Shown here in pieces: positions 1 to 46,062 of a DNA stretch of 46,062 bases. The DNA comes from an uncultured Olsenella sp. (GTDB taxonomy: Bacteria; Actinomycetota; Coriobacteriia; Coriobacteriales; Atopobiaceae), in assembly GCA_900314575.1 (NCBI GenBank), contig OMVS01000007.1, positions 1-46,062 of the forward strand. The letters run 5' to 3'. The translations under genes were made by a program, and so were the position numbers. Position 1 is the stretch's first letter, and the number at the start of each line of letters is the position of its first letter. The notes under the pieces were generated by a model, which was given only the letters and a program-made list of their open reading frames with translations, had not been told where the DNA came from and did no database searches.

Positions 1-263
1 CGCTGGCCTTGGGTCGCGTGCTGCTGCGCGCCGGTGGGCCGAGCGGAGCCGCCCTGCTGGCGCGCCCTCCCCGCGGCGGCGCCGTCTGCGCCCTGCGCGA
101 GCGGCAGCGCGGCCCTTCTCGGCGGCTCTTGCTCTACTCTGGGGATGTCGTCGCGGCTCCGCTGCTGCCTCGCCGGGGTCGCGCCCCGCTGAGCGCGAGG
201 CCTCCCGCCTTGTCCGTCGGAGCCCCGGCTCGCCTCGCGGCGAGGGTCCTGGGGTGTGGGCAT
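1..263 (-). CDS. N-terminal fragment of an unidentified protein (MltG candidate by position)
   Basis: An ATG at 261-263 opens a frame with no stop for 87 codons, to the window edge. An AAAGGA ribosome-binding site lies about 9 nt upstream and the ruvX stop is 15 nt away, so the gene is probably co-transcribed with ruvX. The visible part is low-complexity and disordered, rich in Arg, Gln, Gly and Ala, with no domain. In many actinobacteria ruvX is followed by mltG, the membrane-bound endolytic transglycosylase, whose cytoplasmic N-terminal tail is often disordered like this. That identity is inference from gene order only; the diagnostic domain would lie outside the window. Confidence 0.5.
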   Translation of the reverse strand, partial: MPTPQDPRREASRGSDGQGGRPRAQRGATPARQQRSRDDIPRVEQEPPRRAALPLAQGADGAAAGRARQQGGSARPTGAQQHATQGQ

Positions 264-278
264 GGATCGTATCCTTTG

Positions 279-689
279 TTAGCGCCTGGCGTCGAGCCAG
301 GTCTGCAGGAACAGGGAGGCGGCGACCATGTCGACCTTGCCGCGCATCGACTTCTCGTTCATCCCCTCCTCGTGCAATATACGCTTCGCCTCGGCGGAGG
401 AGAGCCGCTCGTCGGCAAACTCCAGAGGAACACCGCAGCTATCTGCGACCTTCCTGGCGATCTGGACGACGCGGCGCGCCTGCGGGCCCTCCTCCCCCCG
501 AAGCGTCATCGGCTTGCCGCAGACGAGGACGTCGGGCTCGTAGTCCTCGAGCACCCGCCGCCAGCGCGGCGCGCCCGCGAGGACCTCCGAGGCGGGCAGG
601 ACGCACACGGGCATCGCGATGGTGCCCGTGGCGTCGCTCGCTGCGACGCCGATCCGCTTCTGGCCTATGTCCAGCGCGACGACCCGCAT
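279..689 (-). CDS. ruvX: Putative pre-16S rRNA nuclease / Holliday junction resolvase-like RuvX (YqgF)
   Basis: This 136-aa protein has the RNase H-like fold of the YqgF family, thought to process the 5' end of 16S rRNA and once proposed to resolve Holliday junctions. Visible motifs are the N-terminal VALDIGQKRIGVA strand with its catalytic Asp, a central VCGKP segment, the FADERLSS motif with the second acidic residues, and a C-terminal KVDMVAASLFLQ segment holding the last Asp. Length is normal for the family. The frame is open further upstream inside alaS, but the ATG at 687-689 begins exactly at the conserved N-terminus. It lies 31 nt after the alaS stop, a conserved alaS-ruvX arrangement. 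Confidence 0.93.
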   Translation of the reverse strand: MRVVALDIGQKRIGVAASDATGTIAMPVCVLPASEVLAGAPRWRRVLEDYEPDVLVCGKPMTLRGEEGPQARRVVQIARKVADSCGVPLEFADERLSSAEAKRILHEEGMNEKSMRGKVDMVAASLFLQTWLDARR

Positions 690-720
690 GCGCCCTCCCC
701 TCGTCCCCTCGCGACCTGCG

Positions 721-3363
721 CTACGCCTCGACGAGCTGGCGCGCGAGGGCCAGGGCGTCATCGATGCCGGAGGCGTCCTTGCCGCCCGCCTGGGCCATGT
801 TCGGCCTGCCGCCTCCCCTGCCGCCGACCTTGCCGGCGATGCCGGAGACCACCTTGCCGGCGTCGAAGCCGGAGGCGACCGCCTCGTCGGTGCCGGCGGC
901 GAGCAGCGACACCTTGTCATCCTTCGCCGAGGCGACGACGCAGGCGCACGGTGCGCCGAGCTGCTCGCGCACCGTGTCCCAGACGTTGCGCAGCTCCTTG
1001 CCGCCGAGGCCGTCCACGCGGGCGACGACGAGCCTGTAGGCGCCGAGGTCGGTCGCGGAGGCCACGGCGTCCGCGACGGCGTTGGAGGAGCCGCCGGTGA
1101 GGGCCGCCTCGGCCTTCCTCTGGGCCTCCTTGAGCTCCTCCTGGAGCTGGCGCACGCGGGCGGCGACGTCGACCGGGCGGCACTTGAGCTCGGAGGCGAC
1201 CTCGTCCATCTGCGCCAGGCGCTCGTCGAGGTACTCGATGGCGCCCATGGAGGTCACGGCCTCGATGCGGCGTGCGTTGGAGCCGACCGACCCCTCCGAG
1301 ACGATCTTGAAGAGGCCGATCTCGGCGGTGTTCCTGACGTGGGTGCCGCCGCAGAACTCGCGGCTGAAGGGGAGCGCCTCCTCGCCGACCGAGACGACGC
1401 GCACGACGTCGCCGTACTTCTCGCCGAACAGGGCGGTCGCGCCCATCTCCTTCGCCTCGTCGATGCCGCACTCCACCGTGACGACGGGCTTGGCGGCGAA
1501 GATCTCGGCGTTGACCATGCCCTCGACGCGCGCGACCTCGTCTGCGGTCATCGCCTCGAAGTGCGTGAAGTCGAAGCGCAGCCTGTCGGGCGCGACGAGG
1601 GAGCCCGCCTGGCTTACGTGGTCGCCCAGGACCCTCTTAAGGGCGGCGTCGAGCAGGTGGGTCGCGGTGTGGTTGCGACGGACGAGCTCGCGGCGGCCGT
1701 GGTCGACGATCGCGGTCGCGATCTCGCCGAGCAGCATCTCGCCGGTCTCCATGACCCCGACGTGCGCCACGAGGTTCTCGTGGTGCTTGGTGTCGCGCAC
1801 GCGGCAGACGCCGGAGAGGGTCTCGACCGTACCGGTGTCGCCCACCTGGCCGCCCATCTCGCCGTAGAAGGACGTCTTGTCTAGGACGATCTCCACCTCG
1901 TCGCCCTGCTTCACGTGGTCGACCTCCTGGCCGTCCTTGACGATGGCCAGGACCTTGCAGCCGCGCGCGCGGTCGCGCTCGTAGCCCTTGAACTCGGTCT
2001 CGGGGAGCCTGTCGTTGAGCTGGGTCCAGACGTCGTTGAAGGAGCCCCAGGCGTCGCGGTTGGCGCTCCTACGGGCGCGCTCGCGCTGCTCGTCCATGGC
2101 TGCGTCGAAGGCGGCCATGTCGACGCCGTGTCCCGCGGCCTCGGCGATCTCGCGGGTGAGGTCGATGGGGAAGCCATAGGTGTCGTGCAGCTTGAAGGCC
2201 GTGGCGCCAGGCAGCGCCTCGCCCTCGCCGAGGGCGGAGAGCTCGGCCTTGAGGCTCTCCTCGCCCGCGTCGAGCGTCTGCGTGAAGCGGCCCTCCTCGG
2301 CCGAGACGATGCCGTCGACGAGCGCGGCGTTCTCCGAGAGCTCGGGGTAGACGTCGCCCATGAGCCTCGTGACCTCGTGCGCGTAGGTGGTGAGGAAGGC
2401 GCCCTCGATGCCCATGAGGCGGCCGTGGTAGACGGCACGGCGCAGCAGGCGGCGCAGGACGTAGCCGCGGCCCTCGTTGGAGGGCAGGATGCCGTCGGCG
2501 ATCATGAAGGTCACCGCGCGCGAGTGGTCGGCCACGATGCGCAGGCTCTTGTCCGTGCGCTCGTCTGCGTGGTAGGCGACGTGCGCGAGGTTCTCGCCGA
2601 GGGTGATGAGGGTGCGCAGGACGTCGCCCTCGTAGTTGGAGCCCTCGTGCTGCATGATGGCGGCCATGCGCTCGAGGCCCATGCCGGTGTCGATGTTGCG
2701 GTGCGGCAGGTCCGGCAGAGAGCCGTCCTCCTGGCGGTCGTACTGGGTGAAGACGAGGTTCCAGAACTCGAGGAAGCGGTCGCCGTCGTCGCCCGGCTTC
2801 TCGCCCTCGAACTCCGGGCCCTGGTCGAAGTAGATCTCGGAGCAGGGGCCGCAGGGGCCGGTCGGGCCGGCGGCCCAGAAGTTGTCCTCCGCGCCGAGGC
2901 GGGAGATGTGGTCGTAGGCGACGCCCTGGGCGTGCCACAGCTCGATGGCCTCGTCGTCGTCCTCGAAGACGGTCATGTAGAGCCTGTCGACGGGCAGGCC
3001 CAGGTGCTCGGGGCTGGTCATGAACTCGAAGGCCCAGGCGATGGCGTCAGCCTTGGAGTAGCCGCCGAAGGAGAAGTTGCCGAGCATCTCGAAGAACGAG
3101 AGATGGCGCGAGTCGCCGATGTTGTCGATGTCGTTGGTGCGCAGGCACTTCTGGCAGGAGGTGGCGCCGATCTCGCGCATAGTCTTGGAGCCCTGGTAGT
3201 ACTCCTTGAACTGGTTCATGCCGGCGTTGGTGAGGAGCAGCGACGGGTCGTCGGGGACGAGCGAGGAGGACGGGTAGAGCTTGCAGCCCTTGCCCTCGAA
3301 GAACTTGAGGAAGTCCTCCCTGATCTCTGCGGTGGTCATGGTCTTGTAGTCGGGCGTGCTCAT
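721..3363 (-). CDS. alaS: Alanine--tRNA ligase
   Basis: Full-length (880 aa) class II alanyl-tRNA synthetase, which charges tRNA-Ala in the cytoplasm. The N-terminal catalytic domain carries the LTNAGMNQFKEYY segment, RLSFFEMLGNFSFGGY-like motif 2 region (here RHLSFFEMLGNF) and a GPTGPCGPCSEI loop. The editing domain has the zinc site HTATH at about residue 565 and CGGTH at about residue 669. The C-terminal DHHA1 domain ends with the Gly-rich GGRGGGRPNMAQAGG segment. Its ATG overlaps the TGA of the upstream permease gene (ATGA), so translation is probably coupled, and there is no room for a T-box leader directly upstream. ruvX follows after 31 nt. Confidence 0.98.
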   Translation of the reverse strand: MSTPDYKTMTTAEIREDFLKFFEGKGCKLYPSSSLVPDDPSLLLTNAGMNQFKEYYQGSKTMREIGATSCQKCLRTNDIDNIGDSRHLSFFEMLGNFSFGGYSKADAIAWAFEFMTSPEHLGLPVDRLYMTVFEDDDEAIELWHAQGVAYDHISRLGAEDNFWAAGPTGPCGPCSEIYFDQGPEFEGEKPGDDGDRFLEFWNLVFTQYDRQEDGSLPDLPHRNIDTGMGLERMAAIMQHEGSNYEGDVLRTLITLGENLAHVAYHADERTDKSLRIVADHSRAVTFMIADGILPSNEGRGYVLRRLLRRAVYHGRLMGIEGAFLTTYAHEVTRLMGDVYPELSENAALVDGIVSAEEGRFTQTLDAGEESLKAELSALGEGEALPGATAFKLHDTYGFPIDLTREIAEAAGHGVDMAAFDAAMDEQRERARRSANRDAWGSFNDVWTQLNDRLPETEFKGYERDRARGCKVLAIVKDGQEVDHVKQGDEVEIVLDKTSFYGEMGGQVGDTGTVETLSGVCRVRDTKHHENLVAHVGVMETGEMLLGEIATAIVDHGRRELVRRNHTATHLLDAALKRVLGDHVSQAGSLVAPDRLRFDFTHFEAMTADEVARVEGMVNAEIFAAKPVVTVECGIDEAKEMGATALFGEKYGDVVRVVSVGEEALPFSREFCGGTHVRNTAEIGLFKIVSEGSVGSNARRIEAVTSMGAIEYLDERLAQMDEVASELKCRPVDVAARVRQLQEELKEAQRKAEAALTGGSSNAVADAVASATDLGAYRLVVARVDGLGGKELRNVWDTVREQLGAPCACVVASAKDDKVSLLAAGTDEAVASGFDAGKVVSGIAGKVGGRGGGRPNMAQAGGKDASGIDDALALARQLVEA

Positions 3364-4850
3364 TGGTCTCCTCTATCGCTCGTGCCCCCGGGGTGGGGCG
3401 TGGTCGCATCCTTCTGGGGCGGCGTGTCCCTTGCCGGGTCCGCCCCACGTGCCCTATCGATACTAGCGCTCCGAGCGCCTTCCGCCTCCCCCTTCGCGCG
3501 ATTCTTGCCCGGAGCTGCGGCGATTCCATATCTAATCCGATGCGAGATCTCGTCTCTGAGCGACATCCTGACGCCCGCCGGGCGCTTCGCCGGCTCGACC
3601 TGCGGGGCCGACTCCGGGCGGACGAGGAGGGTGTCCTCGAAGAACTTGTCGTCGTCGAGGGCGTCGAAGGCCGGCTCGACCGAGCCGTCCTCGCCGCGGA
3701 AGGGGGTGGAGCGGAAGAGCGCGCCGTCGTAGGAGACGAGCTGGCGGCCGCTCCTCTGCTCGAAGTAGTATACGAACACGGAGCGGATGGCGGCTGTCAG
3801 GGGGATGGCGAGCACCATCCCGAAGACGCCGCCAAGGGCGTTGCCGAGCACGATGCCGAGAAGCGAGAGCGCCGGGTGGACGTTCACGGCCGAGCGCATG
3901 ACGAGCGGCGATATGACGTTGTCCGTCACGTTCATGGCGACGACGGTGATGACCACGGTCTCGACGGCGAGCAGCGGGCTCACGAAGAGCGCGAGCAGCG
4001 TCGCCATGGCCGCCGAGACCCAGGCGCCGATCACCGGGACGAAGTGGAAGATGCCGATGACGATGCCCATGAGGCCCGCGTAGGGGTGGCCCACCGCGGC
4101 GAGGCCGAGGAAGGACAGCGCCCCACAGATGAGCGAGGTGAACAGGATGCTGCGCATGTAGCCGCCCATGGAGCGGCTCAGGACCGCGAGCATGACCGTG
4201 AGGCTGCGCTCGTGCCTGGGACCGGAGACGACCGCCATCTCGTGGGCCATCACGGGATAGTCCTTCGCGAGCCAGTAGCCCACGACAAGGCCGAGGAAGA
4301 GCGTGCCAAGGAAGCCCACGCTCGAGGTCAGCCGCCCGACGAGGCCGCTCGTCAGCTGGTCCATCGCGTTGGAGGCGAGATCCATCCCGTGAGCGGACAC
4401 GACCCCCACGGCCTGGTCGACCATGCTCTGCAGCCCCTCGGTATCCTCCGAGCCGAACTGCGCCCAGAAGCGGCCGAGGGCGTCCTGCACCTGCTCGAGG
4501 TAGGCGGGCACGTGGGCGAGAAGCTCCACGGTCTGCTGGAGGAAGGGCGGGAGGAACAGGGCGAGGAAGGCGACGACGACGGCGACCACCACGACGAGGG
4601 CGACGAGGGCGCCCTCCGCGCGGGGCACGCCGTGGCGCTCGAGCGCGTTGGTGATGGGGCTGCAGATGAAGCCGATGACGACGCCCACGACGACGAGCTC
4701 GACCGCCGGCCACACGAGCCCCAGGACGCGCACGGCCAGCGCGCAGACGACGCAGCAGCCGACCACCGTCCACACGGCGAGCGCGCGACGCCTCCACGTC
4801 TCAGCGTCGAGCCCGCCTCGCCCCTCGCCCACACTGTCGCCTGCGCCCAT
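3360..4850 (-). CDS. AI-2E family transporter (PerM-like permease) with long basic C-terminal tail
   Basis: Predicted polytopic membrane protein of 496 aa in the AI-2E transporter/PerM family, whose members include Na+/H+ antiporters and permeases of uncertain substrate. The N-terminal membrane pair (WTVVGCCVVCALAVRVLGLV, then a second helix) is followed by a soluble amphipathic segment and then hydrophobic helices with the family-typical GIFHFVPVIGAWVSA stretch. The last ~110 residues form a hydrophilic, Arg/Ala/Pro-rich tail beyond the usual family length. The frame extends upstream to a GTG at 4943, but an extended -10 promoter lies between that GTG and the ATG at 4850, and a GAGG precedes 4850, so 4850 was chosen. 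Its stop overlaps the alaS start by 4 nt. Confidence 0.85.
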   Translation of the reverse strand: MGAGDSVGEGRGGLDAETWRRRALAVWTVVGCCVVCALAVRVLGLVWPAVELVVVGVVIGFICSPITNALERHGVPRAEGALVALVVVVAVVVAFLALFLPPFLQQTVELLAHVPAYLEQVQDALGRFWAQFGSEDTEGLQSMVDQAVGVVSAHGMDLASNAMDQLTSGLVGRLTSSVGFLGTLFLGLVVGYWLAKDYPVMAHEMAVVSGPRHERSLTVMLAVLSRSMGGYMRSILFTSLICGALSFLGLAAVGHPYAGLMGIVIGIFHFVPVIGAWVSAAMATLLALFVSPLLAVETVVITVVAMNVTDNVISPLVMRSAVNVHPALSLLGIVLGNALGGVFGMVLAIPLTAAIRSVFVYYFEQRSGRQLVSYDGALFRSTPFRGEDGSVEPAFDALDDDKFFEDTLLVRPESAPQVEPAKRPAGVRMSLRDEISHRIRYGIAAAPGKNRAKGEAEGARSASIDRARGADPARDTPPQKDATTPHPGGTSDRGDQ

Positions 4851-4905
4851 GCGTCCGTCCTCGCCCGTCTGCCGCTCCCTTCGCGCAAAAAAGCTACGGC
4901 AGTCG

Positions 4906-4914
4906 ATTGTACCA
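4906..4914 (-). promoter_or_regulatory. Extended -10 promoter for the AI-2E/alaS/ruvX operon
   Basis: Read on the minus strand this is TGGTACAAT, an extended -10 element (TG, one base, TACAAT). Upstream is a weak GCGACA -35 at a short 15-nt spacing. The predicted start near 4899 leaves a leader of about 50 nt to the ATG at 4850. It lies between the sigma factor stop and the permease, so alaS probably has transcription independent of the sigma operon. Confidence 0.5.
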
Positions 4915-4991
4915 GCACGGATGCCGTGTCGCAGCAGCTCCACAAGAGGCGCGGGGCGCGGCGGGCCAGGTGGGGCCCAGCGAGCCCGCGC

Positions 4992-5810
4992 CTAGCGGTA
5001 GGTGCCCTCCGGGTCGATCTTCTCCTGCACCTTCTTGAGGGTGCGGCGCAGGAGCCTCGAGACCTGCACCTGCGAGATGCCCAGGCGGTCGGCGATCTCC
5101 ACCTGGGTGAGGCCGTCGATGAAGCGCATCTTGATGACCTCCTGCTCGCGCGGGGAGAAGTCCTTGATGGCGTCCTCCAGCACGATGCGGTCGTCCGAGG
5201 CGGCCAGGTCCTGGTCGACCGTCGCGTAGCGGTCAATCACGGCCGGGGCGTCCTCGTCGTCCGTGCCCCCGCCCTCGAGCGGGACCGAGCTGTAGGCGCT
5301 CGACGACTCCATTGCCTCCAGCACCTCGTCGACGCTCGCCCCGACGTGCTCCGCGATCTCCTCGACCGAGGGCGAGCGCTGAAGCTCGTTGGTCAGCTCG
5401 TCGGTGGCCTGGTTGACCTTCGCGGAGAGCTCCTGGAGCCGGCGCGGGACGCGCACCGACCAGCCCTTGTCGCGGAAGTGGCGCTTGATCTCGCCCATGA
5501 TGGTGGGCGTGGCGTAGGTCGTGAACTCGAGCCCGCGGGAGGGGTCGAAGCGGTCGATGGCCTTGATCAGGCCGATGGTGCCGACCTGGATGAGGTCCTC
5601 GAGGGACTCCCCCCTGTTCTTGAACTTGGATGCGAGGAAGCGCACGAGGTTGAGGTGGTTGACGATGAGCTGCTCGCGCGCCTGCTCGTCGCCCTCCTCC
5701 TTGTAGCGACGGAAGAGCTCGCGGGTGCGGTCCTTGTCCCAGGCCAGCTTGCCGCGCGACCCCCTCCTGAGCTCCCTCCTTGACTGCGGGGCGCTCAGCT
5801 TACTCGGCAT
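4992..5810 (-). CDS. SigB/SigF/SigG-family RNA polymerase sigma factor
   Basis: A 272-aa alternative sigma factor of the stress/sporulation (SigB/F/G) branch, directing RNA polymerase to a special promoter set. Region 2 is clear (NLVRFLASKFKNRGESLEDL, GTIGLIKAIDRFDPSRG, FTTYATPTIMGEIKRHFRD). Region 3 (VNQATDELTNELQRSPSVEEIAEHVG) and region 4 with its helix-turn-helix (SPREQEVIKMRF, then LTQVEIADRLGISQVQVSRLL) follow. The frame is open further upstream, but that part is a shadow of the anti-sigma gene. The ATG at 5810 overlaps the anti-sigma 3' end by 11 nt, the coupling expected of an anti-sigma/sigma pair. Confidence 0.92.
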   Translation of the reverse strand: MPSKLSAPQSRRELRRGSRGKLAWDKDRTRELFRRYKEEGDEQAREQLIVNHLNLVRFLASKFKNRGESLEDLIQVGTIGLIKAIDRFDPSRGLEFTTYATPTIMGEIKRHFRDKGWSVRVPRRLQELSAKVNQATDELTNELQRSPSVEEIAEHVGASVDEVLEAMESSSAYSSVPLEGGGTDDEDAPAVIDRYATVDQDLAASDDRIVLEDAIKDFSPREQEVIKMRFIDGLTQVEIADRLGISQVQVSRLLRRTLKKVQEKIDPEGTYR

Positions 5811-6198
5811 GCGCTGCGTCCAATCTCTTCTCCACGTGCAGGCGCCTCCCGTCGGGCGTGACCTCGAAGGAGTCGCACACGGCGGAGAGCAGGAGCTCGG
5901 CCAGGTCGAGCGACTCCGCCTGGTCCTCGGACTCCTCACAGGAGCCCTCGCCGAGCGAGAAGTCCATGGAGATGCCCTCGCCCGTCAGGGCAAAGGAGAT
6001 GTCGCAGGCCGCGGGGCAGGTGGCGCAGGAGAAGACGAAGCCCTCCTCGGCCGCCATGCGCACGTCCTCCACGTCGTCGACGCTCATCCCGCGCACGACC
6101 GCCAGGTTGGCCGCCATCATGCGCACGGAGCGTGCGAAGCCCGCCTCGGCCGGCAGGGTCAGCCTGACCATCTTGTCCTCTGTGAGCTGCTGTTCCAT
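5800..6198 (-). CDS. RsbW-like anti-sigma factor with degenerate kinase motifs and a Cys cluster
   Basis: This 132-aa protein sits directly before the sigma gene, overlapping it by 11 nt. Its length and pattern (LPAEAGFARSVRMMAANLA, then SVDDVEDVRMAAEEGF, then a C-terminal LHVEKRL strand) match the histidine-kinase-like ATPase fold of RsbW/SpoIIAB. In RsbW the helix continues with an Asn (N-box) that binds Mg-ATP. Here the position reads EEGFVFSCATCPAAC, with no Asn and three cysteines (C58, C61, C65). The usual Gly-rich ATP lid is not recognisable. It may bind its sigma factor without kinase activity, possibly through a metal- or redox-sensitive site; this is inference. No RsbV-like anti-anti-sigma gene is nearby. 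Confidence 0.75.
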   Translation of the reverse strand: MEQQLTEDKMVRLTLPAEAGFARSVRMMAANLAVVRGMSVDDVEDVRMAAEEGFVFSCATCPAACDISFALTGEGISMDFSLGEGSCEESEDQAESLDLAELLLSAVCDSFEVTPDGRRLHVEKRLDAAHAE

Positions 6199-6201
6199 TC
6201 C

Positions 6202-6759
6202 CTACTCCCCCTCGTGGGACCCGTCGGGCGCGCCCTCGGCGCGCGTGGGGCCATACGTCACGTAGGCCCTCTCGGTGGCCTCCGGCGCCTCGGGCGCGGG
6301 CTCGGGGGCCTCGGCGGCGCCCTCGCCTGCCGCGCCCTCGGCCAGGCGCGCGCCGGCGCGCTGGGGCTTGCCCGTGATCTTGCCGATGGCGTTGGCCACG
6401 CCGTTGGCGGCGCTGTCGGCAACGCGGTTGACCGTGGCCGTCACGCTGGAGGCAGTCCCGCTCACCTCGGAGACGTCCTTCAGGATGTCGTTCAGGGACG
6501 CGAGGTCGACCGTGGCGACGTCGACGGCCGTGTTGGCGCGCTCGATCAGGGGCTGCACCTGCTTTACGGCCGGCTCCAGGTCGTCGACCATGCCGTCCGC
6601 CTTGCTGATGATGGGCTGCACCTGCGCGATCGCCTCGTTGGCGGAACGCGCGACCTCCTCCACCGAGCTGCGGGCGCGGCGGATGGTCAGCGCCAGCTCC
6701 ACCACCGCCCAGATGGCGACCGCTACCAGAACGACGAGAACAACGTGAAGGACGTCCAT
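6202..6759 (-). CDS. DUF948 membrane-anchored protein (general stress protein-like)
   Basis: A 185-aa protein with one N-terminal transmembrane segment (LHVVLVVLVAVAIWAVVELA). A helical region with repeated SxxxxA-type heptads follows (SSVEEVARSANEAIAQVQP, then AVKQVQPLIERANTAVD), typical of DUF948 proteins such as the YtxG-type general stress proteins of Firmicutes. The tail is Ala/Pro/Glu-rich. The frame could start at a GTG at 6777, but the ribosome-binding site (AGAGGG) lies inside that extension and fits the ATG at 6759. The stop is 3 nt before the anti-sigma ATG, so the three genes form an operon. Confidence 0.75.
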   Translation of the reverse strand: MDVLHVVLVVLVAVAIWAVVELALTIRRARSSVEEVARSANEAIAQVQPIISKADGMVDDLEPAVKQVQPLIERANTAVDVATVDLASLNDILKDVSEVSGTASSVTATVNRVADSAANGVANAIGKITGKPQRAGARLAEGAAGEGAAEAPEPAPEAPEATERAYVTYGPTRAEGAPDGSHEGE

Positions 6760-6818
6760 GTCTGCCCTCTCTCCCACAAGCGAGACCCCTCGCCCGAGTC
6801 CGGACTGCCAACGCTCCC

Positions 6819-6824
6819 ATTCTA
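6819..6824 (-). promoter_or_regulatory. Candidate -10 box of the DUF948/anti-sigma/sigma operon
   Basis: On the minus strand the hexamer reads TAGAAT, five of six matches to the housekeeping -10. It would start transcription near 6812, about 50 nt before the ATG at 6759. No good -35 hexamer is visible at 16-18 nt. It lies in the 81-nt gap after rarA, and the sigma factor could also transcribe its own operon from here. Confidence 0.3.
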
Positions 6825-6840
6825 CCCAAAGGGCGGCCGG

Positions 6841-8211
6841 CTATCTGCCTTGCCCCGGCGCCGCGGAGCCTCCGCTCGGACGCGCGCCCTCGGCGCGGTC
6901 GCGGGAGGTCGCCTCGATGCGCCAGGCCTCCCAGCCGCGCGGGCTCGGGCGGAAGAAGGCGCCCCGCGAGAGGCCCTCGGGCAGGTAGTCCTGCTCCACC
7001 CACCCGCTCGGGTAGTCGTGCGGGTAGAGGTAGGGGCCGTAGGCGTCCGACCCCGGACGGTGCCGGTCGCGCAGGTGGTTGGGGACCTCGCGCCTGGGAC
7101 CGTGGCGCACCTCGGCGAGGGCGGCGTCGATGCCCGCCTCCGCCGCGTTGGACTTGGGCGCGAGCGCCACGTAGAGGGCCGCCTGGGCGAGGTTGATGCG
7201 GCACTCGGGGTAGCCGATGACCTCGGCGGACCTGAAGGCGGCCTCGGCGACGAGCAGGGCCTGGGGGTCGGCGTTGCCCACGTCCTCCGACGCCTGGATC
7301 ATGATCCTGCGGGCGATGAACTTGGGGTCCTCGCCCGCGTCGACCATGCGCGCGAGCCAGTAGAGGACGGCGTCGGGGTCCGAGCCCCGCATGGACTTGA
7401 TGAAGGCGCTGATGACGTCGTAGTGCATGTCGCCGTCCTTGTCGTAGGCGAGCCCGTGGCGGGGGTTCGCCTCGAGGACGTTCTCGGGCGTGATGGTCGC
7501 GGGCGCCTCCGGGGTGGGCCGGGGGCCCTCGGGCGGCTCGGCCATCTGGCTCGCGAGCTCGAGGGAGGTGAGGGCGGCGCGTCCGTCCCCGCCGGCGAGG
7601 GTCACGATCTCCTCGAGGGCGTCGTCGGCGAGGCGGAAGGCGCCGCCGAGCCCCTTGGGGCTCTCGACGGCGTGGCGCACGATCGAGCGTATCGAGTCGT
7701 CGTCGAGCGGGGCGAGCTCCACGACCCTGGAGCGGCTGATGAGGGCGGAGTTGACCTCGAAGTAGGGGTTCTCGGTCGTCGCGCCGACGAGGATGACGGT
7801 CCTGTCCTCCACGGCGTGCAGGAGGGCGTCCTGCTGGGAGCGGTTGAAGCGGTGGATCTCGTCCACGAACAGGATCGTGCGCTGCCCGCTCGAAAGGAGC
7901 CTGCCCTCGGCGGCCTCGATCTCGCGGCGGAGGTCCTTGACCGTGCCCGTGACGGCCGACACCTCGACGAACTCGGCGTGGGTGGAGTTGGCGATGACGT
8001 GGGCGAGGGTCGTCTTGCCGGTGCCTGCAGGCCCGTAGAGGATGACCGACGAGAGGGTGTCGTGCTCGATGGCGCGCCTGAGCCAGGACGCCTCGCCCAC
8101 GGCCTGCCCCTGCCCCACGTACTCGTCGAGGGTCTCGGGCCGCATGCGCGCCGCGAGCGGAGCCGCGGCCATGCGCCTGCGGCGCTCGATGCCGCTGAAG
8201 AGGTTGTCCAT
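6841..8211 (-). CDS. rarA: Replication-associated recombination protein A (RarA/MgsA AAA+ ATPase)
   Basis: A 456-aa AAA+ ATPase of the RarA/MgsA/WRNIP1 family, which acts at stalled forks and on single-strand gaps. The N-terminal AMRPETLDEYVGQ-type box, Walker A GPAGTGKT (residues 60-67), Walker B with DEIHRFN (from residue 117) and sensor 1 region GATTENPYF are all present. The C-terminal tetramerisation domain has the family signature around AFIKSMRGSDPDAVLYWLARM and EDVGNADPQAL. The start codon is 1 nt after the dgt stop, so it is translated from the same message. The last ~45 residues are a variable tail. Confidence 0.95.
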   Translation of the reverse strand: MDNLFSGIERRRRMAAAPLAARMRPETLDEYVGQGQAVGEASWLRRAIEHDTLSSVILYGPAGTGKTTLAHVIANSTHAEFVEVSAVTGTVKDLRREIEAAEGRLLSSGQRTILFVDEIHRFNRSQQDALLHAVEDRTVILVGATTENPYFEVNSALISRSRVVELAPLDDDSIRSIVRHAVESPKGLGGAFRLADDALEEIVTLAGGDGRAALTSLELASQMAEPPEGPRPTPEAPATITPENVLEANPRHGLAYDKDGDMHYDVISAFIKSMRGSDPDAVLYWLARMVDAGEDPKFIARRIMIQASEDVGNADPQALLVAEAAFRSAEVIGYPECRINLAQAALYVALAPKSNAAEAGIDAALAEVRHGPRREVPNHLRDRHRPGSDAYGPYLYPHDYPSGWVEQDYLPEGLSRGAFFRPSPRGWEAWRIEATSRDRAEGARPSGGSAAPGQGR

Positions 8212-8212
8212 C

Positions 8213-9457
8213 CTAGGGCCTCGCCTTGTCGAAGTAGCTCCGGTTGGGGAAGAGCTCGCGCGCCTCCGGGAAGAGGGCCTCGCAGGTGGCGACGAAGTAG
8301 TCGTCGGTCATCGCGCTGATGAAGTCGACCACGCACTGGTCGGGGTCGTCCTCCCACGCGTAGGAGCGCCCGTAGGGGGCGAGGTAGCGCGTGAGGGGCT
8401 GGATGTGGTGGTCGAAGATCGCCGCGGTCTCGTCGCCTGCGCGCAGGGCGTCCAGCTCGTGCTCGTAGAGCATCTCGAAGAGGCCGCCGACCTGCGGCGC
8501 GAAGTCCTCGCTGATCTCCTTGGAGCCGTAGATCTTCTCGTAGTTCTCGCGCTTGGCCCGGGAGAGCTCGGCGAAGCCCTCCTCGCTCATGCGAACCTCG
8601 CCGGTGCCCACGCTCGCCTCCACCACGTCCGCGACGAAGGCGGAGAGCGCCCAGGCGTTGTAGGAGCCGCCGAGCCCGTCGTCGAAGGCGTCGGGGGCGA
8701 CCAGGTGCGCGCGGATCGCGTCCTGACGGTCCTTGCCGACGTAGGCGATGATGTCGGAGACGCGCACCACGCAGCCCTCGAGCGTCATGGGCCTGAGCCG
8801 CCTTATGGCGTCTTTTCCCTCGCGCCAGCAGCGCTCGATCCCCTCGTCGAACTCCTCGAAGCCGGAGAGGCCGCTCGTCGCGAAGCGCTGCTGCTCGAAC
8901 TCGCCGTTGTGGCAGGCCACGCCGTCGAGCGTCTGCAGCGTCAGGTTGCGGCCGTAGAGCACGTCCAGCACGCGGACGCTCTGCAGGTTGTGGAAGAACC
9001 AGCGGCCGGTGCGGGCGTGCAGCACGTCGTTCAGGTAGCGCTCGCCCGTGTGGCCGAAGGGGGTGTGGCCGATGTCGTGGCCGAGCGCGATCGCCTCGAT
9101 GAGGTCGAGGTTGAGCCCGAGCGCGCGCCCGATGTCGCGCGCGACGCGACCGACCAGCTGCTCGTGCAGGCCGCGGCGGGCGAGGTCGTCGTCCGCGCGG
9201 AAGGAGAAGACCTGGGTCTTGCCGTTGAGCCTGTTGTAGGCCGGCATGTGAACGATCTTCTCGCAGTCGCGCAGGAAGGCTGGCCTCAGCACGGTGTCGC
9301 GGTCGCGGTCGCGCGCGTCGCGCCTGATCGCCGCCACGTCCGGCGTGGCGACGCCTGCGAGCCGCCCCGACGCGACGTTGGCGCGCACCACGCGCTCGAC
9401 CTCGGGGCTCAGCCGCCCGGTGAGCCCGGGGGCCATCCTGTTCGTCCTGGCTTCCAT
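8213..9457 (-). CDS. dgt: Deoxyguanosinetriphosphate triphosphohydrolase-like protein (dGTPase)
   Basis: A 414-aa HD-domain phosphohydrolase of the dGTPase family, which removes triphosphate from dGTP or other dNTPs and so controls dNTP pools. Visible are the RDCEKIVHMPAYNRLNGKTQVF start of the HD domain, the metal-binding ALGHDIGHTPFGHTGE motif (HD plus further His) and the CHNGEFEQQ segment. The frame is open another 34 codons upstream, but the ATG at 9457 has a strong GGAGGG ribosome-binding site and opens a normal-length protein. Pairing with rarA suggests a role in replication and repair nucleotide supply. Confidence 0.92.
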   Translation of the reverse strand: MEARTNRMAPGLTGRLSPEVERVVRANVASGRLAGVATPDVAAIRRDARDRDRDTVLRPAFLRDCEKIVHMPAYNRLNGKTQVFSFRADDDLARRGLHEQLVGRVARDIGRALGLNLDLIEAIALGHDIGHTPFGHTGERYLNDVLHARTGRWFFHNLQSVRVLDVLYGRNLTLQTLDGVACHNGEFEQQRFATSGLSGFEEFDEGIERCWREGKDAIRRLRPMTLEGCVVRVSDIIAYVGKDRQDAIRAHLVAPDAFDDGLGGSYNAWALSAFVADVVEASVGTGEVRMSEEGFAELSRAKRENYEKIYGSKEISEDFAPQVGGLFEMLYEHELDALRAGDETAAIFDHHIQPLTRYLAPYGRSYAWEDDPDQCVVDFISAMTDDYFVATCEALFPEARELFPNRSYFDKARP

Positions 9458-9518
9458 AGCCCTCCTCAGGTCACGTTCGAGAAGACCCTGTAGCGTACCA
9501 CCTCGCGAGCTGGCATGG

Positions 9519-9555
9519 CGTCGGCGCCTGCGCCGCGATGCGGCAAGCGCCGACG
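9519..9555 (-). terminator. Hairpin downstream of the SGNH-GNAT gene
   Basis: Perfect 9-bp arms (CGTCGGCGC at 9519-9527 and GCGCCGACG at 9547-9555) enclose a further inner GCCGC/GCGGC pairing. It starts 8 nt after the stop of the upstream minus-strand gene. No U-run follows, so it is terminator-like rather than a textbook intrinsic terminator. It separates that operon from dgt-rarA. Confidence 0.55.
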
Positions 9556-9562
9556 GCACTCC

Positions 9563-11479
9563 CTACGCGCCCTCCCCCGGCTCCCTGGGGCCACGGCTCA
9601 CGAAGGCGGAGAGGGAGGCGTCGAGCACGGAGAAGCCCAGCCTCCTATGGAGCCTCACCGACCCCTTGTTGTAGGGGTAGACCTCCGTCCACGGCACCTG
9701 GCCCGCCGCGAGGAAGGCGTTGGCCTTGGTGGCCTCGAGCGCGGCGCCCCAGCCCGCCTTGCGGTGCCCGGGGAAGACCTCGAGCATGCCGATGGAGCCC
9801 TCCTCGTGCTCGCCCACGAACCCCACGAGCTCCTCCCCCTCGAAGGCGCCGAGGAAGCGGCCGGCCTCGAGGGCGGAGGCGAGCCGCCCCTCGTCGAGGA
9901 AGCGCGCGAAGGAGTAGTGGCGCACCACGTCGCGGGCGAAGGAGGCGTCGAGCAGCCTGATGCCGGACGCGAGCGCGGCGTCCACCGGAATCGGTGCGGA
10001 GCCGTCGTAGGTGACGATGTGGTAGGGCTCGACGAGGTCGAGCCCCAGGACCTCCCGGACCTCGCGCTCCAGCCCCTCGCCGAGGGCGTCGACGAGAGTC
10101 GGCTCGCACAGCTCGCCCATCACGAGGCGCCCAAGCCCGCGGTCGGGCGAGAAGAGCATCTGGTCTCCGTTCTTTGCGCGGACGAGCAGGCAGCCGTCCT
10201 CCGCGAAGAGGACCTCGCCTTCGCCCCTGCGCAGCAGCTCCGCCATGGGGAAGGACTCGGAGCCCGCGCCCTCGAGCAGCGAGAGCGCACGGCGGCGGCG
10301 AAGCTCGGGAGGGAGCCGCGCGAGGTCGTCGGCGCGCATCCTGACGTAGAGGCGGCCGGCGAGCTGCTCGTGGCCGGCCGGCGTCGGGTGGTCCGCGTCT
10401 GCCGCTATGTGCGCGTCGTCGTGCGAGACGAGGCGCTCGCCGTCGGCGACGCGCATCTCGGGGTGCGCGCGGGCAGCGTCGCGGATGATGGAGGGCACCC
10501 GCGCGTAGCAGCTCCCCCGCCGCACGGGCGTCTTGAGCTCGTCGTGCCAGATCGGCGTCAGGACCCAGGTGGGGACCTCCGGCCACTCGCGCGCGACCTC
10601 GGCGAGGTAGGTCTCGACCTCGCGGCGGGTACGCGCCTCGGCGCAGGGCCCGAAGCGGTAGTTGGTGCCGAAGGCGACCACGACGAGCTCGGGAGAGACG
10701 CATCGGCCGAGCCCCGTGCAGGTGCCGTCCTGGAAGACCTGGCCGTAGACGGACTGGTTGACGAGGTCGAGCCCGAGGCGCTGCGCGAGGAGCGCCGGCC
10801 AGGTGCGTGCGGGGTCGTCGGCGAAGAAGCCCTGCGGGATGGAGTCGCCGAGCACCAGGAGGCTCCCCTCCCCCTCCACCGGCTCGATGGCGGACCCGTC
10901 GAGCCAGATCCTCGAGACCTCGCAGCCGCGCAGGCAGGGCAGCCAGACCGTCACCTCGCGGACCCTGCCGAAGCCGGGCAGCGGGACCATGCCCGGGCCG
11001 GGGGCCTCCCCCTCGTCCTCGAGGCGCAGCACGACCAGGGACGCCCCCTCGGAGGCGGGCACGCCGTCGATCCCGGAGGCGAGGGGAGCCGGCAGCACCG
11101 GGTCCACGTGGCGCCCGTCCACGTCGTAGGAGACGCCGTCGTGCGCAAGCCTGCCCGTGCCGGCGTCTATGACGGCGAGCTGGGCGGCGGTGTCGCGTGG
11201 CTCCGGGTCGAGGCGCACCGCGAGCGCGACCTCGGTCGCGTCCGTCCTGAACCTGAGCCGCACGCCCGAGGTGGTCCGCGCCATCCGCCGGTAGGTGCCG
11301 GGGCGCCAGGCCATGCAGCTGCCCAGCATCCGCATCTGGGCGGGGGTGAAGCGCTCGGGGCGCACCCATCCGCCCGCGCCCTGCGTCACGCCGACGCAGC
11401 CGTGCAGGAAGTCGACGGCCGAGGCCTCGAGCAGGGACACGCGGGCGCGCGCGTCGAGCACCATGCGAGCTATGCCCAT
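9563..11479 (-). CDS. SGNH-hydrolase / GNAT acetyltransferase fusion protein
   Basis: A 638-aa two-enzyme protein with no signal peptide. Residues ~20-200 look like the beta-sandwich preceding many SGNH esterases. Residues ~205-385 hold the SGNH hydrolase: block I LVLGDSIPQG with Ser213, block III GTN at 271-273, and the catalytic Asp/His pair in DADHPTPAGH (His364). After a linker domain, residues ~500-630 form a GNAT N-acyltransferase with the acetyl-CoA loop region (MLEVFPGHRKAGWGAALE) and NKGSVRLHRRLGFSV. The hydrolase may deacylate a sugar or similar acyl ester while the GNAT half acylates; substrates are unknown. The start is 3 nt after the solute-binding protein stop, so they share an operon. 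Confidence 0.8.
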   Translation of the reverse strand: MGIARMVLDARARVSLLEASAVDFLHGCVGVTQGAGGWVRPERFTPAQMRMLGSCMAWRPGTYRRMARTTSGVRLRFRTDATEVALAVRLDPEPRDTAAQLAVIDAGTGRLAHDGVSYDVDGRHVDPVLPAPLASGIDGVPASEGASLVVLRLEDEGEAPGPGMVPLPGFGRVREVTVWLPCLRGCEVSRIWLDGSAIEPVEGEGSLLVLGDSIPQGFFADDPARTWPALLAQRLGLDLVNQSVYGQVFQDGTCTGLGRCVSPELVVVAFGTNYRFGPCAEARTRREVETYLAEVAREWPEVPTWVLTPIWHDELKTPVRRGSCYARVPSIIRDAARAHPEMRVADGERLVSHDDAHIAADADHPTPAGHEQLAGRLYVRMRADDLARLPPELRRRRALSLLEGAGSESFPMAELLRRGEGEVLFAEDGCLLVRAKNGDQMLFSPDRGLGRLVMGELCEPTLVDALGEGLEREVREVLGLDLVEPYHIVTYDGSAPIPVDAALASGIRLLDASFARDVVRHYSFARFLDEGRLASALEAGRFLGAFEGEELVGFVGEHEEGSIGMLEVFPGHRKAGWGAALEATKANAFLAAGQVPWTEVYPYNKGSVRLHRRLGFSVLDASLSAFVSRGPREPGEGA

Positions 11480-11482
11480 GCG

Positions 11483-12424
11483 CTACGCACCCGCGTCCGC
11501 GAGGACCTTGCCGCCCTCGACGACGACCTGCCTGAGGTCGAAGCCCTCCCCCAGGACGGGGCGCAGGTTCTGCTTGTAGTCCCAGGTGAAGAAGCTCGTG
11601 CCGCCGAGCGCGCCCATGGTTTCGTTGATCTTCTCGAGCAGCTCGGCGCTTCCCTTGGGCACGCCCACGGCGCACAGGCGCCAGCCGCCGATCCCCGGCT
11701 CGCTCGCGGCGAAGCCGGCGTGCTCGGACGCCCAGTCGGTCGCGAAGAGGAAGTCCGCGAGAAGGGCATCCCCCTCCCTCGCCTCCAGGGCGCGCCCGGC
11801 CTCGGAGTAGCTCGACACCAGCCTCTGGCCCACCTCCGGCGCCCCGGCCAGGACGCTCGCGGCCTCAGTGCCCTCGCAGGCGATGACCGTCCTGCCGGCG
11901 GCCTCGGCGAGGTCGCCCAGGAAGGCGTCCTTCCTGGAGACGAGGCAATGCGTGGTGCGCAGGTAGGGCATCGAGAGGTCGGCCGCGGCCGCCACCTCGT
12001 CCGTCACCGGCAGGGCGGCGACCACGATGTCGGCGCGCCCGTCCGCGAGCGCGCCCAGCCGGTCCGCCGGGTCGCAGGCGACGTAGTTGGCGACCGCGCC
12101 CAGCTCGGTCGCGAGCCTGCCCGCGAGGTAGATGTCGTAGCCCACGTAGTTCCCGAACGAGCTGATGTAGCCGAGGGGGGCGGCGTCGGAGAGGACCGCT
12201 ATGTCGAGCCGCTTGGACGCCCTGATCTCCGCGGGGGTGCGCCCGCCCGCCGGGGCGGACGGGGTGGTGGCCGCCTGGCCCGTCTCCCACCTGGTGCCGC
12301 GCGGGGCGCAGCCCGCGAGCGCGAGCGCGGCGACCGCAAGCCCCGCGCCCCCGACGAAGGAGCGCCTGCTGATGTCCGCGCCCCAGGCGCGTTCGTCCGC
12401 GCCCCGGCCTAACTGCTTTCCCAT
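11483..12424 (-). CDS. Family 3 extracellular solute-binding lipoprotein, Tat-exported, no permease nearby
   Basis: A 313-aa secreted binding protein. The N-terminus has a twin-arginine motif (SRRSFVGG, residues 19-26), a hydrophobic stretch and a lipobox ending at Cys39 (LAGC). It should be exported folded and anchored as a lipoprotein. The remainder resembles bacterial family 3 solute-binding proteins for amino acids: GYDIYLAGRLATELGA, a GRADIVVAALPVTDE segment and FFTWDYKQN near the end. No ABC permease or ATPase gene is adjacent. The ATG at 12424 lies inside the 3' end of the glycosylase gene (16-nt overlap) with an AAGGA site, so translation is coupled to it. Confidence 0.82.
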   Translation of the reverse strand: MGKQLGRGADERAWGADISRRSFVGGAGLAVAALALAGCAPRGTRWETGQAATTPSAPAGGRTPAEIRASKRLDIAVLSDAAPLGYISSFGNYVGYDIYLAGRLATELGAVANYVACDPADRLGALADGRADIVVAALPVTDEVAAAADLSMPYLRTTHCLVSRKDAFLGDLAEAAGRTVIACEGTEAASVLAGAPEVGQRLVSSYSEAGRALEAREGDALLADFLFATDWASEHAGFAASEPGIGGWRLCAVGVPKGSAELLEKINETMGALGGTSFFTWDYKQNLRPVLGEGFDLRQVVVEGGKVLADAGA

Positions 12425-13041
12425 GACCCGTCCTTAGAGTCTCGCGTCCACTCGCCCGCACCGCCGTCGCCGCGAGCACGCCGTCCGCCGGCAGGCACGC
12501 CGTCCGCCGCCTCGCGGACGGGGCGGTACGCCTCCACGAGGTCCGGCAGCCGCCAGCGCGCGTTTGCCGGGCTCGTGGAGGGGAGGCAGGTCGCCTCCAT
12601 CCCCACCTCGGGCTCCACGTAGCGCCGGTAGAGCCTGAAGGCCGCCGTGCCCGTGCAGAACACCCGCGCGATCGGTGCGACCTCAAGTATACGCGAGAGG
12701 TCGTTGGGCACGGGGTCCTCTATCGAGGAGTCGGACGCCCCCGTGATGGTGCAGGCGAGAAGGACGTCGTCGAGCGCGAGGCGGTGGCGGAGGCACAGCT
12801 CGCGCTTGCCCGCGACGTCGGCCGGCACCTCCTCGTCCCACAGGGCGGCGATGACGCGCCAGAAGCGGTTCTGCGGGTTGCCGTAGTGGTAGCCCCGCTC
12901 GCGCGACCTGGGGCTCGGCATGGTGCCGAGGAGAAGGACGCGGCTCTCGGGGCCCACGACCGGCGGCAGCGGGTGCACCACCCGCTCCGGCCTGGCGTGC
13001 GCGCGCCCGGCCGCGCCGGCGCCCGCATCCCGGCGGGCCAC
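12409..13041 (-). CDS. DNA-deoxyinosine (hypoxanthine) glycosylase, UDG superfamily
   Basis: A 210-aa uracil-DNA-glycosylase superfamily enzyme of the hypoxanthine-DNA glycosylase type, which removes deaminated adenine from DNA. The active-site block reads VLLLGTMPSPRSRERGYHYGNPQNRFWRV in sequence order (GTMPSP, then RGYHYGNPQNRFW), and the second block is CLPSTSPAN. The last ~40 residues are low-complexity beyond the domain. The likely start is a GTG at 13039-13041, 1 nt after the phosphoesterase stop, so translation is coupled. Its 3' end overlaps the solute-binding protein gene by 16 nt. Confidence 0.85.
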   Translation of the reverse strand: MARRDAGAGAAGRAHARPERVVHPLPPVVGPESRVLLLGTMPSPRSRERGYHYGNPQNRFWRVIAALWDEEVPADVAGKRELCLRHRLALDDVLLACTITGASDSSIEDPVPNDLSRILEVAPIARVFCTGTAAFRLYRRYVEPEVGMEATCLPSTSPANARWRLPDLVEAYRPVREAADGVPAGGRRARGDGGAGEWTRDSKDGSWESS

Positions 13042-13042
13042 C

Positions 13043-13846
13043 CTACTCGCCCTCCTCCACGGTGACGTAGAACTCGCGCTCGTCGTCCAGGCGCAGCATG
13101 AGGATCCTCCCCCAGCCGGCGCCGCCCGCCGCCCCGCAGTCTATGGCCCAGCGGTCGGCCACCCCGCCCGTCGCCTCCGAGGCGCCGACGCGCATCATCT
13201 GGCAGAGGCCCTCCTCGTTGCGCGCCGGGCGGTCGAAGGCGTCCGCGATCGGCTCGACATAGGGGACCGGCGTGTGGCCGGCGACGACGATCGGCCCCTC
13301 GCCGCGGGCGTCCAGGAGGCCGGTCGGCGCACCCCAGAATTCCTCGCGGATCCAGAGCACGTCCTCGACTGACTGGCGTTCGAGCAGGCCCTCGAGGGCC
13401 GCGTCGTCCCAGTCCGTCCCCGCCGTGAGGTCAAGCGGGCGCAGGCCCGCGTGCACGAGGAGGAAGGGGCGCGCACCCACGCGCACGTGTCCCGCCGTGG
13501 GGAGCTCGAGCGCCCACTCGAGGAGGTCGAGCTCCTCGTCGTGCGGCAGCTTGTCGAGGCCCTCCATCGTGGTGCCGCCTCCGTTGATCGCCCAGTTGAC
13601 GACCGCCGTCTGGTCCTCCTCCCCGTTGAGGAGGAAGTCCCTCATGAGGTCCTCGTGGTTGCCCATGAGGACGTGGGCGCCCGGGAGGTCGCGGCAGGCC
13701 CTCATGACCGAGACCGGGTCGGGGCCGCGGTCAATCATGTCGCCGAGGACCCAGACCTGGTCCTCTGCGCCGGGCGAGACTTCCTCGAGCAGGCGCTCGA
13801 ACGTCTTGAAGTGGCCGTGGATGTCGGAGACTACGTAGGTCGCCAT
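13043..13846 (-). CDS. Calcineurin-like metallophosphoesterase (Ser/Thr protein phosphatase type)
   Basis: A 267-aa metallophosphatase. The five metal-binding blocks are in order: SDIHGH, LGDMIDRGPD, LMGNHE, LVHAGL and VAGHTPV. This spacing matches the bacterial PrpA/ApaH-like phosphoprotein phosphatase group. Substrate cannot be told from sequence. The ATG at 13846 is preceded by GGGAGG at a good distance and starts the protein at MATYVVSDIHGH. The open frame upstream to 13918 has no support and runs through the promoter. It is the first gene of an operon with the glycosylase, the lipoprotein and the SGNH-GNAT fusion. Confidence 0.92.
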   Translation of the reverse strand: MATYVVSDIHGHFKTFERLLEEVSPGAEDQVWVLGDMIDRGPDPVSVMRACRDLPGAHVLMGNHEDLMRDFLLNGEEDQTAVVNWAINGGGTTMEGLDKLPHDEELDLLEWALELPTAGHVRVGARPFLLVHAGLRPLDLTAGTDWDDAALEGLLERQSVEDVLWIREEFWGAPTGLLDARGEGPIVVAGHTPVPYVEPIADAFDRPARNEEGLCQMMRVGASEATGGVADRWAIDCGAAGGAGWGRILMLRLDDEREFYVTVEEGE

Positions 13847-13866
13847 GCAAACCTCCCATCCTAAAC

Positions 13867-13895
13867 AAAATACCCGACTTGTTTTTGTCGCACAA
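13867..13895 (-). promoter_or_regulatory. Candidate promoter of the phosphoesterase operon
   Basis: On the minus strand TTGTGC (13890-13895) and TATTTT (13867-13872) are separated by 17 nt in an unusually AT-rich patch. The predicted start near 13860 leaves a short leader containing the GGGAGG site before the ATG at 13846. Confidence 0.45.
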
Positions 13896-13996
13896 GGAAG
13901 CCGCGAGGCTTGCTGCACGACGGCATGGTGGCCACGTCGCCTGGGCGACGCCCCGAAGGCCCTTCTGGCCTGGCCCCCGCCCGGACGGCGGCGGCC

Positions 13997-14563
13997 CTAC
14001 CTCGAGCGGCGCAGCCGTCGGATCCTGGCACGGGCGCGGGCGAGCCTCCAGGGCGCGGGCGACCCCACCTCGACGACGCGCCCTGCGCGGGGGCCGCCCC
14101 CGCCGGCGCGGCGCACCTCGAGCGCGACCTCGTCCATCGTCGGCCCGAAGCGCCCCTTGGCGAGGCGGCACTCCCACACCACCAGGACGGTCCAGCCGGC
14201 CGAGGCGAGCCGGTTGGCGTCGCGCACGTCGCGCGCCCGGTTGCGGGCGAACTTCTGGCGCCAGAACTCCACGTTGCTCTTGGGCAGGGCCATCTGGCAC
14301 CACGCGCAGTGGTGCCAGTAGCAGCCGTTCACGAAGATGGCGAGCCTGCGCCCCGGGTAGCAGACGTCCGGTCTCCCCGGCGCCTTCTTCCAGTGCAGCC
14401 GGTAGCCGGGAAGGCCCCTCTCGCGCAGGGCCTGCCTCACCCTGAGCTCCGGCTTGGTGTCGACGCTGCGGTTGGCCTGCATCACGTGGCGCGTGGCGAG
14501 GCTCACCACGGGCGCGGGGACGGACCCCTCCGCCGGCCCCTCCGCGGTCCCCTCCGAGGGCAC
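13997..14563 (-). CDS. vsr: Very short patch repair endonuclease (Vsr)
   Basis: A 188-aa Vsr-type nickase, which cuts 5' of the T in T:G mismatches made by deamination of 5-methylcytosine. The VDTKPELRVRQAL start of the domain, PGRPD (catalytic Asp), FVNGCYWHHCAWCQ (His and structural zinc residues), FWRQKFARNRARD and GWTVLVVWEC are all present. The start is most likely the GTG at 14563, 4 nt after the dxs stop with a GAGG upstream; a later ATG at 14482 would remove the family's N-terminal helix. The Arg-rich tail is longer than usual. No cytosine-5 methyltransferase gene, its usual partner, is in the window. Confidence 0.9.
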   Translation of the reverse strand: MPSEGTAEGPAEGSVPAPVVSLATRHVMQANRSVDTKPELRVRQALRERGLPGYRLHWKKAPGRPDVCYPGRRLAIFVNGCYWHHCAWCQMALPKSNVEFWRQKFARNRARDVRDANRLASAGWTVLVVWECRLAKGRFGPTMDEVALEVRRAGGGGPRAGRVVEVGSPAPWRLARARARIRRLRRSR

Positions 14564-14567
14564 CGCC

Positions 14568-16313
14568 CTAGACCTCGAGGCTCTCTATGTCGGAGACGAT
14601 GTCTGCCGGCGTGAAGTGGTAGATGTGGAAGAACTCCTCGGTCGGCACGCGGTCGAGGAACTCCTTCCGGCCGCCGTAGCACAGCACCCTCAGGTGGGAA
14701 GCGCCAAAGTAGCGGCACACCTTCTCTCCGAAGCCGCCGCACAGGATTCCCGGCTCGAGCGTCACCACGATGTCGTGGCCGGCCTCAAGGGAGTCGAGCA
14801 GGGGCTCGTCGAAGCTCGAGTAGTTGAGCGCCTCGACGACCGTGGGGCGGATCCCGTCGCGCTCGTCGAGGAGGTCGGCGACCTGGAGGGCCATCTCCAC
14901 CGTGGCGCCGATGCTCAGGATGCAGATCCTGCCACCCGGGCGCACGAGGTGCCAGCCGCCGGGACGCGCCGCGTCGAAGCCGCACGCGCCCTCGCCCTCG
15001 AGGACCTTCTCGGGCACGCGGATGACGACGGGGCGCTCCGTCTGGTCGATCGACCAGTCGAGCATCGCGAGGTACTCCTGGCGGGTCGCGGGGGCCAGGC
15101 AGGTGAGGCCGGGGATATTGCCCGTGGTGACGAGGTCGGTCGTGCCGGAGTGGGTCGCGTCGATGTCGTAGAACCCCGCGCCGAAGACGAGGATGGTCGC
15201 GGGGCAGCGGTTGAGCGCGAGCTCGAGCATGAGCTGGTCGTAGGCGCGCTGCAGGAAGGTCGCCATCACGTAGAAGACGGGCTTGGCCCCGCCGCGCGCA
15301 CAGCCGGCGGCGAACGCCACGGCGTGCGGCTCTGTGATCCCGGTGTCCACGAACTGCTCGCCCGAGAGGGCCCGGAACTCCGGCGTGAGCCCCACGCCGC
15401 CCGGCGCGCCGGCGTTGATGGCCAGGACCGTGGGGTCGGCGGCCATCTTGATGCTCATGAAGTCGCGGGTGATCTGCTGGTAGGTGTCAGCGACCTCGCG
15501 CGAGGCGCGCTCGGCGGCGGAGGCGACGGAGTGGGAGGCCTCCTTGTTCTGCTCCGCCCAGGGCATCCCCTTGCCCTTGAGGGTGTGGATGTGGACCACG
15601 ACGGGGTGGTCTATGTCCTTGACCTCGCTGAAGGCGCTGACGAGCGCGCCGACGTCGTTGCCCTCCTCGACGTAGCGGTAGTCCAGGCCGAGGTCGCGGA
15701 AGACGTTTCGCTCGGAGGTGCCGCCGCTCTCACGCAGCTCGCGCAGGCCCTCGTAGATGCCGCCGGAGTTGGGTGCGATCGACATCTCGTTGTCGTTGAA
15801 GACGACGATCAGGTTGGTGCCAACGACCGCCGCGTTGTCGAGGCCCTCGAAGGCCTCGCCGCCGGACAGCGCGCCGTCGCCGAGGACGCAGACCACGTTG
15901 TTACTCTGGCCGAGCAGGTCGCGCGCCTTGGCCAGCCCCAGGGCGAGGCTCACCCCCTGGGAGGTGTGGCCGCAGCGGAAGATGTCGTAGGGGCTCTCCT
16001 GGGGGTTGGTGAACCCGGAGCACTCGCCAAAATGGGCTGGGTCGGTGAAGGCCGCCTTGCGGCCGGTGAGCATCTTGTGCGTGTAGCACTGGTGGGACAC
16101 GTCGAAGACGATCTTGTCGCGCGGCGCGTCGAAGACGTAGTGCAGCGCGATGGTGGCCTCGACGACCGCGAGGTTGGAGCCCATGTGGCCGCCGGTCACG
16201 CCGACGCTCTCGATAATCGCCGAGCGACACTCCCCGGCCAGCTCGACGAGCTCGGAGGTGGAGAGGCCCTTCAGGTCTCGCGGACTGTCGATGCGATCCA
16301 GATACCTGCCCAT
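14568..16313 (-). CDS. dxs: 1-deoxy-D-xylulose-5-phosphate synthase-like protein (divergent, short form)
   Basis: A 581-aa thiamine-diphosphate enzyme of the Dxs family, which condenses pyruvate and glyceraldehyde 3-phosphate in the MEP and thiamine/pyridoxal pathways. The ThDP site (VLGDGALSGGEAFEGLDN, then VFNDNEMSI), the N-terminal GHMGSNLAVVEATIALHYVF and SHQCYTHKMLTGR, and the transketolase pyrimidine domain (DTGITEPHAVAFAAG, catalytic Glu) are all clear. It is about 40-60 aa shorter than typical Dxs. The conserved DRAG segment is replaced by VFGAGFYDIDATHSG, so an Arg seen in standard Dxs is missing. It may be a paralogue with altered substrate. Leader of about 95 nt; vsr follows directly. 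Confidence 0.8.
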   Translation of the reverse strand: MGRYLDRIDSPRDLKGLSTSELVELAGECRSAIIESVGVTGGHMGSNLAVVEATIALHYVFDAPRDKIVFDVSHQCYTHKMLTGRKAAFTDPAHFGECSGFTNPQESPYDIFRCGHTSQGVSLALGLAKARDLLGQSNNVVCVLGDGALSGGEAFEGLDNAAVVGTNLIVVFNDNEMSIAPNSGGIYEGLRELRESGGTSERNVFRDLGLDYRYVEEGNDVGALVSAFSEVKDIDHPVVVHIHTLKGKGMPWAEQNKEASHSVASAAERASREVADTYQQITRDFMSIKMAADPTVLAINAGAPGGVGLTPEFRALSGEQFVDTGITEPHAVAFAAGCARGGAKPVFYVMATFLQRAYDQLMLELALNRCPATILVFGAGFYDIDATHSGTTDLVTTGNIPGLTCLAPATRQEYLAMLDWSIDQTERPVVIRVPEKVLEGEGACGFDAARPGGWHLVRPGGRICILSIGATVEMALQVADLLDERDGIRPTVVEALNYSSFDEPLLDSLEAGHDIVVTLEPGILCGGFGEKVCRYFGASHLRVLCYGGRKEFLDRVPTEEFFHIYHFTPADIVSDIESLEV

Positions 16314-16408
16314 GATCCCGCTCTACCCCCTGGCTCCTCGTTTGGGGACTGGGCACGCCAGCCCGGACCGGCACGTCGCCGCCCGCCGCGGGGCGGACGC
16401 GACATTAC

Positions 16409-16438
16409 ATCTTACGCGAAAGGACAGCCTCGTGACAG
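16409..16438 (-). promoter_or_regulatory. Candidate promoter of the dxs-vsr unit
   Basis: Minus-strand CTGTCA (16433-16438) and TAAGAT (16409-16414), four of six matches each, are 18 nt apart in the only AT-richer part of the 165-nt gap. Transcription would begin about 90 nt before the dxs ATG, leaving a long leader with no recognised riboswitch. Confidence 0.35.
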
Positions 16439-16478
16439 GCGCGAGCGCGATCCCTACCGTTCGCGGAGGGGCCGGGCG

Positions 16479-17432
16479 CTATTCCACGGGCTCGCCGGAG
16501 AAGTCGAGGCCGTGCGTGATCCTGCGCGCGACCCGCTCGTCCGCGCCGTCGGCGAGCAGCTCCGTGACCGAGAAGGTCACCCTTCCGAGGGCCGCCTCGT
16601 AGAGGTCCCAGAACGAGGCGCGGGAGCTCTCACCGGTGAAGGGGTTCTCCCACGGGAGGTGCGCCCGGTTGTCGAAGTCGCTCGTCTCCTCGGCCCGCAC
16701 GCGGTGCGCCATGGCCCGGTAGAGCGAGTAGCGGCTCGGGGAGAACGCGCGCTCGATCGCACCCGCCAGGTCGAGCCTCAGCGGGTCGGGGGCGAAGAAG
16801 GCGCGCTGCGCCACGCGGAAGCACTCGACCGCGTGCGGAAAGGCGTGGGCGGCCTCCTCTACGGCCGCGCCCGAGAGCTCGGCGACCTGCTCCGCGAAGA
16901 GGCGGCCGACGCGCGTGAGCACGCGGTCCTGGGCGAGAAGGACGTGCTCGTAGGGGCGGTAGGCGCGGATGGTCTGGTGGCGCTTCGCGAAGAGGACCAT
17001 CTCGTCGAGGTCGCGCTCCACCTCGGCGTGCACCCGCCCCGAGTCGCCGCGGTCGAGCCCCTCGACGCCGGCGGCGGTGAGGCCGCGCTCCCAGAAGTAG
17101 ACGAGCGGGTGCACCGTCGAGTCGAGGAGGTAGTGGCAGAGGAAGCCCGCCACGTAGGCGCGAGCGACGCCCTCGTCGCCCGCGTAGGGGTCACGCGCCG
17201 CGCGCGCCAGCGAGGCCAGCACCCGCGAGGGGCGCTCGTGGTGCAGGCGGTTTCCCACTTCCCTGTAGGGGCGGCTCCCTATGGGGTCGAGCACGAGGTA
17301 GAAGAAGGGGTCCGGCCCCTGGTTGCCCAGGAGGAAGGCGTCCCTCTCATCCGGCGTCGAGAGCTCGACGGCGCCGAGGGCCGCCCCGAAGGCGTCCCGT
17401 CCAAAGAAGTCGTGGGTCATGACCGCAGGCAT
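16479..17432 (-). CDS. Zinc-dependent phospholipase C-like protein
   Basis: A 317-aa protein with the Zn-dependent phospholipase C domain in its N-terminal half: MTHDFFG at the start, LLGNQGPDPFFY, a LHHERPS segment, and the membrane-like AYVAGFLCHYLLDSTVHPLVYFWE block supplying His and Asp zinc ligands. The C-terminal ~130 residues are variable. It has no signal peptide, unlike secreted phospholipase C toxins, so an intracellular or non-classical role is likely; true lipase activity is unproven. The ATG at 17432 follows a strong GGAGGAG site. The longer upstream frame covers the promoter region and was not used. Confidence 0.78.
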   Translation of the reverse strand: MPAVMTHDFFGRDAFGAALGAVELSTPDERDAFLLGNQGPDPFFYLVLDPIGSRPYREVGNRLHHERPSRVLASLARAARDPYAGDEGVARAYVAGFLCHYLLDSTVHPLVYFWERGLTAAGVEGLDRGDSGRVHAEVERDLDEMVLFAKRHQTIRAYRPYEHVLLAQDRVLTRVGRLFAEQVAELSGAAVEEAAHAFPHAVECFRVAQRAFFAPDPLRLDLAGAIERAFSPSRYSLYRAMAHRVRAEETSDFDNRAHLPWENPFTGESSRASFWDLYEAALGRVTFSVTELLADGADERVARRITHGLDFSGEPVE

Positions 17433-17680
17433 CGTCTGCTCCTCCGTCCCCCAGGCCCGCCGGCACCTGCCGGGCAGGCAGCCTCCGCTCAGAGCGTAGC
17501 GTAGCGCAAGCGTCCCCGGGAGGGCCCGCGCCCCACGCCGACGCCACCTTACGCTCAGATTACGCGCGGCTGATAATGGGCTAGGCCCGACAGGGCTAGC
17601 ATGGTCTGTCGCCATTTGCGCAGGACGGCGCCGGCGGCGGGGGTCACGCACCCCGCGGAGGCGCCCCGAGGAGAGGGACG
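17433..17680. promoter_or_regulatory. Divergent intergenic region with a leader hairpin for the MFS gene
   Basis: This 248-nt gap separates the divergent phospholipase-like and MFS genes and must hold both promoters. On the plus strand a GATAAT box (17572-17577) has no good -35. Just after it, 17580-17600 forms a hairpin (GCTA-GCCC pairing with GGGC-TAGC, one bulged G, GACA loop). No convincing promoter for the minus gene was found. Confidence 0.35.
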
Positions 17681-18928
17681 GTGGTTCGCATGGCAGGGCG
17701 CAGGCTCGACAGGACCGAGAGGAGCTGGGTCCTCTACGACGTGGGCAACAGCGCGCTCGTGCTTCTCGCCTCGAGCGTCATCCCCATCTACTTCAAGTCG
17801 CTCGCGGACGGGCCGGCACTCGTGGCGTGGAGCTACGCCGAGACGGTGGCCTCGCTGATCATCGCCCTTCTCATGCCCGTCCTCGGCAGCATGGCCGACA
17901 TGCAGGGCATGAAGAAGCGCTTCGTGCTCGGCTGCGTGCTCACCGGCGCCGTGGCGACCGTCGCAATGGGCATCCCCACCGCCCCCATGGCCTTCCTCGT
18001 CGTCTACGTCATCTCCTCGGTCATGCTCAACACCTCGATGGTGTTCTACGACGCCCTGCTCGTGGACGCCACGACAGACGATCGCATGGACGAGGTCTCG
18101 AGCCAGGGCTACGCCTGGGGCTACGTCGGCTCCACCATCCCCTTCATCGCCTGCCTCGCGATCGTCCTCGTGCGCCCCTTCGGCATCTCCATGAGGACGG
18201 CTATGCAGATCTCGTTCCTGATCACCGCCGCCTGGTGGGTGGCCTTCACCGTGCCGCTGCTCAGGAACGTGCGGCAGACCCACTACAAGCCACGGCAGGA
18301 CCACCCCGTCTCCCGCGCGATCCGAGGCATCGGCGCCACCGCCCGAAAGATATGGGCCGACCGCACCATGCGCTACTACGTCATCGCCTACTTCTTCTAC
18401 ATCGACGGCGTGCACACCATCATCAAGCTCTCGACCAGCTATGGCTCCGACCTCGGCATCGACGGCACCCAGCTCGTGCTGGCGCTGCTCGTCACCCAGT
18501 TCGTGGCCTTCCCCTCCGCCATCGCCTACGGCAGGATGGGCTCGCGCTTCGGCACCAAGCGGATGCTGCTCGCAGGCATCGTCGGCTACACCTTCATCAC
18601 CCTGTTCGCGGCCTTCTTCCTGCGCACCGCCGCCGAGTTCTGGTTCCTCGCCATCATGGTCGGCCTCTTCCAGGGCGGCATCCAGGCGCTTTCTCGCTCG
18701 ATGTTCGGCAAGCTCTGCCCCAAGGACCACGCCAACGAGTACTTCGGCTTCTTCGACATCTTCGGCAAGTACGCCGCCATCATGGGCACCTTCATCGTCG
18801 CGACCATGACGCAGCTCACCGGCTCCGGCTCGCTCGGCGTCCTCTCCGTCGTCATCCTGTTCGTCGTCGGCTTCGTGGCCATGTGGCGCGTTCCGGAGCG
18901 CGGCCCCGCCGAGGAGGAGGCCGCCTAG
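17681..18928 (+). CDS. MFS transporter, UMF1/Atg22-like family
   Basis: A 415-aa inner-membrane protein with about 12 hydrophobic segments. The N-terminus (RTERSWVLYDVGNSALVLL) and the LCPKDHANEYFGFFDIFGK segment late in the protein are typical of the UMF1 group of the major facilitator superfamily, related to the yeast vacuolar effluxer Atg22; substrates of bacterial members are not established. It is the only gene of its unit. A GTG at 17681 fits a GGAGAG site; an ATG three codons later (17690) is an alternative start. The tail is short and acidic (EEEAA). Confidence 0.88.
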   Translation: MVRMAGRRLDRTERSWVLYDVGNSALVLLASSVIPIYFKSLADGPALVAWSYAETVASLIIALLMPVLGSMADMQGMKKRFVLGCVLTGAVATVAMGIPTAPMAFLVVYVISSVMLNTSMVFYDALLVDATTDDRMDEVSSQGYAWGYVGSTIPFIACLAIVLVRPFGISMRTAMQISFLITAAWWVAFTVPLLRNVRQTHYKPRQDHPVSRAIRGIGATARKIWADRTMRYYVIAYFFYIDGVHTIIKLSTSYGSDLGIDGTQLVLALLVTQFVAFPSAIAYGRMGSRFGTKRMLLAGIVGYTFITLFAAFFLRTAAEFWFLAIMVGLFQGGIQALSRSMFGKLCPKDHANEYFGFFDIFGKYAAIMGTFIVATMTQLTGSGSLGVLSVVILFVVGFVAMWRVPERGPAEEEAA

Positions 18929-18949
18929 CGGAGAAGGACGTCCGCCCCA

Positions 18950-18971
18950 GGCGCCCGCCTGCGCGGGCGCC
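18950..18971. terminator. Bidirectional terminator hairpin between MFS and nadB-nadC
   Basis: Perfect 9-bp inverted repeat: GGCGCCCGC at 18950-18958 and GCGGGCGCC at 18963-18971 around a 4-nt loop. It lies in the 58-nt gap between convergent genes, so it can serve both. No U-tract is present on either side. Confidence 0.7.
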
Positions 18972-18986
18972 ATCCGGCCGCGAGCT

Positions 18987-21056
18987 CTAGTCGAGGATCT
19001 CCAGGTGCTTCATCGAGATGTCGACGATGCCCGAGCTGTGCGTCAGCGCGCCCGAGGAGATGATGTCGACGTCGAGGTCGGCCAGCTGCGCCACGTTCTC
19101 CTCGCTCACGTTGCCCGAGATCTCGCACAGGGCGCGGTGGTCGATCAGGCGGATGGACTCGCGCATGTCGTCGCGGCTCATGTTGTCGAGCATGATGACG
19201 TCCGCGCCGGCCTCCACCGCCTCGCGCACCATCTCGATGGTCTCGCACTCGACCTCGATCTTGCACATGAAGGAGACGCGCATGCGCGCCGCCGCGATCG
19301 CGGGCTTGACGCCGCCGGCGGCATTGATGTGATTGTCCTTGAGGAGCACCGCGTCGGAGAGGCCCGTGCGGTGGTTGCCGCCCCCGCCGATGCGCACGGC
19401 CGCCTTGTCGAAGACGCGCATGCCCGGCGTGGTCTTGCGCGTGTCGACGAGCTTGGCGTGGGAGCCGGCGGCGGCGAGCAGGTCCACCATCCGCCGCGTG
19501 TAGGTCGCCACGCCGCTCATGTGCTGCAGGTAGTTGAGGGCCGTCCTCTCCCCCGCCAGCAGGATGCGCACGTCGCCCTCGACGGAGGCGAGCAGCTGGC
19601 CGGCGTGGATGCGGTCGCCGTCGTGCACGAGCGAGGTCACCACCGTGGTGGGGTCGAGGATCTCGAAGACGTGGGTGAAGACGGCGAGGCCCGCGATGAC
19701 GCCGTCCTGCTTGGCGATCACCTCCACGCGCGCGTGCTTGCGCCCGGAGATGACCGCGTCGGTCGAGACGTCGCCGGAGGGCATGTCCTCCTGGAGGGCG
19801 TATCGGATGTGCTGCTCGGTCGCCACGTTCAGGACCGAGGGGTCCATCGTGGGGCGCATGTCCTTGGTGTGCTCGATGATGATCCGCTCCGCCGCCCGAC
19901 GGGCGAACACGAGGCACTCGAGCAGCGAGTTGCTCGCCAGGCGGTTCTTGCCGTGAACGCCGGTGCAGGCGGTCTCGCCGACGGCGAAGAGGCGCGACAT
20001 CGTGGTCTCGGCGTTGGTGTTCACGTGGATGCCGCCCATGAAGTAGTGCTGGGCGGGCACGACGGGGATGGGCTCGGAGAGGATGTCGTAGCCCTGCGCG
20101 AGGCAGTACTCGTAGATGTGCTTGAAGTGGGTCTTGATGATGGAGGGCTTGATCCTCTCGAAGGAGAGCCACACGTGCTTGGTCCCCTCGCGCCTCATCT
20201 CGGCGAGGATCGCCTGGGCGACCACATCGCGCGGCTGCAGCTCGTCGCAGAAGCGCTCCATCTTGGAGTTGAGGAGGATGGCCCCCTCGCCGCGGGCGCT
20301 CTCGGAGATGAGGAACGAGCGACCAGGCTCGCTCGAGTAGAGGCTCGTGGGGTGGATCTGCACGTAGTCCATGTGCTCGAGCGCCACGCCGTGCTTGGCG
20401 GCGATGCGACAGCCGTCGCCGGTAAGGATCGGGAAGTTGGTGGAGTGCTCGAAGCAGCCGCCGATGCCGCCCGTGGCGAGCACCGTGAAGCGCGAGTAGA
20501 TCTCGTAGACCTCGTCCGCGTTGTCGTGGTCCTCGGCGCGGATGCCCGTGCAGACCTTCTGGTCGCCCGTGCCCTGGTCGACGAGGATGTCCACCATCTC
20601 GGTGTTCTCGTAGATCTCCACGTTGCGGCAGGCGCGCACCTGCAGGAGCAGGGTCTCGGTGATCTCGCGGCCGGTGATGTCCTCGTGGAATAGGATGCGC
20701 GGGCGCGAGTGGGCGCCCTCGCGCGTGTAGGCGAGCTCGCCGGAGGGCGTGCGGTTGAAGCGGACGCCGTAGCTGATCAGGTCGTTGATGATGGTGCGCG
20801 AGCTGCGGATGAGGATGTCGACGCTCTCGGGGCGGTTCTCGTAGTGGCCCGCCCTCATCGTGTCCTCGTAGAAGGAGTCGTAGTCGTCCTTGTCGTGCAG
20901 CACCGAGATGCCGCCCTGGGCGAGCATGGAGTCGCAGGTCTGGATGTCGCCCTTGGCGAGCATCACGATCTTGTAGTTGCGCGGCAGCTTGAGCGCGGTG
21001 TAGAGGCCCGCGGCCCCGCAGCCTGCGATCACCACGTCGCACTGGAGCCTCTTCAT
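18987..21056 (-). CDS. nadB-nadC: Fused L-aspartate oxidase / quinolinate phosphoribosyltransferase (NadB-NadC)
   Basis: A 689-aa bifunctional enzyme for de novo NAD synthesis. Residues 1 to ~405 are NadB: FAD-binding DVVIAGCGAAGLYTALKL, the CDSMLAQGGISV loop, VLATGGIGG, HPTSLY, and the GETACTGVHGKNRLASNSLLECLVF FAD segment read in order. The helical C-terminal domain of ordinary NadB (~530 aa) is absent. From ~residue 408 NadC begins: ALQEDMPSGDVSTDAV, GERTALNYLQHMSGVAT, DTRKTTPGMR, GGGGNHRTGL and DNMSRDDMRE. The oxidase makes iminoaspartate, NadA makes quinolinate and the NadC half makes nicotinate mononucleotide. The start at 21056 has GGGGAGGGG upstream; nadA lies 81 nt before it. The reading frame is intact across the join. 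Confidence 0.95.
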   Translation of the reverse strand: MKRLQCDVVIAGCGAAGLYTALKLPRNYKIVMLAKGDIQTCDSMLAQGGISVLHDKDDYDSFYEDTMRAGHYENRPESVDILIRSSRTIINDLISYGVRFNRTPSGELAYTREGAHSRPRILFHEDITGREITETLLLQVRACRNVEIYENTEMVDILVDQGTGDQKVCTGIRAEDHDNADEVYEIYSRFTVLATGGIGGCFEHSTNFPILTGDGCRIAAKHGVALEHMDYVQIHPTSLYSSEPGRSFLISESARGEGAILLNSKMERFCDELQPRDVVAQAILAEMRREGTKHVWLSFERIKPSIIKTHFKHIYEYCLAQGYDILSEPIPVVPAQHYFMGGIHVNTNAETTMSRLFAVGETACTGVHGKNRLASNSLLECLVFARRAAERIIIEHTKDMRPTMDPSVLNVATEQHIRYALQEDMPSGDVSTDAVISGRKHARVEVIAKQDGVIAGLAVFTHVFEILDPTTVVTSLVHDGDRIHAGQLLASVEGDVRILLAGERTALNYLQHMSGVATYTRRMVDLLAAAGSHAKLVDTRKTTPGMRVFDKAAVRIGGGGNHRTGLSDAVLLKDNHINAAGGVKPAIAAARMRVSFMCKIEVECETIEMVREAVEAGADVIMLDNMSRDDMRESIRLIDHRALCEISGNVSEENVAQLADLDVDIISSGALTHSSGIVDISMKHLEILD

Positions 21057-21137
21057 GGCAGCCCCTCCCCGGCCCGTCCGCCGGGCCCGGCGTCGTCGTC
21101 TTCGGTCGCGCCGGGGCGGCCCCGGCCGGCGCACGCC

Positions 21138-22073
21138 CTAGCGGGCGAGCTCGAGCATGCGGTCGAGCGCGCGCCTCGCCCCCGCGGCGAAGCGCTCGTC
21201 CACGTCCGTCTCCCCCGTGCCGTCGCGCAGGCAGGCCAGGACCTTCTCGCCCGTGACCTTCGCCATGTTGGGGCAGACGGGCGTCGTGCGCGGGAAGTAG
21301 TAGCGCTTGCGGCCCTGCTGGCCCGTCGCCGCGAGGCGCAGGTCGATCTCGTGGTGGACGCCGTGCACGGTGCAGATGACGTAGTCCTCCTCCGCGCCCG
21401 AGACGACCCGCTCGATGATGCCCGAGGTGGAGCCCACGTAGTCCGCCTCGTCCACCACCCAGGAGGCGCACTCGGGGTGGGCGCAGACGACGGCCCCGGG
21501 GTGCTGGGCCCTGAGCTCTTGCACCTCGACGAGCTCGATCGCCTCGTGCGTGACGCAGAAGCCGTCGTTCAAGATCACGTTCTTGGAGGGCACCTGCTCG
21601 GCGACGTAGTGGCCGAGGTGCATGTCGGGGATGAAGAGCACGTTGCGCTGGGGCAGGCGCCCCACGATCCTCACGGCGTTGGAGGACGTCACGCAGACGT
21701 CCGAGAGGGCCTTCGTCTCGGTCGTGGAGTTGACGTAGCAGACGACCGCGAGGTCTTCTCCGTAGCGCTCGCGCGCCTCCTCCACCGTCGAGCGCCTCAC
21801 CATGTGCGCCATGGGGCACCCCGCCGTGGGGTCCGGCATGAGCACGCGCTTCTCGGGCGAGAGGAGCTTGGCGCTCTCCGCCATGAACTCCACGCCGGCG
21901 AAGACGAGGGTCGCGCACGAGAGCTCCTTGGCCTTGCGCGCGAGGTAGAAGGAGTCCCCCACGAAGTCCGCGAGGTCCTGGGCGTCGTCCTCCACGTAGT
22001 AGTGGGCGAGGATGACCGCGTCCTTCTCGCGCTTGAGGCGCTCGACCTCCGCGCGCATAGAGTCTGTGACCAT
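21138..22073 (-). CDS. nadA: Quinolinate synthase
   Basis: A 311-aa [4Fe-4S] enzyme condensing iminoaspartate with dihydroxyacetone phosphate to quinolinate. Motifs in order: ILAHYYVEDDAQDLADFVGDS, LVFAGVEFMAESAKLL, PDPTAGCPMAHM, CYVNSTTETKALSDVCVTSSNA, FIPDMHLG, CAHPEC, YVGSTSGI, and a C-terminal CPNMAKVT holding a cluster cysteine. The frame runs on upstream through the argD shadow, but the ATG at 22073 follows a G-rich Shine-Dalgarno and matches the family length. It is first in the nadA-nadBC operon. Confidence 0.95.
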   Translation of the reverse strand: MVTDSMRAEVERLKREKDAVILAHYYVEDDAQDLADFVGDSFYLARKAKELSCATLVFAGVEFMAESAKLLSPEKRVLMPDPTAGCPMAHMVRRSTVEEARERYGEDLAVVCYVNSTTETKALSDVCVTSSNAVRIVGRLPQRNVLFIPDMHLGHYVAEQVPSKNVILNDGFCVTHEAIELVEVQELRAQHPGAVVCAHPECASWVVDEADYVGSTSGIIERVVSGAEEDYVICTVHGVHHEIDLRLAATGQQGRKRYYFPRTTPVCPNMAKVTGEKVLACLRDGTGETDVDERFAAGARRALDRMLELAR

Positions 22074-22108
22074 GAGCCCCCCAAGCGAGTCCCGGCACTG
22101 CGCCACCG

Positions 22109-22117
22109 AGGATAACA
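22109..22117 (-). promoter_or_regulatory. Extended -10 promoter of nadA-nadBC
   Basis: On the minus strand TGTTATCCT is an extended -10 (TG, one base, TATCCT). The predicted start near 22102 gives a leader of about 29 nt before the nadA ATG. No clear -35 is visible. It separates the NAD operon from the arginine operon upstream. Confidence 0.4.
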
Positions 22118-22174
22118 CGCCAGGGGTCCCGCGCGCCCACCGGACGAACGTCGCCCGGCGGACGCGCGGGAAGG

Positions 22175-23446
22175 CTAGCCCGCGAGCTCTGCGAGGAGGT
22201 CGCCGAGGGCGTCCGCCATCTCGTCGACCTCGGCCTCGCTCACCACGAGGGGCGGCAGGAACCTCAGGATCGAGTCGCCGATGTGGTTGAGGACGAGCCC
22301 CCGCTCGAGGCCCTTCTCCACCACCTCGGTCGCGACCGGCGCGTCGAGCTGGGCGCCGCGCATGAGGCCGTGGCCGCGCACCTCGCTGACGTGGGGGAGG
22401 CAGGCCAGGCGGGCCGCCAGGTGCTCGCCGCAGGCGATCGCGTGCTCGCCTATGTCCTCCTCCACGAGCGCCTCCACGCACGCGCGGCCGACGGCCGCCG
22501 CCAGCGCGTTGCCGCCGAAGGTCGACCCGTGGTCTCCCAGCCCCAGGAGGTCGGCCGCCTCGCCCCTCGCCGCGAACGCGCCCATGGGGAAGCCCCCACC
22601 GATGCCCTTGGCCATCGTCACGACGTCGGGCTCGATGCCCGCCAGCTGGTAGGAGAAGGGCGCGCCGCAGCGGAAGAAGCCCGTCTGCACCTCGTCCACC
22701 ACGAGGAGGAGTCCGCGCTCCCGGCACGCCTCCGCGACCCCCCTGAGGTAGTCCGCGTCCGCGGGCCACACGCCGCCCTCGCCCTGCACGCACTCGAGCA
22801 TGACCGCGCAGAAGGGCCCGCACTCCCCGCCCGGCTCGTCGAGGCGCGCCTCGAGCGCCCCGAGGTCGTTCAGGGGCACGGAGTCGAAGCCCTGAGGGAG
22901 CGGCAGGAAGCTCCTGTGGAAGGCCTCCTGGCCCGTGGCCGAGAGGGTCGCGAGCGTGCGGCCGTGGAAGCCGCGCTTGGCCGTGAGGATGGCGCTGGCC
23001 CCGCCGAGGCGCCTCTCGCCCCAGCGGCGCGCGACCTTGATCGCGCCCTCGTTGGACTCGGCCCCGGAGTTGGAGAAGAACAGCTTGAAGGCGGAGCCGG
23101 TCGAACCCGTCACGTGGCCGGCCCCGTCGGTCGTGGTCGCGAGCAGGGCCGCCACGTCGCGGGCGAGCTCGCCGCGGTTCTCGACGTAGTAGTAGTTGCC
23201 AACCTGCCAGAGGCGGCCGGCCTGCTCCTCGAGGGCGGCGACGAGCCTGGGGTGGCCATGCCCGAGCGAGAGGGCGCCGATGCCGCCGAGGAAGTCGAGG
23301 TAGGCGTTGCCCGCGGAGTCCCACAGCCGCGCGCCCTCGCCGCGCACGAACTCGACGGGGAGCCTCCCGTAGGTGTGCATGAGGTAGGTGTCGTCGAGCG
23401 CTGCCACGTCCTCGGGGACGCTCCGACCTATGTTCGCAGCTGCCAT
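22175..23446 (-). CDS. argD: Acetylornithine aminotransferase
   Basis: A 423-aa class III PLP aminotransferase converting N-acetylglutamate semialdehyde to N-acetylornithine. Clear motifs are LDFLGGIGALSLGHGHP, FFSNSGAESNEGAIKVAR, KRGFHGRTLATLSATGQ, the VVDEVQTGFFRCG segment with the PLP Asp, the TMAKGIGGGFPMGAF segment with the Schiff-base Lys, and STFGGNALA. Its position as the last gene of argC-J-B-D supports ArgD over ornithine or GABA aminotransferase. The ATG at 23446 follows AAGGAG; the long upstream frame is a shadow of argB. It lies 35 nt after the argB stop. Confidence 0.95.
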   Translation of the reverse strand: MAAANIGRSVPEDVAALDDTYLMHTYGRLPVEFVRGEGARLWDSAGNAYLDFLGGIGALSLGHGHPRLVAALEEQAGRLWQVGNYYYVENRGELARDVAALLATTTDGAGHVTGSTGSAFKLFFSNSGAESNEGAIKVARRWGERRLGGASAILTAKRGFHGRTLATLSATGQEAFHRSFLPLPQGFDSVPLNDLGALEARLDEPGGECGPFCAVMLECVQGEGGVWPADADYLRGVAEACRERGLLLVVDEVQTGFFRCGAPFSYQLAGIEPDVVTMAKGIGGGFPMGAFAARGEAADLLGLGDHGSTFGGNALAAAVGRACVEALVEEDIGEHAIACGEHLAARLACLPHVSEVRGHGLMRGAQLDAPVATEVVEKGLERGLVLNHIGDSILRFLPPLVVSEAEVDEMADALGDLLAELAG

Positions 23447-23481
23447 GGGTCTCTCCTTGTCTCCGCCGCGCGGGCGGTCGT

Positions 23482-24357
23482 CTAGTCCTGGGTGAACATG
23501 GTGCCGATGCCGGCGTCGGTGAAGATCTCGAGAAGGATCGAGTGCGGGTAGGTGCCGTTCAGGATGTGCACCTGCTCCACGCCGGCGTCGAGCGCGGAGG
23601 CGATGGCCGTGACCTTGGGTATCATGCCGCTCGAGAGCGTCCCCGACTCGAGCAGCTGGTGGGTCTCGCTCCGCGTGACCTGCGTGACGAGGCTGTCCTC
23701 GTCGTCGACGTCGGCGAGAAGCCCGTCGACGTCCGTGAGGTAGACGAGCTTGTGGGCCTTGAGGGCCTTGGCGGTCTCCGAGGCGGCGACGTCGGCGTTC
23801 ACGTTGTAGAAGCCGTCCGGGCCGCAGCCCACCGAGGCGACCACCGGGATGTAGCCGGCGTCGAGGACCGCCTCGACGAGCTCGGTGTTGACCTTGCGGA
23901 TCCTCCCCACGCGCCCGAGGTCGGCGCTCACCGGTTCGCACTTGAAGGTCTTTCCGTCCGCGCCGGAGATGCCCACCGCGTTGTTGCCGTACTCGTTCAG
24001 GGCCCAGACCAGCTGCTGGTTGACCTTGCCGATCAGGACCTCCTGGACGGCCTCCATGGTCGCGTCGTCGGTCACGCGCAGCCCGTCCTTGAAGCGCACG
24101 GGGATGTCGAGCTGCGAGAGCAGGCGGTTTATCGCCTTGCCGCCGCCGTGGACGAGGACGACGCGCATGCCCATGAGCTTGAGCATCTCGATGTCGGCTA
24201 CGACGCCGGCCATGAGCTCCTCGTTCTCCATCGCCGAGCCGCCGTACTTGACGACGACGGTCTCGCCGCGCCACTCGTTGATCCACGGCAGCGCCTCCAC
24301 GAGGACGTTCGCCTTCTGGAGCGCCTCCTCGCGCATGATCCGGTCGTGCCTCTTCAT
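23482..24357 (-). CDS. argB: Acetylglutamate kinase
   Basis: A 291-aa amino-acid kinase phosphorylating N-acetylglutamate. Visible: VVVKYGGSAM with the catalytic Lys, VLVHGGGKAINRLL, FKDGLRVTDDATMEAV, ISGADGKTF, NVNADVAASETAKAL and VYLTDVDGLL. Family members with an N-terminal helix like the one here (ALQKANVLVEALPWI) are typically the hexameric, arginine-inhibited form, so feedback inhibition is likely but not shown. The ATG at 24357 follows GGGAGG and lies 71 nt after the argJ stop. Confidence 0.96.
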   Translation of the reverse strand: MKRHDRIMREEALQKANVLVEALPWINEWRGETVVVKYGGSAMENEELMAGVVADIEMLKLMGMRVVLVHGGGKAINRLLSQLDIPVRFKDGLRVTDDATMEAVQEVLIGKVNQQLVWALNEYGNNAVGISGADGKTFKCEPVSADLGRVGRIRKVNTELVEAVLDAGYIPVVASVGCGPDGFYNVNADVAASETAKALKAHKLVYLTDVDGLLADVDDEDSLVTQVTRSETHQLLESGTLSSGMIPKVTAIASALDAGVEQVHILNGTYPHSILLEIFTDAGIGTMFTQD

Positions 24358-24428
24358 CGGTCCTCCCTCTCCACTCTCCCCTCCTGGTGGCGCGGCGACC
24401 CCGGCCCTCCCGGGGCGCCGCCATGCCG

Positions 24429-25700
24429 CTAGGTCCTGTACTCCCCGTTGATCTTCACGTAGTCGTGCGTGAGGTCGCAGGTCCAGATCCTGCAGGAGGC
24501 GTCGCCCATGTGGAGGTCGAGCGCGATGGGCACCTCCGGCGCCTCGAAGCGGCGAAGCATCTCCTCCTCGTCCATGGGCACCGCCATGCCGCCGCGGCAG
24601 ACCGCGACGCCCAAGAAGTCTATGTCGACCCGCGCCTGGTCGAAGGCGACGCCGCACTTGCCGGCCGCCGCCGCCACGCGCCCCCAGTTCGCGTCGTGGC
24701 CGAAGACGGCCGTCTTCACCAGGGGCGAGTTGGCGACCGCGCGGGCGACCTCCTCCGCGTCGGCCGGGGTCGCCGCGCCCGTCACGTCCACGGTGACGAG
24801 CTTGGTCGAGCCCTCGCCGTCCGCCGCGATCTGGCGTGCGAGCTGCTCGGCGACCGCGCGCACGGCGGCCGCGAGAGCGGGGTAGCCGGCCGACCCCACG
24901 TCGATCTCGTCGCCGCCTGCGGCGCCCGTCGCAAGCAGGAAGCAGGAGTCGTTGGTGGAGGTGTCGGAGTCGACGGTCACCTTGTTGAAGCTCGCGCGCA
25001 CGGCCGCGCCGAGCGCCGAGGCCGCCGCGGCACGGGTGAGGGGCGCGTCGGTCGAGAGCACGCAGAGCATGGTCGCCATGTTTGGCTGGATCATGCCCGA
25101 GCCCTTCACGAAGCCACCCACGTGCACCACCCTGCCGCCGACCTCGCCGGCGAGCGCGAACTCCTTGGGGTGGGTGTCGGTGGTCATCACGGCGCGCGCC
25201 GCGGCGTGGGCGCCGGCCGCGTCGTGGGAGAGCGCCTGGAGGGCGGCCGGCACGCCAGAGGCGAAGGGGGCCTCGTCGAGCTGGACGCCGATGACGCCGG
25301 TCGAGGCGACGAGGACCTGCCCCTCCGCGCAGCCGAGCGCACGGGCGAGCAGGGCCGCCGACTCGCGTGCGACGCCGAGCCCGCGCTCCCCGGTCGCCGC
25401 GTTGGCGTTGCCGGAGTTGAGCATCACCGCGCGGGCGGAACCCGCTGCCGCGCGCGGGCGCGAAACCTGCACGGGCGCCGCGCAGAAGCGGTTCTGCGTG
25501 AAGGTCGCCGCGCAGGTTGCGGGCTCGTCCGCGACGACGAGGGCGAGGTCGAGGCGGGCGGGGTCCTTGCGGAAGCCCGCGTGGACGCCGGAGGCGGCGA
25601 CGCCGGAGGCGGCGCAGACGCCCCCCTCGCAGGGGGCGAAGCCGAACGAGGCGGCTCCGGACGACTCGTCGGGAACTGGTATCGCATCGAAGGTGGACAT
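24429..25700 (-). CDS. argJ: Glutamate N-acetyltransferase / amino-acid N-acetyltransferase
   Basis: A 423-aa ornithine acetyltransferase-family enzyme that recycles the acetyl group from acetylornithine to glutamate; bifunctional members also use acetyl-CoA. Motifs: NRFCAAPV, NSGNANAATGERG, STGVIG, KGSGMIQPNMATML with the self-cleavage Ala-Thr pair whose Thr is the nucleophile, NKVTVDSDTSTND, and the C-terminal DLTHDYVKINGEYRT ending. Its presence implies the cyclic arginine pathway, so a separate argA or argE is not needed. The gap to argC is 124 nt and contains a 12-nt GC palindrome (25752-25763). Confidence 0.96.
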   Translation of the reverse strand: MSTFDAIPVPDESSGAASFGFAPCEGGVCAASGVAASGVHAGFRKDPARLDLALVVADEPATCAATFTQNRFCAAPVQVSRPRAAAGSARAVMLNSGNANAATGERGLGVARESAALLARALGCAEGQVLVASTGVIGVQLDEAPFASGVPAALQALSHDAAGAHAAARAVMTTDTHPKEFALAGEVGGRVVHVGGFVKGSGMIQPNMATMLCVLSTDAPLTRAAAASALGAAVRASFNKVTVDSDTSTNDSCFLLATGAAGGDEIDVGSAGYPALAAAVRAVAEQLARQIAADGEGSTKLVTVDVTGAATPADAEEVARAVANSPLVKTAVFGHDANWGRVAAAAGKCGVAFDQARVDIDFLGVAVCRGGMAVPMDEEEMLRRFEAPEVPIALDLHMGDASCRIWTCDLTHDYVKINGEYRT

Positions 25701-25824
25701 GGTCGCATCCCTTCCTGTCAGGGCGTAAGCGGCGCACGACGCCCGGCGATTCCGGGCGCCCGGCGGGCCGCGCTCTCTCTGATTTGCTCTTCCGGGGGCA
25801 TGGCGCCAGGGCCAGCCAGGTCGC

Positions 25825-26913
25825 CTAGACCACGGGCGCCACGAAGTCGAGCCCTGCCGTCTCGGGCAGGCCGCAGACCAGGTTGGCGCACTGCACCGCC
25901 TGCGCCGCGGCCCCCTTCCCGAGGTTGTCGATGGCGGCGGAGGCGACGAGCACGTGGCGTCGTCGCGCGTCCAACGCGACGCCCACCTGGGCGCGCGCCG
26001 TGCCGGCGACGGAGGCGCAGGAGGGCATCGCGTGGGCGGGAAGGACGCTCACGAGCGCCTCGTCGCGGTAGCGGTCCTCGTAGATGGCTTGGACCTGGCC
26101 TGGCGTTACCTCGGGCGCGACCTCGAGGTAGACCGTCGCCACGAGGCCGCGCTTGAGCGGCACCAGGTGCGGCGTGAAGACGACGTCGACGGGCGAGCCT
26201 GCCACGGCCGAGAGGGTCTGCTCCATCTCGGGGGTGTGGCGGTGCGACCCCACTCCGTATGCCTCGACGGAGTCGCTCGCATGGCAGAAGTGCGTGCGCT
26301 CGGAGGGCTTGCGACCTGCCCCCGAAACGCCGGACTTGGCGTCTGACACAACGAGCGAGGAGGTGACGATGCCCGCCTCGAGGGCGGGGGCAGCGGCCAG
26401 CGCCGTCGCGGTGGGGTAGCAGCCCGGGGCCGCGACCAGGACGGGCTTACCCGAGGCACGGCGGCGCCCGAGCGCCACGAGGGCCGCACGGTTGAGCTCG
26501 GGCAGGCCGTAGACCGCCTCGGCGAGGAGCTCGGGGGAGGTGTGGGGCGTCTTGTACCAGGCCTCGTACACCGCGGGGTCCTTCAGGCGATAGTCCGCCG
26601 AGAGGTCGACGACCGAGACGCCGCGCTCGAGGAGGGCCGGCGTGATGGCGAGGGAGGCGGTGTGAGGCACCGCGAGGAAGGCGAGGTCCGCGGCCGCGGC
26701 GATCGCGTCGGGGTCGGGCAGCGAGAAGGTCGCGGCGCACGACCCGAGGAGAGCCGGGTAGACGTCGGAGAGGGCAACCCCTGCGGCCTTTCGGTCGCAG
26801 GCCATCGCCAGCTCGAGGTTGGGGTGGGCGAGCACGAGCCGCACGACCTCGACGCCGGCGAAGCCGGTGGCGCCGACGACACAGACACGGATATGGCTGG
26901 GGGTTGCAGACAT
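25825..26913 (-). CDS. argC: N-acetyl-gamma-glutamyl-phosphate reductase
   Basis: A 362-aa NADP-dependent reductase, first gene of the argCJBD operon. The Rossmann motif VVGATGFAGVEVVRL, FLAVPHTASL, VVDLSADYRLKD, YGLPELNR, the APGCYPTATALA segment with catalytic Cys, SGVSGAGRKPSERTHFC, FTPHLVPLKRGL and a DNLGKGAAAQAVQ ending are all present. The ATG at 26913 has AGAGAGG upstream inside an unusual GATAAG repeat cluster. Genes argF, argG and argH are not in the window. Confidence 0.96.
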   Translation of the reverse strand: MSATPSHIRVCVVGATGFAGVEVVRLVLAHPNLELAMACDRKAAGVALSDVYPALLGSCAATFSLPDPDAIAAAADLAFLAVPHTASLAITPALLERGVSVVDLSADYRLKDPAVYEAWYKTPHTSPELLAEAVYGLPELNRAALVALGRRRASGKPVLVAAPGCYPTATALAAAPALEAGIVTSSLVVSDAKSGVSGAGRKPSERTHFCHASDSVEAYGVGSHRHTPEMEQTLSAVAGSPVDVVFTPHLVPLKRGLVATVYLEVAPEVTPGQVQAIYEDRYRDEALVSVLPAHAMPSCASVAGTARAQVGVALDARRRHVLVASAAIDNLGKGAAAQAVQCANLVCGLPETAGLDFVAPVV

Positions 26914-26914
26914 G

Positions 26915-26947
26915 TGATAAGACCTCTCTTCTTATCGCCGCTTATCA
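26915..26947 (-). promoter_or_regulatory. GATAAG repeat cluster around the argC ribosome-binding site
   Basis: On the minus strand, GATAAG at 26946-26941 is repeated exactly 10 nt on at 26936-26931, then inverted as CTTATC at 26921-26916. The last copy forms an inverted repeat with either of the first two, and the argC ribosome-binding site (AGAGAGG) lies in the loop. It does not match the usual ArgR box. It could be an operator for a different regulator or an RNA element hiding the start site. Confidence 0.4.
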
Positions 26948-27132
26948 GGAAGCCGAGGGCATCGTTGTGTGGCCGCATGGCCGGTGCCCCGCTCATACCG
27001 ATCCCGCGCTCGGCGGGCGTAGTGGGGCCTACCCTAGCACAACGCCGCGGGGCCCCGGGTCCGCCCGCGCGTTGTTATTCTTCTCGACACATGCCCCCGC
27101 GGCGGGCCCGCGCCCGGCCGCAAGATTGGCGC

Positions 27133-27138
27133 TATAGT
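27133..27138 (+). promoter_or_regulatory. Candidate -10 box for the alpha/beta hydrolase gene
   Basis: TATAGT matches five of six consensus positions and would start transcription near 27145, about 43 nt before the ATG at 27188. No -35 is recognisable. The 274-nt divergent gap shared with argC has no other obvious promoter on this strand. Confidence 0.35.
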
Positions 27139-27187
27139 GTCTTGCGTGCGCCCGCCAGGGCGCGAGCACCAGCAAGAAGGAGAGAAG

Positions 27188-28255
27188 ATGCCCGCCTCCA
27201 CCGCCTACAGCAACCGAGAGCTCAGAGCCAAGAGGGGTGACCTCAGCATCTACGGCCAGCTCTACCTGCCCGGCTCCTGGGACGGCTCGCCCCTCCCCAC
27301 CGTCGTCTGCGCCCACGGCTTCGGCGCCAACTACCTACACAACGTGCCCTACGCCTGGACGCTCGCCGAGGCCGGCTTCGCGGTGTACTGCTTCGACTTC
27401 TGCGGCGGCGGCTACGCCTCGAGGAGCGACGGCAACCCCATCAACATGTCGATCGAGACGGAGCTCGCCGACTTCGAGTGCGTGGTGGACATGGTCCGCG
27501 GCCAGGACTTCTGCGATCCCTCGTGCGTCGTCTGCATGGGCGAGGACCTCGGCGGGCTCGTGGCCACCATGGTCGCCGACGCCCTGCCGGACGAGGTGAG
27601 CGCCCTCGTCCTTCTCTACCCCACCCTGCAGCTGCACGACGAGACCAGGCGCACCTTCCCCACCAAGAAGAACATCCCGCAGTCCTACCGCCTCTCCGGC
27701 ATGCGCGTGGGCCGCGGCTTCGGGGAGGCCGCCTGGGACGCCAACCCCTACACGCACATGCGCGACTTCGGCGGCGACGTGCTCATCGTGCACGGCGACG
27801 AGGACGCGACCAGCCTCGTCGAGTACTCCGAGCGCGCGGCGGAGGTCTTCCGCTCGGCGAGGCTCGAGACGATCCACGGCGGCCGGCACGTCTTCCGCGA
27901 CCAGGCCCTCGAGCGCGCCCAGGGGCTCGTCCTGCGCTTCGTGCGCGAGCAGGCCTCCAAGGCGGCGGCCCGCCTGCGCGAGGAGGCGCGCCAGCGCGCG
28001 CTCGCCGAGGCCGCCACGCAGGCGACCCAGGACGCGATCCGCGCCGCGCAGCAGGCCCTCGCGGAGGAGTTCCCCGCAGATCCCGTCGCGCCGGGCCAGC
28101 TCACCCTCGGCGAGGCCACGGCGCCGGAGCCGGCGGAGGCCGCGGGCGAGAAGGACGTGGCGCCCGCGCCCGCGCCGAGGCGCTCGCGCTACGTGCAGCC
28201 CGACCCCAGCAAGCTCGGCCGTCGCCGTGCGCGCCACTTCCGCGGGGACGCGTAG
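27188..28255 (+). CDS. Alpha/beta-hydrolase fold protein with Asp in place of the Ser nucleophile
   Basis: A 355-aa cytoplasmic protein. Residues ~20-250 form an alpha/beta hydrolase of the cinnamoyl-esterase/peptidase S9-like type: oxyanion HG in VVCAHGFGANYLHN, FDFCGGGYASRSDG, the elbow MGEDLGGLVA, acid Asp206 in VHGDEDATS, and His234 in IHGGRHVF. The nucleophile position, normally Ser in GHSxGG, is Asp120. Asp nucleophiles occur in epoxide hydrolases and dehalogenases, but this protein otherwise resembles the Ser-esterase group. After residue ~255 comes a helical Ala/Arg/Glu-rich region and a basic tail. The start follows AAGGAGAG; the frame is open 17 codons further upstream without support. 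Confidence 0.78.
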   Translation: MPASTAYSNRELRAKRGDLSIYGQLYLPGSWDGSPLPTVVCAHGFGANYLHNVPYAWTLAEAGFAVYCFDFCGGGYASRSDGNPINMSIETELADFECVVDMVRGQDFCDPSCVVCMGEDLGGLVATMVADALPDEVSALVLLYPTLQLHDETRRTFPTKKNIPQSYRLSGMRVGRGFGEAAWDANPYTHMRDFGGDVLIVHGDEDATSLVEYSERAAEVFRSARLETIHGGRHVFRDQALERAQGLVLRFVREQASKAAARLREEARQRALAEAATQATQDAIRAAQQALAEEFPADPVAPGQLTLGEATAPEPAEAAGEKDVAPAPAPRRSRYVQPDPSKLGRRRARHFRGDA

Positions 28256-28288
28256 GCGGCCAAGGCCCGCCCGCCCGTGGCGACCGCG

Positions 28289-30376
28289 CTACCTGATCCG
28301 GAAGAGCAGGCCTGTGTCGCCCGGCACGCTGAGCGTCGCCCATCCGTCGACGACGGGGACGCTCGCCGGCCGCAGGCCCTCCCCCTCGCGCGCCGCACCC
28401 GCCCCGGGGTCGCCGACGCCCTCGCTCGCGCCCGCATCGCCCCGGGCGGGCGAGAAGTCCGCCGGAAGCCCCGCGTCCTTCTCGCCCACCGCCGCCGCGG
28501 GAGCGGTGGGCGCCTCGGGCCCCACGAACCTCTCGCCCTCGACGTCCACGCAACCGTCCTCGCTCCTGCCGCCGAAGCGCTCCCAGTCCGTGGAGAGCAC
28601 GAGCTCGAGCGAGGTGGCGAAGGAGACCGCGAGCCCGAAGTCGCGCTGGGCGGGCTCGCCGAGGTTGAGCACGCAGGCGTAGCGCTCCTGCCCCCACCGG
28701 CGCTCGAAGGCGAACACGAGCCGCTCGCGTGCGCGGTCGCCTATCCCGAGCCAGGTGAAGCCCTCCCCGCGGAAGTCCCAGCGCCAGAGCGCGGGCGTGT
28801 CGAGGTAGAGCCGGTTGAGCTCGCTCATGAAGCGGTAGAACTCGAGGTGGGTCGCGGGGTCGCCCGAAAGCGACTCCTCGCCCGCGCCGGGCGTCTCGCG
28901 CGCGACCTCGGGCGCCCTCTGCGGGTCCATGAGGTCCCAGTCCTGCAGGCGCCGGGCGTCCCACTCGCGCAGCTGGCCCCACTCCGAGCCCATGAAGTTG
29001 AGCTTCTTGCCGGGGTGGCAGGCCATATAGAGGTAGAAGGCGCGCGCCGAGCGGAACTTGCGCGCCCAGGGGCCGAAGCACTTGCCCGGCAGCGTCGACT
29101 TGCCGTAGACGTTCTCGTCGTGGCTGAGCGGCAGGACCCAGTGCTCGCTCGGGAAGTAGTGCATGGAGAAGAGCAGGTCGCCGTAGTGCTCCCTGCGCTC
29201 GAAGTCCTGCTTGCGGAAGAAGTCGGTCGTGTCGTTGACCCAGCCCATGTCCCACTTGTAGTCGAAGCCGAGCCCGCCGCGGTCCGGGTCGCCCGTGACC
29301 TGCGGGAAGGTCGAGGAGTCCTCGGCGATGAGGGTGCAGCCGGGGACCGCGCGGTGCAGCGCCGCGTTGAGGCGCCTCACGAAGTCGACCGACCCCTCGT
29401 TCACGCCGCGCGACGGGTCGCCCTGCCAGTACAGCAGGCGGCTGACGGCGTCCATGCGCAGGCCGTCGAAGTGGAACTCCTCGAGCCACCAGCGCGCGGC
29501 CGAGGCCACGAAGCTCTGCACGTCGCCGCGGGTGAGCATGAAGTTGTGGCTCCCCCACTCGGAGACGCCCAGCTCGGGCGAGGGGTACTCGTAGAGCTTG
29601 GTGCCGTCGAAGTCCGCCAGCCCATAGGCGTCGCTCGCGAAGTGCACCGGCACGAAGTCCATCACGCAGGCGACGTTCGCCTGGTGCAGCCTGTCGACCA
29701 GGCGCTTGAGCTCGCAGGCCGTGCCGAAGCGGCTCGTCGGCGAGAAGAACCCGGTGTTCTGGTAGCCCCAGCTCTCGTCGAGGGGGTGCTCCGAGAGGGG
29801 CATGAACTCGACGCAGTTATAGCCCGCGTCCGTCACGTGGCCGATGAGCTGGTCGGCGACCTCGTCGTAGCGGTACCAGTCGGTCCTGCCGGGGCCCTTG
29901 CGCCTCCAGCTCGCGAGGTTCACCTCGTACATGTTGAGGGGCACGTCGAGCGGGGGCCTGCCGAGGGCGTCGGCGGCCGCGGCGCGCGCGGCCACCCACT
30001 CGCCGTCGCCCCACTCGTACCAGAGGCTGCGCACGATCGAGCGGTGGCGCGGCCTGAGGTCCATGCCGAACCCGTAGGGGTCCACGTGCCGTCGGGCGCT
30101 CCCGTCATAGGCGCGGACCTCGAGCTCGTAGGGGAGGCCGTCGCGGACGTGCGAGGCCGTCGTCTCCCAGACGCAGCCGTCGCCCACCCGCATCATCGGG
30201 ACGGGCGCGCGTCCCTCGAGCAGGAGCGTGACCCCGAGGGCGCTCGGGGCGTAGACCCTGAAGACGGCCGTCGTGTCATCGATGAGGTGGGCGCCGAAGT
30301 AGCGGTAGGCGTCCGTGCAGTCCCCCGTGTGGAACGCGAACGCGTCGAAACCGTCCTTGGTCTTCCCTACGATCAT
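28289..30376 (-). CDS. glgB: 1,4-alpha-glucan branching enzyme
   Basis: A 695-aa GH13 glycogen branching enzyme. The N-terminal CBM48 beta-sandwich (TAVFRVYAPSALGVTLL) precedes the catalytic barrel: MYEVNLASWRR, YNCVEFMPLSEHP, GYQNTGFFSPTSRFGT, nucleophile Asp309 in GLRMDAVSRLLYW, acid/base Glu352 in IAEDSS and Asp420 in LSHDENVYGKS. FMGSEWGQ and the C-terminal beta-domain follow. About 50 residues of Ala/Gly/Glu-rich low-complexity sequence interrupt the C-terminal domain near residues 620-672. The ATG at 30376 has GGGAGGAG upstream; the open frame further upstream belongs to a shadow. No other glg gene is adjacent. Confidence 0.95.
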   Translation of the reverse strand: MIVGKTKDGFDAFAFHTGDCTDAYRYFGAHLIDDTTAVFRVYAPSALGVTLLLEGRAPVPMMRVGDGCVWETTASHVRDGLPYELEVRAYDGSARRHVDPYGFGMDLRPRHRSIVRSLWYEWGDGEWVAARAAAADALGRPPLDVPLNMYEVNLASWRRKGPGRTDWYRYDEVADQLIGHVTDAGYNCVEFMPLSEHPLDESWGYQNTGFFSPTSRFGTACELKRLVDRLHQANVACVMDFVPVHFASDAYGLADFDGTKLYEYPSPELGVSEWGSHNFMLTRGDVQSFVASAARWWLEEFHFDGLRMDAVSRLLYWQGDPSRGVNEGSVDFVRRLNAALHRAVPGCTLIAEDSSTFPQVTGDPDRGGLGFDYKWDMGWVNDTTDFFRKQDFERREHYGDLLFSMHYFPSEHWVLPLSHDENVYGKSTLPGKCFGPWARKFRSARAFYLYMACHPGKKLNFMGSEWGQLREWDARRLQDWDLMDPQRAPEVARETPGAGEESLSGDPATHLEFYRFMSELNRLYLDTPALWRWDFRGEGFTWLGIGDRARERLVFAFERRWGQERYACVLNLGEPAQRDFGLAVSFATSLELVLSTDWERFGGRSEDGCVDVEGERFVGPEAPTAPAAAVGEKDAGLPADFSPARGDAGASEGVGDPGAGAAREGEGLRPASVPVVDGWATLSVPGDTGLLFRIR

Positions 30377-30464
30377 CTGAGGCGCTCCTCCCAATCCTGG
30401 CCCGAGGCGGCGCGGGCGCGCGTGCGGGCGCGGCCGCACGCGGTCGCATCGTGCAAGGTTAGAT

Positions 30465-30470
30465 ATTCTA
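30465..30470 (-). promoter_or_regulatory. Candidate -10 box for glgB
   Basis: Minus-strand TAGAAT in a short AT-rich patch of the 122-nt gap between the ABC permease stop and glgB. The start would be near 30458, about 80 nt before the ATG. No -35 is evident. Confidence 0.3.
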
Positions 30471-30498
30471 GTCCATCCCGCCGGCGCGCCGGGGCGCC

Positions 30499-33400
30499 CT
30501 AGTCCACGCTCTTCAGGCTCTCCACCATGTCGACGCCGTCGAGCTTGCGGCGCATGATCACCATGACGGCGAGGGAGAACGCGACCGTCAGCGCGAAGGC
30601 GGCCACGAAGCTCGCCGGGTGTATCGCCCTGCCGAACATGACGTAGTTCACCTCGGCCGTGGTAACCACGAAGTTCTCGAGCCAGACGCCCAGGAGGAGA
30701 CCGAGGGCGTCGCCCATGAGGGTGAGCAGCAGCGTCTCGCGGAACACGTAGCGGTAGACCTCCCGCCTCGTGAAGCCGAGCACCTTCAGGGTCGCGATCT
30801 CGCGGATGCGCTCCTCCACGTTGATGTTGGTGAGGTTGTAGAGCACGATGAACGCGAGCGCGGCGGCGGAGACGATGAGCACCACAACCACCACGTCGAC
30901 CACGGAGAGCATGCTGCGGTACTGGTCGATCGCCTCGTCGGAGAAGACCACGGTCGAGACGTGCGGCAGCTCGTGCAGCCGCCCGGAGACCTCGGCGTGG
31001 GCGGCCGCGTCCCCCTCGAGCTCGCACAGCATGGTCGAGAAGGACGGCTCCTCCGGAGACGCCTCCCGCCAGGCGTCGCGGCCCACGTAGACGTAGTTGC
31101 CGACGTAGTTCTCGATGACGCCGGTCACGGTCAGGGCCCTCCCCTCCCCCCTGACGTTGCCCACCTCGTCCTGGTCGAAGAGGACGACCTGGTCGCCCGC
31201 GGAGATGCCGTGGAGGCTCGCGAGCTTCTCGGTCACGAGGACCGAGCCGTCGTCGAAGGACACCGGCTCCTGCGTCCGCCGGTCACGGAAGTCCACGAGA
31301 GCGCCGAGCTCCTCGGCGCTCTCGGGCACCACGACCGAGACGCGCGTGGTCGCCGTGGCCCCCTCGTCGCCTCCGGTACCGCCGGCCTGCATGTTCTCCG
31401 CCTGGACGCGCGTGACGCCCGAGGCGGCGCCCGACGAGGCGAGGAGGTCCGTGACCGCCGAGACGTCCAGCTCGTCGGCCGTGCCGTCCATGCCGACGGT
31501 GGCGTTGTAGCGGACGATCGAGGAGGGCTCGCCAGCCTGCTCCGTCGGGCCGAACTGCAGCTCGATGATGTCCCAGATGGAGTCGTGCAGGCCGAAGCCC
31601 ACGAGGAGCAGCGCGGTGCAGCCGGCGATCCCGACGACCGTCATGAGCAGCCGGCGCTTGTACCTGAAGAGGTTGCGCGCGCAGACCTTCCAGAGGAAAG
31701 AGAGGCGCCGCCAGAGGGGTCGTGCGCGCTCGAGGAGGATGCGTCTGCCCGGCTTGGGCGCGCGCGGCAGCATCAGCTCCGCCGGGGTCTCGGAGAGGCT
31801 CGACCAGACCGCGGCCCACGTTGCCGCGAGCGTCACGCCCACGCCGAGGCCACCGGACTGGAGCGCGACGAGCGCGTCGAGCGGCAGCGGCCGCGGCAGC
31901 GGCGGCACCGCGTAGATGATCGCGTACGACCCGATGACTATGGAGGGCAGGACCTGGGAGAGGACGGCCATCCCGAGGACGGCGCCTGCGCCTGCGGCCG
32001 CGAGCGCGTACGCGAGGTAGCGGCTGGCGATGCGCGCCTTGCCGTAGCCGAGCGCCTTGTAGGTGCCGATCACCACGCGGTCGTCCTCGACCATGCGCGT
32101 CATGGTCGTGAGCGCGACGAGGGCGGCGAAGAGGAAGAGGATGAGGGGGAAGACGTCGGCGATGTGGTCCATGCGCTCGGTGTCCGCCCGGTAGGTGGCC
32201 GCGCCCTCGCTCTGCGTGCGGTCGAGGACGTACACGTCGGGAAGCTCGATGGCGTCTATCTCCGCCTGGGCGTCCTCGATCTGGGACCAGGCGGTGCCGA
32301 ACCTGTCGTCCGCCTCGGCGAGGCCGTCCTCGTAGGAGGAAAGCCCCTCCTCGTAGCGGGAACGTGCGTCCTCGAGCTGGGCGCGGGAGGAGGAGAGCCG
32401 GGCGGCCGCCTCGTCGAGGCGCGCCTGGGCGGAGGAGAGCTCGCCCCTGGCGTCGAGCCTCTTCTGGTCGAGCTCCGCCTGGCCGCGTGCGAGCTCGTCC
32501 TCGCCGGCGGCGAGCTGGGCACGGCCGTCGTCGAGCTGGGAGCGCGCCTCGGCGAGGGCCTCGGCGGACGAGCGCGCCTGCTCGAGCTGCGTCAGCTCCT
32601 CGTCCGTGGGGAGCGCAGCCTCCAGCTGGGCGATTGCACCCTCGAGGGGCGCGATCGCCCCCTCGGCCTGGTCGGCGGCCGCGAGGGCGGCGTCGAGCTG
32701 GGCGAGCGCGCCCTCCAGCCCCTCCCGCTCGGCCTCGAGCGCGGAGCGCGCTTCCTCAAAGCCCTCGGAGGCGGCGTCGAGGGCGGCGATCCTGGCGTCT
32801 ACGTCCGCGATGCCGTCCGCGACCTCCTGGCGGCGCGCGGCCGCCTCGTCGCGCGCGGCGACTGCCGCCTCGGCCTGCGCGAGCTGGGTGCGGAGGTCGT
32901 CGAGCGTGGCCCGGGCGGACGCGGCCGCGGCGAGGCGCTCGTCGAGGGCGTCCACGTAGCCCTGGGCCGTGTCGGCGCTGACGCCCGCAGACCCGAGCGC
33001 GGCGGCGAGCCCTGCCATGCCCTCCTGCCAAGCTGCCTCGGCGGCAACGAGCTCCTCTCGCCTGGACGCGAGCTCGGCGGCCCCCTCGTCGAGGGCCGCC
33101 TGGGCGTCGGCGAGCTGCGAGGCGGCGGAGTCGCGCGCGGACTCGTAGGCGGCGAGGCCCTCGTCTAGCTCCCGCTGCCCCTCCGCGAGCTGGCGGGCGC
33201 CCTCTACGATCCGGGAGGCGGAGTCGTCGAGCGTGGCCTTGGCGTCCGCGAGCTCGCCGTACGTCTCGTCGTGCCGCTCGTCGTACTCCCGGACCTTCTC
33301 GTCCAGCTCGTCCTGGGCCCTCCGCCCGAGGGTGTCCTGGCGCGCCTGGGCGAGCTCTCCCGCCGCGTCCTCGATGCGCCCCTTGACCTCGCCGACGACG

Positions 33401-34185
33401 GACTCGTAGGCGTCGGAGCCCGACGGCTCGGAGGAGGCGCCCGCGACCTCGAGGTAGACCTCCGTGTAGGGCGCGTCCGCGAGGAAGGCGCCCTCGGGGA
33501 CGTAGAGGTAGTGCTCGACGCTGCCCGAGCCGAGGGTCGTGGAGCCATAGCTGCCCGTGTAGACGTAGTCGGGCGCCACGACCCGGCCCGTGACCGTGAA
33601 GCTGCGCTCCTCGAGCTCCTCGTCGAGGCTCGAGGTGCCGTAGAGGACCGTCACGGTGTCGCCGATCGCGAGGGCCCCGGCCCCGGCCGCGGAGACGACG
33701 CACTCGTCGGGCGCGCTCGGCCAGGAGCCCTCGCGCAGGATGGGACGGTTGAGGTAGGAGGGGTCGTCCGTCTCCGAGGAGGCCTCTCCGCAGGAGGACG
33801 TCGCCGCGGCGGCGACGTCCAGCGAGGAGATGCGCACGGCGACCTGCTCGTCGCCCACGCGCGCCATCGCGTCGACCGTGCGCGAGGGCATCGCGTCGCC
33901 GACGCCCTCGACGCCGGCGACGCGCGCGACGTCCGCGTCGTCGAAGCCGAGGGTGGAGACGACCCTGAGGTCCCACAGGCCCGTGTCGTCGTAGAGCCGG
34001 TCCGCCGCCAGGCGCATGTCGGGGCCGCACATCTTGAGGCCTGCATAGAACCCACAGCCGAGGGCGACGATGCCCATGATTGCCAGGAAGCGCCCGAGGG
34101 AGGAGCGGATGGAGCGCAGCACGCCCTTCGCGAAGGCGGAGCGCGTGCGGACGGGGCGCCTCGTCCCGTGACCCCGGGCGCCCAT
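30499..34185 (-). CDS. FtsX/MacB-type ABC transporter permease with very long coiled-coil domain
   Basis: A 1228-aa membrane protein. After an N-terminal helix (GRFLAIMGIVALGCGFYAGL) comes a MacB-like extracytoplasmic domain, then roughly residues 290-680 of heptad-rich Ala/Glu/Leu coiled coil (repeats of the AQLDDGRAQLAAGEDELARGQ kind). A first FtsX core follows (HIADVFPLILFLFAALVALTTMTRMV, then EDDRVVIGTYKALGYGKARI). A second FtsX core sits near the C-terminus (VVVVVLIVSAAALAFIVLYN, REIATLKVLGFTRREVYRYV). It pairs with the ATPase gene just upstream, 2 nt away. Family members act mechanically on envelope substrates or export lipids or peptides; the substrate here is unknown. The ATG at 34185 has GGAG 8 nt upstream. 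Confidence 0.88.
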   Translation of the reverse strand: MGARGHGTRRPVRTRSAFAKGVLRSIRSSLGRFLAIMGIVALGCGFYAGLKMCGPDMRLAADRLYDDTGLWDLRVVSTLGFDDADVARVAGVEGVGDAMPSRTVDAMARVGDEQVAVRISSLDVAAAATSSCGEASSETDDPSYLNRPILREGSWPSAPDECVVSAAGAGALAIGDTVTVLYGTSSLDEELEERSFTVTGRVVAPDYVYTGSYGSTTLGSGSVEHYLYVPEGAFLADAPYTEVYLEVAGASSEPSGSDAYESVVGEVKGRIEDAAGELAQARQDTLGRRAQDELDEKVREYDERHDETYGELADAKATLDDSASRIVEGARQLAEGQRELDEGLAAYESARDSAASQLADAQAALDEGAAELASRREELVAAEAAWQEGMAGLAAALGSAGVSADTAQGYVDALDERLAAAASARATLDDLRTQLAQAEAAVAARDEAAARRQEVADGIADVDARIAALDAASEGFEEARSALEAEREGLEGALAQLDAALAAADQAEGAIAPLEGAIAQLEAALPTDEELTQLEQARSSAEALAEARSQLDDGRAQLAAGEDELARGQAELDQKRLDARGELSSAQARLDEAAARLSSSRAQLEDARSRYEEGLSSYEDGLAEADDRFGTAWSQIEDAQAEIDAIELPDVYVLDRTQSEGAATYRADTERMDHIADVFPLILFLFAALVALTTMTRMVEDDRVVIGTYKALGYGKARIASRYLAYALAAAGAGAVLGMAVLSQVLPSIVIGSYAIIYAVPPLPRPLPLDALVALQSGGLGVGVTLAATWAAVWSSLSETPAELMLPRAPKPGRRILLERARPLWRRLSFLWKVCARNLFRYKRRLLMTVVGIAGCTALLLVGFGLHDSIWDIIELQFGPTEQAGEPSSIVRYNATVGMDGTADELDVSAVTDLLASSGAASGVTRVQAENMQAGGTGGDEGATATTRVSVVVPESAEELGALVDFRDRRTQEPVSFDDGSVLVTEKLASLHGISAGDQVVLFDQDEVGNVRGEGRALTVTGVIENYVGNYVYVGRDAWREASPEEPSFSTMLCELEGDAAAHAEVSGRLHELPHVSTVVFSDEAIDQYRSMLSVVDVVVVVLIVSAAALAFIVLYNLTNINVEERIREIATLKVLGFTRREVYRYVFRETLLLTLMGDALGLLLGVWLENFVVTTAEVNYVMFGRAIHPASFVAAFALTVAFSLAVMVIMRRKLDGVDMVESLKSVD

Positions 34186-34187
34186 GC

Positions 34188-34889
34188 CTACCACTCCACG
34201 CTCATGGCGTCCGCGGGGTGCGCGTTGAGCTCAACGGAGGAGGCGCGTCCCTCGCGCACGCGGATGACGCGGTCGGCCACCTGCGTGAAGGCGAGGTTGT
34301 GCGTCACGATGGCGACCGTGCGGCCGGTCTCGCGCGCGGTGTCCTGCAGGAGCCTCAGGATCTGCTTGCCGGTCACGTAGTCGAGCGCCCCCGTCGGCTC
34401 GTCGCACAGCAGCAGCTTGGGGTTCTTGGCGAGGGCGCGGGCGATGGCGACGCGCTGCTGCTCGCCGCCGGAGAGCTGAGCGGGGAAGTTGTCCGCGCGC
34501 TCGGCGAGCCCGACCTTCGCGAGGACCTCGTCGGCCGGCAGGGGGTCGTCCGAGATCTGGCTCGCGAGCTCCACGTTCTCGAGGGCGGTCAGGTTCTGCA
34601 CCAGGTTGTAGAACTGGAACACGAAGCCGATGTCGTGGCGCCTGTACTGCGTGAGCTCGCGCTCCGAGAGCGAGCTCACGACGCGATCCCCCAGCCTGAT
34701 CGTGCCGGAGGTCGCCGAGTCCATGCCGCCGAGCATGTTGAGGACGGTCGTCTTGCCAGCACCCGACGGCCCCACGATCACGGCGAGCTCGCCCCGCTCG
34801 ATGTCGAAGGTCATCCCGTCGACCGCGCGGACCTCGACGTCGCCCATCCTGTACGTCTTGGTGACGTCCCTGAACTCGACGAATGCCAT
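34188..34889 (-). CDS. ABC transporter ATP-binding protein (MacB/LolD type)
   Basis: A 233-aa nucleotide-binding subunit: Walker [11 protein letters not shown]-loop [18 protein letters not shown], signature [15 protein letters not shown], Walker [13 protein letters not shown] and the H-loop VTHN. The closest group is the LolD/MacB/FtsE class that serves FtsX-type permeases, matching the gene that follows after 2 nt. The ATG at 34889 has a strong GGGGAGG site; the extra 44 codons upstream are low-complexity and unsupported. No clear promoter is visible in the 146 nt before it. Confidence 0.95.
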
Positions 34890-35035
34890 GCGCACCTCCC
34901 CTTTGGCACATCTTGACACAGGGAGGCGGCACGCACCAGCAAGCCGGGGGCGGGCGGGGCGCAGGGCGAGCGGGTGGCCAGTCGCTACCACCGGGTCCTC
35001 GCCCCCCTGGCCCGACCCCACCGAGCTCCGGTCGC

Positions 35036-35343
35036 CTAGTGCCCCGTCACGCCGGAGAGCGCGTGGGAGGCCACGTCCTCGGGACTGCCTTGTCCTTCAT
35101 GTTCGTGTGCTCAATGCCGATGGAGCGGCAGCGCTCGGTCCAGCTGCCCGCGTGCCAGGCGGTATCCTTGTTCCAGACCTGCTGCCTGATGTGCCCGTAG
35201 GACTCCATCTGGTAGTGGACGCTCGCGACCCGCGTCTGCCACCAGACCTAGACGTACTCGACCGTGCCTTTCGCCGCCTTGTAATGGAGCATGTTACGCT
35301 AGATTCTCTTGCCGGACCGTCCGCTCGCATAGCGCTTGTTCAT
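35036..35343 (-). pseudogene. Decayed N-acetylmuramoyl-L-alanine amidase (phage-type endolysin)
   Basis: Reading the minus strand from an ATG at 35343 gives an amidase-2 (PGRP-like) sequence: NKRYASGRSGKRI, LHYKAAKGTVEYV, VWWQTRVASVHYQMESYGH, then DTAWHAGSWTERCRSIGIEHTNM with the zinc-binding and catalytic residues. The frame is broken by TAG stops at 35299-35301 and 35248-35250. After the SIGIEHTNM block, continuation (SPEDVASHALSGVTGH and a stop at 35036) is found only in another frame, so a frameshift lies near 35090. Amidases of this type cut peptidoglycan for phage release; this copy is dead and marks a former prophage or similar element. Confidence 0.8.
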
Positions 35344-35551
35344 GATCTTCACGACATCTGTCTGACCTCCGCCTAGTCCCCCTCTCAACACCACCGCCTT
35401 CAGTGGCGACAGGTGGTTCGACGTGCCTCCCGAACTCCAACATGACTGGCGAGAGCACGACCATCACGAGTGCGTATCCAGCGTCCGCCACTCAAGCAAA
35501 AGCGTTTCGTGCCGTCCAGAAATCACAACCTTTCTGCCACGTCGATGAACC
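35344..35551 (-). other. Degenerate stretch with a hydrophobic ORF remnant upstream of the amidase relic
   Basis: No intact gene is visible here. On the minus strand a frame opens at a GTG at 35491 directly after an in-frame stop and encodes a short hydrophobic segment (GYALVMVVLSPVMLEFG) before losing sense near the amidase relic. A small membrane protein before an endolysin would fit a holin, but nothing specific identifies it. Base composition is visibly less GC-rich than in neighbouring genes. Confidence 0.3.
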
Positions 35552-35580
35552 TTGACATTCCGTCCGCCTCATGGAAGAAT
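35552..35580 (+). promoter_or_regulatory. Promoter of the XRE-ImmA operon
   Basis: A perfect TTGACA -35 (35552-35557) and an AAGAAT -10 (35575-35580) are separated by exactly 17 nt. Transcription would start near 35587, inside the palindromic operator, about 50 nt before the repressor ATG at 35636. This is the best-matching promoter in the window. Confidence 0.75.
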
Positions 35581-35601
35581 TACCATTAATTGGTAATTCT
35601 T
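35575..35601. promoter_or_regulatory. Palindromic operator over the repressor promoter
   Basis: A perfect 11-bp inverted repeat, AAGAATTACCA (35575-35585) and TGGTAATTCTT (35591-35601), surrounds a 5-nt centre. It covers the -10 and the predicted start of the XRE gene, and is AT-rich in a GC-rich genome. A dimeric XRE repressor would be expected to bind it and control its own promoter, and perhaps formerly the divergent phage genes. Confidence 0.7.
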
Positions 35602-35635
35602 GCCGATATGTGCAGGCAATTGAGAGGAGAGCAGG

Positions 35636-35941
35636 ATGTCGAGGGTACTGGGAAGGAGGCTCGCAGGGTTGCTCAGGGAGCGGAACATGACGCAGAAGGA
35701 CCTCGCGCAGGCGACGCACCTCACCGAGGCGGCGATCAGCCGCTACGTCTCGGGGCAGAGGGAGCCGCGCGCGATCACGGTAGCTAACATCGCCAAGGCG
35801 CTCGGCATCACCCCGCAGGATGTAACGGGGGACGAACGCGACCAGGAAATCGACGGCGCCATCCGCCTCATAGCCCGCAACGCCGGAAGCCTCTCCGAGG
35901 AGCAGCGCGCGGAGCTCATCAACGTGCTGGCAAAACGTTAG
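35636..35941 (+). CDS. XRE-family helix-turn-helix repressor
   Basis: A 101-aa DNA-binding protein with a Cro/CI-type helix-turn-helix at about residues 18-45 (MTQKDLAQATHLTEAAISRYV), the GQREPRAITVANIAKALGI continuation, and a short C-terminal helical segment. Its size and its ImmA partner match repressors of phages and integrative elements. The ATG at 35636 follows GGAGAG. It lies directly downstream of the palindromic operator, so autoregulation is likely. The stop is 11 nt before the ImmA start, forming a two-gene operon. Confidence 0.88.
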   Translation: MSRVLGRRLAGLLRERNMTQKDLAQATHLTEAAISRYVSGQREPRAITVANIAKALGITPQDVTGDERDQEIDGAIRLIARNAGSLSEEQRAELINVLAKR

Positions 35942-35952
35942 GAGATGCAGGG

Positions 35953-36555
35953 TTGATCGTCACTGCAAGGAAGTCGCTCGGGGCTTGGAGCCGGCTGACT
36001 CGCGAGAAGCAAATCGAGATCGAGATTGCCATCAAAGAGCTCATTGAGGACTACGACCTCGTGCAGTACCCCCAGAGTATTCACCATACCGCCCAGGCCC
36101 TCGGCGTCGAGCTGAGGGCATACTCGGCGCTCGACGAAGAGCATCGCTCGCTGGCGCGGGAGGCATCCGACGATGCCTTCAACATCACGACTCCAGACAT
36201 GACGACGGCGGTCATCGCGTTCGAGGATGGCATGGGCTCCATGTACGAGCGTCTGCGCTTCAGCGGCGGGCACGAGCTCGGGCACATTGTCCTGGGGCAC
36301 GCGGAGGACTACCCGGACAGGGAGCCGGAGGCCGACTACTTCTCGGGCTATTTCCTTGCGCCGCACCCGCTCGTGCTGTGCGCGCCGCGGGGAGTATCGG
36401 TCGCGGACAGGTTCGGCATCAGCGCCAGCTGCGCGGGCTTTGCCGTAGACCAGGCGCACGACAGGCGCCTCGAGGGCGGCCCGTGGCTCCCGCACGAGCG
36501 TTGGCTCCTCGAGCACACCGTCTGGAAGGGAGGTGGTCTCATTGGAAGGCCGTAA
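35953..36555 (+). CDS. ImmA/IrrE-family metalloendopeptidase
   Basis: A 200-aa predicted zinc peptidase. The active site HELGH is at residues 107-111, followed by HAED and the third-ligand segment EPEADYFSGYFLAP with Glu126. ImmA enzymes cleave the XRE repressor encoded beside them after DNA damage or other signals and so induce mobile elements; IrrE-like members act in stress. The start is a TTG at 35953 with GGAG 8 nt upstream, chosen because no ATG or GTG fits and the protein aligns from there. The C-terminal ~60 residues are poorly conserved. Confidence 0.88.
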   Translation: MIVTARKSLGAWSRLTREKQIEIEIAIKELIEDYDLVQYPQSIHHTAQALGVELRAYSALDEEHRSLAREASDDAFNITTPDMTTAVIAFEDGMGSMYERLRFSGGHELGHIVLGHAEDYPDREPEADYFSGYFLAPHPLVLCAPRGVSVADRFGISASCAGFAVDQAHDRRLEGGPWLPHERWLLEHTVWKGGGLIGRP

Positions 36556-36561
36556 TGAGAT

Positions 36562-36593
36562 GTAGCCGCCGGAACGGCAATTCCGACGGCTAC
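36562..36593 (+). terminator. Hairpin after the ImmA gene
   Basis: GTAGCCG (36562-36568) pairs with CGGCTAC (36587-36593), and CGGAA with TTCCG inside it, with one C-A mismatch and a 6-nt loop. It begins 7 nt after the ImmA stop. There is no U-run, so efficiency is uncertain, but it probably separates the repressor operon from the toxin cassette. Confidence 0.55.
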
Positions 36594-36645
36594 GGGCTGG
36601 TGTGGGTCTCACACCGGTTGCTGGGACAGTATCCCACGCCAGCCC
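36594..36645 (+). promoter_or_regulatory. Structured leader upstream of the DUF4417/toxin cassette
   Basis: A 13-bp stem can form between GGGCTGGTGTGGG (36594-36606) and CCCACGCCAGCCC (36633-36645) with one G-U pair. Competing small hairpins use the same bases: GGTGTG (36599-36604) with CACACC (36610-36615), and GGGA (36623-36626) with TCCC (36632-36635). It may act as a second terminator or an attenuator. No good promoter is visible between it and the DUF4417 gene. Confidence 0.45.
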
Positions 36646-36698
36646 CTCCGCGTACAGAACGAGTTCGTCAAACACACGTAAGGAGCTGGTGAGCAACC

Positions 36699-37451
36699 AT
36701 GCCCCCAGATAATCTTGCGCCCAAGGGGCGCAACAACCGCAGACGACGCGCCTATCAGACGGGACTCCCGCTCGACGTGCCCGAACATCGTAAAAAGCGG
36801 GGCTCGTCGCGCGATGTGGCGCACGCCTATATGACCGTCGGGGTCATCCTCGACCAGAGCTCAGGCATGGCCGTCATGAAACCCGAGCACGAGGTGCCGC
36901 ATGGCATGATCTCCTTCTCGGAGGCCATGAGGCAGAAGGAGCCAGCCTACGACCAGTATGTCCACTTCTACGAGAACGACGACCAGATCGAGCGGTTCTG
37001 GAACAACCCCTGGGACTACCTCGACAGGCTGGGCAGGTACGCAGGCATCGTGGCCACCGACTACAGCACTGGCCCCGGCATCCCCGACCCGGTGAGGCGC
37101 TACAACGTCTACCGCAACCAGCTGACAGGTGCCTGGATGCAGTGCCTCGGCCACCACGCGCTCTGCAACGTCAGGTGCCCGGCCTACGGGCACGACTACT
37201 TTCTTGCTGGAGCGCCCAGGGAGAGTCTCATCTGCATCGGCGAGGTCGGCTGCGTCAAGAACCGCTACGACCGCAACCGCTTCGAGGGCGGGCTCATCCG
37301 AGCGGTTGACGAGCTGCGTCCCACGGGCATCGTCGTCGTGGGCGAGGACTCCTACGGCGTCTTCGACTACGCCAGGTACTGCGGCATCCCGCTCCACTTC
37401 TTCCCGGGCGAGACCGAACGCTTCCACAGGGGCGATGGTACCCATGTGTGA
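36699..37451 (+). CDS. DUF4417-like protein (first gene of the toxin/immunity cassette)
   Basis: A 250-aa protein whose residues ~85-245 match the pattern of DUF4417 proteins: NPWDYLDRLGRYAGIVATDYS, GIPDPVRRYNVYRNQLTGAWMQ, a GEVGCVKNRYDRNRFEGGLI stretch and the late YG...YCGIPLHFF pattern. A Cys/His-rich insert (CLGHHALCNVRCPAYGH) could bind metal. DUF4417 proteins are common in phages and mobile elements and have no known function. The first ~40 residues are very basic (KGRNNRRRRAY, EHRKKRG). An AAGGAG lies 13 nt before the ATG at 36699, rather far. The 3' end overlaps the toxin-like gene by 8 nt. Confidence 0.72.
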   Translation: MPPDNLAPKGRNNRRRRAYQTGLPLDVPEHRKKRGSSRDVAHAYMTVGVILDQSSGMAVMKPEHEVPHGMISFSEAMRQKEPAYDQYVHFYENDDQIERFWNNPWDYLDRLGRYAGIVATDYSTGPGIPDPVRRYNVYRNQLTGAWMQCLGHHALCNVRCPAYGHDYFLAGAPRESLICIGEVGCVKNRYDRNRFEGGLIRAVDELRPTGIVVVGEDSYGVFDYARYCGIPLHFFPGETERFHRGDGTHV

Positions 37452-37803
37452 GAAGGGCGGCGGCATGGGAGGCTTCGGCGGCACTACCGGCAACTCGCTG
37501 CCACCGAATCCCTCGCAGACGAAGCACATCTTCGGCGACAGGCCGGGCCACCTGCCTGACAATCCCCGCAATCGCCAGACCCTCGTTGAGCTCGCAAACG
37601 ACAAGAGTAGCAGGCTGGGCACCGACAAGTACGGCAACACATGGCATGCGAGAATGGAGCCGGACGGCTCCCAGACGTGGGTCACCGTGCGCGGCGGGGT
37701 CATCCAGGACGGCGGCAGGAACGACTCGCCCCATCCATGGGACAGTGAGACGGGGCTCAACCGCAACCCCAAGAAGAACGCCTTCAAAAAAAGGAGGATC
37801 TGA
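37444..37803 (+). CDS. Small free-standing toxin-like protein (RHS/WapA-type toxin tip, predicted)
   Basis: A 119-aa protein with a Gly-rich start (CEKGGGMGGFGG) and no signal peptide or delivery domain. Residues 27-95 (KHIFGDRPGHL, then TLVELANDKSSRLGTDKYGN, WHARMEPDGSQTWVTVRGGVIQDGGRN) resemble C-terminal toxin domains of polymorphic toxins in which a KHIF..GH start is followed by a W.Q..NG.I..GG pattern. Those are predicted ribonucleases of the BECR fold. Candidate catalytic residues include His28, His36, His68, Arg83 and Asn93. The assignment is by remembered pattern and needs a profile search. An ATG at 37435 is an alternative start. The start overlaps the DUF4417 end by 8 nt, and a GTG-started acidic gene follows 1 nt after the stop. 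Confidence 0.65.
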   Translation: MCEKGGGMGGFGGTTGNSLPPNPSQTKHIFGDRPGHLPDNPRNRQTLVELANDKSSRLGTDKYGNTWHARMEPDGSQTWVTVRGGVIQDGGRNDSPHPWDSETGLNRNPKKNAFKKRRI

Positions 37804-37804
37804 C

Positions 37805-38164
37805 GTGCAGGTAGATGCCTACGATTCCTTTGTCGCGATGTATCAAGCGCTCGACGCGGCCTTCGACGAGCATCCTTCGTCGGAGAGGCTTCGCGAGTTC
37901 GCCTCTGAGGCCAACCCGTTCCTCTGGAAGGGTAAGGGCTCGGCGGACCCCGCAGTCTACATCGAGTTCGAACATGCGTGGAAGGAGCGGTTCGGCAATC
38001 ACGAGATAGCGGCCCCTGAAGCCAGGCAATTCGTACGCGGCTACCTCAAGACCCAGGATGAGGACGAGTACGCCTTCGCACCAGCGGGCGACGTGACGCT
38101 TGTGGAGGCCTTCGACTCCATGGCCGACGAGGCGACCTGGGAAGAGGCTCTCTCGGAGCTCTAA
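37805..38164 (+). CDS. Acidic immunity-like protein for the adjacent toxin
   Basis: A 119-aa, strongly acidic, all-helical-looking protein (AYDSFVAMYQALDAAFDEHPSSERL, FASEANPFLWKGKGSADPAVYIEF, ending DSMADEATWEEALSEL, each in order). No catalytic motif, signal peptide or membrane segment is visible. Its GTG start follows a perfect AAGGAGG embedded in the last codons of the toxin-like gene, so expression is coupled and strong. Small, acidic proteins encoded directly after a polymorphic toxin are nearly always its immunity protein; that role is inferred from position and charge. A terminator hairpin follows at 38189. Confidence 0.65.
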   Translation: MQVDAYDSFVAMYQALDAAFDEHPSSERLREFASEANPFLWKGKGSADPAVYIEFEHAWKERFGNHEIAAPEARQFVRGYLKTQDEDEYAFAPAGDVTLVEAFDSMADEATWEEALSEL

Positions 38165-38188
38165 CGAACCTACGGAGAGGCTGTATCG

Positions 38189-38215
38189 CCGGGGTCGGCC
38201 TACCGCCGGCCCCGG
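38189..38215 (+). terminator. Terminator of the toxin/immunity cassette
   Basis: An 11-bp stem, CCGGGGTCGGC (38189-38199) with GCCGGCCCCGG (38205-38215), has one G-U pair and a 5-nt loop. It starts 24 nt after the immunity-like gene. Only TT follows, so the U-tract is poor. Confidence 0.6.
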
Positions 38216-38254
38216 TTCCTGCGAGCAGCTCCCCGGCAGGGCGGTGCAGAAAAG

Positions 38255-38289
38255 TCCTATCCTCTTGCCATCGACCGGCAAGGATAGGA
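38255..38289 (+). promoter_or_regulatory. Inverted repeat at the fumC start
   Basis: TCCTATCC and TTGCC (38255-38262, 38265-38269) pair with GGCAA and GGATAGGA (38277-38281, 38282-38289), interrupted only by a 2-nt bulge, with a 7-nt loop. A TATCCT -10-like box (38258-38263) lies in the left arm and the fumC ribosome-binding site begins in the right arm. It could be an operator or an RNA switch for the fumarase/malic enzyme operon. Confidence 0.45.
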
Positions 38290-38296
38290 GAGGCAC

Positions 38297-39679
<1,383 letters not shown>

Positions 39680-39683
39680 GCAC

Positions 39684-40835
<1,152 letters not shown>

Positions 40836-40862
40836 GGCCGCTCCTCCGCTCGCAACCCAGGC

Positions 40863-40881
40863 GCCCCTGCCAGGCAGGGGC
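40863..40881 (+). terminator. First hairpin after malic enzyme
   Basis: GCCCCTGC (40863-40870) and GCAGGGGC (40874-40881) form an 8-bp stem with a 3-nt loop, 27 nt after the stop codon. It is immediately followed by the stronger second hairpin. Confidence 0.5.
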
Positions 40882-40886
40882 CTTCC

Positions 40887-40914
40887 GGGGCCGTCGCGCT
40901 CGCGCGGCGGCCCC
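40887..40914 (+). terminator. Main terminator of the fumC/malic enzyme operon
   Basis: A 13-bp arm pair (GGGGCCGTCGCGC with GCGCGGCGGCCCC, one G-U) folds back on a 2-nt turn and is followed by TTCCCTTT. This is the most terminator-like element in the window. It faces the minus-strand YolD-like gene ending at 40986. Confidence 0.75.
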
Positions 40915-40985
40915 TTCCCTTTGGCGGGGGGACCGCATGGCGGGGGACCGCGCCTCGCCCCGGGGCGAGCCGGCCTCCTCGCGCC

Positions 40986-41312
40986 CTACCCGCCTGCCGG
41001 CCGGCCGCATCCGCCGGCAGCGGAGGCGTCCGGCGCCTCGACGTCGTTTCCGCCCCACTCGTCGAGGGCCTCGCGCTCGACCTCGCGCTCCTTCTCGCGC
41101 AGGGCCTCCTCGAACCCCTTGAGCGGGTTGAACGGCATGAATATCTTGGCCCTCTCGCTCAGCGGCATCCTGGGATGCCGCACGTAGAGGTCATCCGGAC
41201 CGAGGCCGCCGCCCGCAGCGGCGCCCGCCTCGGATCCTTCCGTGACGCGTCCTATGGCGAACCTCCCCTCCCTAGGCTCCCTCTCCGCTCCTGTGACCGC
41301 CAATCTGCGCAT
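40986..41312 (-). CDS. Small YolD-like protein encoded with the Y-family polymerase
   Basis: A 108-aa protein whose core (RMPLSERAKIFMPFNPLKGFEEALREKERE) resembles small YolD-like proteins encoded next to UvrX/UmuC-type polymerases in Gram-positive bacteria; their role is unknown, and this match is tentative. The first ~45 and last ~20 residues are low-complexity. The ATG at 41312 overlaps the polymerase 3' end by 41 nt. An ATG at 41168 would start directly at the conserved core but lacks a spaced ribosome-binding site, so the start is uncertain. Confidence 0.6.
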   Translation of the reverse strand: MRRLAVTGAEREPREGRFAIGRVTEGSEAGAAAGGGLGPDDLYVRHPRMPLSERAKIFMPFNPLKGFEEALREKEREVEREALDEWGGNDVEAPDASAAGGCGRPAGG

Positions 41313-42594
41313 GGCGCTCGCGCGCCGTGGCCCCGGGCAGGAGGTCTATGCCCTTGAGCACTGCGTTCTTGCCGAACTTCCGCTTGATATCGTTGATGGC
41401 GCGCTGCCGCGTGCGCTCGCGCTCGCGCGCGCCCTCGTCGGCGAAGAGGTCGAGCTGGGTGCCCGCGGCGCCGAGCGGGGCGACCTCGGTGAGACTCACC
41501 CCCACGCGGTGGACGGGCCGCTCCCGCGACACCCCCTCGTCCCAGGCCGCGCGCGCCGCCTCGCGGAGCTCGCGCAGGGAGCTCGTGGGGCTCGCCAGCC
41601 TGCGCGCCCCGGAGGCGCCGGGGCCGCCGTAGAAGCGCAGGTTCCCGGCGCGCCGCATCCGGTCGCGCTCCTCGGCCGTGAGCGCGTAGCCCACCCAGAA
41701 CGAGACGCCGCCCGCGACCTCCCCTTCGTCCACGAGCCTGAGCGAGAGGTCGTCCAGCATCTCCTTCACGACGAGCCACGCGTCGTCGAAGTCCTTGTCG
41801 CACCCGAAGACCTGGGCGCTCGTGTACATCCTGCTCCTTGAGCGATAGCCCTTTATGTCCGCCATGGTGCAGGGCTCCTGGCCCCAGGCGTGGTCGATCA
41901 GTATCTCCGCGTCACGGCCGAGGGCCTCGTAGACGGGCTCGGGCGCAGCGAGCGCGAGCTCCCCCATGGTGTGTATGCCCAGCTCGGAGAGCCGCCTGGC
42001 GATCCCCGGCCCGACGCGCCAGAAGTCCGTGATCGGGCGGTGGTTCCACAGGGTCTGGCGGTAGGACTCCTCGTCCAGCTCCCCGAAGAAGCCGGGGCTG
42101 TGCTTGGCCGTTATGTCGAGCGCCACCTTGGCGAGGTAGAGGTTGGTGCCCAGCCCGCAAGTCGCCGGGATGCCGTTGCGCGCCACCACGTCCTCGCGGA
42201 TGCGCTCGCCGAGCTCACGGGCGCCCATACCGTACAGGTCGAGGTAGGGCGTGACGTCCAGGAAGGCCTCGTCGATGGAGTAGACGTGGACGTCCTCCTT
42301 GCCGACCCACCTGAGGTAGGTGCCGTAGATCTCGGCGCTCTTCTGGATGTAGCGGGCCATCCGGGGAGGGGCCATGGTATAGGGGATGCCCTTGGGTATC
42401 TCGAACACGCGGCAGCGGTTGCGCACGCCGAGGGCCTTCATGCTCGGGCTGACCGCGAGGCAGATGGTCTTCTCCGTCCGCGTGCCGTCCGCCACGACGA
42501 GGTTGGTGGTCATGGGGTCGAGCCCGCGGTCTGCGCACTCGACGCTGGCGTAGAAGCTCTTGAGGTCTATGCAGAGGTACTGCCGCTCCCCCAT
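41272..42594 (-). CDS. Y-family translesion DNA polymerase (UmuC/DinB/UvrX-like)
   Basis: A 440-aa error-prone polymerase that copies past lesions. The palm has LCIDLKSFYASVEC with the first metal Asp and VYSIDEAFLDVTPYL with the SIDEAFLD catalytic acids. CGLGTNLYLAKVALDITAK, the helix-hairpin-helix GPGIARRLSELGIHTMGELA and the little-finger domain follow. A beta-clamp-binding QLDLFAD motif lies at about residue 380. It resembles the UvrX/UmuC group more than classical DinB. The ATG at 42594 follows GGGAGG, and an SOS box overlaps the promoter 28 nt upstream, so DNA damage induction is expected. Confidence 0.9.
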   Translation of the reverse strand: MGERQYLCIDLKSFYASVECADRGLDPMTTNLVVADGTRTEKTICLAVSPSMKALGVRNRCRVFEIPKGIPYTMAPPRMARYIQKSAEIYGTYLRWVGKEDVHVYSIDEAFLDVTPYLDLYGMGARELGERIREDVVARNGIPATCGLGTNLYLAKVALDITAKHSPGFFGELDEESYRQTLWNHRPITDFWRVGPGIARRLSELGIHTMGELALAAPEPVYEALGRDAEILIDHAWGQEPCTMADIKGYRSRSRMYTSAQVFGCDKDFDDAWLVVKEMLDDLSLRLVDEGEVAGGVSFWVGYALTAEERDRMRRAGNLRFYGGPGASGARRLASPTSSLRELREAARAAWDEGVSRERPVHRVGVSLTEVAPLGAAGTQLDLFADEGARERERTRQRAINDIKRKFGKNAVLKGIDLLPGATARERHAQIGGHRSGEGA

Positions 42595-42622
42595 GCCGCC
42601 TCCCTTCGGTCGCCTCGGCGTG

Positions 42623-42636
42623 CGAACAATTGTACG
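42623..42636. promoter_or_regulatory. SOS (LexA) box and overlapping -10 of the Y-family polymerase
   Basis: CGAACAATTGTACG differs by one base from the Gram-positive LexA consensus CGAAC-N4-GTTCG. Read on the minus strand, TACAAT (42629-42634) inside it is a good -10 box. LexA bound here would block transcription until SOS induction. It lies 28 nt before the polymerase ATG. Confidence 0.75.
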
Positions 42637-42728
42637 CCCAAACGCGGCGCGGCGCCAGCCAGGAGGGGAGGTTTTCCCGATCCGGACCGGCGCCGCGACC
42701 CAGGCCGGAGGGCGCCGGGCTGCGTGCG

Positions 42729-42752
42729 CCCCGGTGCCCCGGTGCCCCGGCG
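42729..42752. repeat. Three tandem copies of an 8-bp unit
   Basis: CCCCGGTG is repeated at 42729-42736 and 42737-42744, with a 7-of-8 copy at 42745-42752. The array lies 7 nt beyond the 3' end of the ABC transporter gene. It is probably a slippage product with no clear function. Confidence 0.7.
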
Positions 42753-42759
42753 TGCGCCC

Positions 42760-45700
42760 CTACTCGCTCCTGAGCGCCTCCACCGGGTCGCGCCTGGCGG
42801 CGATGGTCGAGGGGATGATGCCCGCCACGAGCGTGAGCACCACCGAGATGACGATGAGAACGGCGGCGTTGGCCGGCGAGAGCGCCATGATGCCGGAGAC
42901 GTGCTTCCAGCCGTAGACGAAGCGGTTGACCGGCACCTCGGCGACGAGGACGACCAGGATCGCGAAGACTCCCGACACCAGGCCCTCGATGAACGTCTCC
43001 GCGTTGAAGATGTTGGCGACGTTGAGCTTGGAGGCGCCCATGGCGCGCAGGATGCCGATCTCCTTCTTGCGCTCCAGGACCGAGATGTAGGTGATGATGG
43101 CGATCATGATCGAGCTCACCACGAGCGAGATGGAGACGAAGGCGATCAGCACCGTGGACACGAGGTTGACGATGTCCGTCACGGAGGAGAGCAGGGTGCC
43201 CATGAGGTCGGTGTAGCTGATGACCTTGTCGTCCTCGCCCTGGGCCCGCATCCGGTCGTTGTAGCCGTCCACGATCTTGAGGACGTCCTCCTTGTCGGAG
43301 AAGCTCCTGGGGTAGATGTCGATCTCGTGCGGGTCGGACTCGTCGGCGTAGCCCAGGGTCGTGAGGTTGTTCTCGTAGGTGAGCGAGCTCGCGTTGGCGT
43401 AGTTGGTCAGCAGCGAGGTCAGGTCCTCCTGCGTGAGGTTGAAGTGAATCGCGTTGCGGAAGGCGTCGGCGTCGACGGAGAAGGAGTCGGCCATCGCGGA
43501 GGAGAGGACCTCCATCTGCCCCTGCATCTGGGAGGAGATGGCGGCGGAGAGCTGCGAGCCGAGCGCCCCGGCGGCGCTCTGCATCTGGGTCTGGAGCGCC
43601 ACGGCGAGCTGCTGCGCCATGGCATCGGCGGCCTGGCTCATGAGCGCGCCCATCCGCTCGGAGAAGTACGGCGCGAACTGGTCTGTCAGGTAGTCCTGCA
43701 TGACGGACCTGAGCTTGGCCGAGAGGTCGTCGGTGCCGGTCGAGGCTGCCGCGACGGCCTCCGCGTAGCGCTGGCTGCCCTCCGGGTCCACCGTCGTGTA
43801 GTCGCTCCAGGCGGCCTGCCAGTCGTAGTAATGCCCCCCGTTCTGGTCGGTCTTGGTGTACTTGGCCATGTTGGCAAGCCAGTAGTCGCCAAAGCCGTCC
43901 GCGAGCCGCTGCGCCGCCTCCGTCGCCGCCTGCTGCCGCGAAGGGTCGACGTCTGCGGCGAGCTTGGAGAGGTCGGGCTGGGGGGCGTCGGCGACGAGCC
44001 GCGCCACGGCCTCGGGGCTGAAGACGGAGGAGAGGGAGCTCGTGTCGACCCCCGAGAGGTCGAGGCCGGAGAGGTCCATGCCCGAGAGGTCCATCCCGGA
44101 GAGGTCGAGGCCGTCGCCAGAGGAGGACATGGCCTGGGCGAACTTGTCCTGGTCGAACGAGAAGGCACCCTTGAGCGCATTCTCGTCGACCGAGAAGATC
44201 TGGGACATGTCGAAGCTCGCGCCGGAGGCGGACCTCAGCTCCTCGAAGGTCTTGCCGGTGAAGACGTCCACGTCGGGGCCGTCGAGCTGCTGCCTCACGA
44301 TCTGGGAGGAGGCCGCGTCGGCCATGAGGCGCTGCGTGAGGGCGTGGGTGTAGGCGACGCCCTCCTGCATGGAGGTGTTCTGCGTCGTCGCGTTGGGGCG
44401 CACGACGCCCACGACCCGCAGCGTCATCGCCGAGTCCACGACGCCGCGCATGAAGCCCTCGTCGCCGGTCATGTCCGTCCAGGTCGCGGTGTCGGCATTG
44501 TACTGGTAGCACGAGGAGGGGTCCACCACCTTGAAGGTGAGGCCGAGCGCGTCGTCGTAGGTGAGGCCGACGTGGGTGTCCGGCAGGTCGGGCCGCTCGC
44601 CTGAGGCGCTTATCGAGTCGACGAGGTCCTTCAGCTGCTGGGGGTCGAGGACCCCCAGGCAGTAGAGGGTGTAGTCGGAGATCTTCCCGTTGGCATCGAG
44701 CACGAGGACCGCCTCGTCCTCGCCGGTCGGCCAGGAGCCGGCCACCACGTCGTACTGGGAGTCGAGGAGCGCCTGGTCGTCGAGGAGCTCCTCGAAGCCC
44801 TCCGCGGAGGAGGACGAGGAGAGCCCCAGGCTCGCGCCCGCCTGCTGCATGCTGCTCTGGCCCGAGCTCAGGGGTGAGCCGAGCCTGGTCACGCCCTTCG
44901 AGGTGTCGGCGGCGTACATCTTGGGGTAGATGCCGTACTTGTACTCGATGGAGCTCGCGTGCTCCTCGACGCCGCTCTGCCCGCTGTCGAGGAAGGCCTT
45001 GAACGACGCGAGGTCGTTGAGCTTCACCTGGGAGAACATGTCGGAGACGACCGTCGACTCGGGGATCTCGTCGCCCCCGGAGACGCCCCCCTGCTGCCCG
45101 GTGCCGTCCGACTCGGTCGCGCTCGCGCCCATCTGGCCCATCAGCTCGGAGATGTTGGCCGAGCCCTGCGTGATCGCGAGGGGGTAGTGCGAGAGCGCGT
45201 CCTCCTCCGTCTTGGCGATGTAGTTGTTCACGCCGTTGGAGATGGCGAGGATGGCGGCGATGCCGATGATGCCGATGGAGCCCGCGAAGGCGGTGAGGAT
45301 GGTGCGGCCCTTCTTGGACCAGAGGTTGTTGGCCGAGAGGGAGAGCGCCGTGAGGAAGCCCATGGAGGCGTGCCGGCGGGACTTGCCGCGCTCGTGCGCG
45401 TCGTCCGCGCGGGCCGCGCCGCGCCCCGCGCCAGGGGCGGAGGCGACGGACGGGGCGGCCTGCGCGGGCATGGCCACCGTCTCGTCGCCCGCGACGGGGA
45501 GGGCGACCGTCGCGCCGCGTCCCTGGGCCGTCTCGGGACGCGCGGGGTCGAAGGGGTCCGTGTCGCCCTCGACGCGCCCGTCCCTCACGCGCACGATGCG
45601 CGTCGCGTAGCGCTCCGCCAGCTCGGGGTTGTGGGTCACCATGACCACGAGCCTGTCGGAGGCGATCCTCTTGAGGATGTCCATGACCTGGACGCTCGTC

Positions 45701-46062
45701 TGGGTGTCCAGGGCGCCGGTCGGCTCGTCCGCCAGGACGATGTCGGGGTCGTTCACGAGGGCGCGCGCGATCGCCACGCGCTGCATCTGGCCGCCCGAGA
45801 GCTGCGACGGCCGCTTGCGCGCGTGCTCGGCGAGCCCCACGTCCGCGAGGGCCGAGAGCGCGCGGCGCTCCCGCTCCGCACGCCCGACGCCAGAGAGCGT
45901 GAGCGCCAGCTCGACGTTGGAGAGCACCGACTGGTGCGGGATCAGGTTGTAGCTCTGGAAGATGAAGCCGACGCGGTGGTTTCTGTAGGTGTCCCAGTCC
46001 TTGGACGAGAAGTCCTTGGTCGAGACGCCGTTGACGACGATCTCCCCCGAGTCCGCGTGGTC
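42760..46062 (-). CDS. Fused ATPase-permease ABC transporter (MacB-like), 5' end outside the window
   Basis: The frame is open from the window edge, so 1100 residues are visible and the Walker A motif lies outside. The visible ATPase part has the Q-loop [20 protein letters not shown], signature [15 protein letters not shown], Walker [13 protein letters not shown] and VTHN. After a Pro/Ala-rich linker comes the permease: first helix in [20 protein letters not shown], then ~700 residues of extracytoplasmic domain. The FtsX core at the end ([35 protein letters not shown], read in parts, and [11 protein letters not shown]) closes the protein. A LSGMD-type repeat sits mid-domain. Such fused exporters handle peptides, antibiotics or lipids; the substrate is unknown. 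Confidence 0.92.
44051..44110 (-). repeat. Four 15-bp tandem repeats inside the ABC transporter gene
   Basis: Four 15-nt units with near-identical GAGAGGTC cores encode a five-residue repeat of the [10 protein letters not shown] type (sequence [19 protein letters not shown]). They lie in the extracytoplasmic domain of the fused ABC transporter and resemble a short pentapeptide-repeat coil. The copy number may vary between strains. Confidence 0.75.

Follow-up and report, generated by a model that had tools for sequence, protein, structure and literature searches.

A degenerate RsbW-type anti-sigma factor of Coriobacteriia, probably part of a split partner switch

Introduction

The anti-sigma factors RsbW and SpoIIAB of Bacillus subtilis double as serine kinases and carry the N, G1 and G2 motifs; their genes stand in the order anti-sigma then sigma. 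A crystal structure of RsbV with RsbW identifies Arg23, Asp42, Lys44/Ser48, Glu49 and Tyr118 of RsbW as the residues that bind RsbV, with R23, D42, K44 and E49 forming hydrogen bonds (PMC7340262). The mycobacterial anti-SigF protein UsfX/RsbW1 (Rv3287c, MSMEG_1803) shares the RsbW fold, is missing the N-box Asn and is encoded directly upstream of sigF, with its RsbV-type STAS protein encoded elsewhere. Mycobacterium smegmatis RsbW1 binds SigF and does not phosphorylate RsfB, the kinase being a separate protein, RsbW2 (PMC7693655), which stands alone next to rsfB. In Mycobacterium tuberculosis Rv1364c (PAS-PP2C-kinase-STAS), sensor, phosphatase, kinase and STAS domain are linked in one polypeptide. 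A different family, the zinc anti-sigma factors (ZAS), is recognized by the motif H-x3-C-x2-C. A literature search on SigB and its anti-sigma factor in Coriobacteriia found no direct study.

Here we analyse a sigma-linked gene from an uncultured Olsenella sp. in a 46,062-nt stretch of DNA (contig OMVS01000007.1, positions 1–46,062; hereafter the window). An earlier note, made from the sequence of the window, had proposed that its product replaces partner switching with a cysteine-based sensor. We find that the locus resembles the mycobacterial arrangement, and that its product most likely holds a stress sigma factor inactive.

Results

A conserved gene overlapping a SigB/F-type sigma factor gene

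The gene and its neighbours are arranged on the minus strand as follows.

4992–5810, minus strand: SigB/SigF/SigG-family sigma factor (TIGR02980), presumed target
5800–6198, minus strand: degenerate RsbW/UsfX-type anti-sigma factor, 132 aa
6202–6777, minus strand: DUF948-like protein (PF06103), ending 3 nt before the anti-sigma start codon
6841–8211, minus strand: rarA/mgsA AAA+ ATPase (MgsA_C, 202 bits), a neighbour conserved by synteny

The anti-sigma stop codon TAA (5802–5800) and the sigma start codon ATG (5810–5808) lie in an 11-nt stretch shared by the two genes, and the sigma gene matches the SigBFG model TIGR02980 at 287 bits (cut-off 234), bearing out the proposed overlap with a SigB/F-type sigma gene. 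The DUF948-like protein scores 35.8 bits against PF06103, just below the cut-off of 37.2. Because the anti-sigma gene is carried by 43 of 60 relatives, and because most of those inspected keep the order rarA, DUF948, anti-sigma, sigma, we regard it as a real gene; it adjoins a SigB/F-type sigma gene at the loci inspected in both class and phylum. A SigB/SigF consensus promoter (GTTT-N12-18-GGGTA) was not found in the window, and PADLOC gave no match to the anti-sigma factor.

Elsewhere in the window, the product of positions 9563–11479 (minus strand) combines two domains, a GDSL lipase and a GNAT acetyltransferase. The relative G027 carries a 1,874-bp anti-sigma/sigma stretch in two copies of 100% identity (locus L047, 1017–2890 and 3242–5115), either a recent duplication or an assembly artefact.

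Across the class, the anti-sigma profile matches 146 of 197 genomes, usually as a single copy of its family, and a SigBFG sigma factor scores above cut-off in 144 of 197. Comparing the genome lists for anti-sigma, sigma and STAS by eye, without a script, we found anti-sigma and sigma to disagree in four genomes (G167, G145, G184 and G186), where a gene lies at a contig end or the sigma gene is truncated, and at least one STAS match in all 146 anti-sigma genomes and in 24 of the other 51. One genome of the same family (G173) shows neither the anti-sigma gene nor a SigBFG sigma factor above cut-off, but has five STAS matches.

An RsbW fold stripped of its kinase motifs

Searching the PDB with the single anti-sigma sequence returned chance matches only, so a profile was needed; the family profile retrieved RsbW (E 1.5e-6) and, weakly, UsfX (E 0.08). 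Pfam HATPase_c_2 scored 14.4 bits, under its cut-off of 27.4. The AlphaFold (AF2) model, built from 42 homologues (mean pLDDT 90.5), is predicted to have the RsbW/SpoIIAB (GHKL-type anti-sigma) fold. Its top structural matches are RsbW (6m36/6m37; for 6m37_A, Z 16.5, RMSD 1.8 over 107 residues), SpoIIAB (1l0o/1til/1th8; for 1l0o, Z 15.3) and M. tuberculosis UsfX (8ih8, Z 15.0; 8jzt, Z 13.1).

The alignment to RsbW (6m36) locates the former ATP-binding helix.

6019–6048, minus strand: helix at the former N-box, residues 51–60 (EEGFVFSCAT)

RsbW residues are numbered here as we take them to be, in keeping with the residue types named in the RsbV–RsbW structure described above. In this region window residue n+3 corresponds to RsbW residue n, which aligns the N-box Asn53 of RsbW with F56, whereas E52 is kept. 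The F56 column holds Tyr or Phe in 74/83 Coriobacteriia homologues, and none of the 83 has Asn anywhere at positions 53–60. Nor are the G1 and G2 glycine motifs seen in the window protein, which therefore differs from the B. subtilis kinases in being without all three. A regular expression for the glycine lid matched five homologues including the window protein, in whose model the matched residues form a beta hairpin. The earlier note's reading that the ATP-binding motifs had been lost holds. The N-box is also lost in 15 homologues sampled elsewhere in the phylum, each encoded immediately before a sigma gene; one locus (L152) is a possible exception, since it has an Asn one column off the N-box position, possibly a remnant. 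The proposal of a non-kinase anti-sigma factor is well supported by N-box loss in 83/83 Coriobacteriia homologues and in the sampled other Actinomycetota, and the window protein is probably not a kinase.

A retained surface for an RsbV-type partner

Judged by alignment, the counterparts of R23, D42, K44 and E49, with which RsbW binds RsbV, are invariant or nearly so in this family. R26 (83/83), D45 (80/83) and E52 (83/83) align with the RsbW docking set, as does R47, the counterpart of RsbW K44, which is Arg in 78/83 and Lys in four more. At two further contacts the correspondence differs: RsbW Ser48 is replaced by E51, and for RsbW Tyr118 no confident alignment was obtained.

A gene for an RsbV-type partner is absent from the window, as the note had observed; the two STAS genes of the genome lie on other contigs, C89 and C98. 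One encodes a solo STAS protein (locus L118, 3918–4232) with the serine in a DSTG motif and sits upstream of tatA and tatC. The other belongs to a gene pair on C98 (locus L117), in which a PAS-GAF-SpoIIE (PP2C) phosphatase gene is followed by a STAS-HATPase_c_2 fusion whose N, G1 and G2 motifs are intact (EAMGNAVDH, DCGAG and GRGIKLM). Each of the two arrangements is also found in other families of the class, and genome G137 has a STAS gene immediately preceding an anti-sigma gene. Solo STAS genes beside tatA and tatC were seen in several families (L118, 2348–4232; also L123, L128 and L131). At the L152 locus, a STAS-like open reading frame overlaps the sigma gene on the opposite strand. That partner switching had been replaced, as proposed, does not fit a genome that encodes STAS, STAS-kinase and PP2C proteins together with an anti-sigma factor that has kept its docking residues.

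Cysteines that vary across the family

The 132-aa translation does contain the cysteines noted earlier at positions 58, 61 and 65, and two not mentioned then, at 87 and 108. Their occurrence among the 83 homologues, where listed, is as follows.

6025–6027, minus strand: Cys58, Cys in 59/83, otherwise mostly Ser, Ala or Val
6016–6018, minus strand: Cys61, Cys in 3/83 (the window protein, L081 and L106)
6004–6006, minus strand: Cys65, Cys in 26/83, otherwise mostly Val, Leu or Ile
5875–5877, minus strand: Cys108, Cys in 69/83, otherwise Ser, Thr, Ala or Pro; the best conserved cysteine

Among the 83 homologues, the triad of Cys58, Cys61 and Cys65 is confined to the window species. Cys61 occurs in 1 of the 43 closer homologues; all 26 carriers of Cys65 belong to this closer set, with none among the 40 more distant sequences, and 26/83 have Cys58 and Cys65 together. 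Co-variation of C58 with C108, as would be expected of a disulfide, was not detected in the 83 homologues (Fisher p=1). The sampled homologues elsewhere in the phylum lack the cysteines at 58, 61 and 65, even though they have lost the N-box. This pattern of substitution suggests that the cysteines mostly occupy small or hydrophobic packing positions, and are not metal ligands or a sensor.

Discussion

The window protein shares with UsfX/RsbW1 the RsbW fold, the missing N-box, the position beside the sigma gene, a STAS protein encoded elsewhere in the genome and, as far as M. smegmatis is concerned, a separate kinase, at about 15% sequence identity. Likeness to B. subtilis RsbW and SpoIIAB extends to the fold (Z 15–16.5), the gene order and the contacts R23, D42, K44 and E49. 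We consider it highly likely that the locus forms a split partner switch like that of M. smegmatis RsbW1, RsbW2 and RsfB, in which the sigma factor is released from a kinase-less anti-sigma factor by a STAS protein acting in trans. The anti-sigma factor would bind and silence the SigB/F-type sigma factor of the overlapping downstream gene, until an unphosphorylated STAS protein docks on its conserved face and displaces the sigma factor. That STAS partner may be the solo protein encoded beside tatA–tatC, the STAS domain within the STAS-kinase fusion, or both. The kinase role would have moved to the separate HATPase_c_2 domain, fused to STAS, where M. smegmatis has a free-standing RsbW2; the PAS-GAF-PP2C phosphatase encoded just upstream of the fusion would dephosphorylate the STAS protein in response to a signal. 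The phosphatase and fusion genes on C98 are comparable to Rv1364c, divided here between two genes. As the STAS partner and the kinase are unlinked to the sigma locus, their pairing with it rests on co-occurrence and analogy, and the fusion protein may instead act on a different output.

The presence of all three cysteines in the window species, the frequency of C58 and the 26 homologues with both C58 and C65 could speak for the switch first proposed, in which Cys58, Cys61 and Cys65 bind a metal or Fe–S cluster or form a thiol switch, and the anti-sigma factor thereby senses directly, without RsbV. The alignment across Coriobacteriia, named beforehand as its test, goes against it: invariant cysteine ligands, the hallmark of such a switch, were not found, and C-x2-C-x3-C does not characterize the family. 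C61 is rare, C58 gives way to Ala, Val or Ser and C65 to Val, Leu or Ile, C58 and C108 vary independently, and homologues across the phylum share the N-box loss without these cysteines. The presence of STAS genes in all genomes of the class that have the anti-sigma gene, together with the retained docking residues, further makes direct sensing very improbable. The C-x2-C of the window species recalls ZAS proteins, but the position of the ZAS His is Phe54 here (Phe in 82/83, Tyr in one, His in none), and the CxxC is not conserved. There is an equally small chance that, within the host order, where C58 and C65 co-occur in 26/83 homologues, these two residues supplement partner switching with a redox or metal input.

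A residual role for nucleotide is somewhat less improbable, though still unlikely: despite its lost motifs the protein might bind nucleotide, with ATP or ADP modulating sigma binding, or retain weak kinase activity. The invariant E52 aligns with the position at which RsbW touches the phosphorylated serine of RsbV; and UsfX reportedly binds and hydrolyses nucleotide, going by the title of a 2008 study by Malik cited in PMC10950880, so that on the strength of that title a missing N-box, which UsfX shares, is no proof against nucleotide binding. Set against this, the Asn and the G1/G2 glycines are absent, another gene of the genome encodes an intact kinase domain, and M. smegmatis RsbW1 did not act as a kinase on RsfB (PMC7693655). 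Least probable of all is that the protein is an antagonist of an anti-sigma factor, as is M. smegmatis RsbW3, the partner of RsbW1, which is likewise without kinase activity (PMC7693655); the window gene family lies directly upstream of sigma at the inspected loci of class and phylum, and is usually the only copy in its genome.

The split partner switch would thus extend to Coriobacteriia the mycobacterial arrangement in which anti-sigma factor and kinase are separate proteins, and it names likely in-trans partners for the Coriobacteriia sigma factor. The homologues sampled point to a widespread, and perhaps ancient, loss of the kinase site among the sigma-linked anti-sigma factors of Actinomycetota.
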